Origin: Microbacterium sp. LWH11-1.2
GTDB taxonomy: Bacteria; Actinomycetota; Actinomycetes; Actinomycetales; Microbacteriaceae
Assembly: GCF_038397745.1 (NCBI RefSeq)
Contig: NZ_CP151636.1
Location: 868,001 to 932,000 of the forward strand
DNA length: 64,000 nucleotides
Direction: 5' to 3'
Below the pieces are notes generated by a model that worked only from the letters and a program-made list of their open reading frames with translations, had not been told where the DNA came from and did not search any database. A program made the position numbers and the translations under genes. Shown piece after piece: positions 1 through 64,000 of the stretch; position 1 is the stretch's first letter, and every line of letters starts with the position of its first letter.

Positions 1-1273
1 CAGCCTCGAACAGACGGGTCGCCGCACCGGTGTGGACGCTGGTTCCGAGGTGGAACGGCGGGTTGAGCAGCACGACGTCGGCACTCGCATCTGCGAGCTC
101 GGATCCGGCGTCGTCGTGCATGACGATGACGCGGTCGGCGACGCCGTTCGCGAAGGCGGTCGCGCGAGCGGAGGCCACGGCCGCCGCCGACCGGTCGGTC
201 GCGACGACCCGGTCCTGGGGGTGCGCGAGCGCCCACGACGCGGCGAGCGCACCGGTGCCGCACCCGAGGTCGATCACAGTCCGCGACGCTTCGACGGGCT
301 CAGCGACCCATCCCGCGGGCCCCTGAGCTTTGGGTCCCTGAGCGCTGGGCCCCTGAGCTTTGGGTCCCTGAACTTTGGGCCCCTGAGCGCTGGGTCCCTG
401 AGCTTGTCGAAGGGCCGCACCCCCGTGCACAACTCCGCCAGAACTGTCGTGCTCGGCCCCGTTCGGCCGCTTTTCCGACCGAGCCCCGTCGTTCTTGCTG
501 AGTTGTGCACCACTGAGTCCGAGCACCTCCAGCAGCGCCCGCGTGCCGATGTCGAGGCGCGGACCGGCGAACGCGCCGCCGTGGGCGACGAGGGTCAGTC
601 CGTCGTGCGCGGCGGTCACCGGGAACGGCGGCTCGACCGGCACAGGAAGGGCCTCGGAGGCGACCACGAGCCGCGACTTCCGCTCGGCTCGCTCGGCCTG
701 CACGTGCGCGAAACGGCGGCCGAGCACCTCGTTCTGCCCGAGGGTCATGTGCTTCACGCGACCCCCGGCGACGAGCACGACGTCGGGCGCGGCCCAGCGG
801 GCGACGGCATCCGCGATCTCCTCGAGCTCGGCGAGCGACTTCGGCAGCTGCAGCAGCACGAGCCGCGCACCGGTGAGCAGTTCGGGGCCGAGCTCGTGCG
901 AGGCGAAGAGCGCCGGAGAACCCAGATCATTCGGAGCGGTGGCGGCGCGTCCGGCATCGACACCCCGAGGGGATGCGGATTCGTCTGCGTTTCCCGCGGC
1001 GAACCCCGAGAGTCCGAGTTCCTCGGCATTGCGCGCGAGCGCCCGGCGCCCGGTCGCGAGGTCCTGATGCACGCGGATGCCGTGGCGCCCGGCATCCGCC
1101 AGAGCCAGGGTGATCGCGCCGTAGTCGTCACCGATCACCGCGATCTCGGAGCCGGGAAGCCCGAGCGCGAGCGCCCGTTCGACGAGCAGGATGTCAGTGA
1201 CGTCGTGCGCCTGGAGGTTCTCCGCTTCGACATCCGGCCGGCGGCGCAGGCGACTGTAGGGGAACTCCGGCAC
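1..1273 (-). CDS. RsmC/RlmG-type class I SAM-dependent rRNA methyltransferase, 3' end cut off by window edge
   Basis: About 424 codons are visible and the gene runs leftward out of the window. Reading from a GTG at 1273 the product starts PEFPYSRLRRRPDVEAENL, as usual for actinobacterial relatives of RsmC/RlmG, which make m2G in rRNA. Near the truncated end are SAM motif I (VIDLGCGTGALA) and the catalytic NPPFHLG motif (bases 41-64). The N-terminal half is the degenerate methyltransferase-like repeat of this family. No clear ribosome binding site marks the start. Two unrelated DNA repeats (290-411 and 425-510) lie in frame between the two halves and add roughly 75 residues rich in AQGPK/AQGPS units. 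The family call is firm; the exact rRNA target is inferred. Confidence 0.85.
   Translation of the reverse strand, partial: MPEFPYSRLRRRPDVEAENLQAHDVTDILLVERALALGLPGSEIAVIGDDYGAITLALADAGRHGIRVHQDLATGRRALARNAEELGLSGFAAGNADESASPRGVDAGRAATAPNDLGSPALFASHELGPELLTGARLVLLQLPKSLAELEEIADAVARWAAPDVVLVAGGRVKHMTLGQNEVLGRRFAHVQAERAERKSRLVVASEALPVPVEPPFPVTAAHDGLTLVAHGGAFAGPRLDIGTRALLEVLGLSGAQLSKNDGARSEKRPNGAEHDSSGGVVHGGAALRQAQGPSAQGPKVQGPKAQGPSAQGPKAQGPAGWVAEPVEASRTVIDLGCGTGALAASWALAHPQDRVVATDRSAAAVASARATAFANGVADRVIVMHDDAGSELADASADVVLLNPPFHLGTSVHTGAATRLFEA
290..411. repeat. Inverted-repeat element with six 15-bp tandem units, inside a coding gene
   Basis: The left end TTCGACGGGCTCAGCGACCC (290-309) and the right end 391-411 are inverted copies (TTCGACAAGCTCAGGGACCC, about 18 of 21 bases alike). 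Between them, 15-bp units of the form CCCTGAGCTTTGGGT start at 321, 336, 351, 366, 381 and 396. Because 15 is a multiple of three the methyltransferase frame stays open, giving repeats of AQGPK or AQGPS. The TTCGACAGGCTCAG-like core is a repeat often seen between genes of high-GC bacteria (from memory), and a relative occurs at 53637-53683. Confidence 0.85.
425..510. repeat. Palindromic element with 20-bp arms, inside a coding gene
   Basis: The left arm GTGCACAACTCCGCCAGAAC (425-444) and right arm GTTCTTGCTGAGTTGTGCAC (491-510) are inverted copies with few mismatches, so a long hairpin can form. The element stays in frame within the methyltransferase. A decayed relative with the same right arm lies in the CHAT gene at 18857-18940, so this is a dispersed family rather than a local accident. 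Confidence 0.8.
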
Positions 1274-1326
1274 CAGCCCACTGTACGCGGCGCCCGTAAG
1301 GATTCCGCATGCGTTTTTTCGCACTA

Positions 1327-1355
1327 TTCACAACTTTGTGAAACGGGCGTAGCGT
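1327..1355 (+). promoter_or_regulatory. Leaderless promoter with perfect 16-bp palindromic operator
   Basis: TTCACA (1327-1332) and TAGCGT (1350-1355) are spaced by 17 bp and the ATG of the ABC ATPase follows 7 bases later, which suggests leaderless mRNA. The palindrome TTCACAA-CT-TTGTGAA (1327-1342) overlaps the -35 box. It is the natural site for the MarR-like regulator that ends this operon at 3997-4503; that link is inference. Confidence 0.6.
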
Positions 1356-1362
1356 CGCCGCC

Positions 1363-2352
1363 ATGACCACAGTCATCGACACCCGGAGCCTCACCAAGCA
1401 CTACGGTCACGTCCACGCCCTCGACGGACTCGACCTCACCGTCGAGCACGGGCAGGTGCACGGCTTCCTCGGCCCGAACGGCGCGGGGAAGTCGACGACG
1501 ATCCGCATCCTCCTCGGTCTCGCACGGCGTACGAGCGGCGAAGCGGCCGTGTTCGGCGAGGACCCGTGGAACCGCGCCGTCGACCTGCACCGCCGTATCG
1601 CCTACGTCCCCGGCGACGTCAGCGTGTGGCCTACGCTCTCGGGCGGTGAAGCCGTCGATCTGCTCGCCCGACTGCGCGGTGCGCACACGAAGGATGCCGC
1701 GTACCAGCACGAGAAGACGCGGCTCATGGACGCGTTCCAGTTCGATCCGCGCAAGAAGGGCCGCGCGTACTCGAAGGGCAACCGGCAGAAGGTCGCCCTC
1801 ATCGCCGCGTTCGCGGTGCCCGCCGATCTCTACATCCTCGACGAGCCGACCAGCGGCCTGGATCCTCTCATGGCGGTGATCTTCCAGCGCGAGGTCGCCC
1901 GAGCCCACGCGAACGGCGCGACCGTGCTGCTGTCGAGCCACATCATGAGCGAGGTCGAGCAGCTGTGCGACCGGGTGTCGATCATCCGCGCCGGCCGCAT
2001 CGTCGAGAGCGGCACCCTCTCTGAGCTTCGGCATCTCACCCGCAGCGACGTGTCGTTCACGGCATCCGGCATCTCGCTCGACCAGGTCGCCGGGATCCCC
2101 GACGTCCACGATCCGACGGTGCAGAACGACCGCATCCGCGTCACGGTCGACAGCGATCGCACCGCGGCCGTTCTTCCCGCGCTCGCGGCGCTCGGGATCA
2201 GCGACCTCCGCGTCGCGCCGCCGTCGCTCGAGGAGCTGTTCCTGCGCCACTACGGCGACGACCTCGCGGCGCTCGAAGCCGCAGAGGAGGGCCCGACGGA
2301 CGACGCCCGGCCGCAGACCCGCCGTGCGCGCCGCGCGAAGGAGCAGGCGTGA
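1363..2352 (+). CDS. ABC exporter ATP-binding protein (DrrA-like)
   Basis: This 329-residue ATPase has Walker A GPNGAGKST near residue 40, a signature-like segment YSKGNRQK, Walker B LYILDEPTSGLD and the switch histidine in LLSSHIMSE. The C-terminal 80 residues are the extra domain common in drug and polyketide exporter ATPases. It heads a three-gene operon: its TGA overlaps the ATG of the permease at 2352, and a MarR-like regulator follows. The substrate is unknown; relatives export antibiotics or lipids. The start fits a leaderless promoter just upstream. Confidence 0.9.
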   Translation: MTTVIDTRSLTKHYGHVHALDGLDLTVEHGQVHGFLGPNGAGKSTTIRILLGLARRTSGEAAVFGEDPWNRAVDLHRRIAYVPGDVSVWPTLSGGEAVDLLARLRGAHTKDAAYQHEKTRLMDAFQFDPRKKGRAYSKGNRQKVALIAAFAVPADLYILDEPTSGLDPLMAVIFQREVARAHANGATVLLSSHIMSEVEQLCDRVSIIRAGRIVESGTLSELRHLTRSDVSFTASGISLDQVAGIPDVHDPTVQNDRIRVTVDSDRTAAVLPALAALGISDLRVAPPSLEELFLRHYGDDLAALEAAEEGPTDDARPQTRRARRAKEQA

Positions 2353-3974
2353 TGTCGACCTTCGGCGTGCTGCTGCGGCAGCGCATCCGGCGCGACTGGC
2401 TCCAGCTCACCCTGTGGATCCTCGGCACCGCGGCGATGGCGGGCGCCGGATACGCCGGTGTCACCCAGTCGTACTCGACCCTCGAGGACCGGCAGAACAT
2501 CCTGGCCGCGGCGCTCGCGAACCCGGTGATCCTGATGTTCCGCGGGCTGCCGTCGGGCACGTCGGAGGGAGCGTTCCTGGCGTTCGAGATCCTGCCCTGG
2601 CTCGCGCTGCTCGCGGCGCTGATGAGCACGTTCCTCGCCGTCCGGCACACGCGCGGAGACGAGGAGGCGGGACGCTCGGAGCTCGTCTGGGCGACCCCGG
2701 CCGGACGACGCCTTCCGACGATCGTGACCATCGTGCACGGCATCCTCGCCAATCTCGTGCTCGCCGTGCTCACCGCTCTGGCACTGCTCGCGACCGGCCT
2801 GCCGGCAGCGGGGTCGCTGCTCTCCGGAGCCGCGGCCGGCGCCACCGGCATCGCGTTCCTCGGCATCGGGCTGCTGGCGGCGCAGCTGATGCGCACCTCC
2901 CGTGGCGCGAACTCCCTGACCGTGTGGGTGCTCGTGGCGACGTTCCTCATCCGCGGCCTCGGCAACGCCGCCGGCACGCCGGACGACGACCTCTCCGGGT
3001 TGACGAGCGCCTGGTTCGCGTGGATCTCTCCCTTCGCCTGGGCCGAGCAGACCCGGCCGTACGACGCGGACCTCGTGGGACCGGTCTTCCTCGGCCTCGG
3101 CCTCGGTCTCGTGCTCGCCACGGCATCCGTCGTGCTGCAGTCGATGCGCGACATCGATGCGAGCTTCGTGGCCGAGCGTCCCGGTCGGATCTCGGCCCGA
3201 TCCGGCCTCGCCTCTCCGCACGCGCTGGTCTGGCGGCTCACGTCGGGCGCGATCGTCGGTTGGGCGGTCGGCGGAGCGGTCACCGGCATCCTCGCCACCA
3301 CTCTCAGCGGTCTCGTCGACCAGATCTCGGGCGAGAACCCGGCCGTCGCCGACATCCTGACGAAGATCGGCGGCGCCACCGGCGGACTCGACGAGGTCGT
3401 GATCACGGTGTTCTTCACGCTCCTCGGCATCCTCGCCGCGTGCTGCGCCGTGCAGACGGTCGTGCGCGCGCGGCAGGAGGAGGCCCGCGGCACGGCGGAA
3501 GCCGTGCTGGCCACTCCCGTCGGTCGCGTGCGCTGGCTCGCCGACTACGTGATCGTCGGCACGATCGCCGTGCTGATCGTCGTCGCCGCGGCCGTCCTGG
3601 CTGGCTGGGCCGGGATCCGGGCGACGGATGCCGACGACTCGCTCTACCGGATCGTCGCGGTCGCGGGACTCGGGCAGGCGATCGCCGCGTCGGTGTTCAC
3701 CGTGCTCACCGCGCTGGTGTTCGTGCTCGTGCCGCGCGCCACGATCGGCGTGGCCTGGACCCTCGTGCTCGTCGCGACCATGCTCGGGATGTTCGGCCCC
3801 CTGTTCGGCCTCCCGGAGTGGACCGCGAACATCTCCCCGTTCGCCGTGACCCCGGTGGTCGACGGCGAGGGCGTCGATGTGCGCGGACTCTGGTGGCTCG
3901 TGCTGGCCGTGGGCGCGGGACTCTCAGCATCCCTCTCGCTCATGCGACGCCGCGAGCTCGCGACGGGCGGCTGA
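2352..3974 (+). CDS. ABC exporter permease, polyketide-antibiotic exporter type
   Basis: A 540-residue membrane protein with about twelve hydrophobic segments in two similar halves, as in the fused permeases that pair with DrrA-type ATPases. Residues EEAGRSELVWATPAGR and EEARGTAEAVLATPVGR, after the second segment of each half, are the duplicated cytoplasmic coupling motif of this family. The ATG overlaps the stop of the ATPase gene; a GTG one codon earlier is also possible. With the preceding gene it forms an efflux pump in the cell membrane. The exported compound cannot be told from sequence. Confidence 0.88.
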   Translation: MSTFGVLLRQRIRRDWLQLTLWILGTAAMAGAGYAGVTQSYSTLEDRQNILAAALANPVILMFRGLPSGTSEGAFLAFEILPWLALLAALMSTFLAVRHTRGDEEAGRSELVWATPAGRRLPTIVTIVHGILANLVLAVLTALALLATGLPAAGSLLSGAAAGATGIAFLGIGLLAAQLMRTSRGANSLTVWVLVATFLIRGLGNAAGTPDDDLSGLTSAWFAWISPFAWAEQTRPYDADLVGPVFLGLGLGLVLATASVVLQSMRDIDASFVAERPGRISARSGLASPHALVWRLTSGAIVGWAVGGAVTGILATTLSGLVDQISGENPAVADILTKIGGATGGLDEVVITVFFTLLGILAACCAVQTVVRARQEEARGTAEAVLATPVGRVRWLADYVIVGTIAVLIVVAAAVLAGWAGIRATDADDSLYRIVAVAGLGQAIAASVFTVLTALVFVLVPRATIGVAWTLVLVATMLGMFGPLFGLPEWTANISPFAVTPVVDGEGVDVRGLWWLVLAVGAGLSASLSLMRRRELATGG

Positions 3975-3996
3975 GCATGCGGACGAGGGGAGCGTG

Positions 3997-4503
3997 ATGG
4001 CCGACGACGAGCGGGCGGATGCGGCGGCGTCCGCGACGGGTGTGCACCGCGCGATCGGTCCCGCCGAGCAGGCCGCGGCGATGCTGACGGCCGCGGGGAT
4101 GTCGCGCATGCCGGCCCGCGTGATGATGGCTCTCGTCGCCGCCCCCGACGGCGGCTACACGGCCGCCCAGATCGGCGACCGGCTCGGGGTCTCGGCAGCA
4201 GCGGTGTCGGGTGCCGTCCGCTACCTGCAGCGGCTGCACTTCATCCAGCGCCGCTCCTCGCCGGGCGATCGCCGCGACCGCTACGAGTTCGTGCACGACA
4301 CCTTCGCGAGCTCGATGGCCGGGAACGTGCCCGTCTACACGAGCCTCGCCGGGTACATCGACGACATCGCCGCCGAACACGACGACGACCCGGGCGCTCA
4401 GGACCGGGCCGTCGAGCTCGCCGAGTTCTTCCGGTACCTCTCCGCCCGGATGCCGCAGATCGTCGAGGAGTGGCGCGCGCTGCGCCGCGACATCACGGAC
4501 TGA
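3997..4503 (+). CDS. MarR/GbsR-like transcriptional regulator
   Basis: A 168-residue protein with a winged helix around residues 45-110 (AAQIGDRLGVSAAAVSGAVR is the recognition part, followed by the wing RRSSPGDRRDRYEF) and a helical C-terminus. This layout is typical of regulators linked to DrrAB-like exporters in actinobacteria. The ATG at 3997 was chosen because GAGGGGAGC lies just before it; upstream in-frame starts fall inside the permease gene. As third gene of the operon it probably represses the promoter at 1327-1355. Confidence 0.85.
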   Translation: MADDERADAAASATGVHRAIGPAEQAAAMLTAAGMSRMPARVMMALVAAPDGGYTAAQIGDRLGVSAAAVSGAVRYLQRLHFIQRRSSPGDRRDRYEFVHDTFASSMAGNVPVYTSLAGYIDDIAAEHDDDPGAQDRAVELAEFFRYLSARMPQIVEEWRALRRDITD

Positions 4504-4560
4504 GCGACCCGTTCTGCGTTCAGGCCCTTGCGGATGACACGCGAACGAAACACAATGGAC

Positions 4561-4589
4561 ATCAAATAGATCAGTTTGAGCTGTTTGAT
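4561..4589. promoter_or_regulatory. Putative operator upstream of the amidase operon
   Basis: The short AT-rich stretch holds two nested inverted repeats, ATCAAA...TTTGAT (outer) and CAAA...TTTG (inner), 30 bases before the amidase ATG. It is the only such site in the 115-bp gap. The FadR-type GntR protein encoded at 6925-7635 is the likely ligand, by inference. Confidence 0.4.
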
Positions 4590-4618
4590 AGGTGCATCGA
4601 CGCACGAGGAGCATCCGC

Positions 4619-5398
4619 ATGACCCTGACCATCGCCGGACTTCAGCACCACGGCACGCCCGGCGACGTCGATGCCAACCTCGCCGTCGTCGCCGCGGCCG
4701 CCGGCGAAGCGGCTGCGAGAGGCGCGCGCATCCTCGTCACCCCCGAGATGTTCGTCACGGGCTACAACATCGGCGATCGCCTGGCACCGCTGGCGACGCC
4801 GGGCCTCGTCGACCGGATCACCCGCATCGCCCTGGACAGCGGGATCGCCATCGTCGCCGGCCTCCCGGAGACGCTCCCGGATGGCAGCATCACGAATTCC
4901 CTGGTGATGGTCGACCGCGACGGCACCGAGCTGCTGCGCTACCGCAAGACCCACCTCTTCGGCGCGCTCGACCGCAGCCTGTTCACGCAGGGCGACACGC
5001 TCCCCGGCATCGTCGAGATCGATGGCGCGCGGGTGTCGGTGCTGATCTGCTACGACGTCGAGTTCCCCGAGACCGTGCGTCGGGCCGCCATCGGCGGCGC
5101 GGATGCCGTCATCGTGCCGACCGCGCAGATGGAGCCCTTCGCGCACATCGCCGAGCGGCTCATCCCGGTGCGTGCGTGGGAGAACCAGATCCACGTGATC
5201 TATGTCAACCGCGTCGGCGTCGAAGGCGATCTCACCTACGTCGGACGCAGCAGCATCGTCGCTCCCGACGGCGAGGCGCTCGCCTCCCTCGGCGCGACGG
5301 ACATCGGCCTCATGATCGCCACGATCGATCCCGATGCGACCCGGCGAGCCCGGCAGGAGAACCCGTACCTCGCCGACCGTCGACCCGAGCTCTACTGA
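4619..5398 (+). CDS. Carbon-nitrogen hydrolase (nitrilase superfamily amidase)
   Basis: A 259-residue cytoplasmic enzyme with the complete nitrilase-superfamily triad: Glu43 (TPEMF), Lys110 (YRKTHLFG) and Cys144 (LICYDVEFP). The family hydrolyses amides, nitriles or carbamoyl groups. The ATG at 4619 follows GAGGAGC by about eight bases; the upstream in-frame start at 4592 is less likely. An amino-acid permease and a GntR regulator follow on the same strand, so the unit probably imports and deamidates a small amide or amino-acid derivative. The exact substrate is not visible. Confidence 0.9.
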   Translation: MTLTIAGLQHHGTPGDVDANLAVVAAAAGEAAARGARILVTPEMFVTGYNIGDRLAPLATPGLVDRITRIALDSGIAIVAGLPETLPDGSITNSLVMVDRDGTELLRYRKTHLFGALDRSLFTQGDTLPGIVEIDGARVSVLICYDVEFPETVRRAAIGGADAVIVPTAQMEPFAHIAERLIPVRAWENQIHVIYVNRVGVEGDLTYVGRSSIVAPDGEALASLGATDIGLMIATIDPDATRRARQENPYLADRRPELY

Positions 5399-5448
5399 AC
5401 GCCCTCCCCTTCCGCGTCCGCCACCGGACCCTCTGCGAAAGCGACACC

Positions 5449-6891
5449 ATGACCGTCTCCCCTCTCGTCGAGCCGCGACAGCGCCTCGACGGCCAGCTCG
5501 GCACCGGCGCCATCGTCTTCATGGTCATCGCCGCGGCCGCTCCCCTCACCGTCATCGGCGGCAACGTCCCCATCGCCATCGGCGCGGGCAACGGACCAGG
5601 GGCGCCGATCGGCTTCGCGCTCGCCGCCGTCATCCTGCTCGTCTTCTCCGTGGGCTTCGTCACCATGACGCCCTTCGTGAAGGAGGCCGGCGCGTTCTTC
5701 TCGTACGTGACCGCGGGCCTCGGCTCGCGACTCGGACTGGGCTCCGCCTTCACCGCCCTGGTCGCCTACACCGCGATCCAGGTCGGCATCTACGGATACA
5801 TGGGCTGGGCGGTCGACGATCTCGTCACGTTCTTCGGCGGCCCGAGCCTGCCGTGGTGGCTGTACTCCTTCGCGACGATGGCGATCGTCGCCGTGCTCGG
5901 GTATCGCCACATCGATCTGAGCGCCAAGGTCCTCGGGGTTGCGCTCGCGCTCGAGATCCTGGTGGTCGTCGTGCTCGACGTGGTCATCTTCGCGACCGGC
6001 GGCGCCGAGGGCATCGCGCTGGAGACCTTCGACCCGTCGTACGTCTTCTCGGGCGGCATCGGGGTCGCCGTGCTCTTCGCCCTCACCGGGTTCATCGGCT
6101 TCGAGGCCACGGCCGTCTTCCGCGACGAGGCCCGCAACCCGGAGAAGACCATCCCGCGTGCGACCTATCTCGCCGTGATCATCATCGGCGTGTTCTACGC
6201 CATCTCCTGCTGGGCACTCGTGACCGGCGTCGGAGCGAGCAACGCGGTCGCGGTCGCACAGCAGACGCTCGCCGGCGAGGGCAACCTGCTGCTCGACACC
6301 ACGACGCAGTACCTCGGCCCGATCCTGCGTGACGTCGTGCAGGTGCTGCTCATCACGAGCCTGTTCGCGTGCGTGCTGTCGTTCCACAACGTGATCGCCC
6401 GCTACCAGTTCACGCTCGCGCAGAAGGCCGTGCTCCCCGCGAGACTCGGCCGCCGCCACGCCTCGCACCACTCGCCGGCGTTCTCGTCGGTCGTGCAGAC
6501 GATCACCGCTGCGGTCCTGCTCGCGGTCCTCGCACTCCTCGGGCTCGATCCGCTGGTCGGCGTGTTCGGCTCGATGGCCGGCGTCGCCACTGTGGGCATG
6601 GTGCTGCTCATGCTGACGACGTCGATCGCGGTGCTGGTGTTCTTCGTCCGCCGTCCGGAACTCGTCGCCGGACGCTCCCTGGGCGCGAGGGTCTTCCCGA
6701 TCCTCTCGGTCGTCGGACTCGCCTTCGCACTCTGGCTGGTGCTGTCGAACTTCACGCTCGTGACCGGCGGGAGCGTCGCCGTGAGCGTCGCACTCGCGCT
6801 CATTCCCGTCGCGGCCATGGTCATCGGTATCGTGTTGGGCAGGCGCTTCCGACTCGACACCCAGCCGGTCGAGGAGACCACGGCGGACTGA
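5449..6891 (+). CDS. APC-superfamily amino acid/amine permease
   Basis: A 480-residue inner-membrane transporter with about twelve transmembrane segments. The start GTGAIVFMVIAAAAPLTVIGG and the segment GFIGFEATAVFRDEARNPEKTIPRA (abridged here to FEATAVFRDEARNP) are hallmarks of amino acid-polyamine-organocation permeases. It lies 50 bases after the amidase gene and before the GntR regulator. It probably brings in the amidase substrate or exchanges its product; which compound is unknown. Confidence 0.9.
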   Translation: MTVSPLVEPRQRLDGQLGTGAIVFMVIAAAAPLTVIGGNVPIAIGAGNGPGAPIGFALAAVILLVFSVGFVTMTPFVKEAGAFFSYVTAGLGSRLGLGSAFTALVAYTAIQVGIYGYMGWAVDDLVTFFGGPSLPWWLYSFATMAIVAVLGYRHIDLSAKVLGVALALEILVVVVLDVVIFATGGAEGIALETFDPSYVFSGGIGVAVLFALTGFIGFEATAVFRDEARNPEKTIPRATYLAVIIIGVFYAISCWALVTGVGASNAVAVAQQTLAGEGNLLLDTTTQYLGPILRDVVQVLLITSLFACVLSFHNVIARYQFTLAQKAVLPARLGRRHASHHSPAFSSVVQTITAAVLLAVLALLGLDPLVGVFGSMAGVATVGMVLLMLTTSIAVLVFFVRRPELVAGRSLGARVFPILSVVGLAFALWLVLSNFTLVTGGSVAVSVALALIPVAAMVIGIVLGRRFRLDTQPVEETTAD

Positions 6892-6924
6892 GACGCGCCG
6901 ACCGACACGAGACGGGGGAGTGCG

Positions 6925-7635
6925 ATGGACCTGGCCTCCCCCGCCCTCGGCTCGATCCGCCGCACGACCGCTGTCGACACGGTTCGGGCGCGGATCTCAC
7001 TCGCCGTCGAGCTCGGCATGCTCTCCCCGGGGCAGCGCCTCCCCGGACCGGAAGACACGGCACGGGCGTTCGAGGTCAGCGAGATGACGGTGCGGCGCGC
7101 CTATCGACTGCTCAGCGACGAGGGCGTCGTGGTGCGACGTCCGGGTCACGCCGGCGGCACGTTCATCGCAGACGCCCCCACCGTCGGCACCGTGGTCGAG
7201 ATCGACGCGTACCGAGCGGATGCCGCGCACGTTCACGCGCTCATCGATCAGCGCGCCACGATCGAGGCGGGGCTCGCAGCCCTCGTGAGCACGCGTCCGG
7301 ATGAGGTCTCGCTGGCGCGCATGGACGCGCTGGTCGAGGACATGCGGAGCGCGGCGGACTGGACCGGCTTCCGTACCGCGGACAGCGCCTTCCACGCCGC
7401 CCTCGCCGAAGCATCCGGTGTCAGCGGCGCGGCCGAGCTCCACCACCGGGTGTCCCACGAGCTCTACGCGTACTTCATCCCGTACCGGATCGACTACCTC
7501 CGCGCCTCGAACGATGAGCACGCCCGCCTGCTCGCAGCCCTTCGGGCGCAGGATGCCGCGACTGCGAGCCGCCTCGCCTTCGACCACGTCGCCGAGCTGC
7601 ACGCCTCGATGTACGTCGGCCTCCCCCGCACCTGA
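6925..7635 (+). CDS. GntR-family regulator, FadR subfamily
   Basis: A 236-residue protein. The N-terminal winged helix (residues about 17-80) contains DTARAFEVSEMTVRRAYRLL and the wing VVVRRPGHAGGTF; the C-terminal part (about 95-225) is the all-helical FCD ligand domain with several histidines (FHAAL, HHRVSHEL, DHVAELH) that usually hold a metal. GGGGAG precedes the ATG. As last gene of the amidase-permease unit it likely controls the operator at 4561-4589 in response to the transported compound. Confidence 0.88.
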   Translation: MDLASPALGSIRRTTAVDTVRARISLAVELGMLSPGQRLPGPEDTARAFEVSEMTVRRAYRLLSDEGVVVRRPGHAGGTFIADAPTVGTVVEIDAYRADAAHVHALIDQRATIEAGLAALVSTRPDEVSLARMDALVEDMRSAADWTGFRTADSAFHAALAEASGVSGAAELHHRVSHELYAYFIPYRIDYLRASNDEHARLLAALRAQDAATASRLAFDHVAELHASMYVGLPRT

Positions 7636-7685
7636 CGCCCCACCTCCGGCATCCGCCGGCCCTCGCCCCCGGCATCCGCCGGCCG

Positions 7686-7791
7686 TGCACGACTTCGGAG
7701 TCCGGACGCGACACGCCGACCGACCGGTCGCCGTGTCGGCGCGCCGCGGGGAATCTCCGAAGTCGTGCAGTCGCCTGCTCCGAAGTCGTGC
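7686..7791. repeat. Intergenic palindromic element
   Basis: TGCACGACTTCGGAG (7686-7700) is repeated inverted at 7755-7769 and again as CTCCGAAGTCGTGC at 7778-7791. Between the first two arms lies a second nested palindrome (CGACACG...CGTGTCG and GACCG...CGGTC). The whole can fold into a long hairpin downstream of the GntR gene and may also act as its terminator. It is a different repeat from the one at 425-510, although both begin GTGCAC. Confidence 0.7.
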
Positions 7792-7825
7792 CCGGCCGAC
7801 GACATGATCCGCGACGCGGAAGGGG

Positions 7826-7870
7826 TTGACACCTCGTCGGGTTCTATGGTTAGTTACTCATGTAAGTAAC
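7826..7870 (+). promoter_or_regulatory. Promoter and palindromic operator of the YtrA-type ABC operon
   Basis: A consensus -35 TTGACA stands at 7826-7831 with a weak -10 in TATGGTTAGTTA. The palindrome GTTACT-N6-AGTAAC (7853-7870) lies over the expected transcription start, ideal for repression by the GntR/YtrA-like protein whose gene begins at 7893. Confidence 0.65.
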
Positions 7871-7892
7871 CCACCAACCCCGCGGAGGACTC

Positions 7893-8300
7893 GTGATCGA
7901 AGAAGGCAAGCCGCTCTTCCTCCAGATCGCCGAACAGATCGAGGACTCGATCGTCGACGGTTCCCTCGCCGAGGAGGCCCAGGCGCCGTCGACCAACGAG
8001 CTGGCCTCGTTCTACCGGATCAACCCCGCCACCGCAGCGAAGGGAGTCGCCATGCTCACCGACAAGGGAGTGCTCTACAAGCGCCGAGGCATCGGCATGT
8101 TCGTCGCCGACGGAGCGAGGGAGCTGCTCCTCGGCGAGCGCCGTTCGGCATTCGCCGACCGCTACATCGACCCGCTCCTCGCTGAGGCCCGCACGCTCGG
8201 CCTCAGCCCCGACGACCTCGCGGCCCTGCTCCGGCAGCGCGCCGCACAGACGACCCGGGAGACCCCGGCCACCACCGCAGAAGGGAAGACCCCCGCATGA
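7893..8300 (+). CDS. GntR-family regulator, YtrA subfamily
   Basis: A 135-residue regulator made of a winged helix (residues about 5-75; EGKPLFLQIAEQIEDSIVDG opens it) and only a short C-terminal dimerisation segment, the hallmark of the YtrA subfamily. The GTG start is set by GGAGG at 7884-7888. Its TGA overlaps the ATG of the ABC ATPase at 8297. YtrA proteins repress adjacent ABC transporter operons, and a matching palindrome sits at the promoter. Confidence 0.92.
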   Translation: MIEEGKPLFLQIAEQIEDSIVDGSLAEEAQAPSTNELASFYRINPATAAKGVAMLTDKGVLYKRRGIGMFVADGARELLLGERRSAFADRYIDPLLAEARTLGLSPDDLAALLRQRAAQTTRETPATTAEGKTPA

Positions 8301-9214
8301 CCGCCGTCATCGAGGTGCAGAACCTCAGCAAGCGCTACAAGGAGAAGCGAGCGCTCGACAACGTCTCGCTCAGCATCGAGGGAAACGCCATCTACGGCCT
8401 GCTCGGCCGCAACGGCGCCGGCAAGACCACGCTCATGTCGATCCTCACCGCGCAGAACTTCGAGTCCTCCGGCACCGTCAAGGTCTTCGGCGAGCACCCG
8501 TACGAGAACGCGCACGTCCTCGGCCGGATCTGCTTCGTCCGCGAGAGCCAGAAGTACCCCGACGACGCCTACCCGAAGCACGCGTTCAAGGCGGCGCGCC
8601 TGTTCTTCCCGAACTGGGACCAGGCGTTCGCCGACGAACTCGTCTCCGAGTTCCAGCTGCCCATGAAGCAGACGATCAAGAAGCTGTCCCGCGGTCAGCT
8701 CTCCGCGGTCGGCGTGATCATCGGTCTCGCCTCCCGCGCCGAGATCACCTTCTTCGACGAGCCGTATCTCGGGCTCGACGCCGTCGCCCGGCAGATCTTC
8801 TACGACCGCCTCGTCGAGGACTATGCCGAGCACCCGCGCACGATCATCCTGTCGTCGCACCTCATCGACGAGGTCTCGAACCTCATCGAGAAGGTCATCG
8901 TGATCGACAACGGCCAGATCCTCCTGAACGAGGACACGGATGCCGTCCGCGAGCGCGCCGTCACCGTCGTGGGCGACGCCGCCAAGGTCGACGCCTGGGT
9001 CTCCGGCCGCGAGGTGCTGCACCGCGAGGCTCTCGGCCGCGTGGCATCCGTCACCGTGCTCGGGCGGCTCTCCGCCGAGGAGCGGGCCGAGGTCACGGCA
9101 TCCGGGCTGGACCTCGCTCCGGTCTCGCTGCAGCAGCTGGTCGTCCGACTCACCCAGAAGGCCGAGTCCCGCTCCGCAACCACAGACACCACCACGAAAG
9201 AGGAGGTCCGCTGA
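8297..9214 (+). CDS. ABC transporter ATP-binding protein
   Basis: A 305-residue ATPase with Walker A GRNGAGKT, a signature region KLSRGQLSAVGVI, Walker B EITFFDEPYLGLD and the switch histidine in ILSSHLIDE. The C-terminal extension after residue 220 is typical of the class found with YtrA regulators. It overlaps the regulator and permease genes by four bases on either side, so the three are co-translated. The role is probably export or stress response to cell-envelope agents; the substrate is unknown. Confidence 0.9.
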   Translation: MTAVIEVQNLSKRYKEKRALDNVSLSIEGNAIYGLLGRNGAGKTTLMSILTAQNFESSGTVKVFGEHPYENAHVLGRICFVRESQKYPDDAYPKHAFKAARLFFPNWDQAFADELVSEFQLPMKQTIKKLSRGQLSAVGVIIGLASRAEITFFDEPYLGLDAVARQIFYDRLVEDYAEHPRTIILSSHLIDEVSNLIEKVIVIDNGQILLNEDTDAVRERAVTVVGDAAKVDAWVSGREVLHREALGRVASVTVLGRLSAEERAEVTASGLDLAPVSLQQLVVRLTQKAESRSATTDTTTKEEVR

Positions 9215-9900
9215 TGCGACGCACGATCAACGTCATCCGCCTGCAGCTGATCAACAAGGGCACCTTCGTCTGGTACCCGTTGATGATCCTCGCGGCGGCG
9301 ACCCTGATCTCGATCCTGATCTACGCGATGATCCCGGTCGACACCCCGAAGTACGGCGGCGGAGGCCAGGCTCCGCTCTGGTACTTCTTCGCGATCGGGA
9401 TGTCGGCGATGACCCTGACCTTCCCGTTCTCGCAGGCGATGAGCATCACCCGTCGGGAGTTCTTCTTCGGCACGCTGCTCACCGCGATCCTCGCCAGTGC
9501 GCTCATGGGCGTGCTGTTCCTGATCGGCGGCGGCATCGAGGTCGCCACGAACGGCTACGGCGTCAACGGCTACCTGTTCTACCTGCCGTGGCTGTGGAAT
9601 GCAGGTCCGGGCGGGGCCTTCATCGTCTTCTTCACCCTCGCGCTCTTCTTCTTCGTGCTCGGCTTCACCGGTGCGACGATCTACAAGAGCTGGGGACAGC
9701 TCGTCCTCATCATCGTGAGCGTCGCGCTCTCTCTCGCGCTGATCGGCCTGGTGTTCCTGGTGACGCGACTGGACCTGTGGAACCACGTGGGCGCGGGGAT
9801 CATGGACCTCGGCGCGCTCGGGCTCGCGCTCTGGGGTCTCGTCGTCACCGCGGTGCTCACGGCGGTCTCGTTCCTCGCCTTCCGGCGGACGATCCCCTGA
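9214..9900 (+). CDS. ABC transporter permease
   Basis: A 228-residue membrane protein with six hydrophobic segments, beginning with a basic amphipathic stretch (MRRTINVIRLQLINKG) as in ABC-2-like permeases. It starts on the ATGA overlap with the ATPase gene. Two copies would pair with the ATPase dimer. A strong hairpin at 9916-9951 ends the operon. Confidence 0.85.
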   Translation: MRRTINVIRLQLINKGTFVWYPLMILAAATLISILIYAMIPVDTPKYGGGGQAPLWYFFAIGMSAMTLTFPFSQAMSITRREFFFGTLLTAILASALMGVLFLIGGGIEVATNGYGVNGYLFYLPWLWNAGPGGAFIVFFTLALFFFVLGFTGATIYKSWGQLVLIIVSVALSLALIGLVFLVTRLDLWNHVGAGIMDLGALGLALWGLVVTAVLTAVSFLAFRRTIP

Positions 9901-9915
9901 TCCGCATCGATCCGT

Positions 9916-9951
9916 CCGACGCCGGTCTCCCCTCGAGGCGGCCGGCGTCGG
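9916..9951 (+). terminator. Rho-independent-like terminator hairpin
   Basis: CCGACGCCGG (9916-9925) pairs perfectly with CCGGCGTCGG (9942-9951) around a 16-base loop, 15 bases after the permease stop. There is no U tract, as is usual at this GC content. Confidence 0.6.
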
Positions 9952-10037
9952 CGTGTCAGGCGGCACGCGCTACCTGCCATCGGCTCGTGATGCAACCGGG
10001 TGTCCGCGGCGGATGCCGACGACTAGTGTCGCTGCAC

Positions 10038-11144
10038 GTGAAGACCTCCCCGCTGCGCACGCGCCGATCCGGCATCGCGCGCTCCCTCCGCGAGGCCGTG
10101 CTCCCGGCGCGGCTGCTGTTCGTCGCGAAGACGACGCTCGCCGTCGGGCTCGCCTGGACGATCGCGCCGCACATGCCCGGAGTGACCGACGAGTACCCCT
10201 ATTACGCTCCCCTCGGCGCGCTGGTGAGCATGTACCCCACCCTGATGGGTTCGGCGAAGACGAGCCTGCAGACGCTGCTCGGACTCGCGACCGGGATCGG
10301 CCTCGCGACGCTCGTGATCCTCACGATCGGCCCGACCTGGTGGACAGTCCCGCTCGTCATCGGCGTCGGCGTGCTGCTCTCGGGCACCGGCTGGTTCGGC
10401 GCCGGACGCGAGTACGTCCCGATCGCGGCGCTGTTCGTGCTGGTCGTCGGCGGACAGGATGCCGACGACTACTCCCTCGGCTACCTCACGCAGATGGCGG
10501 TCGGCGTGGTGATCGGGCTCCTGGTGAACGTGCTGATCGCGCCCGCTCCCCTCACGAAGGCGGCGGAGGCACGGGTGGATGCGTTCCGCGCACAGCTGGG
10601 ATCGCACCTGCACGACATCGGCTCCGCGGTGTCGGAGTCATGGCCACCAGAGCACCAGCAGTGGGCCGACGATGCCGCCTCCCTCGCGGACACCGCCGCC
10701 GAGCTGCGCTCCGAGCTCGCGGAGGCCGACGAGAGCCGCCGTGGCAACCCCCGGGCGTGGGGTCGGCGCGGTGACACGCAGCACATCCACGATGAGCTGG
10801 CGACCCTCGACCGGGTCGCGCACCTCATCCGCGACATCTCGGATGCCACGGCCGACACGATCTGGGACCGGCCGGCCGCCCTGCCGCTCGACCCCACCCT
10901 GCCGGAGCCCCTGTCAGCCGCGTGTCACGCGGTCGCGGAGGTGATCGCGCAGGAGGATCCCTCGTCGAGCGAGAGTCATCGGGAGCGCGGCGAGGCGGCG
11001 CGCGCCATCCGCCTGCTGCTCGAGCAGGTCGACGACCGCACCTTCGACGTGCGCAGCTCCATGGGTCCCGGTGTGCTGACGGCGATGCACCTGCGCCGGA
11101 TCCTCATCCTCAGCGGAGGCGAAGCGAGGAACCACGACGACTGA
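10038..11144 (+). CDS. FUSC/aromatic-acid-exporter-like membrane protein
   Basis: A 368-residue protein with about six transmembrane segments in the first 190 residues and a long helical cytoplasmic C-terminus, the FUSC/ArAE layout. YYAPLGALVSMYPTLMGS is the conserved first-loop motif. The GTG at 10038 was chosen because TAGTGT (10024-10029) could be a -10 box placing the start of transcription on this codon; GTG 10026 and ATG 9990 are alternatives in the same frame. Family members are thought to export aromatic acids or other anions; the function here is not known. Confidence 0.75.
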   Translation: MKTSPLRTRRSGIARSLREAVLPARLLFVAKTTLAVGLAWTIAPHMPGVTDEYPYYAPLGALVSMYPTLMGSAKTSLQTLLGLATGIGLATLVILTIGPTWWTVPLVIGVGVLLSGTGWFGAGREYVPIAALFVLVVGGQDADDYSLGYLTQMAVGVVIGLLVNVLIAPAPLTKAAEARVDAFRAQLGSHLHDIGSAVSESWPPEHQQWADDAASLADTAAELRSELAEADESRRGNPRAWGRRGDTQHIHDELATLDRVAHLIRDISDATADTIWDRPAALPLDPTLPEPLSAACHAVAEVIAQEDPSSSESHRERGEAARAIRLLLEQVDDRTFDVRSSMGPGVLTAMHLRRILILSGGEARNHDD

Positions 11145-11195
11145 CCGATGTGTCGGTGTTGAATGGACGCACGACAGAGGGAAGGGAGCGCTCGG

Positions 11196-11882
11196 ATGCC
11201 ACAGCCGACGAAGCTGCCGCCGGGACAGCGCGCCGTCATCGGCTTTCCCCGGTTCGGCATCGACCTGCATTCGCCTCCTCCGGTGACGGCATCCGAGATC
11301 GACATCGAGATCACCGGCGCTGTGACGGGAGCAGCCGCCGTCTCCGATGCCACCCTCGGATCGCTGCCTCGCGCATCGATCGACGCCGACTTCCACTGCG
11401 TCGCGGGCTGGTCCGCGACGGGCCTGAGGTGGGAGGGATGGCGCTTCGAAGACGTGCTGAACCAGCTCATCCTTCCGCAGGCCGCCGACGGCGGACGCAT
11501 CGCCTTCCTCGTCTTCGTCGGAGCGGACGGGTACCGCTCCATCGTGCGGCGGGAGGATGCCGTCGGCGCGAACGTGCTCCTCGCCGATCGGCTCGACGGT
11601 GAGCCGCTCGCACCGGAGCACGGCGCCCCCGTCCGACTGGTCAGCCCCGACCAGTACGGGTACATCAACACGAAGCACCTGACACGCATCGAACTGCATG
11701 TCGACGAACCCGAAGCCGTGTTCCACCCGCGGCGGAGCGTGCAGCGTGCGCTTCGGGCGGTCCACCCGCATGACAGGGCTCGCGTCTGGCAGGAGGAGCG
11801 GCATCGCCACCTTCCGTCGTGGCTCACCCGACCGCTGTACCGCCTCGTGGCGCGGCTTCCTGCTCCGCGTGCCGAACGCTAG
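11196..11882 (+). CDS. Molybdopterin-binding oxidoreductase-fold protein (SUOX/MsrP-like)
   Basis: A 228-residue protein matching the catalytic domain of the sulfite oxidase/MsrP fold: DFHCVAGWSATGLRWEGWRF carries the cysteine that ligates molybdenum, followed by the conserved region around DQYGYINTKHLTRIEL. There is no twin-arginine signal, so it would act in the cytoplasm, unlike MsrP. The ATG at 11196 follows GAAGGGAG; the start at 11163 lacks a ribosome site. No partner cytochrome or heme gene is nearby, so the electron donor is unknown. Confidence 0.8.
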   Translation: MPQPTKLPPGQRAVIGFPRFGIDLHSPPPVTASEIDIEITGAVTGAAAVSDATLGSLPRASIDADFHCVAGWSATGLRWEGWRFEDVLNQLILPQAADGGRIAFLVFVGADGYRSIVRREDAVGANVLLADRLDGEPLAPEHGAPVRLVSPDQYGYINTKHLTRIELHVDEPEAVFHPRRSVQRALRAVHPHDRARVWQEERHRHLPSWLTRPLYRLVARLPAPRAER

Positions 11883-11900
11883 GGAGGCAGCGAGAAGCCG

Positions 11901-12491
11901 CTAGATCGTGTCGTCTGCCGCGATCAGGTCCATCTGCCAGAACCGCCCGTTCGGATCCTCGTCGTCGTGCGCCTCGTCGGCGGCCGACAGTACCTCGTGG
12001 ATCTTCACCATGACGTCGTCGAACTCAGCCTCGGTGAGTCGGATCGTGCGCTGTGTGAACGCGGCATGGATCTCGGTCGTCCGGCCGGCGACATACTCGG
12101 GCGTCCAGGCGATCACGCGCCGGATCAGCTCCTGATGATCGTCGGCGAGCGCCGCGATCACCGCGGCGCCCAGGGCTTCGTCGGCGACGGGGCTCTCCGG
12201 GCCGCCGACGTTGAGCGCCCCCTTCCGAGCGGTCCACACCCGGTCGCGGCGGTCGCGCGCCTTCTCCGGCGCCTCCTCGATGAGGCCGGCATCCGCGAGG
12301 GTGCGCAGGTGGAAGCTCACGCTGTTCGCCGGAACAGCGAGCTCGGCCGCGGCATCGGCCGCGCGGATGAACTCGCGGCGGGCGATCAGTCGCAGGATGC
12401 GGCGCCGCAGCGGATGGGAGTACGCCTTCAGCATCGCCGAGGTCATCCACTGCGGATCCTCGTCCGATCCCGTCACCGCATCCGCCGCCAT
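11901..12491 (-). CDS. ArsR-like winged-helix regulator
   Basis: A 196-residue protein with an ArsR-type helix-turn-helix in residues about 20-90 (SHPLRRRILRLIARREFIRA opens it; SVSFHLRTLADAGLIEE is the recognition helix and wing) and a helical C-terminal domain found in similar regulators of MFS pumps. The ATG at 12491 was preferred over the upstream TTG at 12524, which lies inside the operator. It is divergent from the MFS gene at 12566 and shares the operator at 12513-12550, so it likely represses both. Confidence 0.85.
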   Translation of the reverse strand: MAADAVTGSDEDPQWMTSAMLKAYSHPLRRRILRLIARREFIRAADAAAELAVPANSVSFHLRTLADAGLIEEAPEKARDRRDRVWTARKGALNVGGPESPVADEALGAAVIAALADDHQELIRRVIAWTPEYVAGRTTEIHAAFTQRTIRLTEAEFDDVMVKIHEVLSAADEAHDDEDPNGRFWQMDLIAADDTI

Positions 12492-12512
12492 GTCCCGATC
12501 ATACCTGCACTC

Positions 12513-12559
12513 AAACTTGCGCAATTAAACTTGCGCAAGTGTTCTTGCACATCTATCCT
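12513..12559 (+). promoter_or_regulatory. Promoter with tandem TTGCGCAA operators, leaderless MFS start
   Basis: AAACTTGCGCAA occurs at 12513-12524 and 12527-12538, the second within the perfect palindrome ACTTGCGCAAGT (12529-12540); a weaker copy follows at 12540-12550. TTGCGC (12531-12536) and TATCCT (12554-12559) form a promoter with a 17-bp spacer, so the operator covers the -35 box. The MFS ATG begins six bases after the -10, implying leaderless mRNA. Confidence 0.7.
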
Positions 12560-12565
12560 CGGATC

Positions 12566-13870
12566 ATGAGCACGACGAGCGCCCCGCACCGCCTCTGGCG
12601 CAACCGCCGCTATCTCACGTGGCTCGTGAGCGATACGAGCAAGGGCCTCGCCGCGTCCCTCTTCGGCTTCGCGATCCCCCTGCTCGCGCTCATCGTGACG
12701 AACGACCCCGCGCAGGCCGGCATCATCGGCGGAGCGGGCATGGTCGCCCGGCTCCTCATGACCCTCGCCGGCGGCATCCTCGCCGACCGTCACCGCCGCA
12801 TCGCCCTCATGATCCTCGGGTCGCTGATCGGCATCGTGCTCGCCGGCGGCTTCACGCTCCTCGCCCTCGGCGATGCGCTCACCTTCGGCTCCCTGCTGGT
12901 CATCGACATCCTGCTCGCCGCGCGCAGCGGGCTGTTCGACGTCGCCGGCGAGAGCGCGATCAAGGAGATCGTGCCGGACGAGGCGATGGGACGCGCGCAG
13001 GCCGCGAATCAGGGCCGGGATGCCGCGCTGCAACTGGCCGGCGGCCCGATCGGCGGACTCCTGCTCGGCGTCGGCGGGTGGCTGGTCGGGGTCGCGATGA
13101 CCCTCTGTCACCTGGTCGCCGCCGTCACCGCCTGGATGCTCGGCCGCGAGGCGCGCCGCGCCGGGATCGTGGATGCCGGAGCCGAGAGCGATCCCTCCGC
13201 GAGCGCGGAAACGGCGAAGGCGAAACCGAACGCCTGGGCCGAGCTGCGCGAGGGCTTCGGGTGGCTGATGTCCCGCCCCGACCTCGGCGGCGTGCTGCTC
13301 ATCATCACGATCATCAACCTCGGATTCAACGCGGCGACCACGACGGTCATCTACTCCCTGCAGCAGGAGGGATACCCGGAGATCCTGATCGGCGGGATGA
13401 CCGCGGCAATCGGCGCGGTCATGCTCGCCGGCGCTGTCGTCGCCCCGCTGCTCGTGCCCCGGGTGCGGGCCGGGGTCCTGGCGATCATCGGGCTGTCGTC
13501 CGCGGCAGCAGGTTCCGTCGTCCTCTCGATGGTCACCGAACCCTGGGCGATCGTCGTGGTGCTGGGAGCGGCGGTGCTGATGCTCCCCGCCCTGAACGCC
13601 GGGATGATGGGCTACTTCATGGTCGCGACGCCGACCCACCTGCTCGGGCGGGCGAACAGCGCCGCCGGCGTGCTCGGCATGGGCGCCCTGCCGCTCGCGC
13701 CGCTCATCGCCGGCTTCGGCCTCAGCTGGCTCGGGCGGGAGTGGACGCTCCTCATCTGCGCAGGGCTCTGCCTCGTCGCGGTCGCCCTCGCCCTGGGCAA
13801 CCGGGCGCTGCGCGCGCTGCCCGTCGAGTCGCAGTGGGCCGCGCACGCGAAGCAGTACGAATCGGCCTGA
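12566..13870 (+). CDS. MFS efflux transporter
   Basis: A 434-residue inner-membrane protein with twelve hydrophobic segments; GGILADRHRRIALM is the A-motif-like loop between segments 2 and 3, and LFDVAGESAIKEIVPDEAMG is the loop typical of the macrolide-efflux (TMS05-like) group. It is controlled by the divergent ArsR-type gene through TTGCGCAA operators. The substrate is unknown. The start at 12566 fits a leaderless promoter. Confidence 0.88.
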   Translation: MSTTSAPHRLWRNRRYLTWLVSDTSKGLAASLFGFAIPLLALIVTNDPAQAGIIGGAGMVARLLMTLAGGILADRHRRIALMILGSLIGIVLAGGFTLLALGDALTFGSLLVIDILLAARSGLFDVAGESAIKEIVPDEAMGRAQAANQGRDAALQLAGGPIGGLLLGVGGWLVGVAMTLCHLVAAVTAWMLGREARRAGIVDAGAESDPSASAETAKAKPNAWAELREGFGWLMSRPDLGGVLLIITIINLGFNAATTTVIYSLQQEGYPEILIGGMTAAIGAVMLAGAVVAPLLVPRVRAGVLAIIGLSSAAAGSVVLSMVTEPWAIVVVLGAAVLMLPALNAGMMGYFMVATPTHLLGRANSAAGVLGMGALPLAPLIAGFGLSWLGREWTLLICAGLCLVAVALALGNRALRALPVESQWAAHAKQYESA

Positions 13871-13891
13871 CGGGCCTCGGTCGCGATCCGG

Positions 13892-14110
13892 TCAGAGCGC
13901 GCCGGTGAGGGCCGCGATGCCGAGCAGCACCGAGACCAGCGCGAGCACGAGGGCGATCGAGATGAGCACGACGTGCACCGTGAGGAACGTCGTCGCCTTG
14001 CCGTTCTCGTCGCGCGCACGCGGATCTCTCGCGACCCGCTTGTAGAACTGCGGCCACACGATCGCGTTGAAGGCGGCATTGAGGAAGAGCACGATGGCGA
14101 GGGGGATCAC
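13892..14110 (-). CDS. SCO4848-family small membrane protein
   Basis: A 72-residue protein with two transmembrane segments around a conserved FNAIVWPQFYKRVARDPRAR stretch, matching the actinobacterial SCO4848 family of unknown function. The GTG at 14110 is preceded by GGAGGA with almost no spacer, so a slightly different start is possible, but no other start codon lies nearby in frame. It is convergent with the MFS gene. Confidence 0.75.
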   Translation of the reverse strand: MIPLAIVLFLNAAFNAIVWPQFYKRVARDPRARDENGKATTFLTVHVVLISIALVLALVSVLLGIAALTGAL

Positions 14111-14191
14111 TCCTCCACCGTAGCGACGGAATTCTTGGACGCGGACATGTATCAGGATGCTCTTGCCGTGCTCCTGGTAGGTGTGATCACA

Positions 14192-14827
14192 ATGGGCTTC
14201 ATGATCGACGGTGCACCCGGCGCCGCTCTCGATCCTGCATCGGGCGGCGGCCCTGCACGCTGGGAGCGAGCCGCAGACCTGTTCGACGCATGGCGCGAGG
14301 GCGACGGTCACGCGATGGACGAGCTCGTGCGTCTGATGACGCCCGTGCTCTGGCACGTCGTGCGCGCCTACGGGCTCGAGCGCACGCTCGCCGAAGACGC
14401 CGTGCAGACCACCTGGCTGCAGCTGGTGCGCGGGCACGGCTCGATCGCGGACCCGCGGGCGGTGTCGGCCTGGCTCACCACCACGGCGCGACGCGAGGCC
14501 TGGAAGGTCGGCAAGGCGCACGGCCGCGTGGACACGACGGATGCCGATGACCTCGATGCCCTGCTCCCCGAGCAGACGTCCGCCGAGGAGCACGCGGCCA
14601 CCGGCGACGAGAACCGCCGGCTCTGGTCGGCGGTGCAGCGCCTCGCGGAACGCTGCCAGCGGCTGTTGCGCGTGATCGCGTTCGACGAGCGGCCTGACTA
14701 CGCACGGATCGCGGCGGACCTCGGGATGCCGGTCGGCAGCATCGGACCGACCCGCAACCGCTGCCTCGCCAAGCTGCGCGCCCTGCTGGACGCACCTCCG
14801 ACGCCGAAGACGGGAGGACTCCCATGA
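14192..14827 (+). CDS. ECF-type sigma-70 family factor heading the subtilase/CHAT operon
   Basis: A 211-residue protein with sigma region 2 (residues about 30-105; LAEDAVQTTWLQLVRGHGSI and VSAWLTTTARREAW are diagnostic) and region 4 (about 145-200; YARIAADLGMPVGSIGPTRN is the helix-turn-helix). The start may be ATG 14192 or 14201. Its stop overlaps the next gene by four bases. No anti-sigma factor with a membrane anchor is nearby; the small protein that follows may fill that role. It probably directs transcription of this operon in response to an unknown signal. Confidence 0.85.
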   Translation: MGFMIDGAPGAALDPASGGGPARWERAADLFDAWREGDGHAMDELVRLMTPVLWHVVRAYGLERTLAEDAVQTTWLQLVRGHGSIADPRAVSAWLTTTARREAWKVGKAHGRVDTTDADDLDALLPEQTSAEEHAATGDENRRLWSAVQRLAERCQRLLRVIAFDERPDYARIAADLGMPVGSIGPTRNRCLAKLRALLDAPPTPKTGGLP

Positions 14828-15279
14828 GCGACCACGAGGACGCCGAGGTCTTCGCCCGCCTGCGCACGCTCTGGCGCGAGGTCGACCCGGTGCCCGCCGA
14901 TCTGATCGACCGCATGGTGGCCGCGGTCGCCGCCGACGGCCTCACGCGGGAGTACGCCCTGCTCACCCTGGTCGAGGGTGAGCTCGGCGCCGTGCGCGGA
15001 GACGCGGATGCCCTCACCCTGCAGTTCAGCGACGGCACCACCAGCATCCTGCTGCACGTCACGACGACGGCGACGGGGCGACGGAGGGTCGACGGCTGGG
15101 TCGATACGGCCACCGCCGAGATCGTCCTGACCCAGGGGGAGAGGTCGGCGTCGACGTCACCCGCCGAGACCGGGCGCTTCGTGTTCGACGAGGTGCCGCC
15201 CGGTCTCACCCGCGTGCGACTGACGACGGGCGAGGGCGACGCGGCGCGCACGCTGGCGACCCCGCAGTTCGAGCTGTGA
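14824..15279 (+). CDS. Small unknown protein between sigma factor and subtilase
   Basis: I do not recognise this 151-residue protein as a named domain. Residues 1-50 are helical and acidic (DPVPADLIDRMVAAVAADGL); residues 50-151 look like beta-strands, with an FDEVPPGLTRVRL segment typical of an immunoglobulin-like or transthyretin-like fold. There is no signal peptide or membrane segment. It is translationally coupled to the sigma gene (ATGA at 14824) and sits 57 bases before the protease, so it may be an anti-sigma factor, adaptor or effector of the system. Confidence 0.8.
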   Translation: MSDHEDAEVFARLRTLWREVDPVPADLIDRMVAAVAADGLTREYALLTLVEGELGAVRGDADALTLQFSDGTTSILLHVTTTATGRRRVDGWVDTATAEIVLTQGERSASTSPAETGRFVFDEVPPGLTRVRLTTGEGDAARTLATPQFEL

Positions 15280-15336
15280 GCACGGGCGCTGCCCGTCGAT
15301 GACACCGCGGGGCGACCCGCACGGAGAGGATGATCC

Positions 15337-16896
15337 ATGGAGCAGCCCAAGGGATGGACCTGGCAGGACCGCGCGGAGGGGTCGGTGCGTCGCGGCACGG
15401 CCCTCGATCCGAGCCTCGAGCCCGTCGACGGCATCCGCGCGTTCCCCACCGCCTATCTGCCGCAGCGGCTGCTGATCACGCGGACCGATGACGATCAGGA
15501 GGCGTACGACCAGGAGGTGCGCACGCTCCGCGATGCCGCCGACACGTTCGGCTGGCAGCTCGAGATCGAATCCGAGGCGCGGAGGACCGTCGATCTCGTC
15601 CCCGGCGTACCCGGATTCCGGCGCGCGTACCTGACGACACCCGACGAGCCGGGCCGAGGTGAATCGCCCGTCGCACCCGACGCCTGGCGGGTGCTGCAGC
15701 GCGCGCGACGCATGTCGCGCTCGACGATGCCGCGCACGAGCCTCGAGCACGTGCTGTCGATCGACCCGGTCGGGCTCAACCCCTTCACGCGCACCAACCC
15801 GTTCACGCGGACGAACCCGTTCACGCGCACCAACCCGATCCGCGGCGCCGGAGCGGGCGGCAGCGACGACTACCTCGAGCCCGGTCGCGGCGCCCGGCAG
15901 CCGGTCAGCTGGCTGGGACCGGCTCCGCAGCGCGGGCCCGACCCGAAGCGCGGTCGGCGACCTGTCGTCGCGGTGCTCGACACCGGCTGCGGTGAGCACG
16001 CCTGGCTGCCCGCCGACATCGTCACCCGTCAGGTCGAGCTCGACGGCGTGCCCGTCGGCCTGACCGATGACGCCGATCCGGAGCGCTACCCCGATCTGTA
16101 CGGTCAGCTCGACGGCGAGATCGATGCCGTCTCGGGTCACGGCACGTTCATCGCGGGCATCGTCCGGCAGGCGGCGCCGGATGCCGACATCCTCTCGGTG
16201 CGCGTCGCCGGCGCCCTCGGCGTGATCGACGAGAGCGCCCTGCTGATCGCCGTCTCCCAGGTCGTCGAGCTGCTGCGCCGGCATCGCGCGGATCCGAGCA
16301 CGGGCTTCCCGATCGACGTGCTCAACCTCTCGCTCGGGTACTACCACGAGACCCCGACCGACGGACTCTTCAGCATGACGCTGTACGCGCTGCTGGCGAC
16401 AGCCCGCGCGCTCGGCTGCGTGGTCGTGTGCTCGGCGGGCAACGACGCGATCGACCGTCCGTCGTTCCCCGCGTCCCTCTGGCCGTGGCCCGGATCCGAC
16501 AACGGCATCCGTCCCGACGACGCGGCGCCGCACGTCTCGGTCGGCGCGCTCAACCCGTCGGCGCAGTCGGTCGCCCTGTTCTCCAACGTCGGCCCGTGGG
16601 TGCAGACCTATGCCCCGGGGGCGGCCGTGGTGAGCACGTCCCCCGCCTTCGTCGGCGGCGAACAGGCGACCTCGAGGGCCGACCTCGACGGTCTCCGCCG
16701 CGAGACTCTCGATCCGGACGACTACCGCGGGGGCTTCGCGGTGTGGAGCGGCACCTCGTTCGCCGCCCCGTACGTCGCCGGGCGCATCGCAGCGCAGCTC
16801 GGCACCGTGCCCGTCGAAGGAGTGAAGACGGATGCCGCCGCCGCGGCCGTGGCGGCCGTGCTCAAGAGCCTCCCCGCCCCGGTCGATCGGGACTGA
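15337..16896 (+). CDS. Intracellular S8 family serine peptidase (subtilase)
   Basis: A 519-residue subtilisin-like protease with complete catalytic residues: Asp215 (AVLDTGCGEH), His268 (SGHGTFIAG), Ser474 (GTSFAAPYV) and the oxyanion Asn369 (CSAGND). There is no signal peptide, so it acts in the cytoplasm. Residues 1-140 form an unrecognised N-terminal domain, followed by three NPFTRT repeats (148-165) and a Gly/Pro-rich linker before the protease domain. GAGAGG precedes the ATG. It lies between the small protein and the TPR-CHAT gene, so the operon encodes two proteases of different classes, suggesting a cleavage cascade. Confidence 0.92.
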   Translation: MEQPKGWTWQDRAEGSVRRGTALDPSLEPVDGIRAFPTAYLPQRLLITRTDDDQEAYDQEVRTLRDAADTFGWQLEIESEARRTVDLVPGVPGFRRAYLTTPDEPGRGESPVAPDAWRVLQRARRMSRSTMPRTSLEHVLSIDPVGLNPFTRTNPFTRTNPFTRTNPIRGAGAGGSDDYLEPGRGARQPVSWLGPAPQRGPDPKRGRRPVVAVLDTGCGEHAWLPADIVTRQVELDGVPVGLTDDADPERYPDLYGQLDGEIDAVSGHGTFIAGIVRQAAPDADILSVRVAGALGVIDESALLIAVSQVVELLRRHRADPSTGFPIDVLNLSLGYYHETPTDGLFSMTLYALLATARALGCVVVCSAGNDAIDRPSFPASLWPWPGSDNGIRPDDAAPHVSVGALNPSAQSVALFSNVGPWVQTYAPGAAVVSTSPAFVGGEQATSRADLDGLRRETLDPDDYRGGFAVWSGTSFAAPYVAGRIAAQLGTVPVEGVKTDAAAAAVAAVLKSLPAPVDRD

Positions 16897-16977
16897 CGCC
16901 GCGGCATCCGCTCGGCGTGGGGTACGCAGGGCGCCCGCGCTCTTCCGCCGAACCTCGGCGCACGGCATCCTGGACGG

Positions 16978-19503
16978 ATGCCCCTGTCCGCGAGCGAGCT
17001 GCACCGGCGCGGCGTCGAAGCGGCGAACGCCCGACGGTTCACGCAGGCGCGGCGTGCGCTCGACGCGGCCTCCGCGCGCACGGACGACCCCGATCTGCGG
17101 GCCCGGATCGACGGGACGATCGCGTACGTGCTCGGCCAGACCGGTGAGCCGGCCGCGGCCGAGCAGCTGTGTCGCGCGGCGCTCGCCCGCCCGGGCCTGA
17201 CCACCGGGACGATCACGGTGCTCAGCGGTCAGCTCGGCACCCTCCTCTCGCACGCCGGTCGGCTGGAAGAGGCCGAGACGATGCTCACGCAGGCGATCGA
17301 CGCACTCACGGCCGTCGGCGCCGAGACGATCGAGCTCGCCAACTGCCTGATGAACCGCTCGGTGGTGCGGATGCAGCGGCACGAGCTGGACGCGTGCACC
17401 GCCGACCTCCGACGCGCGGTCGCCGTGTACGAAGCCGCCGATGCGGAGGAGCCCCTCGCCGAAGCGCGACACAACCTCGGCTATGCGGCCCTGCTCGGCG
17501 GAGACCTCGTCACCGCGCTGAGCCTGATGACACGCTCCCGTCCGACCCTCGCTGCGACCAGCGATCTCGCCGCGGCGATCAGCGACCTCGACCGCGCCGA
17601 GGTGCTCCGAGACGCCGGTCTCACGACCGAGGCCGAGACGCTGCTCGCGCAGGTCGCCCGCGAGTTCGGGGCGCAGCGCATGCGCCAGGCGCGCGGAGAG
17701 GCGGAGTTCCATCGCGCGCGGTCGCTCCTGCGCCACGACCCGGCCGCCGCGGAGCGGGCCGCGCGCACGGCCCTGCGACGCTTCACGGCGCTGGACAACC
17801 ACGCGTGGGCCGCGCGCGCCGAGGCCGTGCGTCTCGAGGCGCAGCAGCGGGCACGGCCGCGGAAGCCTCCCGGCGCCGCGGAGTTCGTGCGCGTCGCGAA
17901 GACGCTGGAGCGCAGCGGATTCCGCACCGAGGCGGCCGGACTCCGACTCAGCGCGCGACGGGACGGGACAGGACGGATGCCGCGGGTCGACCCCGCGGCA
18001 CCGACCCCCCTGCGCCTGCACGCCCACGAGGTGCGGGCGGCTCGGGCCGCCGCAGCGGGACGCGACCGGGATGCGCTCCGTGCCGCGGCCGAGGGTCTCG
18101 ACCTGCTCACGGCATGGCAGCGGTCGTTCGGCGCGCTCGACCTGCAGGCATCGATCGCGATGCACGGGAGCGACCTGATGTTCGCGGGGCTCTCCGCCGC
18201 CGCACGCCTCGGCGATCCAGCGGTGCTGTTCGAGTGGTCGGAGCGGGCGCGGCACCTCAGCCAACAGGTCGCGCCGGTGCGCCCGCCGCACGAGGAGGAC
18301 CTCGCGGTCGACCTCGCGGAACTGCGGATGCTGCGCGCCGAGCTCGCCGGCCAGGACTGGACGACCGACGCCAGAGTGCGGAGTCTGCGCGATCGCGTGC
18401 GCGAGCGGCAATGGGCGACGACGGGGTCCGGCGGCACCCGCGACCGGCTCGGGTTGGCCGAGGCGACGGCCTCGCTCTCCGGCGACACCGCCGTGCTCTC
18501 GTACGTGTTCACGGGCACCGATCTGCTCGCCGTCGTGGTGACGGCATCCGGGGCGACGGTCGTCGGCCTCTCCTGGCCGCGCGTACGCGCCGCGCTCGAC
18601 GGGCTGCGCGCCGACCTCGACATGGCCGCACTCACGCGCGGCGGCGTGATGGGTCCGGTGACCGAACGGGCGCTCGCGGCACGGCTGCGGCTGCTCGACG
18701 CCGAGCTCCTCGCCCCCGCGCGCGGTGCCGCCGTGGACGCCGACAAGCTCGTGATCACGGTACCCGGCGCGCTGGGCGGCGTGCCCTGGGCGATGCTGCC
18801 CGGCATGGCCGGCGTCGCCTTCACGCTGGCGACGTCGGTGTCACGCTGGCGGGCCGTTCACGATTCAGTCCGAACTCGCGTCCGACTCCCGGAATCCGCC
18901 CCGACGGGCGATGGCGAGCAAGTTCTTGCTGAATTGCGTGCGCTCGGTCGCGGTGCCCGCTCGGCGCAGGTCGGCTTCGCGGCGGGTCCGCGGGTTCCTC
19001 GTGCGGGCGAGGAGGTGCGTCGGGCGGCGGCCGCCTGGCCTGCGGACGCCACGCGGATCATCGAGGGACCCGACGCGACGGTCGCCGCCGTGACAGCCCT
19101 CGCCGCCGAGGTCGACCTGCTGCACATCGCCGCCCACGGTCGGCACGCCGTCGACAACCCGCTGTTCTCCGGCTTCGAGCTGACCGACGGAACGCTGTTC
19201 GGCTACGACGTCGACCTCATCCCCCGCGTGCCGGGCACGGTCATCCTCTCGGCGTGCGAGCTCGGCCGCTCATCGATCCGGTGGGGCGAGGAAGCCCTCG
19301 GGATGACGCGGGTCTGGCTGCACGCGGGGGCGGAGTGCGTGATCGCCGCCCCGGTGGCCGTGCCCGACGACGTCGCCTGCGAGCTGCTCGGCGCCGTGCA
19401 TGCCGGGATCGCCGCGGGCGATGCTCCCGCGGTCGCACTGGCCACGGCATCCGACTTCACCGGCCTGCGAGCGCCGTTCCAGTGCCACGGGAACGGATTC
19501 TGA
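16978..19503 (+). CDS. TPR-CHAT domain caspase-like protease
   Basis: An 841-residue protein. Residues about 1-300 are helical TPR-like repeats (for example EAETMLTQAIDALTAVGA and LRRAVAVYEAADA). The C-terminal CHAT (caspase-like) domain covers about 570-841, with the catalytic His720 (HIAAHGRH) and Cys760 (LSACELG) both present. CHAT proteases with TPR sensors act in bacterial conflict and cell-death pathways. The gene follows the subtilase by 81 bases. Residues about 627-654 come from an inserted palindromic DNA element (18857-18940) in a loop before the AGP segment; the frame is intact and the catalytic parts are untouched. Confidence 0.9.
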   Translation: MPLSASELHRRGVEAANARRFTQARRALDAASARTDDPDLRARIDGTIAYVLGQTGEPAAAEQLCRAALARPGLTTGTITVLSGQLGTLLSHAGRLEEAETMLTQAIDALTAVGAETIELANCLMNRSVVRMQRHELDACTADLRRAVAVYEAADAEEPLAEARHNLGYAALLGGDLVTALSLMTRSRPTLAATSDLAAAISDLDRAEVLRDAGLTTEAETLLAQVAREFGAQRMRQARGEAEFHRARSLLRHDPAAAERAARTALRRFTALDNHAWAARAEAVRLEAQQRARPRKPPGAAEFVRVAKTLERSGFRTEAAGLRLSARRDGTGRMPRVDPAAPTPLRLHAHEVRAARAAAAGRDRDALRAAAEGLDLLTAWQRSFGALDLQASIAMHGSDLMFAGLSAAARLGDPAVLFEWSERARHLSQQVAPVRPPHEEDLAVDLAELRMLRAELAGQDWTTDARVRSLRDRVRERQWATTGSGGTRDRLGLAEATASLSGDTAVLSYVFTGTDLLAVVVTASGATVVGLSWPRVRAALDGLRADLDMAALTRGGVMGPVTERALAARLRLLDAELLAPARGAAVDADKLVITVPGALGGVPWAMLPGMAGVAFTLATSVSRWRAVHDSVRTRVRLPESAPTGDGEQVLAELRALGRGARSAQVGFAAGPRVPRAGEEVRRAAAAWPADATRIIEGPDATVAAVTALAAEVDLLHIAAHGRHAVDNPLFSGFELTDGTLFGYDVDLIPRVPGTVILSACELGRSSIRWGEEALGMTRVWLHAGAECVIAAPVAVPDDVACELLGAVHAGIAAGDAPAVALATASDFTGLRAPFQCHGNGF
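18857..18940. repeat. Decayed palindromic element inside the CHAT gene
   Basis: The right arm GTTCTTGCTGAATTGCGTG (18922-18940) is nearly identical to that of the element at 491-510. The left arm (18857-18875, TTCACGATTCAGTCCGAAC) is its imperfect inverted copy. The 84-bp element is in frame and adds about 28 residues to a loop of the CHAT domain. Confidence 0.65.
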
Positions 19504-19528
19504 CCTCCATCGAGCGAGATGACGCGAC

Positions 19529-19846
19529 TCAGATCGAGGTTCCCACCGCCCGAGCGAGGCGGGCGATCTGCTCCTCGTTGCGCTGGTAGTGCGACCACTG
19601 CCCCACTCGGGTGCATGTCACGAGGTCCGCGCGCTGCAGCGTCGCCATGAATTGTGAAGCGGTCGACTGAGACACGTTCGCTCTGGCCTGGATGTGCTTG
19701 AGGCACACACCGACGTCCTCCGCGGGCTGATCCTGCGGAGGAAACGAGGTGGGTTCCTTCAGCCAGCCGAGGATGGCCAGACGCGTCGGATGAGCGAGCG
19801 CCTTGAAGACCGTGACCAGCTCATCCCCCGCATGCTCATCGACCAT
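19529..19846 (-). CDS. ArsR-family transcriptional repressor
   Basis: A 105-residue winged-helix protein: FKALAHPTRLAILGWL opens the domain and ANVSQSTASQFMATLQRADL is the recognition helix. One cysteine (VCLKHIQ) is present, but there is no CxC metal site in helix 3, so it probably senses something other than arsenite. It is divergent from the reductase at 19932, with repeated operators in between. Confidence 0.9.
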   Translation of the reverse strand: MVDEHAGDELVTVFKALAHPTRLAILGWLKEPTSFPPQDQPAEDVGVCLKHIQARANVSQSTASQFMATLQRADLVTCTRVGQWSHYQRNEEQIARLARAVGTSI

Positions 19847-19867
19847 GCGTCGATCATATCGCAGTAT

Positions 19868-19922
19868 CGCGATTTAACGATTATGTGGTAGTCCTTAGAT
19901 CGTAAAAACGCGATTTACCGAT
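19868..19922. promoter_or_regulatory. Direct-repeat operators between ArsR gene and reductase
   Basis: CGCGATTTAACGAT (19868-19881) is repeated as CGCGATTTACCGAT (19909-19922), 41 bp apart, about four helical turns. The gap is AT-rich against its surroundings. The repressor encoded at 19529 probably binds here and controls both directions. Confidence 0.5.
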
Positions 19923-19931
19923 GGGAGCGTC

Positions 19932-20981
19932 ATGGACAGGACAGCGTTGGTGGTGGGAGCGCGGGGAGTGATCGGCGGGAACCTGATCGCGCACCTCGAG
20001 AAAGAGGGCGGATGGAAGGTCGTGGGGCTCTCGCGTCGCGGCGGACCTGATGGCGGCGCGGTCCGCCATATCGCCGTCGACCTGCTCGATCGCGACGACA
20101 CCGTTGCTCGGCTGTCCGGTCTGACCGATGTCACGCACCTGTTCTACGCCGCCTACCAGGATCGACCGAGCTGGACCGAACTGGTGCCGCCCAACCTGGC
20201 CATGCTCGTCAACGTCGTGGACGCGATCGAACCGGTCGCGCCGCGGCTGGAGCACATCAGTCTCATGCAGGGATACAAGGTGTACGGCGCGCACCTGGGT
20301 CCGTTCGCCACCCCGGCCAAGGAGAGCGATCCCCCGCACATGCCGCCGGAGTTCAACGTGGATCAGCAGCAGTTCCTCGAAGGGCGACAAGCGGGCGCAT
20401 CGTGGTCGTGGTCTGCGCTCCGCCCCTCCGTCGTCGCCGGCGTGGGGCTCGGGAATCCGATGAACCTCGCGATGGTGATCGCGATCTACGCTTCCATCAG
20501 CAAGGAACTCGGGATTCCGCTGCGCTTCCCTGGAAAGCCCGGCGCGTACACGAGCCTGATCGAGATGACGGACGCCGACGTGTTGGCTGCAGCGACCGTC
20601 TGGGCGGCCACCTCGCCGGGCAGCCGCAACGAGGCCTACAACATCACGAACGGCGACATGTTCCGCTGGTCGAGCATGTGGCCGAAGATCGCGGCCTTCT
20701 TCGAACTCGACACGGCACCGCCGCTACCGATGCGGCTGAGCGAGATCATGGCCGACAAGGCGTCCCTGTGGGAGACGATGGTGGAGCGCCACGGGCTGCG
20801 CCGCACACCGTACAGCGACGTGTCCTCGTGGGAGTTCGGAGACTTCGTCTTCGCCTGGGACTACGACGTCATCGCCGACACATCCAAATCACGTCGAGCG
20901 GGTTTCCACGGCTACGTGGACACCGAGCAGATGTTCCTCCGGATCTTCCAGGACCTCCGCGATCGGCGACTCATTCCCTGA
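19932..20981 (+). CDS. SDR-family NAD(P)-dependent oxidoreductase (PRISE-like)
   Basis: A 349-residue extended short-chain dehydrogenase. The N-terminal GARGVIGGNL is the Rossmann nucleotide loop, SLMQGYKVYGAH holds the Tyr/Lys active-site region in the arrangement of plant-type progesterone 5-beta-reductase/iridoid synthase-like enzymes, and residues 200-330 form the substrate domain. These enzymes reduce activated C=C bonds of enones. It is controlled by the divergent ArsR-type repressor, suggesting a detoxification role. The natural substrate is unknown. Confidence 0.85.
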   Translation: MDRTALVVGARGVIGGNLIAHLEKEGGWKVVGLSRRGGPDGGAVRHIAVDLLDRDDTVARLSGLTDVTHLFYAAYQDRPSWTELVPPNLAMLVNVVDAIEPVAPRLEHISLMQGYKVYGAHLGPFATPAKESDPPHMPPEFNVDQQQFLEGRQAGASWSWSALRPSVVAGVGLGNPMNLAMVIAIYASISKELGIPLRFPGKPGAYTSLIEMTDADVLAAATVWAATSPGSRNEAYNITNGDMFRWSSMWPKIAAFFELDTAPPLPMRLSEIMADKASLWETMVERHGLRRTPYSDVSSWEFGDFVFAWDYDVIADTSKSRRAGFHGYVDTEQMFLRIFQDLRDRRLIP

Positions 20982-21353
20982 AGGCCGCGAATCTTTTTCT
21001 CCATTCGATGTATCAGAACAGATGCGGGGCGCTCCTGTCTTTCAGAAGGTGCCATGCGAAGGACCTCGAAGGTGTGAGGTGCGAGGAGGCGCAGTCGGCT
21101 GGGGACATCCGCTCGCTGGGGAGCGCGGATCCGACACGACACCCTCTGCTCTGGGAGCGCCGCGGCTGGGAGGCCGCGGCGCTCTCGCAGGGCCTCGGCG
21201 ATCTGGGGACGCCGAGGCCCTCTGGGTGCGCCCCGGAAACTTCACAGTTCTTCGTCACGCGCGTTGTTGCACCTAGGGTAAAAAGGTCGGCGCACCCCCG
21301 GACACATATCCCCGCCTACGTCTATACGCATACTGCGCCGGCATGGAGGTTCC
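20982..21353. other. 372-bp gap: two perfect hairpins and a promoter region, no gene seen
   Basis: The small open frames on both strands lack ribosome sites and protein-like composition. The gap holds two back-to-back perfect hairpins at 21155-21221, described separately. From 21270 on an AT-richer stretch (TAGGGTAAAAAGG, TATACG, CATACT) probably contains the promoter of the secreted protein at 21354, whose ribosome site is GGAGG at 21345-21349. Confidence 0.5.
21155..21221. terminator. Twin perfect 12-bp hairpins
   Basis: GAGCGCCGCGGC (21155-21166) pairs with GCCGCGGCGCTC (21173-21184), and AGGGCCTCGGCG (21189-21200) pairs with CGCCGAGGCCCT (21210-21221). Both stems are perfect and the two are only four bases apart. 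They may end the reductase transcript, or be part of a structured RNA; no U tract follows. Confidence 0.5.
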
Positions 21354-22094
21354 ATGTTTTTCCAACGACTGACGGATCATGCTCGTCGTCACAGCACGTG
21401 GTGGAGCGTCGTGAGCGCTCTCCTCGTGATCACCACCTTCTGCGGTCACTACTCCCTGACCCAGAGCGTCGCGACGCCGGCAGCGGCGCACTCCGCCGAA
21501 CCGACGCCGACGGCTCAGCCCTCACCCGCGCCGACGCCGACGCAGAAGCCGAAGCCGAAGCCCACGCCGACGCCGGTACCCACCGCTGAACCGGAGCCTG
21601 TGCCTGCACCGGCACCTGCCCCCGAGCCGGCACCCGCACCGGCCCCTGCACCAGCACCGGCACCCGCTCCGGCACCCGCACCCGCACCCGCACCCGCGCC
21701 GACGGATGACGATGCCGCCGCGGCGGCCGAGGTGCTGCGCCTGGTCAACGTCGAACGCGCCGCGGCCGGCTGCGCGCCGGTCACGGCCAACCCCGTCCTC
21801 GGGGAGGTCGCGCGCGCACACAGCCAGGACATGGCGGATCAGGGGTACTTCAGTCACACGTCGCTCGACGGCCGCTCGCCGTGGGATCGCCTCGCGGCGG
21901 CCGGCTACTCCGACGGCAGCGGTGAGAACATCGCGGCCGGTCAGAGCACGGCGCAGGACGTGATGTCGAGCTGGATGAACAGCGAAGGGCACCGGTCCAA
22001 CATCCTGAACTGCGGCAGCACGACGATGGGTGTCGGCATCGGCCACGGCGGCCCGTACGGCATCTACTGGACGCAGGTGTTCGGCCGCTCCTGA
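21354..22094 (+). CDS. Secreted/anchored CAP (SCP-like) domain protein
   Basis: A 246-residue protein: an uncleaved signal or anchor segment (about residues 18-38), a long Pro/Ala/Lys/Glu-rich spacer (about 48-118, mostly AP and PT repeats) suited to crossing the cell wall, and a CAP domain (about 122-246) with RAHSQDMADQGYFSHTS, SGENIA and the EGHRSNIL motif carrying the conserved His and Glu. CAP proteins of bacteria are secreted and of uncertain activity. GGAGG precedes the ATG by four bases. Confidence 0.88.
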   Translation: MFFQRLTDHARRHSTWWSVVSALLVITTFCGHYSLTQSVATPAAAHSAEPTPTAQPSPAPTPTQKPKPKPTPTPVPTAEPEPVPAPAPAPEPAPAPAPAPAPAPAPAPAPAPAPAPTDDDAAAAAEVLRLVNVERAAAGCAPVTANPVLGEVARAHSQDMADQGYFSHTSLDGRSPWDRLAAAGYSDGSGENIAAGQSTAQDVMSSWMNSEGHRSNILNCGSTTMGVGIGHGGPYGIYWTQVFGRS

Positions 22095-22127
22095 CGGTCG
22101 CAGCTCTTCTCAGGAATGCGCGACGAG

Positions 22128-22153
22128 GGTCCGGGGCCACGCGGCCTCGGGCC
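22128..22153. terminator. Bidirectional terminator hairpin
   Basis: GGTCCGGGGCC and GGCCTCGGGCC pair over 11 positions with two G-U wobbles and a four-base loop, followed on the plus strand by TTTG. It lies between the convergent CAP-domain gene and the DeoR gene. Confidence 0.55.
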
Positions 22154-22169
22154 TTTGTCGCGCGAGGGC

Positions 22170-22946
22170 TCAGGCGAGCAGGACCTCGTGACCCGCTTCT
22201 CGAAGGGCCTCGACGACGTCGGCATCCGCTCCGGCATCGGTGATCACGGTGGGGAACAGATCCACCCCGCCCACGGCGGCGAAGGCCACGATGCCGAGCT
22301 TGCTGCCGTCGGTGACGACGACGGCGCGGCGCGCGCGCTCGGCCATCATCCGGTTCACGGCGGCCTCGCGCTCATCCTGCGTGGTGGCTCCGGCGTCGGC
22401 ATCCATCCCGTTGACCCCGATGAAGGCGATGTCGAGGCGCACACCCCGCAGCAGCTGTTCGACGAAGGGACCGACGAGCTCGTAGCTGCGCGAGTGGATC
22501 ACCCCGCCGGTCACCACGACCTTGATGTCGGGGCGGGTGGCGAGCTGCGCGGCGATGTTCACGGCATTCGTGACGACGGTGATGCCGCCGTTCGCCGCGA
22601 GATCGTCACGGGCGGCGAGAGCCGCCGCAATCGCGGTGGTCGTGGTGCCGCCCGACAACCCGACGACGGTTCCCGGTGCGACGAGCGCGGCGGCGGCCTG
22701 TGCGATGCTCGCCTTCTCATGGGCGCGCAGGTGGCTCTTGTAGCGGATGGGCAGCTCGTACGCGACGGTCTGCGCGACCGCACCGCCGTGCGTGCGGGTG
22801 AGCAGCCGCTGCTCGGCGAGACTGTCGAGGTCGCGCCGCGTGGTCGCTGCCGACGCCCCGAACCGGTCCACGAGCTCATCGATCGTGACCTCGCCGGCTT
22901 CGGCGAGCAGATCGAGGATCGCGTTGAGCCGCGCCGCCCTCTTCAT
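22170..22946 (-). CDS. DeoR/GlpR-family repressor (AgaR-like)
   Basis: A 258-residue protein with the N-terminal DeoR winged helix (residues 5-60; VTIDELVDRFGASAATTRRD) and a C-terminal sugar-phosphate sensor domain (LSGGTTTTAIAAAL, TGGVIHSRSYELVGP, FIGVNGMDADAG). It ends the minus-strand amino-sugar operon, overlapping the aldolase gene by four bases. By position it should repress the operon and perhaps the divergent transporter, released by a sugar phosphate of the pathway. Confidence 0.9.
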   Translation of the reverse strand: MKRAARLNAILDLLAEAGEVTIDELVDRFGASAATTRRDLDSLAEQRLLTRTHGGAVAQTVAYELPIRYKSHLRAHEKASIAQAAAALVAPGTVVGLSGGTTTTAIAAALAARDDLAANGGITVVTNAVNIAAQLATRPDIKVVVTGGVIHSRSYELVGPFVEQLLRGVRLDIAFIGVNGMDADAGATTQDEREAAVNRMMAERARRAVVVTDGSKLGIVAFAAVGGVDLFPTVITDAGADADVVEALREAGHEVLLA

Positions 22947-23800
22947 CCCGCCACCGTATCGCTCCCGGTCAGCGCGAAGAGACGCAGCATCCGCGCGGCC
23001 TCGGCGGCGAGGGCGTCGCGCGCAGGCGCGAGGTACTTCCGCGAGTCGACCAGCCGCTCGTCGGCGGCCAGCTTCTCGCGGATCGCGCGCGTGAAGAATC
23101 CGTTGAGATGCGTGGAGACGTTGATCTTCGTCATCCCCGCGCGCACCGCGGCGGCGATCACGGCATCCGCCACCCCCGACGACCCGTGCAGCACCAGCGG
23201 CACGGGCAGAGCGGCGCGCAGCCGGGCGATCAGATCGAGATCGAGCGAGGCGGTGCGGTCGGTCATGGCGTGCGAGGAGCCCACAGCGACGGCCAGGGCG
23301 TCGACGCTGGTCGCGGCGACGAAGGCCTGCGCCTCGTCGGGGTCGGTCCGGACACCGGGCGCATGCGCTCCATCCTTGCCCCCGACCTCGCCGAGCTCGC
23401 CCTCCACGTAGACGCCGGCCGCATGCGCCCGGGCCGCGACCTCCGCCGTGAGCGCCACGTTCTCGTCGTAGGGGAGCGCACCGCCGTCGAACATCACGGA
23501 GCCGAACCCGAGGGCGATCGCCTCGTCGACGAGCTCCGGACGCTCGGCGTGATCCAGATGCACCGCGACCGGCGTCTGCGCGCGCCGGGCGATCGCGAGC
23601 GCGGCCAGCGCGACCGGCTCGAGCCCGCCGTGGTAGTCGGCGCAGTTCTGCGAGATCTGCAGGATCACCGGAAGCTGCGCGAGCGCCGACGCGCGAACGA
23701 GACCTTCGGCGGTCTCGAGGTGGATGACGTTGAACGCACCGATGCCGGTGCCGGCGGCGGATGCCGCGGAGACGAGATCGCGGGCGGAGACGAGGGTCAC
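22943..23800 (-). CDS. Class II ketose-bisphosphate aldolase (GatY/KbaY type)
   Basis: A 285-residue zinc aldolase: HLDHAERPELVDEAIALGF carries the catalytic region and first zinc histidines, followed by GELGEVGGKDG, AVAVGSSHA and LVLHGSSGV with the remaining ligands and phosphate-binding glycines. The family splits tagatose- or fructose-1,6-bisphosphate into glyceraldehyde-3-phosphate and dihydroxyacetone phosphate. The GTG start at 23800 has AAGGACC before it. With the kinase encoded just upstream it forms the last steps of galactosamine-type sugar breakdown. Confidence 0.88.
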   Translation of the reverse strand: MTLVSARDLVSAASAAGTGIGAFNVIHLETAEGLVRASALAQLPVILQISQNCADYHGGLEPVALAALAIARRAQTPVAVHLDHAERPELVDEAIALGFGSVMFDGGALPYDENVALTAEVAARAHAAGVYVEGELGEVGGKDGAHAPGVRTDPDEAQAFVAATSVDALAVAVGSSHAMTDRTASLDLDLIARLRAALPVPLVLHGSSGVADAVIAAAVRAGMTKINVSTHLNGFFTRAIREKLAADERLVDSRKYLAPARDALAAEAARMLRLFALTGSDTVAG

Positions 23801-23811
23801 GAAGGGTCCTT

Positions 23812-24756
23812 TCAGGACGATGCGGGCCGGAACGACGAGGGATCGGGGCGGGAGATGCGGAGCTGCTGCTCGAGCGCGGTCCAGTACGGGGAGATGTCGC
23901 CGGCGAGGGGCATCAGGACGGCCGCGGCCGACCACGCCGTGGCCCGGCGGAGGATCTGCTCGGGGTCGCGGACCCCGCCCGCGTACAGCACGGCGCAGGC
24001 TGCCACCCCGGCATCGCCGGCACCCGTGGGGTTGCCGGCCAGCGGCTCGTCGAGACGGGCGTGCACGAGCTCGGATGCCGTGACGGCGAGCATCCCGTCG
24101 GCACCGAGAGACAGCAGCACCAGTTCGGCGCCGCGGTCGATCAGCGATCGCGCGCCCTCGACCGGGTCGGCGATGCCGGTGGCCTCCGCGAGCTCGGCCG
24201 CGTTCGGCTTGAGCACGGTCGCGCCGGCGTCCGCGGCGCGCAGGAGCGCAGGACCGGACGTGTCGGCGATCACCGGCACACCGGCATCCTTCCCGACCGC
24301 AATCAGCATGGGGAGCAGCGGGTCGGGTGCGCCGGGCGGCAGGCTTCCGGAGACCACGAGCACTCGCGCGCTGGGCAGCCGCTCGACGACCTCGGCGAGC
24401 ACCGCCGCCCACTCGACGTCGGTCGGGTTCACGCCGCGCTCGTTGACGATGGTCGTGTCGCCGAGCGTCTCGTCGACCACCGCGATGCTGCGGCGGGTCT
24501 CGGCGGCGACCGGGACGAGCGCATGCGGGACGCCGCTCGCGCCGAGCTCGGCAGCGAACTCGTCGCCGACGCGCCCGCCGATCGTCGTGACCGCGAGCAC
24601 CTGCTCGCCTTCCGCGTGCGCGACCCGCGCCACGTTCAGGCCCTTGCCGCCCGCCCGGGCGATGCCGGCATCCGCGCGATGCGTGCCGCCCTCGACGAGC
24701 CGATCGACGCGCCAGGTGAGGTCGAGCGCCGGGTTCGGGGTCACCGTCAGGATCAC
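23812..24756 (-). CDS. PfkB-family hexose kinase (tagatose-6-P/fructose-1-P kinase type)
   Basis: A 314-residue kinase that starts MILTVTPNPALDLTWRVDRL as in LacC/FruK, with AGGKGLNVARV, the anion-hole motif NPTGAGDAGVA with its catalytic Asp near residue 250, and the Asn/Lys patch VLKPNAAE. It would phosphorylate tagatose-6-phosphate, giving the substrate of the adjacent aldolase; fructose-1-phosphate is the main alternative. Its start overlaps the ROK kinase gene by four bases. Confidence 0.85.
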   Translation of the reverse strand: MILTVTPNPALDLTWRVDRLVEGGTHRADAGIARAGGKGLNVARVAHAEGEQVLAVTTIGGRVGDEFAAELGASGVPHALVPVAAETRRSIAVVDETLGDTTIVNERGVNPTDVEWAAVLAEVVERLPSARVLVVSGSLPPGAPDPLLPMLIAVGKDAGVPVIADTSGPALLRAADAGATVLKPNAAELAEATGIADPVEGARSLIDRGAELVLLSLGADGMLAVTASELVHARLDEPLAGNPTGAGDAGVAACAVLYAGGVRDPEQILRRATAWSAAAVLMPLAGDISPYWTALEQQLRISRPDPSSFRPASS

Positions 24757-25745
24757 GTGAGCTCCCTCGCACGCAGCGCGGCGCCGAGGAGCCCCGCGTT
24801 GCCCGAGAGCTCGGCCGGAACCAGTTCCGGGATGCGGTGGAAGCTCAATCGCGCCGCGAGCCGACCGCGCAGCTCGTCGAACAGCGCGCCGCCGGCGCGG
24901 GAGAGCCCCCCGCCGATGACGACGGCCTCGGGGGCGACGACGGCCGTGAGCTGTGCGAGCGACATGGTCAGCGCGTCGAGCGCCGAGTTCCAGATCTCGG
25001 CGGCGACCTCGTCACCGGCGGCGGCACGGGCGATGACGTCCTTCGCACCGTCGGGAACCACACCCGTCGCATCGCGGTACCGTCGCGCGATCGCTCCGGC
25101 AGAGGCCACCGCCTCGAGGCAGCCGCGGGCCCCGCACGCGCAGATCGGCCCGTCGGCGATCGGCGAGTGGCCGATCTCGCCCGCGTACCCGCCGGCGGTG
25201 TAGGGCACCCCGCCGACGAGCAGAGCGCCGGCGATCCCCGTTCCGATCACGAGCACGACCGCGTCGGCGTAGTCGCGGGCACCGCCGAGCCGGCGTTCGG
25301 CCCAGCTCGCGGCACGCACGTCATGGTCGAAGGCGACCGGCAGCCCGAGTCGGGCGGTGGCGAGATCACGCAGCGGGGAGTCGTGCCACCCCAGGTTGCT
25401 GGCGAACACGCCGAGTCCGGCATCCGCATCCACGATCCCCGGAACGACCAGACCCGCCGCCATCGGCACGACATCGGGGTGCGCGGCGCGGAGTTCGCCC
25501 GCCAGCACCTCGAGGCGCTCGAGGAGCACGTCGGTGCGGTCTCCCTCGGCGACGGGGGTCGGCGTGCGCCGCAGCCCGAGCGCGTTTCCCTCCGCATCGA
25601 ACAGCGCGGACTTGATGTCGGTGCCGCCGACGTCGAACGCCAGCACGGGAGAACCCGCGCCCAGCGTCCGCACGGCGGCGAGTCTCTCGCCCGCAGTGTC
25701 GCGCTCGACGTCGGCGACGGGTGCTGCGCCGTCAGGTCCGGTCAT
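24753..25745 (-). CDS. ROK-family sugar kinase
   Basis: A 330-residue kinase with the ATP loop LAFDVGGTDIKSALFD, the ROK signature region and zinc cluster GEIGHSPIADGPICACGARG CLE (shown split; the cysteines and His ligate zinc), and the catalytic Asp in FDHDVRAAS. It has no N-terminal DNA-binding domain, so it is an enzyme. By context it should phosphorylate N-acetylgalactosamine or a related amino sugar. About 30 residues precede the Rossmann motif, so a later start is possible. Confidence 0.85.
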   Translation of the reverse strand: MTGPDGAAPVADVERDTAGERLAAVRTLGAGSPVLAFDVGGTDIKSALFDAEGNALGLRRTPTPVAEGDRTDVLLERLEVLAGELRAAHPDVVPMAAGLVVPGIVDADAGLGVFASNLGWHDSPLRDLATARLGLPVAFDHDVRAASWAERRLGGARDYADAVVLVIGTGIAGALLVGGVPYTAGGYAGEIGHSPIADGPICACGARGCLEAVASAGAIARRYRDATGVVPDGAKDVIARAAAGDEVAAEIWNSALDALTMSLAQLTAVVAPEAVVIGGGLSRAGGALFDELRGRLAARLSFHRIPELVPAELSGNAGLLGAALRARELT

Positions 25746-25757
25746 GGATGGATCCGC

Positions 25758-26654
25758 TCATGCATCCAGGATGACGGATCGGGTGAGGTTGCGGGGCTGA
25801 TCGGGGTCGAGGCCGCGGGCGACGGCCCGGTCGAGAGCGAGGCGGTGCAGACGCACGAGGTCGGCCATGGGGTCGATCGCACGGTGCTCGAACCGTGCCC
25901 CGGTCGCCGTCACCTGTGCGGCGAGTCCCTCAGGAGCAGCGCCGAAGTGCCAGGTCACGCGGCCGGGAGCGGCGATCGCGATCGGACCGTGACGGTAGTC
26001 CATCGAGGGGTAGGACTCGGTCCACGACTGCGAGGATTCCCGCAGCTTCAGCGCGGCCTCGTGCGCGAGACCGGTCGCCCAGCCGCGACCGAGGAACGTG
26101 TACTGCTCGGCATCGCGGAGAGCTTCGTCGTCGGTGTCGGCCAGCACCGAGGCCGCGTCGGCGATCGCCGCGGTGAGGTCTTCGCCGAGAGAGGCGCGGA
26201 ACAGGGCGAGCGCCGTGGTCGCGAAGCGGGTCTGCACGACCGAGGTCTCGTCGGCGAACGGCAGCAGGACGGCCTCGTCGACCATCGAGACGAGCGGCGA
26301 AGTCGGGTCGCCGATCACGCCGATGGTCGGGATGCGCCCCTTGATGCGCTCGACGAGCTCGAGCACCTCGGTGGTGGTGCCGGAGCGGGTGAGGGCGACG
26401 ACGGCGTCGTACCCCCGATCGACGAAGGCCTCGGAGGCGGCGAAGGCGTCGGTCTCGCCCTGACCGGAGGTCTCGCGCAGGGCGGCGTAGGACTGCGCCA
26501 TGAACCACGAGGTGCCGCATCCGACGACGGCGACGCGGGCCCCGGAGGCGGGAAGCAGACCCTGCTCGGCCTTGAGGTCGGCGGCGGTCGCCCAGGTCTG
26601 GGGCTGCGAGTGGAGCTCTTCGCGCATGTGTGCGCCGGGCAGCGATTCGGTCAT
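25758..26654 (-). CDS. SIS-domain amino-sugar-phosphate isomerase/deaminase (AgaS-like)
   Basis: A 298-residue protein with two sugar isomerase domains: VGCGTSWFMAQSYAALRE and ALTRSGTTTEVLELVERIKG in the first, and FLGRGWATGLAHEAALKLRE in the second. It resembles the isomerase half of GlmS and AgaS, which turns galactosamine-6-phosphate into tagatose-6-phosphate plus ammonia. The ATG at 26654 has AGAAAGGC before it. It is first in the five-gene operon agaS-like, ROK kinase, PfkB kinase, aldolase, DeoR. Confidence 0.85.
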   Translation of the reverse strand: MTESLPGAHMREELHSQPQTWATAADLKAEQGLLPASGARVAVVGCGTSWFMAQSYAALRETSGQGETDAFAASEAFVDRGYDAVVALTRSGTTTEVLELVERIKGRIPTIGVIGDPTSPLVSMVDEAVLLPFADETSVVQTRFATTALALFRASLGEDLTAAIADAASVLADTDDEALRDAEQYTFLGRGWATGLAHEAALKLRESSQSWTESYPSMDYRHGPIAIAAPGRVTWHFGAAPEGLAAQVTATGARFEHRAIDPMADLVRLHRLALDRAVARGLDPDQPRNLTRSVILDA

Positions 26655-26973
26655 CGGGGTGCCTTTCTCGGGCGGTTGTTGCATAGTTGTGATTGTTTAA
26701 GGATTGATTCGATCATAGTATGACGATCAGGAACATCAAGATCAGGTTTCTCTTGATTTGTTTGTTCCCTTGACAAATAATCGAACAAGTTCCACCACCC
26801 TGACGGCGATCCTGCCGTCGAACTCCGAGCCTCGGCTTGAACGATCGCAGCTGCCCCGGCGAAGCGATCACCACGCACTGTCGCGTGATCGTGCTTGCGA
26901 CTGTGCACCACACCCCGTCCGGACACGGCCTCCGCATCCGGAGCGGACACTCACAGTGAGGAATGCAATACAC
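26655..26973. promoter_or_regulatory. 319-bp divergent control region of the amino-sugar island
   Basis: The AT-rich core (26680-26800) contains three palindromes: GATCATA-G-TATGAC-GATC-like (26711-26728), ATCAAGA-N9-TCTTGAT (26735-26757) and an outer GAACA...TGTTC around it. TTGACA on the plus strand (26770-26775) is a likely -35 box for the transporter genes, without a clear -10. DeoR-type and ROK-type sites both fit; no gene is seen in the gap. Confidence 0.5.
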
Positions 26974-28215
26974 ATGAAGAAGTCACTGCGGTTCGGCGCC
27001 GCCGCCATTGCGGCCGTCGCCACGCTCTCGCTCGCTTCGTGCGGGTTCGGCGGTTCGGCCGGAGACGGCGGCGGAGAGGACGCGAACACCATCGATCTCC
27101 TCGTCCCCAGCTACTCCGACGGGACGAAGGCGAACTGGGAGACCGTGATCGAGGGGTTCGAGAAGGCCAACCCCGACATCAAGGTCAAGCTCGAGCTCCA
27201 GTCGTGGGACAACCTCGAGAAGGTCGTCTCGACGAAGATCCAGGCCGGCGAGGCGCCGGACATCTACAACGGCGGTCCGTTCGCCGGCTTCGTCGGCGAT
27301 GAGCTGCTGTACCCGGTCGAGGACGTGGTGTCCGAGGACACCTTCGCCGACTTCCAGGACTCGTTCATCAAGAACGCCGAGGTCGACGGCACCGCGTACG
27401 CCCTGCCGCTGATCGCCTCGGCTCGCGCCCTGTTCGTCAACAACACGCTGCTCGCACAGGCCGGCGCGACGGCGCCGACCGACTGGGACTCGCTGCTCGA
27501 CGCCGCGACCAAGGTCTCCGCCCTCGGCGGCGGTGTCGCCGGCTACGGCATGCCGCTCGGATCCGAAGAGGCGCAGGCCGAGGCGGCCGTGTGGCTGTGG
27601 GGCGGCGGCGGCTCGTTCGGCGACGCGTCCGAGATCACGATCGACACCCCGGAGAACCTCGTCGGTGCCGAGCAGATCAAGAAGATGATCGACGCCGGTG
27701 CGACGCAGGCCGACCCCGGCTCGACGCAGCGCTCGCCGCTGATGGACATCTTCATCCAGGGCAAGATCGGCATGCAGGTCGGCCTGCCGCCGACGGTCGG
27801 CCAGATCGAAGAGGGCAACCCCGACCTGGACTACTCCATCGTCCCGATCCCGACCAAGGACGGCTCGCCGTTCACGCTCGGAGTCATGGACCAGCTGATG
27901 GCGTTCCAGAACGACGGCGACAAGGCCGAGGCGATCACGAAGTTCTTCGACTACTTCTACTCCGCTGACGTCTACGTGCCGTGGGTGCAGGCCGAGGGCT
28001 TCCTGCCCGTCACGAAGTCCGGCTCCGAGCAGCTGTCCGGCGAGGAGGCCCTCAAGCCGTTCCTCGACGTGCTGCCCGACGCCAAGTTCTACCCGTCGAC
28101 GAACGCCCAGTGGTCCGCTGCCGACGGCGCTTTCAAGTCGCTGTTCGGTCAGCTGCAGTCCAAGCCGGCTCAGGACGTCCTGACCGAGATCCAGGCGCAG
28201 GTCGACGCGGGCTGA
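26974..28215 (+). CDS. Sugar ABC transporter substrate-binding lipoprotein
   Basis: A 413-residue solute-binding protein of the CUT1 type. The signal ends in a lipobox LASC with Cys23 as the lipidation site. The mature part begins with a Gly/Asp-rich spacer, then the family-1 fold (TVIEGFEKANPDIKVKLELQ, GEAPDIYNGG, WLWGGGGSFGD). GAGGA lies 11 bases before the ATG. It starts the three-gene importer divergent from the catabolic operon, so it probably captures an N-acetylhexosamine or short oligosaccharide. Confidence 0.92.
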   Translation: MKKSLRFGAAAIAAVATLSLASCGFGGSAGDGGGEDANTIDLLVPSYSDGTKANWETVIEGFEKANPDIKVKLELQSWDNLEKVVSTKIQAGEAPDIYNGGPFAGFVGDELLYPVEDVVSEDTFADFQDSFIKNAEVDGTAYALPLIASARALFVNNTLLAQAGATAPTDWDSLLDAATKVSALGGGVAGYGMPLGSEEAQAEAAVWLWGGGGSFGDASEITIDTPENLVGAEQIKKMIDAGATQADPGSTQRSPLMDIFIQGKIGMQVGLPPTVGQIEEGNPDLDYSIVPIPTKDGSPFTLGVMDQLMAFQNDGDKAEAITKFFDYFYSADVYVPWVQAEGFLPVTKSGSEQLSGEEALKPFLDVLPDAKFYPSTNAQWSAADGAFKSLFGQLQSKPAQDVLTEIQAQVDAG

Positions 28216-28246
28216 GCCCGCTGAACGGAGAGGTTCGGGTATTCCC

Positions 28247-29212
28247 ATGAGCCAGACAACAGAGTCCTCGAACCTCGCGGGGGCGGCCACCGGTCGCCCC
28301 CGCACTCCGGGCGCCGTCTCACGGCGCACGTCGCGCGGCAAGGACCTCGTCCAGGCGCTGCCCTGGATCGCGCCCGCGCTGCTGCTGATCGTCGGCGTGG
28401 TGTTCTTCCCCGCCGGGGTGATGTTCTTCAACTCGACGCGCGACATCTCCCTCTCGGGCCTCGACAAGGGCTCAGTCGGGTTCGACAACTTCGCGACCGT
28501 GTTCGCGTTCGCGGAGTTCTGGCCGATCCTCGGCCGCACGATCATCTGGGTCGTCTCGGTCGTCGCGTTCACCGTCGTGATCTCGCTCGGCCTCGCGCAG
28601 ATCCTGAACAAGGCGTTCCCGGGACGTCAGATCGTCCGCATGGCCGTGATCGTTCCCTGGGCGGCATCCGTCGTGATGACGACCATGGTGTTCTACTACA
28701 GCCTCGAGCCGTACTTCGGGGTGTTCAACAAGTTCCTCTACGACATCGGCCTCTCGGACGACGCGGTCGGATACGGGTGGACCAAGAACCCCGCCACCGC
28801 GTTCGCCTGGTCGATCGTGATCGCGATCTTCGTGTCGTTGCCGTTCACGACGTACACGATCCTCGCCGGGCTCCAGTCCGTGCCCGCCGACGCGATCGAG
28901 GCCGCGAAGATGGACGGCGCCGGTCCCGTCCGCACGTACTGGTCGATCATCCTCCCGCAGCTGCGCAGCGCCCTCGCGGTCGCGATCCTCATCAACATCA
29001 TCAACGTGTTCAACTCGCTGCCGATCCTCAAGGTGATGACCGGGTCCATCCCCGGCTACGGGGCCGACACGATCATGACGATGATCTTCAAGTACATCGA
29101 GCTGCAGAAGAAGGTCGACGTCGCCAGCGCCCTGTCCGTCGTCGCGTTCCTGATCGTGATCGTGATCGTCGCGATCTACGTGAAGGTCGTCAAGCCCATG
29201 AAGGAGGTCTGA
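28247..29212 (+). CDS. Sugar ABC transporter permease (MalF/UgpA type)
   Basis: A 321-residue membrane protein with six transmembrane segments after a cytoplasmic N-terminus of about 40 residues. The EAA loop is AIEAAKMDGAGPVRTYWSII, the docking site for the ATPase. It pairs with the next permease. No ATPase gene is present in the cluster. Confidence 0.92.
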   Translation: MSQTTESSNLAGAATGRPRTPGAVSRRTSRGKDLVQALPWIAPALLLIVGVVFFPAGVMFFNSTRDISLSGLDKGSVGFDNFATVFAFAEFWPILGRTIIWVVSVVAFTVVISLGLAQILNKAFPGRQIVRMAVIVPWAASVVMTTMVFYYSLEPYFGVFNKFLYDIGLSDDAVGYGWTKNPATAFAWSIVIAIFVSLPFTTYTILAGLQSVPADAIEAAKMDGAGPVRTYWSIILPQLRSALAVAILINIINVFNSLPILKVMTGSIPGYGADTIMTMIFKYIELQKKVDVASALSVVAFLIVIVIVAIYVKVVKPMKEV

Positions 29213-29214
29213 TC

Positions 29215-30141
29215 ATGACCGTGACCGAGACCGAACTCGTCACCACCACCGGCCGCGGCGGACGCCCCCTTCCGCCGCTGAACGGTCGCAAGCGCCGCTA
29301 CACCGAAGACCAGGTCACCCTCCCGCGCGTCATCCTCCGCACCGCCGCCGGGTTCCTCGTCCTCGCGATCTTCGTCCTCCCGTACCTGATCATGTTCGCA
29401 GGCTCCGTGAAGACGAAGCCCCAGATCCGCTCCGTCGACCCCACCTACCTCCCGACCGAATGGCACTGGGAGAACTACCTCACGATGTGGTCGACACCCG
29501 AGACGCCACTGCCGTACAACCTCATCTCGACGATCATCATCGCCGTGTTCGCGACCCTGCTCGTGCTGCTCGTCTCCCTCCCCGCCGCGTACTACACGGC
29601 ACGGTTCAAGTTCCCCGGCCGCATGGTGTTCCTGTTCCTCGTGATCGTGACCCAGATGCTGCAGCCGGCCGTGCTGACCTCGGGCCTGTTCCGCCAGTTC
29701 ACGACCCTCGGACTCGGCGACACCTGGGCGGCGATGATCTTCATCAACGCCGCATTCAACCTCTCGTTCGCCGTGTGGATCATGCACTCCTTCTTCGCCG
29801 GCATCCCCAAAGAGGTCGACGAAGCCGCGCAGATCGACGGCGCGGGACGCTTCACCGTCCTGTTCAAGATCAACTTGCCGCTCGTCTGGCCCGGCATCGT
29901 CACGGCGATCGTGTTCACGTTCGTCGCCTGCTGGAACGAGTTCGCGGCCTCGCTGGTGATCCTGTCCACCGACAAGAACCAGCCGCTCTCCGTCGCACTG
30001 ACGAAGTTCGTCGGTCAGTACGAGACCAGCTGGCAGTACGTGTTCGGCGTCTCCATCGTCGCCATCCTCCCCGTCGTCATCCTCTTCATGCTCATCGAGA
30101 AGCGCCTCGTCGGCGGCCTCACCGCCGGCAGCGTCAAATAG
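29215..30141 (+). CDS. Sugar ABC transporter permease (MalG/UgpE type)
   Basis: A 308-residue permease with six transmembrane segments; the EAA loop is EVDEAAQIDGAGRFTVLFKI. The ATG lies three bases after the stop of the partner gene. The lack of an ATPase gene here is normal in actinobacteria, where a shared MsiK-type ATPase encoded elsewhere energises several CUT1 importers. Confidence 0.92.
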   Translation: MTVTETELVTTTGRGGRPLPPLNGRKRRYTEDQVTLPRVILRTAAGFLVLAIFVLPYLIMFAGSVKTKPQIRSVDPTYLPTEWHWENYLTMWSTPETPLPYNLISTIIIAVFATLLVLLVSLPAAYYTARFKFPGRMVFLFLVIVTQMLQPAVLTSGLFRQFTTLGLGDTWAAMIFINAAFNLSFAVWIMHSFFAGIPKEVDEAAQIDGAGRFTVLFKINLPLVWPGIVTAIVFTFVACWNEFAASLVILSTDKNQPLSVALTKFVGQYETSWQYVFGVSIVAILPVVILFMLIEKRLVGGLTAGSVK

Positions 30142-30166
30142 GGCGCTCGGGGGCGGACGCCGCCGC

Positions 30167-31375
30167 TCAGTCGGATGCCGGGCGCGCCGACGGGCGCATG
30201 AGCGAGACGCCGAGCACGCTGCCGAGCACGTGCCGACCCGGCCCCAGGGCCGGGTCGGAGTCGTGCGCGAAACGGATCGGCGGGGATGCCGTCCCCTTGG
30301 GCCGGTTCTGCTCGAAGCCGGAGCGCACGGCCGTCAGGAAAGGCTCCCCGAGCAGCGGCGCGCGGCCGACGATGACGATCTCGTGCGGGTCGGTGAGACC
30401 CGAGAGGATGCGCAGGGCGGCGGCGACGGACTCGGCGCCCAGCTGCATCCGCTCCTCGGCGCCGTCGGCCTGCAGCAGCGCACGGACACCCTCCGGCTCC
30501 AGCTCGTCGTGGAAGTCGGGGCCGAGGATGGCCGTCAGCGAGGCGACGGCCTCGATGCACCCGTAGCCGCCGCATCGGCAGCGAACGCGGGAGCCGTTGC
30601 CGCCGAACGCGACGTGGCCGATCTCGCCCGCACGATTCGTCGCGCCGGGGAGCACGCGTCCGTCGATCGTCACGGCGGCGCCGATGCCCTCGCCCATACG
30701 CAGCACGAGCCGCTGCACGCCCGCCGCCTCGTCGAACACCGATTCGGTGAGCGCCTCGCCGTCGGCGTCGTTGAGGATGACGATGGGGAGCTCGGCCTCC
30801 GCGCGGACGAGCTCGGCCAGAGGCACGTCGCGCCACCCCAGGAGCACGCTCTCTCGCACGACGGCTCCGTCGGTGACCCCGGGGGACTGCAGGCACACGG
30901 CGAGCACGCGATCAGGGAAGTCGCGCACGAGCTCGCCGGTCACCCGGGCGACGTCGGCGGGCTGCACACCGGAGGCGTATGTCGTCACGCGGGTGAGGAC
31001 GCGGGCGCCGCTCAGATCGAGCAGGACGGCCTCCACGCTCTGCGCGCGGACGATCACGACGCACACGAGGTAGTACGCGCGGTTGAGCTCGACGCGCGTG
31101 CCCGGCTTGCCACCGGTGCTCTCGGCCTGCTCGCCCTCGACGACGAGGCCGAGCGCGATCAGCTCGTTGACGAGAGATGACGTGGTGGCGGTCGTCAGGC
31201 CGGTCAAGCGGGCGAGGCTCGCACGGGTCACCGAGTCGTCGGAGCCGATGAGCGCGAGCGCACGACGAAGGTGATCGCGACGGATCTTCCCCTTGCCGTC
31301 AAGGAGGCCCTCCGCACCGCCGCCGAAGACGGATCGCTCGAGCCGCGCCCTCGTCCCTTGCACCTCTGCCAGCAT
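30167..31375 (-). CDS. ROK-family transcriptional repressor
   Basis: A 402-residue protein with an N-terminal winged helix (residues about 30-95; ASLARLTGLTTATTSSLVNE) and a ROK sugar-sensing domain with GEIGHVAFGGNGSRVRCRCG carrying the zinc cysteines. The ATG at 31375 (after AGGACGTCG) was chosen because the GTG at 31432 lies inside the promoter of the divergent GH123-like gene. It likely represses that promoter through the palindrome at 31469-31483 and perhaps the transporter operon, with which it is convergent. Confidence 0.88.
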   Translation of the reverse strand: MLAEVQGTRARLERSVFGGGAEGLLDGKGKIRRDHLRRALALIGSDDSVTRASLARLTGLTTATTSSLVNELIALGLVVEGEQAESTGGKPGTRVELNRAYYLVCVVIVRAQSVEAVLLDLSGARVLTRVTTYASGVQPADVARVTGELVRDFPDRVLAVCLQSPGVTDGAVVRESVLLGWRDVPLAELVRAEAELPIVILNDADGEALTESVFDEAAGVQRLVLRMGEGIGAAVTIDGRVLPGATNRAGEIGHVAFGGNGSRVRCRCGGYGCIEAVASLTAILGPDFHDELEPEGVRALLQADGAEERMQLGAESVAAALRILSGLTDPHEIVIVGRAPLLGEPFLTAVRSGFEQNRPKGTASPPIRFAHDSDPALGPGRHVLGSVLGVSLMRPSARPASD

Positions 31376-31425
31376 CGACGTCCTGCTCCCCTTCGCGCCT
31401 GTTCGCGCCCGATCGCCGCGGAACC

Positions 31426-31483
31426 TTGACACGCGGCCGCTCCAAACTCTACGCTAGCCCCACTTCGCTTACTCACTAAGTAA
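31426..31483 (+). promoter_or_regulatory. Promoter and ROK operator of the GH123-like gene
   Basis: TTGACA (31426-31431) and TACGCT (31450-31455) are 18 bp apart. The palindrome TTACT-CACTA-AGTAA (31469-31483) lies just after the expected transcription start, the same order as at the second ROK gene (38403-38457). Confidence 0.7.
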
Positions 31484-31534
31484 AGTCCCACACCCGAGTT
31501 CCCCGCTTTCTCGATGCCGACAAGACAGGACCCG

Positions 31535-34510
31535 ATGAACGTGCCTGAGACATTGCTGCCCCCGCGCCGCTCGCGCGCCCGATCCCTCCGCAGAAGCGGC
31601 GCGGCGATCGTGGCCCTCGCGCTCGCGCTCCCCCTCCTCCCGATGCTGTCCGCGCCCGCGGCGGCAGAGGAGACCACCGTGATCGTCGACGACGCCGTCA
31701 CCTCCACGACCGAGGGTTTCGACTTCCCCGCCAAATGGGTCGGCGACGCCGATCTCGATCCCACGAAGTGGATGAACGGAACCGAGCACTGGGTCCGCGC
31801 CGGCGACACCCCCAGCATGACCTTCCGCTTCACCGGCGTGCAGGCCGAGCTCCTCGGCAACACGGACCCGGCCCACGGCACCTACGCGTTCTCCGTGGAC
31901 GGCGGGCCGGAGACGATCGTCGACGCCTACTCGGCCACGCGCCAGTACCAGCAGCTCCTCTTCTCCACCGGCGTGCTGCCGTCCGGACCGCACACCGTGG
32001 TCCTGCGCGTGACCGGGCAGAAGAACCCCGCCGCCTCCCGCGCCGGCGCCCAGATCGACTTCGCCCGCGTGACGAAGGAGCTCGTCGCCGCCACCGGCGT
32101 CTCGCTGGACCAGACGCCGCTGACGCTCGAGGCCACCAGCACGGCGAAGCTCGAGGCGACGGTCGCTCCTGCCGACGCGACCGACACAACGGTCGCGTGG
32201 TCCTCGGATGACGAGGGCGTGGCCACGGTCGCCGCCGACGGAACGGTCACCGCGGTCGCGGCGGGCGAGGCGACCATCACCGCCACCACGCGCGACGGGG
32301 GCTTCACCGCTCACCGCACCGTCACCGTGACCGCGGCGCGCACCGAGCTCTCCGGATCCGTGGCGGACACCAACTTCCACTACGTGACCGCGAAGTCCTT
32401 CGACGACTACCGCCGCAAGTACTACTCCGATGTCGTGACGATGAACACGACGGCGTGGCAGGGCACCGCCTGGCAGCGCGACCGCGTCAACGCGCAGTTC
32501 GTGCTCTGGACCGCCGGTGAAGCCAAGACCGGCGTCCGCGTGGAGAGCGCGCACCTCCAGAGCGCCGACGGCGCATCCCTCGACGACGGCATCACCGCCA
32601 CGCTGATCTCGACCGTCATGGCCGGACGCGGACGCCCGTCGCTCGGAAGGCCGCAGGAGCCGATCCCGGACGTCCTCAAGCCTGTGGCTTCTGTCGAGAT
32701 GGCGCCGCGCTCGGTGCAGCCCGTCTGGATGACGGTCGATGTGCCGGCCGATGCCGCGCCCGGCGTGTACGACGGCACGGTCGTCGTGGTCAGCGACCAG
32801 GGCGATCGCATCGAGCTGACCCTCGCTCTCGAGGTCCTCGACCTCCGTCTCCCGGCCGCGGGCGACTGGGAGCAGTTCGTCGACCTGTGGCAGAACCCCT
32901 ACGCGGTCGCCCGCACCGAGGGCATCCCGCAGGACCAGCTCTGGAGCGAGGCGCATCTCGCGGCCATGCTGCCGCACTACCAGCGCCTCCGCGACGCCGG
33001 CCAGGACGTCATCACCACGACCGTGGTCAAGGACCCCTGGGCGTCGCAGACCTACGACCCGTACGACTCCATGGTCGAGTGGACGAAGAACGCCGACGGC
33101 ACCTGGTCGTTCGACTTCAGCGTCTTCGACCGATGGGTCGAGTTCATGATGGACGACGTCGGGATCGACGGCCAGATCGATGCGTACTCGATGGTGAACT
33201 GGGCGAGCAAGGTCGAGTACTTCGACGTCGCTCAGAACCGCCGGATCACGGCGTCGGTGCCGGTCGGCACGCCCATCTGGCGCGAGATGTGGACCGCGTT
33301 CCTGGAGAAGTTCGGTCCGCACCTCAAGGAGAAGGGCTGGTTCGACATCACCTACATGGCGATGGACGAGCGGGCGCTCGACGACATCCTCAAGGCGGTC
33401 GATCTCATCGACGAGGCAGCACCCGGGCTCAAGGTCGGCGCCGCGATGAACTACAACAGCCTGCACGACCCGCGCCTCGACCGCATCGACAAGATCTCGG
33501 TCTCGGCCGACAACGTGCTCATCGGCGACGAGGAGTTCGAGACCGTCGCCGCGCACCGCCGCGAGCTCGGACTGATCACGAGCATCTACTACTGCGTCGG
33601 CATCTACCCGAACACCTTCGTGCGGTCGAACCTCGCCGAAGCGGTGTGGGGCCAGTGGAAGACGACGGCGACGGCATCCGACGGCTACCTGCGGTGGGCG
33701 TACGACAGCTTCGTCGAGGATCCGTTCGCGACGGTCGACTTCAAGACCTGGGAGTCGGGAGACGCGGCGCAGGTGTATCCGCACGACATCTCGTCGGTCC
33801 GCTGGGAGCACATGAACGAGGGGATCCGCGACGCCGAGAAGGTCCGCTGGCTCTCCGCACGATCGACGGATGCCGCGACCGCTCTGAGCGCCGCGATGGC
33901 GGAGATGGCGAACCCGGGCTTCAAGAAGGATCCCTACGGCGGCGTCATCGATCCGGGTGACGTCGACATCCCCGCCGAGGTCGACCGGCTCCAGGCCGCC
34001 CTCGATGCCGCGACCCGCACGTATCTCGCCGACCGCGAAGCAGCCTTCGACGTGTCGATCTCGGACACCGCCCTCACGGTCGGGTCGGAGGCCACGGCGA
34101 CGGTCGCCGGGCTGGAACCCGGCAGCACCGCGACGTTCGAACTGCACTCCGACCCGGTGCTGCTCGGCACGGCTGTGGCGGATGCCGACGGCACGGCACG
34201 CCTCGCGTTCACGGTGCCGGTCGTCCCCGCCGGGGCGCACGACCTCGTGGTGAGCGCACGCGACGCGGCAGGCACGCCGGGCAGCATGTCGCTCGCCGTC
34301 ACCGTGAGTGCCGCCCCGAGCCCCGGCGGCGGTGACGGGTCCGCCGGTCCCGGAACCGGAACCGGAACCGGCGCCGGCTCGTCGAACGGCAGCGCTCTGG
34401 CCACCACCGGCCAGGACCCCACCCTGATCACGATGGCCATCCTGCTGGCAGTGCTCCTCCTCGCAGGTGGCGCCGTCGCCGTCCGACGCAGGCGTTCCCC
34501 CCGCGCCTGA
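31535..34510 (+). CDS. Secreted, sortase-anchored GH123-like glycoside hydrolase (DUF4091) with Big_2 domain
   Basis: A 991-residue surface enzyme. An N-terminal signal peptide (about residues 20-45) is followed by a beta-sandwich (to about 180), a Big_2 immunoglobulin-like domain (about 190-270), a second beta-sandwich and a DUF4091/GH123-like barrel (about 440-800) with the adjacent acid pair Asp611-Glu612 (YMAMDERAL) expected for substrate-assisted hydrolysis of N-acetylgalactosaminides. A C-terminal Ig-like domain and Gly/Pro/Thr linker lead to LATTG (955-959), a hydrophobic segment and RRRR tail: a class E (LAXTG) sorting signal. ACAGGA favours the ATG at 31535 over 31514. It would release GalNAc outside the cell for the neighbouring importer. 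Confidence 0.85.
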   Translation: MNVPETLLPPRRSRARSLRRSGAAIVALALALPLLPMLSAPAAAEETTVIVDDAVTSTTEGFDFPAKWVGDADLDPTKWMNGTEHWVRAGDTPSMTFRFTGVQAELLGNTDPAHGTYAFSVDGGPETIVDAYSATRQYQQLLFSTGVLPSGPHTVVLRVTGQKNPAASRAGAQIDFARVTKELVAATGVSLDQTPLTLEATSTAKLEATVAPADATDTTVAWSSDDEGVATVAADGTVTAVAAGEATITATTRDGGFTAHRTVTVTAARTELSGSVADTNFHYVTAKSFDDYRRKYYSDVVTMNTTAWQGTAWQRDRVNAQFVLWTAGEAKTGVRVESAHLQSADGASLDDGITATLISTVMAGRGRPSLGRPQEPIPDVLKPVASVEMAPRSVQPVWMTVDVPADAAPGVYDGTVVVVSDQGDRIELTLALEVLDLRLPAAGDWEQFVDLWQNPYAVARTEGIPQDQLWSEAHLAAMLPHYQRLRDAGQDVITTTVVKDPWASQTYDPYDSMVEWTKNADGTWSFDFSVFDRWVEFMMDDVGIDGQIDAYSMVNWASKVEYFDVAQNRRITASVPVGTPIWREMWTAFLEKFGPHLKEKGWFDITYMAMDERALDDILKAVDLIDEAAPGLKVGAAMNYNSLHDPRLDRIDKISVSADNVLIGDEEFETVAAHRRELGLITSIYYCVGIYPNTFVRSNLAEAVWGQWKTTATASDGYLRWAYDSFVEDPFATVDFKTWESGDAAQVYPHDISSVRWEHMNEGIRDAEKVRWLSARSTDAATALSAAMAEMANPGFKKDPYGGVIDPGDVDIPAEVDRLQAALDAATRTYLADREAAFDVSISDTALTVGSEATATVAGLEPGSTATFELHSDPVLLGTAVADADGTARLAFTVPVVPAGAHDLVVSARDAAGTPGSMSLAVTVSAAPSPGGGDGSAGPGTGTGTGAGSSNGSALATTGQDPTLITMAILLAVLLLAGGAVAVRRRRSPRA

Positions 34511-34525
34511 TCGGGCTTCCCCACA

Positions 34526-34562
34526 GGGCCGTCACCGCCTCCCCTCAGCGCGGTGACGGCCC
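34526..34562. terminator. Bidirectional terminator
   Basis: GGGCCGTCACCGC (34526-34538) pairs perfectly over 13 bp with GCGGTGACGGCCC (34550-34562), followed by TTCTT. It lies between the convergent GH123-like gene and the isomerase gene. Confidence 0.85.
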
Positions 34563-34572
34563 TTCTTCGCGC

Positions 34573-35409
34573 TCACACGCTCGCGGCCTCCGGGCGATAG
34601 CGGTCGCGGAGGACGCGCTGCATCCAGCGATTCGATGATTCGGGATCGCGGAGCGGGCGGCGCGACCCCGGCGTGCTGGGGGCGTAGTCGACGGGGCCGA
34701 ACTCCGCGAGGAACGTGACGGGGCGGCCTTCGCCGCGCAGCCTGTGCACGATGAGATCCCACCATCGCAGGTGCTGCTCGACGACGTCGCGCCACTCCTC
34801 GGCTTCCGGATCGTTCACCTGCGGCCCTTGAGGATGACCGATGCGCGCATGGACGTGGTCCGCGCGAGCGATCGCGAGCTCGACCGCCGCCGGCTGATCC
34901 GCGAGCATCGACTCCGCGACCACCAGCCAGTGCGAGACGTCGAAAGTCACCCGGAGACCGGGGTGGCGTTCGAGGATGCGTCGCGCGGCGTGCGCCGCGT
35001 ACAGCATCCGTGATCGGTGCAGCTCGACGAGGACGTCGAGCCCGGTGGCGGCGCGACTCTCCACGACCCGCTCCGCGAGGCGGTCCTGATCGGCGTCGCT
35101 CCAGTGATCCCGACCCGCGTGCAGCGTGACGTGCAGCGGGGTGAGTCCGCTCTGCGAGATCTCCTGCAGCTGTCGCTCGATCTCGGCGATGTGGGCCGTC
35201 GGCTCGGGATGCGCGCTGCCGACGAGGAGGGAGAGCTCGGCACCGGCGCCCGCGACGGCCGCGCCGAGACGTCGCTGCCCCTCGAGGTCGTGCGGCCACC
35301 AGACCTCGACACCGTCGTAGCCCTGCTCGATGGCGCGGGCGACGAGGACATCGGCCGGGGCGGCGAACACCCAGTCGGTCATGAGCACCAGCGGCGCTGC
35401 GGCCCTCAC
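34573..35409 (-). CDS. Sugar phosphate isomerase/epimerase (xylose isomerase-like TIM barrel)
   Basis: A 278-residue AP-endonuclease-2-type barrel. Likely metal ligands are Glu in DVLVELHRSR, Asp and His in VTFDVSHWLVV, His in DHVHARIGH and Glu in VTFLAEFGPVDY. The GTG start overlaps the stop of the AraC gene by four bases, so the two are co-translated. The enzyme probably interconverts a sugar or cyclitol made or sensed in this locus; the substrate is not visible. Confidence 0.82.
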   Translation of the reverse strand: MRAAAPLVLMTDWVFAAPADVLVARAIEQGYDGVEVWWPHDLEGQRRLGAAVAGAGAELSLLVGSAHPEPTAHIAEIERQLQEISQSGLTPLHVTLHAGRDHWSDADQDRLAERVVESRAATGLDVLVELHRSRMLYAAHAARRILERHPGLRVTFDVSHWLVVAESMLADQPAAVELAIARADHVHARIGHPQGPQVNDPEAEEWRDVVEQHLRWWDLIVHRLRGEGRPVTFLAEFGPVDYAPSTPGSRRPLRDPESSNRWMQRVLRDRYRPEAASV

Positions 35410-36239
35410 AGCCGGTCATCCGTCAGCGTGGGCATCCGGCGCTGCTCGCGGCGGAACAGACTCGGCGAGCTCCCCCGGCGCTGTGTGAACTGCCGCGAGA
35501 AGTAGGAGGGATCGTCGAATCCGACCTGCTGTGCGATCACGCTCACCTCGAGGTCGGTCTCGACGAGCAGCGACTGGGCGCGCGCGAGCCGCGATTCGAT
35601 GAGCAGCTGCAGCGGAGTCAGACCGGTCGCCGCCACTGTGGCGGACCGCAGCTGGGAGACCCCCATCCCCAGTTCGTGCGCGCGGGTCTCCATCGAGATC
35701 TGACGGGTGGCACCGCGCGTGAACGCATCGATGAGGTCGGGGGCGGCGTCCCGCATCGTCGAGGTCGCGAGTGCGACGATCCAGGCGTAGCTCACCGCCG
35801 ATGCCCGGAGCGCGCCGATCGAGCCGCTGTCCGCGAGCTCGTCCCGCAGACGATCGAACGTCGTCGTCAGGTCGTCGGGTGTGCGGTCGAGCGCCACCAC
35901 GGGGACCGCGCGCCGCCACGCCCCCAGCTCGTCGAGCGCACGGGTGGCGGCGCCGGAGAACAGGATCCAGTGCTCCGTCCATCCGGAGCGATGCGGCCCG
36001 TAGCCGTGCGCGACACCGGGGAACAGCCAGATGAGGGCGGGAGCCTCGACCCTGACATCTCCCGTGAGCGGACTCGAGTACCAGCCGCTCCCCTCGCTGA
36101 TCACGACGACCGCATGGGAGCGCAGACGACGACCGCGGAAGCCCTCGTGACTTCCGCCGTACTCCCCCGCGCCGAGGCAGGCGACCGTGACGTCGGTGAG
36201 CCCGCGGGCGGGATTCGCGTAGATCGCCCAGTTGTCCAT
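35406..36239 (-). CDS. AraC-family transcriptional regulator
   Basis: A 277-residue protein with an N-terminal cupin-like sensor (residues about 20-130, PALIWLFPGVAHGYGPH) and a C-terminal AraC DNA-binding domain with two helix-turn-helix units (AHELGMGVSQLRSATVAATG and VSVIAQQVGFDDPSYFSRQF). The ATG at 36239 (MDNWAIYANPARG) matches the family start better than upstream ones. It is divergent from the dioxygenase at 36334 and co-transcribed with the isomerase, and probably activates both when its sugar-like ligand is present. Confidence 0.9.
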   Translation of the reverse strand: MDNWAIYANPARGLTDVTVACLGAGEYGGSHEGFRGRRLRSHAVVVISEGSGWYSSPLTGDVRVEAPALIWLFPGVAHGYGPHRSGWTEHWILFSGAATRALDELGAWRRAVPVVALDRTPDDLTTTFDRLRDELADSGSIGALRASAVSYAWIVALATSTMRDAAPDLIDAFTRGATRQISMETRAHELGMGVSQLRSATVAATGLTPLQLLIESRLARAQSLLVETDLEVSVIAQQVGFDDPSYFSRQFTQRRGSSPSLFRREQRRMPTLTDDRL

Positions 36240-36333
36240 GATCGTCCAAGTGTGTCCGGGAGGGCGCGAAAATACAAGCGTTGAGAAGGGAAGTCCATGG
36301 ACGGATCGTCCTAGCCGCGGCGAGAATGGGGTC

Positions 36334-37182
36334 ATGATCACCTCCAACGGCTATGTGCTCGACGAGAGACCGGAGCGATTGGGTCGCCTCGAGGCCGTGC
36401 CGACGGCGCTGCGCGACGACAAGGATGCCCTGTGGGAGCGCCTCCGCCGCGACGGGTACCTCTACCTCAGCGATCACCTCGATCCCGAGCTCGTCCGCGA
36501 CTTCCGGGCCTACTACTTCGGAAAGCTCGCACCGACCGGTCTCGTGCGGCCCGGGGGTGATCGTGACGGGATCGATTCGCACGACGACGTCGACCTCGCC
36601 CTGACCCGCCGCGTGCTCTTCGAGGACGTCGTTCCCGGCGACCGCTATGCCGCGCTCACCGCGCATCCGACGATCCGCGGATGGTTCCAGTGGTTCCTGG
36701 GCGACGACGTGCATCTCCACAAGCGTCGCATCATCCGCCACACCCGGCCCGGCGAGACGGGCATCGGCACCGCCACCCAGGCGCACTACGACCTCGTCTA
36801 CCTGCGCGAGGGCACCGACCGCGTGCTGTCGATGTGGATCCCGCTCGGTGACTGCACGGTCGCGAACGGCGGTCTCGCCTACCTCGAGGGAAGCCACCAT
36901 CGTGTGATGGCGCAGGAGCGCGCCGGAACGCTGAAGATGCCGGCCGCCTCGATCACGGCCGACCTGCCGGGCCTGGCCGACGAGTACGAAGCCCGATGGC
37001 TGATCAACGACTATCGTGCGGGCGACGTCATGGTGCACTCGGCCCACATCGTGCATGCCTCGACGGACAACGTCGATCCGGATCACCGCATCCGCCTGTC
37101 GACCGACATCCGCTACCAGCGCGTCTCCGACCCCATCGACTGGCGGTGGCAGGAGCACTGGTCCGACGACGACGGTCTTTGA
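36334..37182 (+). CDS. Phytanoyl-CoA dioxygenase-family Fe(II)/2-oxoglutarate oxygenase
   Basis: A 282-residue oxygenase with the facial triad His151-x-Asp153 (QAHYDLVYL) and His241 (HIVHAS), and the 2-oxoglutarate arginine in HRIRLSTDIRY. The family hydroxylates small organic molecules. It is divergent from the AraC gene, about 94 bases apart, and may act on the same sugar or glycoside as the isomerase. It is convergent with the second ROK gene. Confidence 0.88.
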   Translation: MITSNGYVLDERPERLGRLEAVPTALRDDKDALWERLRRDGYLYLSDHLDPELVRDFRAYYFGKLAPTGLVRPGGDRDGIDSHDDVDLALTRRVLFEDVVPGDRYAALTAHPTIRGWFQWFLGDDVHLHKRRIIRHTRPGETGIGTATQAHYDLVYLREGTDRVLSMWIPLGDCTVANGGLAYLEGSHHRVMAQERAGTLKMPAASITADLPGLADEYEARWLINDYRAGDVMVHSAHIVHASTDNVDPDHRIRLSTDIRYQRVSDPIDWRWQEHWSDDDGL

Positions 37183-37203
37183 CCAGACGTCGGCGGTCGC
37201 GCG

Positions 37204-38370
37204 TCAGGACGCGGGAGCGGATGCCGCGAGCAGCTGCTCCGGACTCCAGCGCACCCCGAGCGCCGCGGTCAGCGCGGCCTGGGCCGCGCCGGCGGAGAGC
37301 GCGACGCGCGGATCGGCGTAGCGGATGGGGACCTGCGCGGTTCCTCGTGACGAATAGTCCGTCTCGCTGCGGACGCGCTCGAGGAATCGCGGCCCGAGGA
37401 CGGTGGCGGGCCCCCCGATCACCACTTCCGTCGGATCGAGGAGTGCGCTGATGAGCTTGACGGCGCGAGCGAGGGCGCGAGCGCCGTCGTCCAGCTGCCG
37501 CGCATCGGCGCGGGCAGCGAGCACCGCGATCTCCGCCGCATCCATGGCGTCGGAGAAGCCCTCGCCGAGCATCGCCCCCATGGCTGATGCCGACTCGAGG
37601 CACCCGCGTCGGCCGCAGCTGCAGTCGCGCGCCGCGTCACCGAACACCACCTGCACATGGCCGATCTCACCGGCCCGGTCGCGCGGCCCCGGAGCGAGCT
37701 CGCCGTCGAGGGTCACCGCGGCGCCGATCCCCCCGCCGATGTGGATGAAGAGCCGGTAGCCCGCGGGGGACTCCTCGCGCCCCGCCTCGGCGATGGCCTC
37801 GGCATCGACGTCGTTGACCAGCAGGACCGGAGCCTTCAGAAGGCGCTCGAATCGGTCGGCCAGCGGCACGTCCTGCCACTTCAGCTGCACGCTCTCCAGC
37901 ACGGAGCGCCCGTCGGTCGTGCCGGGCAGCTGCACGCCGGCGGCGAGCAGGCGGTCGCCGAACTCGGTGGCGATGTCGGCCAGGGCCTCATCGAGAACGC
38001 GGTCGCGGTCCTCCGCCGAGTACGTCACGCGTCGGACGTCGACCTCCGTGCCGTCGAGGGCGACGAGCGCGACGTGCGCATGGCGGGGCTGGATCACGAT
38101 GACGAGGATCAGGTGGTGGCTCGCATCGATGCTGAGGGTCGTCGCCCGCTTCCCTCCGGTGCTCGCCGCCTGCTCGCCCTCGACGATGAGACGGTTCTCG
38201 AGCAGCTCGGCGACCAGCGACGATGCGGTGGCCGCGGTCAGCCCCGTGGCCCGTGCGATCCCGGCCCTGGTCTGCACGCCGGGGTTCCGGAAGACCAGCT
38301 GCAGCGCCCGTCTCAGGTTGGCGCGCCGGACCGATGCCTGGGTGTCGAGGGCGTCATCCGTGTTGAGCAT
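37204..38370 (-). CDS. ROK-family transcriptional repressor (second copy)
   Basis: A 388-residue ROK repressor: winged helix at about 20-85 (AGIARATGLTAATASSLVAE), sugar domain with IGGGIGAAVTLDG and the zinc cluster GEIGHVQVVFG...CSCGRRGC. It resembles the protein encoded at 30167-31375. The start may be ATG 38370 or GTG 38388. It faces a strong promoter-operator (38403-38457), but no sugar gene lies behind it, so its usual target operon seems lost or moved. Confidence 0.88.
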   Translation of the reverse strand: MLNTDDALDTQASVRRANLRRALQLVFRNPGVQTRAGIARATGLTAATASSLVAELLENRLIVEGEQAASTGGKRATTLSIDASHHLILVIVIQPRHAHVALVALDGTEVDVRRVTYSAEDRDRVLDEALADIATEFGDRLLAAGVQLPGTTDGRSVLESVQLKWQDVPLADRFERLLKAPVLLVNDVDAEAIAEAGREESPAGYRLFIHIGGGIGAAVTLDGELAPGPRDRAGEIGHVQVVFGDAARDCSCGRRGCLESASAMGAMLGEGFSDAMDAAEIAVLAARADARQLDDGARALARAVKLISALLDPTEVVIGGPATVLGPRFLERVRSETDYSSRGTAQVPIRYADPRVALSAGAAQAALTAALGVRWSPEQLLAASAPAS

Positions 38371-38402
38371 GGGGTTCCGTTCAGGCACTCGCGTGCGAGG
38401 TG

Positions 38403-38457
38403 TTGACAGATCGAGCGCCGATCCGTAGTCTCTCCGTAAGTTTATTCATTGAACTTA
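38403..38457 (+). promoter_or_regulatory. Strong promoter with ROK-type operator and no downstream gene
   Basis: TTGACA (38403-38408) and TAGTCT (38426-38431) are 17 bp apart, close to consensus. The palindrome TAAGTT-N9-AACTTA (38437-38457) covers the start region, as in the other ROK promoter of the window. Transcription would run into hairpins at 38461-38521 and stop. Confidence 0.7.
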
Positions 38458-38460
38458 GTT

Positions 38461-38521
38461 GGCCGAAAGGCCTCCCCCAGCTCCGGACGGGCGAGTGCTG
38501 CACACACCGTCGCCCGTCCGG
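38461..38521 (+). ncRNA. Short structured transcript ending in a terminator
   Basis: GGCC-GAAA-GGCC (38461-38472) is a small stem with a GNRA tetraloop. CCGGACGGGCGA (38483-38494) then pairs perfectly with TCGCCCGTCCGG (38510-38521) and is followed by CACTTCTCT, a terminator. With the promoter at 38403 this predicts an RNA of about 85 nt with no open reading frame. It could be a regulatory RNA or the remnant of a lost leader; the hairpin may also end the chorismate mutase transcript from the other side. Confidence 0.4.
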
Positions 38522-38529
38522 CACTTCTC

Positions 38530-38829
38530 TCAGCGGCCCTCGGCCGCCTCGGTGTGGTGGCGGATGACCTCCGCCACCACGAAGTTGAACCACTTCTCCG
38601 CGAACTCCGGGTCGAGATGAGCCTCTTCCGCGAGTGCGCGAAGGCGAGCGACCTGCTGCTCCTCGCGATTCGGATCGGATGCGGGCATCTCGTGCTCGGC
38701 CTTGAGATGCCCGACCTGCTGGGTGGCGCGGAAGCGCTCGGCCAGCATGAAGATCAGCGCGGCGTCGATGTTGTCGATGCTGGCGCGAAGTCGGAGCAGT
38801 TCGGCCTTCGGGTCCTCAGCGGCTGTCAT
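38530..38829 (-). CDS. AroQ-type chorismate mutase
   Basis: A 99-residue all-helical protein typical of monofunctional chorismate mutases, which turn chorismate into prephenate for Phe and Tyr. The pattern LLRLRASIDNIDAALIFMLAERFRAT (active-site Arg near the start), GHLKAEHEMPASDPNREEQQ (second Arg/Lys) and the C-terminal helix WFNFVVAEVIRHHTE are all present. It is a complete single-domain enzyme. Confidence 0.9.
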   Translation of the reverse strand: MTAAEDPKAELLRLRASIDNIDAALIFMLAERFRATQQVGHLKAEHEMPASDPNREEQQVARLRALAEEAHLDPEFAEKWFNFVVAEVIRHHTEAAEGR

Positions 38830-38891
38830 GCCCCTACTCTAGAGCCGCCGAACGCCCGTGATCCGACGACGCTCACCGCTATCGTGAGCAC

Positions 38892-40076
38892 ATGAGCAAC
38901 GAAGAGTCGCCGGCCTCCGCACCCACCGACGACGCGGCATCCGAGACCTCGTCCGATGCTCCCGGCCCACAGCGGACCGAGACCGTGCCGCGTCCCGTCG
39001 TCGAGCCGATGGCGCCGCGCGGATCGTTCTGGACCCGCATCGATCGCCCCTTCGTCTTCGGCTTCCTCGTGACGCTCGGCGGCCTCGGGGCCTTCGTGCT
39101 GGGCCTGGCCCTCACGAGCCTCTCGACGGTCCTCATCTACATCGCACTCGCCCTCTTCGCGGCCCTCGGCCTCGACCCCGCGGTGCGCATGCTCGAGCGG
39201 CGCGGCCTGTCCCGGGCCATCGCGGTCCTCGTCGTGACCCTCGGCCTCATCGTGGTGTTCGCGCTCCTGCTGTGGATGGTCATCCCGATCGTCGTCGACC
39301 AGATCTCGAGCTTCGTCCGCTCGGTGCCCGGCATGGTCCAGGAGTTCACCCGGAGCGATCTCTACGCGACCCTGGAGCGTCAGTTCGGCGAGCAGTTCCA
39401 GGACCTGGTGGCCGAGGTGCAGAAGTTCCTGTCGGACTTCGGGAACCTCGCCACCATCGGCGGTGGCGCGTTGAAGGTCGGCGCGTCGATCGCCACCGGC
39501 ATCTCCGGCACGATCATCGTCATCGTGCTGACCCTCTACTTCCTGGCGAGCCTCGCCGGGATCAAGACGAGCCTCCTGCGCCTCGTGCCCGCCCGCGACC
39601 GCGCCAGGGCCGGCGACATCACCGACCAGATCACCGACTCGGTCGGCGGGTACGTCATGGGGATGGTCGTGCTCGCGTTCTTCAACGCGCTGCTCGCGTT
39701 CCTGCTCTACTTCTTCCTCGGTCTGCCGTTCCCGCCGCTGATGGCGACCGTCGCCTTCTGCATCACGCTGATCCCGCTCGTCGGCTCCGTGATGTTCTGG
39801 ATCATCGGCACCGGCATCGCGCTGTTCACCAATCCGATCGGCGCACTGATCTTCGCGATCGTCTATCTCATCTACATGCAGATCGAGGCCTACGTCATCA
39901 CGCCGCGCGTCATGAACCGCGCGATCTCGATCCCCGGCTCGCTCGTCGTCATCGGCGCCCTCGCCGGCGGCACGCTGCTCGGGCTGCTCGGCGCACTCGT
40001 GGCCGTGCCGGTCACGGCATCCGTCCTGATCATCATCAAGCAGGTCTGGGTCCCGCGCCAGGACGCCAGGGTCTAG
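38892..40076 (+). CDS. AI-2E family transporter
   Basis: A 394-residue membrane protein of the AI-2 exporter-like superfamily (TqsA/PerM): seven to eight transmembrane segments, a long cytosolic helical loop between the third and fourth (VVDQISSFVRSVPGMVQEFT), and LYFFLGLPFPPLMATVAFC and IEAYVITPRVMNRAISIPG as family signatures. The acidic N-terminal tail of about 45 residues is unusual. The cargo is uncertain, since few members truly move AI-2. TATCGT six bases before the ATG suggests leaderless mRNA. Confidence 0.88.
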   Translation: MSNEESPASAPTDDAASETSSDAPGPQRTETVPRPVVEPMAPRGSFWTRIDRPFVFGFLVTLGGLGAFVLGLALTSLSTVLIYIALALFAALGLDPAVRMLERRGLSRAIAVLVVTLGLIVVFALLLWMVIPIVVDQISSFVRSVPGMVQEFTRSDLYATLERQFGEQFQDLVAEVQKFLSDFGNLATIGGGALKVGASIATGISGTIIVIVLTLYFLASLAGIKTSLLRLVPARDRARAGDITDQITDSVGGYVMGMVVLAFFNALLAFLLYFFLGLPFPPLMATVAFCITLIPLVGSVMFWIIGTGIALFTNPIGALIFAIVYLIYMQIEAYVITPRVMNRAISIPGSLVVIGALAGGTLLGLLGALVAVPVTASVLIIIKQVWVPRQDARV

Positions 40077-40090
40077 CCGCGCCGCACGCA

Positions 40091-40138
40091 GAAGCGCCCG
40101 GACCCGCTGCAGGAATCAGCAACGGGCCCGGGCGCTTC
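40091..40138. terminator. Bidirectional terminator
   Basis: GAAGCGCCCGGACCCG (40091-40106) pairs with CGGGCCCGGGCGCTTC (40123-40138) with one mismatch around a 16-base loop. It separates the convergent AI-2E gene and the osmoprotectant operon. Confidence 0.8.
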
Positions 40139-40152
40139 CGGAACGAGGGGGC

Positions 40153-41076
40153 TCAGACGAGGTCGTTGTCCTCGAGCCACTTCTTCGCGATGTCGGCCGA
40201 CGACTGCTGCTCGACCGTGCTGAGCACGTTGAGCGACACGAGCTCCTCGGCGGTCAGCTTCGCGCTGATCGCGTTGAGCACCTCGGACACCTTGTCGGCG
40301 ATGTCGCTCGCGACGATCGGCACCACGTTCGACGAGATGATGAGGTTCTTCGGGTCTTCGAGCGCGACGATGTCCTCGGTCTCGAACGCCGGGTCGGCGG
40401 TGTAGATGTCGGCCACCTGGATCTCGCCGGCGAGGAGCGACTCGAGCGTGGTCGGACCGGTGGCCGAGAACGCCAGGTCGACGCCGTAGACCTCCTTGGC
40501 AGCTGCCGGGTTGTACGGGCGCTGCTCGAACTCCGGCGGGGCGCCGATCGTGACCTGCGAGGTCACGTTCTTGAGGTCTTCGATCGTCTTGAGGTTGTTC
40601 GCCTCGGCGAAGCTCTTGAGCACCGTGTAGGTGTCCTGGTCGGATGCCTCGGCGTAGTCGAGCGCGGTCAGGCCCTCGGGCAGCGTCTCGGTGAGGGCCG
40701 AGTAGACGTCTTCCGGCGAGGTGACGTCGACGTCATCTTCGGAGAGGTACTCCAGCAGGCTGCCGGTGTACTCGGGGAACACGTCGATCTCGCCGGACTC
40801 GACCTCGGGCATGTACGCGTCGCGCTGGCCGATGTTGAGCTTCTTCTCGACGGTGAACCCGGCGCCCTCGAGCGCCTGGGCGTAGATCTCGGCGATGATC
40901 TCGTTGGAGTAGTACCCCTGCGAGCCGACGACGATCGTCTCGGAGTCGCCCGACCCGGATCCGGCGTCGCTCGACGGCTCGTCGAGCGGGTTGCCGCCGC
41001 AGGCGGACAGGGCGAGTGTCGCCGCGGCCACCAGGCCGACGGCGAGGACGGAGCGCTTGCCTCGTGCTGTGAACAT
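40153..41076 (-). CDS. Glycine betaine/osmoprotectant ABC substrate-binding lipoprotein
   Basis: A 307-residue OpuAC/ProX-type lipoprotein, with lipobox LSAC and Cys26 as the lipidated residue. IVVGSQGYYSNEIIAEIYAQ and GEIDVFPEYTGSLLEYL are family signatures. It binds quaternary amines such as glycine betaine, choline or carnitine outside the membrane and hands them to the two permeases. It is the last gene of the four-gene operon. Confidence 0.92.
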   Translation of the reverse strand: MFTARGKRSVLAVGLVAAATLALSACGGNPLDEPSSDAGSGSGDSETIVVGSQGYYSNEIIAEIYAQALEGAGFTVEKKLNIGQRDAYMPEVESGEIDVFPEYTGSLLEYLSEDDVDVTSPEDVYSALTETLPEGLTALDYAEASDQDTYTVLKSFAEANNLKTIEDLKNVTSQVTIGAPPEFEQRPYNPAAAKEVYGVDLAFSATGPTTLESLLAGEIQVADIYTADPAFETEDIVALEDPKNLIISSNVVPIVASDIADKVSEVLNAISAKLTAEELVSLNVLSTVEQQSSADIAKKWLEDNDLV

Positions 41077-41133
41077 GGACTTCCTCTTCTTCTCTGGGAC
41101 TTCTTCTGGTGCTGTGAAAGCGGGACGGAGAGA

Positions 41134-41868
41134 TCAGGCGGTGGATGCCGCCGGCGCGGGGGCCGGCGTGAGCGGACGGGTGCGGCGGCGAGCCGGGCGA
41201 CCGGTGCGGAGCCCGCGCGGAACAGCAGCATGCTGCGCGGCGGCGAGCAGCAGGTCGACGAGCAGCGCGAGCACGGCGACGATGAGGGCGCCGCCGAGCA
41301 CCTGATCGAAGCGACGCAGCGGGATGCCCTGGATGATCGGCCAGCCAAGTCCGCCGAGATTGACGTAGGCGGCGATCGTGACGGTCGCGATGACCTGCAG
41401 CAGCGCCGAGCGGATGCCGCCGACGAGCAGGGGAAGACCGAGGGGCACCTCGACCTTCCAGAAGATCTGCCACTCGGTCATGCCCATGGCCCGCGCCGCA
41501 TCGATCACGCGGCGGTCGATCGCCTCGAGGCCCGTGTAGGCACCGGCGAGGAGCGACGGGATCGCAAGCAGCACGAACGTCGTGATGGCGGCCTCCGGCA
41601 CTCGGAGCACTCCGAGGAGGAGGACCAGGAGCACCATGAGACCGAACGCGGGAATGGCACGCGCGGCTCCCGACACCGCGACGGCGATCTCGCGGCCGCG
41701 GCCGGTGTGACCGATCAGCCAGCCGAGCGGCAGGGCGATGATCGCGGCGATCAGCACCGAGATCGCGGTGAGCGCGAGGTGCTCGCCGAGGAGCTTGGGC
41801 AGGGCGTAGTTCCCGGTCCACTGCGCCGGGGCGAGCATCCACGCGATGGCGTCCGCGAAGAGATTCAT
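41134..41868 (-). CDS. Osmoprotectant ABC permease
   Basis: A 244-residue membrane protein with five to six transmembrane segments and the EAA-like loop RVIDAARAMGMTEWQIFWKV. Its ATG overlaps the stop of the other permease gene by four bases. The tail after residue 215 is rich in Arg, Pro and Ala and is probably cytoplasmic. Confidence 0.9.
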   Translation of the reverse strand: MNLFADAIAWMLAPAQWTGNYALPKLLGEHLALTAISVLIAAIIALPLGWLIGHTGRGREIAVAVSGAARAIPAFGLMVLLVLLLGVLRVPEAAITTFVLLAIPSLLAGAYTGLEAIDRRVIDAARAMGMTEWQIFWKVEVPLGLPLLVGGIRSALLQVIATVTIAAYVNLGGLGWPIIQGIPLRRFDQVLGGALIVAVLALLVDLLLAAAQHAAVPRGLRTGRPARRRTRPLTPAPAPAASTA

Positions 41869-42545
41869 GCGGCTGCCCTCACGGGAACGGCGCGGCTCGC
41901 GGAGACGCGACTCGTCGCGGTCGTCCACGGCATCAGAGCGCGTCCGAGCAGCAGCAGGATCAGGTCGATCACGAGCGCGATGATCACGACCGCGACGACG
42001 CCGGCGAAGACCTCGGCGATGATGCGACGCTCGAGCCCGTTCGTGAACAGGTAGCCGAGGTTCGTCACGCCGATCAGGATGCCGACGGTGGCGAGCGAGA
42101 TCGTGCTGACGGCGGCGACCCGCAGCCCCGCGAGGATCACGGGGCCCGCCAGCGGGAACTCGACCGCCCAGAAGCGGCGGAACGGCGCGAAGCCGGTGGC
42201 GGTCGCCGCCTGGCGGACGCCGTCGTCGACCGAGTCGAGGCCGTCGGCGACCGCGCGGACCAGGATCGCCACCGCGTAGATCGTCAGCGCGATCACGAGG
42301 TTGGTCTCGCTGATCGCGGAGTAGCCGAGCGTGGCAGGCAGCAGGATCAGCAGGGCCAGCGACGGGATCGTGTAGAGCAGACCCGTGAGCACGATGATCG
42401 GACCCCGCACGAGCCGGTACCGCCACGCGACCCAGCCGAGCGGGAGCGAGAGCACGAAGCCGAGCACGATCGGCACGATGCTCTGGCGCAGATGCACCAG
42501 CGTCAGCTCGAAGATCAGGCCGAGGTTGTCGGTGACCCAGTTCAC
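41865..42545 (-). CDS. Osmoprotectant ABC permease
   Basis: A 226-residue permease with six transmembrane segments and the coupling loop DDGVRQAATATGFAPFRRFW. It is translationally coupled to the ATPase gene (overlap 42542-42545) and to the second permease. Two different permeases plus one ATPase and one binding protein is the OpuB/OpuC arrangement. Confidence 0.9.
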   Translation of the reverse strand: MNWVTDNLGLIFELTLVHLRQSIVPIVLGFVLSLPLGWVAWRYRLVRGPIIVLTGLLYTIPSLALLILLPATLGYSAISETNLVIALTIYAVAILVRAVADGLDSVDDGVRQAATATGFAPFRRFWAVEFPLAGPVILAGLRVAAVSTISLATVGILIGVTNLGYLFTNGLERRIIAEVFAGVVAVVIIALVIDLILLLLGRALMPWTTATSRVSASRAVPVRAAA

Positions 42546-43405
42546 GACAGTCCGTCCTGCCCGGCGGTCGTGGCGACGGCATCCGTCTCGGTCTCTGCCA
42601 CGATCGCTCCCTGCGTGCGGCCCTCGGAGTCGACGACGACGGTGCCGTGCGGGGTCTCCTTGAGGTGCAGCGCGCGGCGTCCGCGGTCAGCACCGATGAA
42701 CGCGGCGACGAAGTCGTCGGCAGGATTTTCGATGATCTCGCTCGGGCTGCCCACCTGCACGATGCGCGCGCCCTTGTCGAGGATGACCACCTGGTCGCCG
42801 AGCAGGAACGCCTCGTCGATGTCGTGCGTGACGAAGACGACCGTCTTGTCGAGCTCGTGCTGCAGTCGCAGGGTCTCCTGCTGCAGGTCGGCGCGGACGA
42901 TCGGGTCGACGGCGCCGAACGGCTCGTCCATCAGCAGGATGTTCGGGTCGGCGGCGAGCCCGCGAGCCACTCCGACGCGCTGCTGCTGACCGCCGGACAG
43001 CTGGCTGGGGTAGCGCTCGGCGAGCGCCTGGTCGAGGCCGACGGTGTCGAGCAGGGCGCGGGCCCGCTTGTGCGCCTCGGGCTTCTTGACGCCGGTGAGA
43101 CGGAGGACGGTCGCGACGTTGTCGATCACCGAGAAGTGCGGCATGAGGCCGGAGTTCTGCATGACGTAGCCGATGCGACGGCGCAGCTGCACGGGATCGC
43201 CGACGAGCACGTTCTCTCCGTCGATCTCGATGTCGCCGGAGGTCGGCTCGACCATGCGGTTGATCATGCGCAGCAGCGTGGTCTTGCCGCATCCCGACGA
43301 TCCGACGAAGACGGTGGTCTTGCGCGACGGAAGCACGAGGTTGAAGTCGTTGACGGCCACGGTGCCGTCGGGAAACTGCTTGGTGACGTTGCGGAACTCG
43401 ATCAT
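42542..43405 (-). CDS. Osmoprotectant ABC ATP-binding protein (OpuCA/ProV type)
   Basis: A 287-residue ATPase with Walker A GSSGCGKTTLL, signature LSGGQQQRVGVARG, Walker B ILLMDEPFGAVD and switch VFVTHDIDEA. A short C-terminal part after residue 240 replaces the CBS pair found in many OpuCA proteins, so ionic-strength gating by CBS domains is absent. It is the first gene of the operon. Confidence 0.92.
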   Translation of the reverse strand: MIEFRNVTKQFPDGTVAVNDFNLVLPSRKTTVFVGSSGCGKTTLLRMINRMVEPTSGDIEIDGENVLVGDPVQLRRRIGYVMQNSGLMPHFSVIDNVATVLRLTGVKKPEAHKRARALLDTVGLDQALAERYPSQLSGGQQQRVGVARGLAADPNILLMDEPFGAVDPIVRADLQQETLRLQHELDKTVVFVTHDIDEAFLLGDQVVILDKGARIVQVGSPSEIIENPADDFVAAFIGADRGRRALHLKETPHGTVVVDSEGRTQGAIVAETETDAVATTAGQDGLS

Positions 43406-43470
43406 GGGCTACTTTCCAGACGGTCGATCGACGAGGCGGGCATCGGCGCCTCGGCGCCGGCAGACGGTCG

Positions 43471-43773
43471 TCATTCGGAGATCTCGACCCGCGGATCGAA
43501 GGCGACGAACCCGGAGAAGTCCTTGCCGACGCGGTCGAAGGCCGACGGGTACGGGGTCGGGTACGACCACGCGTAGTCGGTGTGAAGCTGGTCTCCGGCC
43601 TGCACCGAGTAGTACTGGGCCGCGCCCTTCCACGGACACGTGTAGGGAGTGGGGCTCTCGACGAGCGCACCGGTCGCGATGGATGCCGGCGGGAAGTACC
43701 AATTTCCCTCGATGCGGGCGAGATCGCTCTCGTCGGCCTCGGCGATCACGGTTCCTGCGAGTACAGCCTTCAT
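43471..43773 (-). CDS. DUF427 domain protein
   Basis: A 100-residue single-domain protein of the DUF427 family; NWYFPPASIA, TPYTCPWKGAAQYYSV and the final FDPRVEISE are typical. The family has a small beta-fold of unknown biochemical role and is often near oxidoreductases. It stands alone between the osmoprotectant operon and the flavin reductase. Confidence 0.9.
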   Translation of the reverse strand: MKAVLAGTVIAEADESDLARIEGNWYFPPASIATGALVESPTPYTCPWKGAAQYYSVQAGDQLHTDYAWSYPTPYPSAFDRVGKDFSGFVAFDPRVEISE

Positions 43774-43926
43774 GGTCCTGCCTCCTCAGATGTGGGTTCG
43801 AGCGTATAAGACGTGTGCGACATCCGGGTCGGGGTTGCGCGCAGAGCCGTCAATGTGAGAAACATTCCTGGATCTGTTCGGTGCCGAGGCGACAGCGGAT
43901 TGCGCGATCGCGCCGCATCCCGCCTG

Positions 43927-45363
43927 TCAGGCGGACTGACGCCCGTAGCCCTCCAGCAGACGGAGCCAGATCTCGCTGATCGTCGGGTACGCCGGCACCG
44001 CGTGCCAGAGCCTCTTGATCGGCACCTCTCCGACGATCGCGATCGTGGCGGCCTGCACGAGCTCGGCGACCTCGGGGCCGACGAACGTCGCACCGAGGAT
44101 CACGTCGCGCGCGGTGTCGATCACGAGACGCGCCTGACCCTCGAAGCCGTCCTCGTAGACGCTCGCACCGGCGACCCAGCCGAGGTCGTAGTCGACGACC
44201 TCCACCTCGTGCCCCGCCTCGCGGGCCGCGGCTTCGGTGAGTCCGGCGGAGGCGACCTCGGGGAACGAGAACGTGACCTGGGGCACGGCGGCGTGATCGG
44301 CCGTGGCGACGTGCCGACCCCAGGGGGCGTCGTCGACCTCCTCGCCCTTGGCCCGCGCGGCGATGACGTCTCCGGCCGCCCGCGCCTGGTACTTGCCCTG
44401 ATGCGTGAGGAGCACGCGGCCCGTCACGTCGCCCACCGCGTAGAGCCAGTCGCTGCCGGGCACGCGCATCGTGTCATCCGTCTCGATCCAGCGTCCGGGC
44501 TCGAGCCCCACGGTCTCCAGACCGATGTCGCGGTTGTGCGCCGAACGCCCGGTCGCCGCGAGCACCTCGCTCGCGGTGATCTCCTCACCGTCGTCGAGGG
44601 TGATCGTGACACCCGCGTCGCTGCGGTGGACGGAGGTCGTGCCGGTCGAGGTGCGCACGTCGACGCCCAGCTCCTTCAGTCCGGCCGCCACGCGCTCGCC
44701 CGCGAAGGGCTCCATCGTCGAGAGCAGGTCGCCCCGGGCGATCAGCGTCACGGTCGACCCGAGCGACGCGTAGACCGTCGCCATCTCGACCGCCACGACG
44801 CCGCCGCCGATGACCGCGAGACTCTTCGGCAGCTCCTCGGCGCTCGTCGCCTCGCGACTGGTCCACGGAGCGGCCTCGCGCAGCCCGTCGATCGGCGGGA
44901 TCACCGCTTCCGACCCGGTGCTGATCGCGACCGCGTGACGGGCGCGCAGCACGCGCGTGCCGCCGTCGGCATCCGTCACGGTGACCTCGCGCTCACCGGT
45001 GAGGCGGCCGAAGCCGCGGGCGAGGTCGATACCGGCCGAGTCGAGCCACTTGACCTGGCCGTCGTCCGACCAGTTGCTGGTGAAGGAGTCGCGGCGGTCG
45101 AACACCGCACGCACGTCGAGGGTGCCGGTCACCGCCTGCGACGCTCCGCCCACGTGCTGCGCGGCACGCAGGGCCTGGGCCGGACGCAGCAGCGCCTTCG
45201 AGGGCATGCACGCCCAGTACGAGCACTCGCCTCCGACGAGCTCGCTCTCCACGATGATCGCGGTGAGTCCGCCCTGCACGGCGCGGTCCGCGACGTTCTC
45301 GCCCACGGCACCTCCGCCCAGGACGATCAGGTCGTACTCGTCGGTCTTCTCGGCAGCAGTCAT
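43927..45363 (-). CDS. Pyridine nucleotide-disulfide oxidoreductase (mercuric reductase/lipoamide dehydrogenase-like)
   Basis: A 478-residue flavoenzyme: FAD motif DLIVLGGGAVGENVADRA, redox-active disulfide GGECSYWACMPSK (two Cys four residues apart), NAD(P) motif LAVIGGGVVAVEMATVYASL, second FAD motif WLYAVGDVTG, and a C-terminal dimerisation domain. The usual C-terminal HAHPT is changed to HAVPAYPT. The N-terminal metal-binding domain of true mercuric reductases is missing. The natural disulfide or quinone substrate is unknown. Confidence 0.9.
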   Translation of the reverse strand: MTAAEKTDEYDLIVLGGGAVGENVADRAVQGGLTAIIVESELVGGECSYWACMPSKALLRPAQALRAAQHVGGASQAVTGTLDVRAVFDRRDSFTSNWSDDGQVKWLDSAGIDLARGFGRLTGEREVTVTDADGGTRVLRARHAVAISTGSEAVIPPIDGLREAAPWTSREATSAEELPKSLAVIGGGVVAVEMATVYASLGSTVTLIARGDLLSTMEPFAGERVAAGLKELGVDVRTSTGTTSVHRSDAGVTITLDDGEEITASEVLAATGRSAHNRDIGLETVGLEPGRWIETDDTMRVPGSDWLYAVGDVTGRVLLTHQGKYQARAAGDVIAARAKGEEVDDAPWGRHVATADHAAVPQVTFSFPEVASAGLTEAAAREAGHEVEVVDYDLGWVAGASVYEDGFEGQARLVIDTARDVILGATFVGPEVAELVQAATIAIVGEVPIKRLWHAVPAYPTISEIWLRLLEGYGRQSA

Positions 45364-45566
45364 GTCGCACCTCTCCGTCGCCCAGTCTCGCTCAAGAGCA
45401 ACGTCGAGTCACGGGTGAGTTGTTCCCTGGAGCACGGTACGGATGTCGGGAGATCGGACGGATGCCGGGGCGGACCGCGGCGGCGGGGACCATCGACGGC
45501 AGTGCCAGCAGGATCACGCGGTGTTCGTGAGGGAATCCCCAAACGGACACAGTGTGGCGTCCTGGG

Positions 45567-46082
45567 TTACCGTTCGACGCCCGAGTTTTGCTTTACGGCT
45601 AGCCAGATGATGGGGTGCACGATGGAGATGAGAATCAGCAGCAGTGTCGATCCTCCAGAGGCATAGATGATCCATGCGTTCGTGCCGCCGAGTCGTTCCT
45701 GATCTGCAGCGAGGATCCCGGACGTAAGTAGGAGGACTGTCGCGGCGCCGATGGTCAGTACCCAGGACTCGAAGATCGCGAACCTGCGGCGAACTCGCGT
45801 CTGCGTCTCAACGAGAGCCGCGATAGCGAGGGCGCCCGCGGTCAGCAGGCTGCCGATGGTGAGTGCCCACAGGATCCATCCCAGAACCTGTGTGCCTGCA
45901 GATCTTTCTCCGCAGGTGACGAGGAGCGGTGCGAACGTGTACTCGAACTTGGTTGTGCATCTCATATCTCGCATCTGGAGCCATGAGGACAGCGAAACAA
46001 GGAGTGGAACAAGAACACTCACCGCAAGGGCCGCCCATCCGAAGAGGATGAGCGGCACCCAACGGCGACTGCCACTAAACAT
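45567..46082 (-). CDS. Unknown four-helix membrane protein
   Basis: I do not recognise this 171-residue protein. It has four transmembrane segments (roughly residues 10-35, 68-92, 108-130, 140-163). Two cysteines (MRCTTKFEY and VTCGERS) lie in the loop between segments 1 and 2, probably outside and possibly disulfide-linked. Codon use is less GC-biased than in neighbouring genes. It lies eight bases after the stop of the 111-residue frame on the same strand, so the three minus-strand genes here look like one transcript. Confidence 0.65.
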   Translation of the reverse strand: MFSGSRRWVPLILFGWAALAVSVLVPLLVSLSSWLQMRDMRCTTKFEYTFAPLLVTCGERSAGTQVLGWILWALTIGSLLTAGALAIAALVETQTRVRRRFAIFESWVLTIGAATVLLLTSGILAADQERLGGTNAWIIYASGGSTLLLILISIVHPIIWLAVKQNSGVER

Positions 46083-46090
46083 ATGACTGA

Positions 46091-46426
46091 TCAGCAACTC
46101 CAGACATTCGCGGCTACCGTTCCGAAATCGCTGGAGTTCCAGCAAAGATCCGGGGCCTTTCGGTTATTCGCGTTGTTCAACATCATGCGACTCAAGGACG
46201 ACCCCGGCCTCGGATACGGGCCCGGCGTCACGCCCATGCAGTCCATGAGCGGCATTGAGGAATGATGCTCGCACCACTGCCGGCTCAACGGCTGGACGAT
46301 CGCTCCGACGGTGCTCTGCGCGTCGTCGCCCTTCAGCGGATACAAGTACAGATCCAAGAAGCTATTCCCGCAAGAAGTCGGCATCGCCCATGGCGCCGCC
46401 CAATGGGGCGCGTTGTCGTTTCTCAC
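46091..46426 (-). CDS. Unknown 111-residue open frame, doubtful gene
   Basis: The GTG start overlaps the stop of the upstream secreted-protein gene (GTGA), and the frame ends eight bases before the membrane protein gene, which favours translation. The product is rich in Cys, Trp, Pro and Met (PTSCGNSFLDLYLYPLKGDD; QWCEHHSSMPLMDCMG) and matches nothing I know. On the opposite strand a frame from 46083 to 46439 is also open except for one TGA at 46263, so the real coding strand is unsure. Confidence 0.35.
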   Translation of the reverse strand: MRNDNAPHWAAPWAMPTSCGNSFLDLYLYPLKGDDAQSTVGAIVQPLSRQWCEHHSSMPLMDCMGVTPGPYPRPGSSLSRMMLNNANNRKAPDLCWNSSDFGTVAANVWSC

Positions 46427-47028
46427 CCCGCGTCGGTAGCTTGGGGCTTCTTGGTATCGACAGTGACAGCGATCCCACGAGCGCGAACCTTCTCCACAGC
46501 CGCTGCAAGTGCTTCCTGTGTGCTTTCGTCGATGCGGAGGGGTGGGGTGACGATGAGCCCGGTTCCGTCGTCCGTGAGCGTCACGCTCATTCCAGCAAAT
46601 TCCGGGACTGACTGGGTCAGTTCCATCGCGGCCGCCATGACCTCTTCGCGGCTATGTGCCGACTGGGTGATCTCTAGATTGATGCCTTGGGCTGCGGCCT
46701 GGGGAGCCAATTCGAGAATTTCCGGTGGGACTTCGCCGTTCCAGGTGACGGCGTATCGCTTCTCTGAGACTTCGATCTGACCTGTGACCATGTGGCCGGC
46801 CGTGCCTTGTGCCGAGATCTGCGAAACCCGATCGGCTAGCGCCAAATACGGCTCCTGCGCAGCTTGGCGCGCAGCCTCCTCAGGCGTGAGCTCCGATCCA
46901 TCTTCTGGCGGAGTGTCCTTGAGGTCGGCAGATAGTGATGGTGAGGAGGTAGCGGCGACGGCCACGCTGCTGCCAAACAGTATGAGTCCGAAAGCCGCCG
47001 TAGCGGCGACCCATCGAGAAGCCCTCAT
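46423..47028 (-). CDS. Secreted protein of unknown function, prodomain-like
   Basis: A 201-residue protein with a signal peptide ending near VAVAA (residues 1-26; signal peptidase I type). The mature part has an acidic stretch (TPPEDGSELTPEEAARQAAQ), then two similar alpha/beta units: YAVTWNGEVPPEI...GINLEITQSAHSREEVM and MSVTLTDDGTGLIVTPP...GIAVTVDTKKP. This resembles the pro-region of secreted chymotrypsin-like proteases of actinobacteria, but no protease domain follows. GAGGAG precedes the ATG at 47028. GC content is lower than nearby. Confidence 0.7.
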   Translation of the reverse strand: MRASRWVAATAAFGLILFGSSVAVAATSSPSLSADLKDTPPEDGSELTPEEAARQAAQEPYLALADRVSQISAQGTAGHMVTGQIEVSEKRYAVTWNGEVPPEILELAPQAAAQGINLEITQSAHSREEVMAAAMELTQSVPEFAGMSVTLTDDGTGLIVTPPLRIDESTQEALAAAVEKVRARGIAVTVDTKKPQATDAG

Positions 47029-47221
47029 CGCATTCTCCTCATCGCCGAATGGCACAGTTTGATGCGCGAATCGTACCTTATCTCTCTGATTTGCTATACC
47101 TGCGCTGGCGGGAGGGTGCTGACGCAGACGGTCGCGCAGTCAGACGACTGGACAATTTCGCCCTCCGCCTCATGGACGGTCGCCTCAACGAGAAGCGACG
47201 ACGCGGATCCGGCGACCGGCG

Positions 47222-47806
47222 TCAGGCCGCGACGGGCTCCTGCACGGACCGACGGGCGGGGAACGCCCGCGGATACGCCCGCTGCAGCGCGACGACGACG
47301 AGCGTGGCGGCGACCACCTTGATGAGGTCTCCGGGCAGGAACGCCAGGCTCGATACGGCGGTGGGAACGAGGGGCACGCCGGTCACGAGTGCCTGCACCG
47401 GGATCCCGAAGGCGTAGACGACGAGGACGCCGCCGATCAGGGAGGCCGCAGCGGCCCGCCACCACGTCACGCGTCCCGTCCGCATCAGCAGGCCGATCAC
47501 GATCACGCCCGCGATCCAGCCGAGGAGGTATCCGGCGCTGGGGCCGACGAACACCCCGAGGCCGCCGCGCCCACCGGCCAGCACCGGGAGTCCGAGTGCG
47601 GCGAGCGCCAGGACGAGGATGACGGCGAGAGGCGCGACGCGCGGGCCGAGCACGAGCCCGGCGAGCATGACCCCGAGTGTCTGCGCGGTGATCGGCACGC
47701 CTCCGGGCAGCGGCACGATGACCGTGCCGAGCACGACGATCAGCGCGGAGAACACCGCGATGCGGCCGAGCACGGCGCTGGAGCCGGCGGGGCGGGAAGT
47801 CGACAT
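47222..47806 (-). CDS. bioY: Biotin transporter BioY
   Basis: A 194-residue substrate-binding membrane component of an ECF biotin importer, with six transmembrane segments. VPLPGGVPITAQTLGVMLAGLVLGPR and GVFVGPSAGYLLGWI are BioY signatures (given in part: GGVPITAQTLGVMLAG). AGGAGG precedes the ATG. No bioM/bioN genes adjoin, so it works alone or with shared ECF modules encoded elsewhere. Its promoter region contains two BioQ-like palindromes (47816-47843) shared with the divergent ligase operon. Confidence 0.93.
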   Translation of the reverse strand: MSTSRPAGSSAVLGRIAVFSALIVVLGTVIVPLPGGVPITAQTLGVMLAGLVLGPRVAPLAVILVLALAALGLPVLAGGRGGLGVFVGPSAGYLLGWIAGVIVIGLLMRTGRVTWWRAAAASLIGGVLVVYAFGIPVQALVTGVPLVPTAVSSLAFLPGDLIKVVAATLVVVALQRAYPRAFPARRSVQEPVAA

Positions 47807-47815
47807 GAATCCTCC

Positions 47816-47850
47816 TGAACACTGTTCACCTGAACGGTGTTCACTACAGT
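47816..47850. promoter_or_regulatory. Two BioQ-like operators between bioY and the ligase operon
   Basis: TGAAC-ACT-GTTCA (47816-47828) and TGAAC-GGT-GTTCA (47831-47843) are perfect palindromes spaced 15 bp centre to centre. They match the TGAAC-N3-GTTAC type site of the actinobacterial biotin repressor BioQ. TACAGT (47845-47850) is a good plus-strand -10 box right beside the second site, so the rightward genes should be under the same control as bioY. Confidence 0.8.
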
Positions 47851-47899
47851 AGAGGCGTCGTCCACGTCCTGCAAACCCGTCCGAGGAGCGATCACGTCC

Positions 47900-49381
47900 A
47901 TCACGCCCGCGCTTCGTCGCCTCGCCGCCGAAGACCCCACCCGTTCCGCGATCGTCGGCGAGGACGACCGCCTGACGTACGGCGACCTGTACGCGGAGTC
48001 GCGGCGGATCTCGGCGGCCCTCGACCGCCTGCTTCCGGCGTCTGCGGTCGACGCGGAACCTCCGATCGTCGCCGTCTGCCTGCGCACGGCGTTCGACACC
48101 GCGCGGATGGTCGTGGCGGCGGAGGCGGGCGACCGCATCCTCACCGTCATCGACGCGCACTGGCCGGTCCCGCTGCAGACGCAGCAGCTCGCCACGACCC
48201 GGGCGAGCGCGATCGTCACGGACGCACCCGCCCTGCGGGGTGCCCTGCGTGCCGCGGAGTGGCCGGGACTCGTCCTCGGACTCGCCGACCTGGGGTGCGC
48301 AGACCTGGACCTCATCGGGCCGGTGCCGGCCGACCCGACGCCGATCGCCGAAGACGCGCCGTTCCTCCTGCTGACCTCATCGGGGACGACGGGAACGCCG
48401 AAGGTCTTCCTGAAGACGCGGGCCCAGTACGCGGCGAACATCGACGTCTCCCGCCGCCACCTGGGCACAGCGGACGACATCGCCACCTTCGCTCCCGGGC
48501 CGATGTCGTACAGCCTGACCCTCTACGCACTGTTCGAGGTTCTCGCCACCGGCGGTCGGCTGCATGTCGCCGACCGTCTGGACGACCTCTGGCTCACCTC
48601 CCGCGTGCACGATGAGGGCATCACCCGCCTGGTCACCGTTCCCGCGGCGCTGCACGCTCTCGCCGACGCCGCGACACGCACGCACGGACGCTACGACGGC
48701 ATCGAGCTGATCGTCACCGGCGGCGCCGCCCTCTCGGCGGACGCGCGAACCCGGATCACCGCGGCGCTCCCGCGCGCCCGCGCGGTCGGTTACTTCGGCA
48801 CCGGTGAGCTCGGTTTCATCGGCGACGATCGCGGAGGTGGAGAGATGATCCGTCTCTATCCGCAGGTGCAGGCGCAGGTGCGCGACGATCACGGCGCGGT
48901 GCTGCCACCCGGCGCGTTCGGCACTCTGTGGGTGCGCTCACGCTCGTGCTCGACCGGATACCTTCCCGGCACGACGACGACGTCGTTGACGGATGCCGAC
49001 GGCTGGGCGAGCGTGCACGATCAGGGGCGGCTTCGGGATCGGGACTTCGCCTTCGTCGGAAGACGCGGCGACGTCGTCACCACGGGAGGACACACGGTCG
49101 CACTCGACGAGGTGGAGCGCGCGTTCGACGGCATGCCCGACCTCGGTGCAGCGTGCGCGATCGCCGAGGTCCGGCCTGCTCTCGGCGTGCGCATCGCGCT
49201 GGTCGTCGAAGGAGAGGGGCCGCCTCCGGCGGAGTTGCGCGCCTGGGCGAAGGGCCGGCTCGCACCGGCATCCGTTCCTCGTCGCTGGTACTCCCTGCCG
49301 GAGCTTCCGCGCACCTCGGGTGGCAAGATCCGCCGCGCCGCCGTCGCCGAGCTCATCGCCGTCGGGCAGGGGCGGGCATGA
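47900..49381 (+). CDS. AMP-forming acyl-CoA/acyl-ACP ligase, biotin-regulated
   Basis: A ligase of about 493 residues from the ANL superfamily with all core motifs: LLTSSGTTGTPKVF (residues 158-171), GYFGTGELG, GRRGDVVTTGGHTVALDEVE and the C-terminal catalytic lysine K476 (SGGKIRR). It activates a carboxylic acid as an adenylate. The start is odd: the only upstream GTG (47837) lies in the operator and before the -10 box, while the ribosome site GAGGAG (47883-47888) is followed at the right distance by ATC (47900), not ATG. It overlaps the ketosynthase gene by four bases. Together they may make a biotin precursor. Confidence 0.85.
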   Translation: MTPALRRLAAEDPTRSAIVGEDDRLTYGDLYAESRRISAALDRLLPASAVDAEPPIVAVCLRTAFDTARMVVAAEAGDRILTVIDAHWPVPLQTQQLATTRASAIVTDAPALRGALRAAEWPGLVLGLADLGCADLDLIGPVPADPTPIAEDAPFLLLTSSGTTGTPKVFLKTRAQYAANIDVSRRHLGTADDIATFAPGPMSYSLTLYALFEVLATGGRLHVADRLDDLWLTSRVHDEGITRLVTVPAALHALADAATRTHGRYDGIELIVTGGAALSADARTRITAALPRARAVGYFGTGELGFIGDDRGGGEMIRLYPQVQAQVRDDHGAVLPPGAFGTLWVRSRSCSTGYLPGTTTTSLTDADGWASVHDQGRLRDRDFAFVGRRGDVVTTGGHTVALDEVERAFDGMPDLGAACAIAEVRPALGVRIALVVEGEGPPPAELRAWAKGRLAPASVPRRWYSLPELPRTSGGKIRRAAVAELIAVGQGRA

Positions 49382-50628
49382 ACCCGGAGAGGTCCGCGGT
49401 CGTGACGGGCGTCGGCGCCGTCACTCCCAGCGGCCTGACGGCCCCGGCCCTGTGGGCGTCCGTGCGGGCCGGACGCAGCGGGATCACGCGCCTTCCCCCG
49501 GAGCTCTCCGGCTCCGGGCCGGTGCAGGTCGGCGGAGTCATCCGCGGGTTCGCGGCTCCCGGAGACCTCCCGACCCCGCTCATCCGCCACCTCACGCCGA
49601 TGCAGCAGTGGGCGATCGCCGCGGCCGATGAGGCGATGACGTCTGCGGGCGCGACGCAGGGCCCCGACCTGCCGTGGGGCCCGCACGCGGTGCAGGTGAT
49701 CGTCGCGACGGGTTCGGGACCGGTCGACGCTGTCCTGCACGCGGATGCGGCTCTGCGTCGACGCGGTCCCCGCGCGGTGCCGCCGGGCCTCTCCGTCTTC
49801 GGAACAGCGGATGCCGTCGCCGGCGTGCTGAGCCGACGATACGGACTCCTCGGCCAGACTCACGCGGTCGCCGCGGCCTGCGCGAGCGGTGCCGTCGCGA
49901 TCGGAGAGGGCATGCGGCGCATCCGCCACGGATATGCGGACGCCGTGCTGGTCGTCGGGGTGGACGACTGCCTCGGTCCGCTGCACCTCGCGGCACACGC
50001 GAACCTCCGGTCCGTGGTCACCGGCTTCGCCGACGACCCGGCAGCGGCCTCCCGCCCGTTCGACCGCGCACGCCGCGGCTTCGTCATGTCGCAGGGCGCG
50101 GCCGCGGTGCTGCTCGAGGCCGGCGACCTCGCGGCGGAGCGCGCTGCGCGGCCGGTCGCGACCGTGGCCGGGTTCGGCGCGACCGGCGACGCGCACCACG
50201 CCACCGCGCCGGACCCTGCGGCGGTCGGTGCGACCAGGGCGATCGAGGACTGCCTCACGGATGCCGGTGTCGCCGCATCCGAGATCGATCACGTGAACAC
50301 GCACGGCACGGGCACGGTGCTCGGCGACGACGCCGAACTCGTCGCGCTCCGGCGGGCGCTCGGTCGACGCGCAGCGGCCGTCCCCCTCACGGCCACCAAG
50401 TCCACCACCGGACACCTGCTCGGCGCGGCCGGCGTCGTCGAGGCCGTCATCGCCGCGATGAGCCTGCGCGATCAGTCCCTGCCGCCGACCATCAACCTGA
50501 GCGATCCCGCCGACGGCTGGGACTTCGTCCGCGACACCGAGCGATCGCATCCGGTCCGCACGATCCTGTCGACCTCGTTCGGCTTCGGCGGTCACAACGC
50601 GGCTCTGCTGCTCGCCGGCCCTGACTGA
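49378..50628 (+). CDS. FabF/KAS II-like beta-ketoacyl synthase, biotin-regulated
   Basis: A 416-residue condensing enzyme with the complete Cys-His-His centre: Cys168 (AAACASGAVA), His309 (NTHGTGTVLGDD) and His346 (KSTTGHLLGAAG), plus Lys341. It resembles FabF and polyketide ketosynthases and lacks accompanying reductase or carrier-protein genes here. Its ATG overlaps the ligase stop, so the two act together, probably elongating an acyl group activated by the ligase. The BioQ-like operators suggest a role in making the pimelate moiety of biotin; this is inference. Confidence 0.9.
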   Translation: MNPERSAVVTGVGAVTPSGLTAPALWASVRAGRSGITRLPPELSGSGPVQVGGVIRGFAAPGDLPTPLIRHLTPMQQWAIAAADEAMTSAGATQGPDLPWGPHAVQVIVATGSGPVDAVLHADAALRRRGPRAVPPGLSVFGTADAVAGVLSRRYGLLGQTHAVAAACASGAVAIGEGMRRIRHGYADAVLVVGVDDCLGPLHLAAHANLRSVVTGFADDPAAASRPFDRARRGFVMSQGAAAVLLEAGDLAAERAARPVATVAGFGATGDAHHATAPDPAAVGATRAIEDCLTDAGVAASEIDHVNTHGTGTVLGDDAELVALRRALGRRAAAVPLTATKSTTGHLLGAAGVVEAVIAAMSLRDQSLPPTINLSDPADGWDFVRDTERSHPVRTILSTSFGFGGHNAALLLAGPD

Positions 50629-50654
50629 GCTCGCGCCGCGGAAGAACCGACACG

Positions 50655-51692
50655 CTACGGCACCAGCACGACCTTCCCCCGCTGCCGGCGCTGCTCGATG
50701 GCGTCGTGCGCCGCCGCGGCATCCTCGAGTCGGTACTCGTCGACGGGCGGAACGGTACGGCCTTCCGCCACCGCGGCGAGCGCTCGGGTCTCGAGCAGCC
50801 GCAGGTCCGGCAGGGCTCGTCCGAGCGGAACGGTGACGGTGAGGGAGCGCTCGACGATGTCTCCGGAGTCGAGGCGAAGGACCTCGCCGCTCGACCAGCC
50901 GATGATCACGACACGGGCCCCGCGGCCGAGTGTCTCGAGCACTGCTCGACCCGTCGCGCCGCCGACGCCGTCCAGCAGGACCGAGGGCTGTCGCTCGCCG
51001 AGGAGCTCGGCCATCCGAGCCGGCCACGACTCGTCGGTCGCGTCCAACGGCACGAGCCTGCCGCCGGCGAGCTTCTCGCCGCGCGCGAGCTGCTCGACCA
51101 CGGCGCGCTTCGACTCGCCGCCGTGAAGTGCGACGACCGTGGCCCCGGCCGACAGGGCGAGCTGCGCGAGCTGGCTTCCGAGACCGCCCGATGCCCCGGG
51201 GATGACGACGACGTCTTCCGGCCGGATCTGCGCGGAATCCAGCACGAGCTGAGCCGTGCGTCCGGTGCCGATCGTGGCGACGGCCTGCGGGAAGGTCACC
51301 CCATCGGGGACGCGGTGCAGGGCCTCGACCGGCGCCAGTGCGTATTCGGCGTAGCCGCCGCTGCGGAAGCCCACGTGGGCGACGACCCGCGATCCGACGA
51401 GTGCCGCGTCGACGCCGGGGCCGACGGCATCGACGACACCGGCCACCTCACGCCCGGGCGTCATCGGGAGCACGGGTCTGGGCATCGACGGCGGACCGGC
51501 GTCGCGTCGGATGGCGGTGTCGACCGCATGCACACCGGCCGCAGCGACAGCGACGCGCACCTCCCCCTCGCCGGGCTCGGGCAACGGCACCTCTTCGACC
51601 TGCAGCACCTCGCTCGCCCCGAAGGCACGCTGCACGACCGCCCGCATGCTCCGCGCGCTGGACGAGCCGACCGTCACAGCATCCGCACTCAT
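50655..51692 (-). CDS. Quinone oxidoreductase-like MDR-family NADPH dehydrogenase
   Basis: A 345-residue medium-chain dehydrogenase/reductase of the zinc-free quinone reductase type: MRAVVQRAFGASEVLQVEEV opens the GroES-like domain, PGREVAGVVDAVGPGV is conserved, and VVVIPGASGGLGSQLAQLAL is the nucleotide loop. The zinc-site cysteines are absent. Its ATG overlaps the stop of the MFS gene, so the pump and the reductase are co-expressed from the MerR-type promoter at 53101-53131, probably against quinone-like or redox-active drugs. Confidence 0.88.
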   Translation of the reverse strand: MSADAVTVGSSSARSMRAVVQRAFGASEVLQVEEVPLPEPGEGEVRVAVAAAGVHAVDTAIRRDAGPPSMPRPVLPMTPGREVAGVVDAVGPGVDAALVGSRVVAHVGFRSGGYAEYALAPVEALHRVPDGVTFPQAVATIGTGRTAQLVLDSAQIRPEDVVVIPGASGGLGSQLAQLALSAGATVVALHGGESKRAVVEQLARGEKLAGGRLVPLDATDESWPARMAELLGERQPSVLLDGVGGATGRAVLETLGRGARVVIIGWSSGEVLRLDSGDIVERSLTVTVPLGRALPDLRLLETRALAAVAEGRTVPPVDEYRLEDAAAAHDAIEQRRQRGKVVLVP

Positions 51693-53092
51693 GCGCCGAC
51701 CTCCTCGCCGGTCGCAACGCCCTCGGCATCCGCCCGCATCCGGGGCGCCAGCACCGCCGCCGCGACCGCCACGACGGCTGCGAGGGCGAACACCGCGGTG
51801 AACGGATCCGCGACCGCAGTCACCGACGTGAACAGGATCCCGGTGACGGCCAACGCCAGCGCGCTGCCGAACGAGTCGGCGACGGTCATCGCGCCGCTGT
51901 TGAAGCCCTGGTTCTCGGGGGTCGACATCGACAGCGTCAATGCGCTGGTGCGGGGGCTCATCAGCCCCATCCCCACTCCCGCGACGACCCAGGCGACCGC
52001 GACGATCGCGGCATCCCAGACGAGCCCGGCGGTGGCGACGGTCAGCGCGATGCCGATGAGGACGAGGATCGTGCCGACCCGCACCGCCGTGATGCTCGAC
52101 AGGCGCGTGCCCATCCGCCCCTGCACGGTCGCGGCGGCCGACCACGCGAGCGCACCGCCGGTCAGGGAGAGCCCGGCGAGCGTCGGCGTGAGGTCGTAGC
52201 GATCGGTGAGCAGGTACGGCAGATAGACCTGCGCACCGAAGAAGGCAGCAGCGGCGAGGCCGCGGACGAGGATGACGGAGGGCAGCCCTCGACCAGCACG
52301 GAGCGTGCCGCGGGGCACGAGCGGGCGCACCGCGATGAGCGCGATCACGATCGCGACGCCGGCGAGCACCGGGCCGAACCCGGGGATGTCACCGACCAGG
52401 TTCAGCGCGAGCACCGCGACGGCCGCCAGCACCGACCAGCCGAGCCGCCTGAAGGCCCACGGTGTCGCCGCATCACCGTCGTTCGCGAGTCCGCGCAGCG
52501 CCGGGATCACCATGAGCAGGGCGACGAGCACCAGGATGACCACGCCGAGGAAGACCCAGTGCCAGCTCCAGAGCTCGGTCACGGCCCCCGCGACCGTCGG
52601 GCCGATGAGCGAGGGGATGACCCAGGCCGCGGCGAACCCGGCGAAGACGGCCGGATGCAGTGCCTGCGGGTAGACGCGAGCGACGACGACGTACAGGGCC
52701 ACCATCAGCCCTCCGCTGCCCAGCCCCTGGGCGAAGCGCCCGGCGACGAGGATCTCCATGCTCGGCGCGAGGCCCGCGATCAGCAGACCCACGACGAACA
52801 TGGCGACCGACGTGTACAGCGGCGCGACAGGACCGCGGCGATCCGACCAGTTTCCCGCGATCACCATGCCGATCACGCTGGTGGCCAGGGGCCCGGCGAA
52901 GGCGAGCGCGTACAGCCGCTCGCCGTCGAGGTCGGCGCTGACCGTCGGCATCACCGTCGTCACGGCCAGCGACTCGAACGCCCCGAGGAACACGAGCGCG
53001 CACGCGCCGATCGTGATCCAGAGGTACTCGCTGCTCATGATGCGCGGCGGGGCGGGGTTCGGCTTCGCCGGCGCTCCTGTTTCGGTAGTCAT
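51689..53092 (-). CDS. MFS drug efflux transporter (14-segment type)
   Basis: A 467-residue protein with about fourteen transmembrane segments; IAGNWSDRRGPVAPLY is motif A and VAGRFAQGLGSGGLMVAL motif C of the DHA2-type drug pumps. The ATG begins eight bases after a -10 box, so the mRNA is probably leaderless. It is first in a two-gene operon with the quinone reductase. Confidence 0.9.
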   Translation of the reverse strand: MTTETGAPAKPNPAPPRIMSSEYLWITIGACALVFLGAFESLAVTTVMPTVSADLDGERLYALAFAGPLATSVIGMVIAGNWSDRRGPVAPLYTSVAMFVVGLLIAGLAPSMEILVAGRFAQGLGSGGLMVALYVVVARVYPQALHPAVFAGFAAAWVIPSLIGPTVAGAVTELWSWHWVFLGVVILVLVALLMVIPALRGLANDGDAATPWAFRRLGWSVLAAVAVLALNLVGDIPGFGPVLAGVAIVIALIAVRPLVPRGTLRAGRGLPSVILVRGLAAAAFFGAQVYLPYLLTDRYDLTPTLAGLSLTGGALAWSAAATVQGRMGTRLSSITAVRVGTILVLIGIALTVATAGLVWDAAIVAVAWVVAGVGMGLMSPRTSALTLSMSTPENQGFNSGAMTVADSFGSALALAVTGILFTSVTAVADPFTAVFALAAVVAVAAAVLAPRMRADAEGVATGEEVGA

Positions 53093-53100
53093 GAGAGACG

Positions 53101-53131
53101 ACGATAAGACCTCAACAAAGGTTGAGGTCAA
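53101..53131 (-). promoter_or_regulatory. MerR-family promoter with 19-bp spacer and palindrome
   Basis: On the minus strand TTGACC (53131-53126) and TATCGT (53106-53101) are 19 bp apart, and the perfect palindrome ACCTCAAC-N4-GTTGAGGT (53109-53128) lies between them. This long spacer with a central operator is the hallmark of promoters twisted into action by MerR/SoxR-type activators. No MerR gene is in the window. Confidence 0.8.
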
Positions 53132-53141
53132 GACCTGCGGC

Positions 53142-54287
53142 TCAGCGCACGGGAAGGAAGTGCGTCGGCGCCGGAACCTGCGCCTCGTGACGGATGCCGC
53201 GCACCGCGCCCGTGCGCTCGTCGAGGTCGAGCAGCGTGACCGTGTCGGAGCGCTGCCCCGCGACGAGCATCTTGCCCTCGTGCACGAAGTGGTGACGCGG
53301 CCAGTCGACACCGGAGTCGGCGAGCGCGACCGACTCGAGGGTGTCGCCACCGCCGCGCACCCGCAGGGTCGCGATCGTGTTGCTGCCCCGGAGCGCGGTG
53401 TACAGGAACTGCCCGTCGCGCGAGCGCGCGAGCTCGGCCGGGAAGTCGACGCCGATCTCGGCGATCGGGCTCGACAGGGTCGACGACACGACGCGCCAGG
53501 TGCCGTCGACACCCGCGGCGAGGGTGAACACCTCGCACGAGTACTCGGTCACGACATGCAGATGCCCGCTCGGGTGCACGACCATGTGGCGAGGGCCGGT
53601 GCCGAGCGGGAGCACGACCTCATGGTCGAGGATCAACCCCTGGGTTGCTGAGCCTGTCCCCTGGGTTGCTGAGCCTGTCGAAGCACGCCAGATCCGCACG
53701 AGGTCGAACCCGAGGTCGGTGGTGGCGATGCGTCCGTCGGGCAGGAAAGCCGCGGCGTGCGCGTGCGAGACCCGGTCGGCGCCGGCCGCATGCGGGTCGG
53801 ATGCGGCGATGCCGTCGCCCGGCGGGGTCGCCGCCGGTGCGTCCGGGTCGTCGTCTCCGAACAGGGCCGCGCGGAGCGCCGCCGCGGCATCCGCCGTCCG
53901 CTGCGCCGGAACGAGGCGGCCGGCCGCATCCAGGCCGATCCGCACCACGCGTCCGTCGCCGTAACAGCTCGCGATGAGCGAGGATCCGTTCGGGGCGACG
54001 GCCAGGTGGCAGACGCTCTCGCCGACGGCGACGGGGTCGCCGAGCGGCGACAGCGCCGCCTCACCGGTACGCGCGAAGGCCTGCACCAGGGCATCCGCCT
54101 CGAGCGCCGCGTAGACGACGTCGAGGGACGGATGCTGCGCCAGCCACGACGGCGAGGGCGTCTCGGTGACGGCGCCGCGATAGGCGAGCGTCGTGGCCTC
54201 GCGGCCCTCGTCGCCCGCGAGCAGGCCGATGCCGTCGGCCGAGCCTTCCATCGCGGGACCGTAGCCGCCCAGCCAGAACCGTGTCAT
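53142..54287 (-). CDS. Lactonase-family beta-propeller protein (6-phosphogluconolactonase-like)
   Basis: A 381-residue seven-bladed propeller of the YbhE/Lactonase family: MTRFWLGGYGP at the start, SPSWLAQHPSLDVVYAALE, HLAVAPNGSSLIASCYGDG, SHAHAAAFLPDGRIATTDLG (containing the likely active-site residues), GPRHMVVHPSGHLHVVTEYS and FLYTALRGSNTIATLRV. It may hydrolyse sugar lactones. An in-frame tandem DNA repeat (53637-53678) adds the sequence TGSATQG twice in a loop between blades. It is followed upstream by purA. Confidence 0.85.
   Translation of the reverse strand: MTRFWLGGYGPAMEGSADGIGLLAGDEGREATTLAYRGAVTETPSPSWLAQHPSLDVVYAALEADALVQAFARTGEAALSPLGDPVAVGESVCHLAVAPNGSSLIASCYGDGRVVRIGLDAAGRLVPAQRTADAAAALRAALFGDDDPDAPAATPPGDGIAASDPHAAGADRVSHAHAAAFLPDGRIATTDLGFDLVRIWRASTGSATQGTGSATQGLILDHEVVLPLGTGPRHMVVHPSGHLHVVTEYSCEVFTLAAGVDGTWRVVSSTLSSPIAEIGVDFPAELARSRDGQFLYTALRGSNTIATLRVRGGGDTLESVALADSGVDWPRHHFVHEGKMLVAGQRSDTVTLLDLDERTGAVRGIRHEAQVPAPTHFLPVR
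53637..53678. repeat. Tandem 21-bp repeat, in frame in the lactonase gene
   Basis: Two identical 21-bp units with the core CCTGGGTTGCTGAGCCTG begin at 53637 and 53658, followed by TCGAAGC. The unit is the dispersed GGTTGCTGAGCCTGTCGAAG-type repeat of high-GC bacteria, related to the ends of the element at 290-411. On the gene strand it encodes TGSATQG twice. Confidence 0.85.
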
Positions 54288-54304
54288 GCGGTCGCTCCCC
54301 GAGT

Positions 54305-55591
54305 TCAGTCGAGCAGATCGTGGCGCACGATGACCTGGTCGCGCTCGGGGCCGACCCCGATCACGGAGATGCGCGTGTTGCTCATCTTCTCCAGCGCCAG
54401 CACGTAGTCCTGCGCGTTCTGCGGCAGATCCTCGAAGGTGCGCGCGGTCGAGATGTCCTCGCTCCATCCGGGGAAGTACTCGAGGATCGGCTTCGCGTGG
54501 TGGAAGTCGGTCTGGTTCACCGGCACCTCGTCGAAGTGCACGCCGTCGACGTCGTAGGCGACACAGACCGGGATCTGCTCGAGACCGGTGAGGATGTCGA
54601 GCTTCGTCAGCACGAGGTCGGTGATGCCGTTGATGCGCGTGGCGTAGCGGGTGATCGGCGCGTCGTACCATCCCACCCGGCGCGGGCGGCCGGTGGTGGT
54701 GCCGAACTCGAAGCCCTGCTTGCGCAGCCACTCGCCCTGCTCGTCGAACAGCTCGGTCGGGAACGGACCCGAGCCGACCCGGGTCGTGTAGGCCTTGACG
54801 ATGCCGACGATGCGGTCGAGCGCGCCCGGTCCGACGCCGGAGCCGGTCGCGGCGCCGCCCGCGGTCGCCGACGACGACGTCACGAACGGGTAGGTCCCGT
54901 GGTCGATGTCGAGCATCGTGGCCTGGCCGCCCTCGAAGACGACGACCTCGCCGCGGCCGAGTGCCTCGGCGATCAGGTAGCCGGTGTCGGCGACCATCGG
55001 GCGCAGACGGTCGGCGTACGACAGCAGGTCTTCGACGACCTCGTCGGCGGTGATCGCGCGACGGTTGAAGATCTTCACCAGCAGGTGGTTCTTCTGGTCG
55101 AGGGCGCCCTCGACCTTCTGACGCAGGATGTTCTCGTCGAAGATGTCCTGCACGCGGATGCCGACGCGGTTGATCTTGTCGGCGTAGGCCGGGCCGATGC
55201 CGCGGCCGGTGGTGCCGATCATGCGCTTGCCGAGGAAGCGCTCGGTGACCTTGTCGAGTGTGCGGTGGTACTGCGTGATGATGTGCGCGTTCGCGCTGAC
55301 CCGCAGACGCGAGATGTCGATGCCGCGGGCGGCGAGCGCCTCGAGCTCGAAGAACAGCACCTCGAGGTCGACGACGACCCCGTTGCCGATCACCGGGTTG
55401 ACGCCGGGAGAGAGGATGCCGGACGGCAGCAGGTGCAGCGCGTACTTCTCGTCGCCGACGACGACGGTGTGCCCGGCGTTGTTGCCGCCGTTGAACTTCA
55501 CCACCCAGTCGGTGCGCTCACCGAGAAGATCGGTGGCTTTGCCTTTCCCTTCGTCGCCCCACTGCACGCCGACGATCACGATTCCTGGCAT
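54305..55591 (-). CDS. purA: Adenylosuccinate synthetase
   Basis: A 428-residue enzyme of purine synthesis that joins IMP and aspartate using GTP. It has the GTP loop [30 protein letters not shown], the IMP-site region [19 protein letters not shown] and the C-terminal NKxD-like [10 protein letters not shown] end. The length is standard. A -10-like TAGGAT on the minus strand (55657-55662) probably belongs to its promoter. Housekeeping gene, no close functional partner here. Confidence 0.97.
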
Positions 55592-55802
55592 GGGTGTCCC
55601 CCCTGCTTTCGCCGGGTTTGCACCGGCCGATGAGCTGGCCCTCTTCGGGCGTTCCCATCCTATCGGGAGGGGGTTTCGGGGCTGTTTCGGGCGTTCTCAT
55701 GGCCGAGGGCTGAGCGGACGGCCGCGACGGTGGCGGGAAAGCGACGGATGCTGTCGGTCCGGCCGATCGACGGATGTCGGGGGCCACTGCCAGGATCGGG
55801 GG

Positions 55803-56738
55803 ATGCCACATGCAGCATCCGACGACCTCGGCGTTCGTGCGAGCGCCGGCGCACCCAGGAAGCAGGGTCCGCTCGTCCTCCTCGCGGCCCTCGTGACCGT
55901 GGTGCTCTGGGCCTCGGCGTTCATCGGCATCCGCGGCGCCGGCCCGCACTACGATCCGGGGGCCCTGGCTCTGTTGCGGATGGCCGTGGGAACGGTGGTG
56001 CTGACGATCATCGCCGTGCGCCACGGCATCCGTCTCCCGGAGCGCCGCCACTGGTGGCTGATCGCGGTCTGGGGCGTCGGCTGGTTCTGCGTCTACAACC
56101 TCGCGCTGAACGCCGCCGAGCGCACTCTCGACGCGGGCACGGCCGCGATGGTGGTGAATCTCGCCCCGCTGATGGTCGTCGTCTTCAGCGGACTGTTCCT
56201 CCGCGAGGGCTTCCCGAAGCCCCTGGTGATCGGGGCGCCGATCGCCTTCCTCGGCGTCGTGCTGATCGGCATGAACTCGTCCACGAGCGAAGGACCCGAC
56301 ATCACCGGGCTGCTGCTCGCCCTCCTGGCCGCGGTGATGTACGCCGGGTGCACGCTCCTGCAGAAGCGCCTCCTCACCGCTGGGACCGACGCGACGACGC
56401 TGACCTGGCTCGGCGCCGCCGCCGGAACGATCGCGCTGCTCCCGTGGACGGGCAGCCTCATCGGCGCCCTGCAGACCGCGCCGCTCGACGCCACGCTGTG
56501 GGTCGTCTACCTCGGCATCTTCCCCACGGCGATCGCCTTCACCACCTGGGCCTATGTGCTGCAGCGCAGCACCGCGGGACAGACGTCGGCGACCACCTAT
56601 GTCGTGCCGGCGATCGCGATCCTCATGTCGTGGGCGATCCTCGGCGAGGTGCCGACGCCGCTGATGTTCCTCGGTGGAGCGCTGTGCCTCCTCGGTGTGC
56701 TCGTCACGCGCATGCGCTGGGGGCGCCGCGACCGATAG
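55803..56738 (+). CDS. DMT-superfamily (EamA) exporter
   Basis: A 311-residue membrane protein with ten transmembrane segments in two EamA repeats: LWASAFIGIRGAGPHYDPGA in the first and a MYAGCTLLQKRLLTAGTD region in the second. Members export amino acids or other metabolites. CAGGAT lies six bases before the ATG, so leaderless mRNA is possible. It is convergent with the channel gene. Confidence 0.9.
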   Translation: MPHAASDDLGVRASAGAPRKQGPLVLLAALVTVVLWASAFIGIRGAGPHYDPGALALLRMAVGTVVLTIIAVRHGIRLPERRHWWLIAVWGVGWFCVYNLALNAAERTLDAGTAAMVVNLAPLMVVVFSGLFLREGFPKPLVIGAPIAFLGVVLIGMNSSTSEGPDITGLLLALLAAVMYAGCTLLQKRLLTAGTDATTLTWLGAAAGTIALLPWTGSLIGALQTAPLDATLWVVYLGIFPTAIAFTTWAYVLQRSTAGQTSATTYVVPAIAILMSWAILGEVPTPLMFLGGALCLLGVLVTRMRWGRRDR

Positions 56739-56753
56739 CGCCTCCGACGCGGC

Positions 56754-58178
56754 TCAGCGTTCGCCGATGACGTTCCGCGCGATGCCGAGCTCGGCGAGCC
56801 GGGCGGCAGCCAGCGTGCGCTTGAGCTCGAGGGCCTCGCCGATCTCGCCCGCCAGGCGCGGACGACTCTGGATCAGTGCGTCGACCGTCGACAGCGGCAG
56901 CACCACGACCGTGAGGACCTCGCCGGCGATCGTGACCGCCTGGGTGCGCTCGCGGGTGAGGGCGGTGTGCCCGACGATGTCACCCTTCTCGGCGCCGGCG
57001 AACTCGATGCGGCCGCCGTCGGCCTCGATCGCGAGCACGGCCCGACCCGAGACCACCACACGCACCTCGTCGGGCACGATTCCACTGGCGAGCACGGTCT
57101 CACCGACGCCGTAGCGCTCGAGGCGCGCACCCGCCGTCACCGCCTCGATGTCATCATCGCGAAGATGCAGCGTGGGCGCGATCGCGGTCATCGCCTCGAC
57201 GAGGCGCTGCGGCTCGGCGAGCGGATCGGTCGCATCCCCGTCGAGGGCGAACCCGCGGCGACGCGCGGCATACCAGAGCCAGGACAGGTACATCGAGAGA
57301 GCGCGTGACGCGTCGGCGGGCCCGGCGACCGGGATCGAGACGGCGTACGCACCGGCACCCGAGTAGTGCACGGTCGCGCGCTCCCGCGGGAGCTTCATCG
57401 GCAGGGCATCCGCGATCGCGACCAGCAGCGTCATGACCTCGTGCGGCGGATCGTCGGTCGAGAACTTCACCGGCGTCTCGGCCGAGTACGGCCCCTCCGG
57501 CTCGCTCATGTTCGTGAACGAGGCACCGGAGAGCGACGAGTTCGGGACGATCTGGATGCCGCCGCCGGTCTCGATGTGCACGGCACGCCAGTTCACCTCG
57601 ACGACCCGGCCCTTCACCCCCGCCGCATCCAGCCAGTCGCCGATCTTGAACGGCTGCTCGAAGAGCAGCAGGAGCCCCGAGATCACGCCGCCCACGGCGT
57701 TCTGCAGCGCGAGGCCGATTACGATCGACCCGACGCCGAGAGCGGTGAAGAGGCCGCCGACATCGGCATCCCACACCCAGGAGAACAGGAGGGCGAGCCC
57801 GACGCCCACCAGGATCAGCCGGGCGATCTCCACGAAGATGGTGGGGATGCGGCCGCGCCACGAGTCCTTCTCCGCGTTGGCGAACAGCGCCACGTTGAAG
57901 GCCGAGAGCACGAGCAGGATGACGAGGAAGCCGAACACCGTCGCGACGACACGCGTCCACACCTGATCGGCGGGCGATTGGATCGCGAAGGCCAGGAGCC
58001 CGAACAGCGCACCCACCGGGATGACCCCGTTGCGCAGCATCCGCAGCGGCTTGGCAACCGGATTCCCTCGGCGCGTCAGCGTTCCGATGATCTCGGTGAG
58101 CACGACGAGGAGCACCGGCACGCCGACGGCGAGGCCGATGACCCACCAGGCCCAGCCGTCCTCGAACGCGTCGGCCAC
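56754..58178 (-). CDS. MscS-family channel with C-terminal cyclic-nucleotide-binding domain
   Basis: A 474-residue protein: four transmembrane segments in the first 150 residues, the MscS pore and beta domain (LGVGSIVIGLALQNAVGGVI and VEVNWRAVHIETGGGIQIVP), and a CRP-like cNMP-binding domain at about 340-450 (ERYGVGETVLASGIVPDEVR; KGDIVGHTALTRERTQAVT). The usual FGE of the phosphate cassette reads VGH, though the Arg remains. It belongs to the bCNG-type MscS group. It starts two bases after the cyclase gene, so the two form a signalling unit. Confidence 0.9.
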   Translation of the reverse strand: MADAFEDGWAWWVIGLAVGVPVLLVVLTEIIGTLTRRGNPVAKPLRMLRNGVIPVGALFGLLAFAIQSPADQVWTRVVATVFGFLVILLVLSAFNVALFANAEKDSWRGRIPTIFVEIARLILVGVGLALLFSWVWDADVGGLFTALGVGSIVIGLALQNAVGGVISGLLLLFEQPFKIGDWLDAAGVKGRVVEVNWRAVHIETGGGIQIVPNSSLSGASFTNMSEPEGPYSAETPVKFSTDDPPHEVMTLLVAIADALPMKLPRERATVHYSGAGAYAVSIPVAGPADASRALSMYLSWLWYAARRRGFALDGDATDPLAEPQRLVEAMTAIAPTLHLRDDDIEAVTAGARLERYGVGETVLASGIVPDEVRVVVSGRAVLAIEADGGRIEFAGAEKGDIVGHTALTRERTQAVTIAGEVLTVVVLPLSTVDALIQSRPRLAGEIGEALELKRTLAAARLAELGIARNVIGER

Positions 58179-58180
58179 GG

Positions 58181-60346
58181 TCAGACCACCTTCCAGACGG
58201 TCTCGGTCCGGCCCTGGGTCTCCACCGTCCCCGCCTCGACGTAGGTCACGAGCTCCTGCGTGCGGTCCCGCACGTTCTGGCTCACGTAGATCCCGGGCTC
58301 GCCCGTGACCGACCGGACCCGGTACGCCAGGTTCACGGCATCACCCCACAGGTCGTAGGCGAGGCTCGTGCGCGCGACGAGACCGCTGGTCACGGTGCCG
58401 GTGTCGACGCCGGCGCGCAGCCCGATCTGGGTGCCGTGCTGGGAGTTGAAGCGCTCGAGCACCCCGAGCAGGTTGCGGGCGAACTCGACGCTGCGGCGGA
58501 TGTTGTCCACGCGCGGAACGATGAGTCCGGAGGACGCGAGGTAACCGCCGCGCAGCGTGCGCACCTTCTCGACGCCGGCCTTCTCCGCTGCCTCGTCGAA
58601 CCCGCGCATGAGCGTGTTGAGGAGTCCGATCTCCTCCTCCGCGCTCTTGCCGCGCATGGCGTCGTCGAATCCGACCAGCTCGGCGAAGACCACCGACACG
58701 TTCTCGTGCGCCTCGGTGATGGCCTCGTCGCCCTGCTTGTACTTGGTCGCGACGCTCTCCGGCATGAGGGTGTGCAGCAGCTTCTCGTTCTCCTTCTGCT
58801 GCTCGTCGATGAGCTCCTGCTTGATCCGCAGGCTCGACGCCATGTCGTTGAACGCGCTGCCGAGGTCGCCGAACTCGTCACGAGACCCCTGCGGCACCTG
58901 CACGTCGAGATCGCCCTCCGCGACCCGATGCACGGCGCCCACCAGCCGATGGATCGGACGCGTGAACACCTGGGCGAGCAGCAGCGAGAGCAGGGAGACG
59001 CCGAGCATGATGCCGAGCAGCGACAACAGCACGTTGCGCGTGAAGTCGTTGACCGGCTCGAACGCCTCCGCGGTGTCGATGCGCGCGATGATCACCCAGT
59101 CGAGTCCTTCGATCTCCAGGGGCGCGTACGCGGTGACGCTGTCGCCGCCGATGTAGTCGCGGCCGACGACGGTGCCGCTGCGTCCGGCCTGCGCCTCGGC
59201 CACCGCGAACGTGTCGACCGGCTGCAGGAGCACGGTCCCCTTGATCTCACCGATGCGATTCGCGATCGTGGGCGCGATGCCTCCTGTGATCAGCCGCTTC
59301 ACGTACTCCTCTGGGTCTTCCACCAGACGTCGCGAGGTGCTGCGCATCAGATCGTCGCGTCCCACCAGGTAGACCTCGCCCGTGTCGCCGAGACCCTGCG
59401 CCTTCCATCCTTCCGAGCCGGTCATCACGTCGTTGATCGTGTCGACCGGCACCTGGAGGGCCATCGCCCCCGTGATGCCGCTGTCGTTGCCGACCGGGGA
59501 GATGACCCACATCGTGGGGATGTTCAGCGAGGGGATCCAGCGCTCGAAGTCGGTCATGCCGATCGCGTCGACCGAGTTGGTCGCGATCGTGTCCCGGTAC
59601 GTCTGCGCGAAGGCCGTGTCGCGATACGGCCCGGTGTTCAGGTTGGTGCCCAGCTCGATGCCCTTGTAGGCGGAGAACACGACGTCGCCGTCGAGGTTCA
59701 GCAGCAGCGCGTCCTCGTAGCCGGCCTGCTGGACCAGCCGCGTGAAGTAGTCGCCGTAGCGCTCGGCCCCGGCCGAATAGCTCGTGCCGTCGCCGCTGTC
59801 GTTTCCGACGAGCAGCTCGTCGTAGTCGGCGTCGAAGTCCTGGTTCTTCGTCGTGTACTGCAGCTGCAGGTAGCGGCCGGCGCTCGATTCCGGGATGAAC
59901 GCCTCGTTCCCGTACTCCTCGCCGGCGCGGGCCTCGAGCTCCGGGATGAAGGTGTCGGCGTAGTAGGCCTCGAGCTGCGCGGACTGCTCAGCGGAGATCT
60001 CCTGCTGCTGGAGGTCGTCCCACGCGGCGTTCATCGTGTTCGAGAGCGTCTGCGCACTGAGATTGCGGGACTGCAGAGAGGCTTCGCGCTTGACGTCGTC
60101 GATCGCCTCGGTGATCTCGACCGCTCTCATCGAGCGGATCGTGATGAGCTGGTCGACGGCCGCGTCGTGCAGGGACTGCCGCCCGTTGATGAAGCCGATC
60201 GCCCCGACGACGACCGAGGAGACCAGGCTCACCGAGAGCAGCATGATCAGCAGCTTCGACTGGATGCTGAGTCCGCCCCCGCCGCGGAATCGGCGAACTC
60301 TCGTCGCGCCGTCCGCGCTGCTCGTACCGGTCCCGCTCTCGCTCAT
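58181..60346 (-). CDS. Membrane receptor with extracellular sensor, HAMP and degenerate class III cyclase domain
   Basis: A 721-residue protein: transmembrane segment at about 30-52, a large extracytoplasmic dCache-like sensor (about 55-435), a second membrane segment (about 438-461), HAMP (462-506), a signalling helix and a guanylate/adenylate cyclase domain (about 545-721). The first metal aspartate is Glu556 (FAELVGF) and the second is replaced by Gly600 (RTLRGGYLA for the usual IGDxYMA), while Asp669, Asn672 and Arg676 (WGDAVNLAYR) remain. Catalysis by the normal two-metal route is therefore doubtful. GGAGGG favours the ATG at 60346. It lies two bases before the channel gene. Confidence 0.9.
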   Translation of the reverse strand: MSESGTGTSSADGATRVRRFRGGGGLSIQSKLLIMLLSVSLVSSVVVGAIGFINGRQSLHDAAVDQLITIRSMRAVEITEAIDDVKREASLQSRNLSAQTLSNTMNAAWDDLQQQEISAEQSAQLEAYYADTFIPELEARAGEEYGNEAFIPESSAGRYLQLQYTTKNQDFDADYDELLVGNDSGDGTSYSAGAERYGDYFTRLVQQAGYEDALLLNLDGDVVFSAYKGIELGTNLNTGPYRDTAFAQTYRDTIATNSVDAIGMTDFERWIPSLNIPTMWVISPVGNDSGITGAMALQVPVDTINDVMTGSEGWKAQGLGDTGEVYLVGRDDLMRSTSRRLVEDPEEYVKRLITGGIAPTIANRIGEIKGTVLLQPVDTFAVAEAQAGRSGTVVGRDYIGGDSVTAYAPLEIEGLDWVIIARIDTAEAFEPVNDFTRNVLLSLLGIMLGVSLLSLLLAQVFTRPIHRLVGAVHRVAEGDLDVQVPQGSRDEFGDLGSAFNDMASSLRIKQELIDEQQKENEKLLHTLMPESVATKYKQGDEAITEAHENVSVVFAELVGFDDAMRGKSAEEEIGLLNTLMRGFDEAAEKAGVEKVRTLRGGYLASSGLIVPRVDNIRRSVEFARNLLGVLERFNSQHGTQIGLRAGVDTGTVTSGLVARTSLAYDLWGDAVNLAYRVRSVTGEPGIYVSQNVRDRTQELVTYVEAGTVETQGRTETVWKVV

Positions 60347-60450
60347 GCGCCCTCCGCCGTGCATCGTGCGCGTCCCCGGTCAGACACTATCGATATTCCG
60401 GTACGACGGTCTACACACGGGTTCCGCTACAGTGACCGGCGGAGGCGAAC

Positions 60451-61158
60451 ATGACGACCTGGTGGCCCTACGCACGACTCGCAGCATCCGTTCTCGCCGT
60501 CGCGGCGATCGTGGCGCAGCTCGTGCGATCGATCGACGTCGCCCGAAGCGCCGAGACCGAGTACGGGCAGCACATGCCCACCGTGATCGCGAACTTCTTC
60601 AGCTTCTTCACGATCGAGTCCAATGTGCTGGCGGCCGTCGCCCTCGCGATCGGCGGGATCTGGGCGCTGCGCCAGAAGGACGACAAACTGGTCGAACCGC
60701 GGTGGCTCGCGGTGCTGCTCGTCTGCGCCAGCACCTACATGATCGTGACCGGCGTCGTCTACAACACCCTGCTCCGCGGCATCCCCCTGCCCCAGGGTGC
60801 CACGGTCCCCTGGTCCAACGAGGTGCTCCACGTCGTCGTCCCGATCATCATGCTGATCGACGTGCTGGTCGCGCCGCGCCGGCGCGCGCTCGGCTGGGGC
60901 GCCGTGGGGATCGCGGCGATCTTCCCGATCGTGTGGGTCGTCTACACGCTGATCCGCGCGAACCTGGTGATCGCCCCGGCGACCGGGAACCCGTACTGGT
61001 ACCCGTACCCGTTCCTCGACCCGCACCAGCCGGGCGGCTACGGCGCCGTCACCCTCTACGTGCTCCTCATCGCCGCGATCATCATCGGTGCGGCCGCGGG
61101 AGTGGTCTGGATCGGCCGTCGCCGCGGCATCCGTGCTGCGGACATCTCCACGACGTGA
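60451..61158 (+). CDS. Pr6Pr-family membrane protein
   Basis: A 235-residue protein with six transmembrane segments; FFSFFTIESNVLAAVALA, YNTLLRGI, EVLHVVVPIIMLIDVLVAP and NPYWYPYPFLDPHQPGGY are signatures of the actinobacterial Pr6Pr (FAR-17a/AIG1-like) family, of unknown function. GGAGG precedes the ATG and TACAGT (60428-60433) is a probable -10 box. It is divergent from the cyclase receptor. Confidence 0.88.
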   Translation: MTTWWPYARLAASVLAVAAIVAQLVRSIDVARSAETEYGQHMPTVIANFFSFFTIESNVLAAVALAIGGIWALRQKDDKLVEPRWLAVLLVCASTYMIVTGVVYNTLLRGIPLPQGATVPWSNEVLHVVVPIIMLIDVLVAPRRRALGWGAVGIAAIFPIVWVVYTLIRANLVIAPATGNPYWYPYPFLDPHQPGGYGAVTLYVLLIAAIIIGAAAGVVWIGRRRGIRAADISTT

Positions 61159-61189
61159 GCGCCTCCGCGCGACCACGCGAGAGCCGAGA

Positions 61190-62440
61190 TCACCGCGGGC
61201 GGACGGGGAGCGCTTCGATTCGACCGAACTCGCTGCGTCGAGGGATCGATGCGACAGCCTTCGAGAAGACGGCGGCGATCGCCGCGGATGCGAGGATGGC
61301 GAGCGGCACCCCGATCGCCGTCGCATAGTTGGAGTACTCCAAGAGGGTTCCGGCCAACAGAGGTGCCAGCGCCCCGGCGAGCGAACCCAGCAGCGAGGAG
61401 AGCGAGAGGACGCGACCACGGATCTGATCGGGAATGATCAGGGCGAGGAACGATCCCTGCACCGCGTTGAGCGGGATCAACGGCAGAGACGCGACGAATC
61501 CGAGCACCGCGACCACCCAGACGCTCTGCGTGAACAGGAGTCCGCTGAATGCGATGGTGATCGTGCAGATCGAGATCTGCACGATCCTCTGACCGCTGAG
61601 GCGACGAAGCGCCCAGCCCACGACGACGCCCCCGGCAAGCACGCCGGCTCCCTGGAAGGTCTGGATGATACCGATCTGCCAGGCCGGAGTTCCCGCTTCC
61701 TGCTGGCTGAGCACGATCGTCATGCCGCAGGCGCCGAGTGCGAAATTCACCAGCACGACCAGGCCGATGAGGACCCTCGGCTGCCGCCAAGCGGCCAACC
61801 ATCGTGATCCCGAAGACAACGATCTGACCGCCGGAGCATCATCCCGCCGCTCGGGGGCCAGATTCTTCTTGATGGCCAGCGCCGAACCGACCTCCCCCAG
61901 ACGGGTGACGGCCGAGACGATCAACGGCACCGAAGGATGCAGCCCGAACAGAAACCCCGACACCGGGGCAGCGGCAAGACGGATCGCAGCGTCGCGCGAC
62001 TGATTCGCGGCCGATGCGTCGGCCAGAAGCTCCTTCCCGACGATACGAGGAAGTGCGACATCGGTCACGTTGAAGAAGAGCCCGACGACCATTCCCTCGC
62101 ATGCGGCGATGACGAGAAGAGAGCCCGTCGTCAACGTCTCGGTCAGGTACATCCCGGAGAGGACCCCATAGATCCCGAAAGCGCCCAGGCCGGACCAGAT
62201 CATCAGACGACGGGCGTCGAACATGTCCGCCAGAACACCGCCCGGGAGAATCGCCACCGCGCGGGCCGCCGCCGAGACGGTGCCGATGAGCCCCGCCAGG
62301 AAGGCATCAGCCGTGAGGTGGTATCCGAGCAGGGTGAATGCGAAGGAACCGACGCTCAGCCCCACCTGTGTGAGCGTGTCTCCCACGAACCACGCGCGAT
62401 AGTCCCGCACACGCCACACGCTCGGCGTCGCGTTGTTCAC
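61190..62440 (-). CDS. MFS exporter of the RiPP locus (MccC-like position)
   Basis: A 416-residue MFS transporter with twelve transmembrane segments; GGVLADMFDARRLMIWSG is the A-motif loop and NVTDVALPRIVGKELLADAS the next conserved loop of the macrolide-efflux-like group. The GTG start overlaps the stop of the ThiF-like gene by four bases, so both are made together. In microcin C clusters an MFS pump (MccC) exports the modified peptide and gives self-protection; the same role is likely here. Confidence 0.88.
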   Translation of the reverse strand: MNNATPSVWRVRDYRAWFVGDTLTQVGLSVGSFAFTLLGYHLTADAFLAGLIGTVSAAARAVAILPGGVLADMFDARRLMIWSGLGAFGIYGVLSGMYLTETLTTGSLLVIAACEGMVVGLFFNVTDVALPRIVGKELLADASAANQSRDAAIRLAAAPVSGFLFGLHPSVPLIVSAVTRLGEVGSALAIKKNLAPERRDDAPAVRSLSSGSRWLAAWRQPRVLIGLVVLVNFALGACGMTIVLSQQEAGTPAWQIGIIQTFQGAGVLAGGVVVGWALRRLSGQRIVQISICTITIAFSGLLFTQSVWVVAVLGFVASLPLIPLNAVQGSFLALIIPDQIRGRVLSLSSLLGSLAGALAPLLAGTLLEYSNYATAIGVPLAILASAAIAAVFSKAVASIPRRSEFGRIEALPVRPR

Positions 62441-63555
62441 AACGGATCCGCCTCGAAGATGTAATCGAAACGGGGGTCGCCGGATCCGCATGTCGGACAC
62501 CCGGCCTCCGGCTGCCATTCCATGATCGTGCGGAGCTCCCCGGAGATGTAGTTCACCTCGATCTGCTTTCCGACGCCCAACGGTTCGGTGTAGCCCGTCA
62601 TCAGGCGGATCGCCTCATCGACACCGAAGGACGTGAGTCGCTGGATGTGCGGTGAGATCGCGGCGGTCGCGGCATCCCGGGCGGGGGACATCAGCGCGCG
62701 GAATTGGCTGAGGAACCCCTGCGTATTGAGCTCGTCGAAGATGTGGAGACAGTCCAGGCACCCGGAGCGACGAGGGATCACCGAGAAGAAGCGACCACTG
62801 GTGTGCTGGGTGAGCATGACGACAAGCGGGATCCCCAGCTGAACCGCGGCCGAGTTCGCTCGGCGCTGCGCGATGAACCTGGGCTCGTCGATCGCGCAGA
62901 TGAGAGCGTCCGCTCCGCGCGCGACCTGCACGATCTCTTCCGCTGAGGTGATCTTCAGATCGACGACCTCGACGTCGCAATCCGGAGCGAAGCCGCGACA
63001 ATACTGCTCTGCAACCTCGGTCTTCTTCCGGCCGATGTCACCGGTTCGGAACAAGGTCTGTCGATTCAGGTTGCTTTCCTCGACGATGTCGTAGTCGAGG
63101 ATCGTGAGCTTGCGCAATCCCGCAGCCAAGAGCTGGGGAAGGCTGGCGCTCCCGCCGCCCCCGAGCCCGAGCAGCACGACATGGGCATCACCGAGCACGC
63201 GTTGCGCTGAGTTTCCCGCCGCGTGGGAGTTCTCGGCGGCAGCGGCGAAGAAGGTCTGGTTGGCCTCCAGTCGCGCAGGGAGGTCGTCGTAGACCGCCGC
63301 GTCCTCGATCAGACCGCTCTCATCGAGATAGTGAATCCCCTGCCGAACATCGTCGTCGGAAAGATGGGCGACGGCGTGCCGCATCTCACGGACGATCTCC
63401 TCGACCCCTCTGGTTCCATCCAAGAGGGGCAGAAGCACCCGCAGTTCGCCCTGCGGGTCACTGAGTTCCTTGGTGATTCCCTGTTGTGCGCCGATGCGGA
63501 CGACGTCCTGCGCGAGCCAGTAGATGGGAAATGCCCGCTTGATCTGCGGTCGCAT
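62437..63555 (-). CDS. ThiF/MccB-like peptide adenylyltransferase with N-terminal peptide-binding domain
   Basis: A 372-residue E1-like enzyme. Residues 1-95 form a winged-helix, RRE-like domain (LLPLLDGTRGVEEIVREMRH). The adenylation domain has GLGGGGSASL (130-139), LDYDIVEESNLNRQT (153-167) with the catalytic Asp and Arg165, and K178. Zinc cysteines are CLDC (266-269) and CPTC (353-356). This is the architecture of MccB, which adenylates the C-terminus of a short peptide in microcin C, and of PaaA in pantocin. AAGGAG precedes the ATG. Its neighbours are short peptide genes and an MFS pump. Confidence 0.88.
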   Translation of the reverse strand: MRPQIKRAFPIYWLAQDVVRIGAQQGITKELSDPQGELRVLLPLLDGTRGVEEIVREMRHAVAHLSDDDVRQGIHYLDESGLIEDAAVYDDLPARLEANQTFFAAAAENSHAAGNSAQRVLGDAHVVLLGLGGGGSASLPQLLAAGLRKLTILDYDIVEESNLNRQTLFRTGDIGRKKTEVAEQYCRGFAPDCDVEVVDLKITSAEEIVQVARGADALICAIDEPRFIAQRRANSAAVQLGIPLVVMLTQHTSGRFFSVIPRRSGCLDCLHIFDELNTQGFLSQFRALMSPARDAATAAISPHIQRLTSFGVDEAIRLMTGYTEPLGVGKQIEVNYISGELRTIMEWQPEAGCPTCGSGDPRFDYIFEADPL

Positions 63556-63572
63556 GATCTGCTCCTTTCATG

Positions 63573-63611
63573 CTTCGTGCCGCGTCACCGATTCGGCAAC
63601 GCGGCACGAAG
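63573..63611 (-). terminator. Intergenic hairpin between peptide gene and ThiF-like gene
   Basis: CTTCGTGCCGCGT (63573-63585) and ACGCGGCACGAAG (63599-63611) form a perfect 13-bp stem with a 13-base loop in the 72-base gap. It is followed on the coding strand by the ribosome site of the ThiF-like gene, so it is probably a partial terminator or processing stop that yields more peptide mRNA than enzyme mRNA. Confidence 0.75.
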
Positions 63612-63627
63612 ACTGTCGATGGACATC

Positions 63628-63684
63628 TCAGAGGACGCCCCAGCTGATGTCCCGGTCCCGCGTGGGTCGAACGTTGAACGACAT
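63628..63684 (-). CDS. RiPP precursor peptide candidate (18 residues)
   Basis: The product is MSFNVRPTRDRDISWGVL. The ATG has an unusually strong ribosome site (AGGAGAGGAG) five bases before it, much better than chance for so short a frame, and the frame is followed by a hairpin and then the ThiF/MccB-like gene. A longer form of 40 residues in the same frame could start at a GTG at 63750 that overlaps the stop of the upstream small gene and would include KRRGGD before the Met. Known MccA peptides end in Asn; this one ends in Leu, so the chemistry may differ. Confidence 0.65.
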   Translation of the reverse strand: MSFNVRPTRDRDISWGVL

Positions 63685-63746
63685 GTCTCCTCCTCTCCTT
63701 TTTCGATAGGCGGACCACGGCGCGAACACGCCCATGGTCGTCTCGA

Positions 63747-63869
63747 TCACGGCCAGTCGCCTTCGCCTGCCGTCGTGAGAATCGACGACTCGAAGTGAGT
63801 GCCGATCCAGCCTGGTGTCCCGATCGCGATCGCCGCGATAAGGATGATTCTCAACAGCATCTGCTTCAT
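63747..63869 (-). CDS. Small hydrophobic peptide (40 residues) of the RiPP locus
   Basis: The product begins MKQMLLRIILIAAIAIGTPG, a membrane or signal segment, followed by a polar tail (WIGTHFESSILTTAGEGDWP). GGGGGAAG lies just before the ATG. Its stop overlaps a GTG in the frame of the precursor peptide. It could be an immunity or leader peptide, a second precursor, or a translational coupling element. No family is recognised. Confidence 0.5.
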   Translation of the reverse strand: MKQMLLRIILIAAIAIGTPGWIGTHFESSILTTAGEGDWP

Positions 63870-63903
63870 TTCTTCCCCCCGATGTGTGACCACGAAACCG
63901 GAC

Positions 63904-63952
63904 TTGACTAGAATTGTCAAGTACCTGACTAGGCCGGTCATGTGCTTGACTA
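63904..63952. promoter_or_regulatory. Operator array with 21-bp periodicity before the RiPP locus
   Basis: TTGACTA, CTGACTA and TTGACTA begin at 63904, 63925 and 63946, exactly 21 bp apart (two helical turns). The first two are completed into palindromes (TTGAC-N7-GTCAA and TGAC-N7-GTCA). The minus-strand TTGACA at 63920-63915 is a candidate -35 box for the peptide operon and would be covered by the first site. The array sits between the peptide genes and a divergent regulator start. Confidence 0.65.
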
Positions 63953-63972
63953 TCGGAGAAGATCGGAGTCAT

Positions 63973-64000
63973 GTGCTCAGCCCCGGAGAACGCATTCGCG
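63973..64000 (+). CDS. Start of an XRE-type helix-turn-helix regulator, cut off by window edge
   Basis: Only nine complete codons are visible. From the GTG at 63973 they read MLSPGERIR, which is how many XRE-family regulators begin (SPGERIRxLR). GGAG lies a few bases upstream. The gene is divergent from the RiPP operon, with three repeated operators between, so it is probably its regulator. The call rests on a very short stretch. Confidence 0.4.

Follow-up and report, generated by a model that had tools for sequence, protein, structure and literature searches.

A small RiPP island in Microbacterium looks related to ring-forming pathways of Firmicutes, not to microcin C

What is made by a locus that has the gene order of microcin C, mccA-mccB-mccC, and a precursor peptide that ends in leucine? 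Along the minus strand of the window (the whole 64,000-nucleotide stretch of DNA that was analysed), an 18-residue frame is followed by a strong hairpin, an RRE-ThiF enzyme and an MFS exporter. The precursor, enzyme and exporter that an earlier note had read as a RiPP-type locus in this order are all present. Comparison with a genome of the same species places them in an island of 4062 bp, which covers 61130..64000 of the window (no strand assigned) and reaches the equivalent of 65191; the genome without the island has 25 bp there instead. The exporter (416 aa, 61190..62440, minus strand) starts with GTG and overlaps the stop of the ThiF gene by four bases. The cluster consists of precursor, enzyme and MFS genes, with no peptidase gene at the locus. 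Among the ORFs of the island no nucleotide-tailoring gene was seen, in agreement with the absence of cytidine-tailoring genes remarked on earlier, and the island holds no dioxygenase gene. Overall, this tiny RiPP island looks related to recently described ring-forming pathways of Firmicutes, not to microcin C.

The precursor MSFNVRPTRDRDISWGVL (18 aa) is encoded at 63628..63684 on the minus strand, and a Shine-Dalgarno sequence, GGAGG, lies 4 nt 5' of its ATG (63689..63693, minus strand). Its tail reads S-W-G-V-L, with Trp15 at position -4 and Leu18 at the C-terminus, which bears out the observation that the peptide does not end in Asn; the leader probably comprises about residues 1-13. A search of 366 genomes found five other members of the genus with the enzyme. 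All five carry homologues of 18-19 aa in the same place, ending SWG[VI][LI]. On sequence grounds the 18-residue frame is a gene, because these homologues are kept at the same place in 5/5 loci and the frame is under purifying selection. The earlier note had staked its reading on conservation of the frame beside orthologues, and it is conserved there. A 114-aa in-frame ORF (63972-63628) was rejected as the gene, since it is the short ATG that the homologues use as their start.

The gap between the precursor and enzyme genes contains a long hairpin (63573..63611, minus strand). This gap folds better than shuffled sequences in 11/11 loci (z -5.1 to -2.1), the weakest being that of G813 (Devriesea), for which 5/200 shuffles were equally good. 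The hairpin is likely an attenuator or an RNA stabiliser, by which more precursor than enzyme would be made.

The enzyme (372 aa, 62437..63555, minus strand) is, from its sequence, tree position, residue counts and predicted fold, a putative RRE-ThiF adenylating macrocyclase. It has the ATP-site residues R165, Q166 and K178, the Mg residue D223, and two Zn CxxC pairs (C266/C269 and C353/C356). When the predicted structure was compared with the PDB, its N-terminal domain aligned to those of MccB and PaaA, and MccB was the nearest solved structure by fold alone among the matches listed. In a tree of 82 sequences, which includes MccB as a fragment and three PaaA-like proteins (N_Pantoea, P0071 and P0088) but neither PaaA itself nor EnfB, the Microbacterium group pairs with a Nonomuraea/Chloroflexota group with a support of 99.9/100. 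The Niallia-type enzymes associated with WW peptides, which share 37% identity with the Microbacterium enzyme, join next (85.6/85). These supports were read from a fused print (99.91 as 99.9/100, 85.685 as 85.6/85, 94.51 as 94.5/100). The MccB, PaaA-like and ThiF proteins fall outside this clade; the MccB fragment sits among other RRE-ThiFs, where deep nodes are weakly supported. The outgroup, four housekeeping-type rows together with E. coli ThiF, forms one side of the tree by itself, and the enzyme is separate from the ThiF/MoeB sulfur-carrier clades, as the original reading had demanded. A sulfur-carrier identity was also rejected on NCBIfam scores far below the cut-offs and on the RRE-type N-terminal domain. 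A defence E1-E2 system was rejected because the matches to PADLOC models (best 1.8e-13) are confined to the ThiF domain.

The putative core pocket of the enzyme consists of F227, R255 and T297, assigned by number offset to IndF. The position of IndF K256 is R in 54/54 sequences of the three groups (5/22 in other RRE-ThiFs), that of T298 is T or S in 54/54 (T in 3/22 of the others), and that of Y228 is F in 53/54. MccB has V and P at the K256 and T298 positions. A scan of genome contigs gave one distant locus and a scan of phage records two partial matches, while viral contigs scanned with two ThiF proteins gave no relative. The back-translated IndA tail matched five stretches of viral contigs, with no ThiF-like frame noticed within the next 1.8 kb. 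For further loci of the Nonomuraea/Chloroflexota group, 1/140 matched and was placed elsewhere by the tree, and 1/296 was the window's own genome.

The peptides of the clade are uniform at one position. All 11 that were found (six SWG-type, five WW-type; partly non-independent, as G521 and G500 are identical and G1047 and G1078 nearly so) have Trp at -4 and a hydrophobic C-terminal residue. The WW-type peptides end in WWII[IVF] or WWIL[FL]. The second Trp is missing from the Microbacterium peptides, in which position -5 is Ser, so the universal Trp is only that at -4. Beside 15 more distant RRE-ThiFs, none of 10 candidate peptides chosen by hand contains Trp, which does occur in some of the frames set aside there as chance; five of these loci (Streptomyces NBC_00464 and NBC_01591, Exiguobacterium, Pantoea and Macrococcus armenti) gave no accepted candidate.

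One close parallel is IndF of Streptococcus pneumoniae, which joins the C-terminal carboxylate of Ile to the indole nitrogen of Trp at -4, giving an indolylamide, and does not convert a W6A substrate (PMC12150305). IndF is also reported to be blocked by AMPCPP and to turn over with AMPPCP. Both systems combine an RRE-ThiF enzyme with a transporter in a small cluster, both peptides end in W-x-x-hydrophobic, and in both pockets, compared by offset, a basic and a T/S residue stand at matching positions. IndA ends in NWYFI, its core EDTTNWYFI is cleaved from a longer precursor, and its cluster includes an M16 peptidase (PMC12150305). The Microbacterium locus, in another phylum, differs in its 18-aa peptide, its MFS exporter and its lack of a peptidase, and its enzyme has F and R in place of Y228 and K256. 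A second parallel is enterofaecin, whose 21-aa precursor EnfA is reported to end in WWIVI after a (V/I)RKA leader motif (PMC12250964). The peptides of Niallia (MKKVTVRRATKVEATTWWIII) and G813 (MKNVTVRRAEKVEATVWWIIV), with VRRA leaders and WWIII/WWIIV endings, closely resemble this motif. The Microbacterium peptides share with EnfA, as reported, the short length (18-19 aa), a V-R or V-N-R stretch in the leader (VRPT, VRAT or VNRV) and Trp at -4; they differ in keeping only the -4 Trp (SWG versus WWI), and the locus has no ABC transporters. In the 82-sequence tree the Microbacterium enzymes are sister to the Niallia-type group.

We consider it probable that the locus encodes an actinobacterial RiPP with a W15-L18 indolylamide, made with loss of water by a macrocyclase of the ThiF kind and exported by the MFS protein. 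This reading is favored because Trp at -4 is invariant in the 11 clade peptides and Trp is absent from the distant candidates, because IndF makes the same link, because the Niallia and G813 peptides have EnfA-like leaders and tails, and because the tree clade shares R, T/S and F in the pocket, as opposed to other RRE-ThiFs and MccB. The leader would dock on the RRE, and the enzyme would use one ATP to adenylate Leu18 at its C-terminal carboxylate, as homology suggests. The indole nitrogen of Trp15, the nucleophile expected from IndF and from the conservation of Trp, would then attack the acyl-adenylate. The product would be a four-residue W-G-V-L ring that has lost H2O and keeps no nucleotide. 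A host peptidase may trim the leader, after which the small product would leave through the MFS protein and act as a signal or an antibiotic.

The neighborhood of the locus bears on this role. A divergent regulator of HTH-TPR type (GTG start, 400 aa) begins at 63973..64000 on the plus strand and runs on to the equivalent of 65175. It matches HTH_3 (9.2e-11) and neither the TPR nor the RNPP_C models. Its predicted structure consists of helical repeats, and its weak matches include PlcR, Rap and ComR; PlcR, the best-ranked natural prokaryotic one, is at rank 5 with a TMq of 0.40. The divergent intergenic region contains two copies of the operator-like repeat TAGTCARGNACNTGAC with an exact 21-bp spacing (63916..63952, minus strand; 63916-63931 and 63937-63952), adjoined by a further TAGTCAAG half-site. 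A search allowing at most one mismatch gave three matches, two of them opposite strands of one site, all at this place (shuffles, mean 0.01). A signal-peptide-like 40-aa frame, MKQMLLRIILIAAIAIGTPGWIGTHFESSILTTAGEGDWP (63747..63869, minus strand), is by its sequence a candidate pro-pheromone. Taken together, the regulator, the repeats and this frame suggest that expression may be controlled by a peptide. It is conceivable, though we are doubtful, that either the cyclised peptide or the 40-aa one serves chiefly as a cell-cell signal sensed by the divergent regulator, making the locus a communication device and not an antibiotic factory. Upstream of a ThiF-MFS locus in Macrococcus bovicus lies an RNPP_C regulator, and half of the Rgg/SHP regulators of S. 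thermophilus are reported to adjoin ThiF or radical SAM enzymes (PMC13361665). However, searches of the other five Microbacterium loci turned up neither the regulator nor the 40-aa frame, and eukaryotic TPR proteins match the regulator model equally well or better. Such a role is compatible with indolylamide chemistry.

The main rival to the indolylamide is an imide of the enterofaecin type. Here the backbone amide nitrogen of Gly16 (-3) would be the nucleophile, giving a macrocyclic imide, or an external amine would capture the activated C-terminus. EnfB acts on a precursor with a motif much like that of the sister loci and reportedly forms such an imide (PMC12250964), and Gly at -3 in 6/6 Microbacterium peptides would suit a backbone attack. 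The residue at -3 varies, however, being Ile in the WW-type peptides, while Trp at -4 does not, and the enterofaecin structure needs further NMR according to Rajput et al. We regard this reading as unlikely.

Chemistry on a side-chain carboxylate, as in pantocin, had also been proposed; it is unlikely, since the final six residues of relatives (AWWIIF, SWWILF, VWWIIV) offer the C-terminus as their sole carboxylate, whereas the Trp named in the same guess fits the invariant residue. The pantocin A type, in which a core Glu-Glu pair becomes a bicycle, was rejected since MSFNVRPTRDRDISWGVL contains no Glu; the island also lacks the dioxygenase. The C-terminal Asn of MccA is the site of the N-P bond and is needed for the succinimide step of the microcin C mechanism. 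A microcin C-like peptidyl-nucleotide, with AMP remaining on the C-terminus after the enzyme has acted, might be expected from gene order, MFS exporter and fold. It is very improbable, and the membership first assigned is not upheld: C-terminal Asn is absent from all 11 clade peptides, the tree places the enzyme apart from MccB, its pocket residues differ, and among the ORFs of the island no tailoring gene was seen. The GRC RiPPs form a C-terminal Glu-Cys thiolactone (PMC12150305), a type rejected here because no clade peptide contains Cys.

If the indolylamide reading is true, ribosomal indolylamide macrocycles, first shown in 2025 for IndF, extend to Actinomycetota, and the precursor is short enough for synthesis in one run. 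It would also offer a useful one-enzyme route to four-residue N-acylindole rings, a linkage for which, according to a 2026 synthesis paper, enzymes had until then been the only route, and not at scale (PMC13053918). The SWG peptides are a natural experiment: with the -4 Trp only, they allow a direct test of whether the disputed enterofaecin linkage is an imide or an indolylamide. We tentatively propose that W-x-x-(hydrophobic)-COOH tails and the R-T/S-F pocket may mark one indolylamide-forming superfamily across Actinomycetota and Bacillota, including enterofaecin. The SWG[VI][LI] peptides (18 aa, three genes) would be the smallest and simplest in this superfamily, and in this strain they would be produced under an RRNPP-like peptide switch. 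To our knowledge, such switches have so far been described as a Bacillota system. Should this be true, the published enterofaecin imide would be an indolylamide.

On the minus strand of the window (bases 868001-932000 of a single 4.22-Mb contig), the operon begins with an 18-aa precursor frame (63628..63684, read from 63684 downwards) that has a strong ribosome site. Next comes a hairpin whose stem spans 18 bp, then the genes for an RRE-ThiF protein of 372 aa (62437..63555) and an MFS exporter of 416 aa, which overlap by GTGA. This confirms the gene arrangement read earlier from the sequence alone.

At a cut-off of E ≤ 1e-40, the enzyme is present in six of 366 genus genomes, the window genome counted. 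All six carry an 18- or 19-aa frame that starts 124-136 bases ahead of the enzyme: MSFNVRPTRDRDISWGVL, MSFTVRATKERDISWGVL (two genomes), MSFTVNRVPTDKKISWGII, MAFTVNRVPTDKKISWGII and MAFTVNRVPTDIKVSWGVI. The small frame is thus kept beside the orthologues, a check the earlier note had proposed. Comparison of four pairs of precursor frames gave about three to twelve times as many differences per synonymous site as per non-synonymous site; with frames this short the counts are small. Judged by sequence comparison, the small 18-aa frame is a gene. In 11/11 loci, the stretch separating peptide from enzyme has a better fold than its shuffled versions (z from −5.1 to −2.1). In the six Microbacterium loci it forms a long, clear hairpin, whose sequence varies from locus to locus except between G521 and G500. 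The fold is weakest in G813, where 5/200 shuffles were as good, and on a Niallia plasmid (1/200). The hairpin fits an attenuator that would hold the precursor above the level of the enzyme.

Of the 398 genomes sampled from the family, 272 have a match to the enzyme at E ≤ 0.001, and most of the matches listed cover the ThiF domain alone; E ≤ 1e-40 is reached by three (the window genome, G258 and G005). E ≤ 1e-35 is reached by 6/396 genomes in the order sample and 3/394 in the class sample. The enzymes of G005, G1047, G1078 and G813 (P0191 of Devriesea agamarum, by an identical sequence start) show about 40% identity, and that of the Niallia plasmid 37%. The peptides ahead of these five enzymes are MDVKVERAEEVEAAAWWIIF, MDVEIERAETVEATSWWILF, MDVEIERAETVEATSWWILL, MKNVTVRRAEKVEATVWWIIV and MKKVTVRRATKVEATTWWIII. 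Downstream of each enzyme lie genes for a membrane protein and ABC transporter genes, the latter assigned by Pfam in Niallia and by eye in the others. The membrane protein contains HExxH in the three actinobacterial relatives inspected; no Pfam model matched that of Niallia.

A tree was built from 82 ThiF domains (252 columns), with ThiF and housekeeping-type rows as outgroup. Group A, the Microbacterium enzymes with their relatives, pairs first with group C (Nonomuraea/Chloroflexota/Solirubrobacter) at support 99.9/100 and then with group B, whose peptides are WW-tailed, at 85.6/85. The deepest nodes are weak, and an MccB fragment and PaaA-like proteins fall outside the A/B/C clade, which speaks against the MccB-like placement in the earlier note. 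The precursor tails, too, resemble those of the enterofaecin/IndF group and are unlike MccA. The proposed microcin C likeness is not supported.

Rajput et al. 2025 (PMC12150305) show that, in the core EDTTNWYFI, the RRE-ThiF enzyme IndF bonds the C-terminal Ile, with loss of water, to the indole N of the Trp that precedes it by three residues. The ATP/Mg residues of the window enzyme are R165, Q166, K178 and D223, numbered from Met1. Its F227, R255 and T297 would correspond to IndF Y228, K256 and T298 by a constant offset of one. Across groups A (18 rows), B (20) and C (16, as counted taking in P0016, P0037, P0040 and P0048), these positions hold F in 53/54, R in 54/54 and T or S in 54/54. At the corresponding positions other RRE-ThiFs have R in 5/22 and T in 3/22, MccB has V and P at the R255/T297 positions, and E. 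coli ThiF has Q and T.

The Trp at −4 is the single aromatic side chain common to 11/11 peptides; the Microbacterium peptides have Ser at the position of the first Trp of the WW group. In several relatives the final six residues of the peptide contain no carboxylate other than that of the C-terminus, so it would be economical for the enzyme to adenylate the C-terminus. By the precedent of IndF, a W15-L18 indolylamide is the most likely product. The main rival is a macrocyclic imide, as described in a 2025 review for enterofaecin. Its 21-aa precursor EnfA ends in WWIVI, with a (V/I)RKA leader motif and both Trp crucial, and R167, K180 and D225 are important in EnfB (PMC12250964). Gly at −3 in 6/6 Microbacterium peptides is compatible with an imide. 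According to Rajput et al. (PMC12150305), the exact enterofaecin structure needs more NMR.

A 400-aa HTH and helical-repeat regulator is encoded divergently from the operon (plus strand, 63973-64000 and on to the equivalent of 65175; 5973-7175 in locus L045). The divergent promoter region (63916-63952) holds two copies of the palindromic, operator-like TAGTCARGNACNTGAC at an exact 21-bp spacing. Between regulator and precursor lies a 40-aa frame (63747-63869, minus strand) whose start is hydrophobic and signal-like; a search of the other loci did not find it. Among the Microbacterium loci examined, only that of the window includes the regulator, the repeats and this frame. The regulator has seven matches including itself, P0231 (61%) and P0232 (37%) being close and the remainder weak. 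Its AF2 model (pLDDT 84.7, six sequences) matches TPR proteins in general; these include PlcR, Rap and ComR, with low TM scores. The regulator and 40-aa frame resemble an RRNPP pair, a type described for Bacillota (PMC10075063), but the likeness is suggestive only. On a Macrococcus bovicus plasmid (L060, 4961-8272), a unit made up of a peptide (MSLKMETIKNKAALLGGVPG), ThiF and MFS has an RNPP_C-type regulator upstream.

In G592, of the same species, 25 bp replace the 4062 bp equivalent to 61130-65191. Loss there is as possible as gain in the window strain, because G521 and G500 carry the cluster between the same flanks. Three further genomes have it between different flanks. Comparison of G552 with G638 gives 67-72% likeness for the cluster, less than the 84-86% of its flanks.

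On a Priestia koreensis plasmid (L065), another RRE-ThiF enzyme is preceded by three identical copies of a 21-aa frame (MKKIVVRKLATVTVPQLRPGT), which have strong ribosome sites; this precursor array is multi-copy and of another type. A further RRE-ThiF and MFS-like type, in L055 (G881) and L059 (Nonomuraea gerenzanensis), has short peptides rich in Lys, for example MIKKSTKRYSVAGGTQKG. Within this set, the sole accepted candidate with an Asn end is a 44-aa frame ending RMSNSTGN in L070 (G1501), upstream of a distant RRE-ThiF gene whose match has one TGA inside.

A literature search on Microbacterium RiPPs with ThiF found no paper, and among the titles listed on ThiF-like RiPPs none showed such a locus; unnamed network clusters in the supplements of Rajput et al. 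may contain it. As a ThiF-type RiPP locus, it is ordinary. It is unusual in being actinobacterial, with three genes, an 18-aa precursor and a reduced tail able to decide the chemical dispute between imide and indolylamide.
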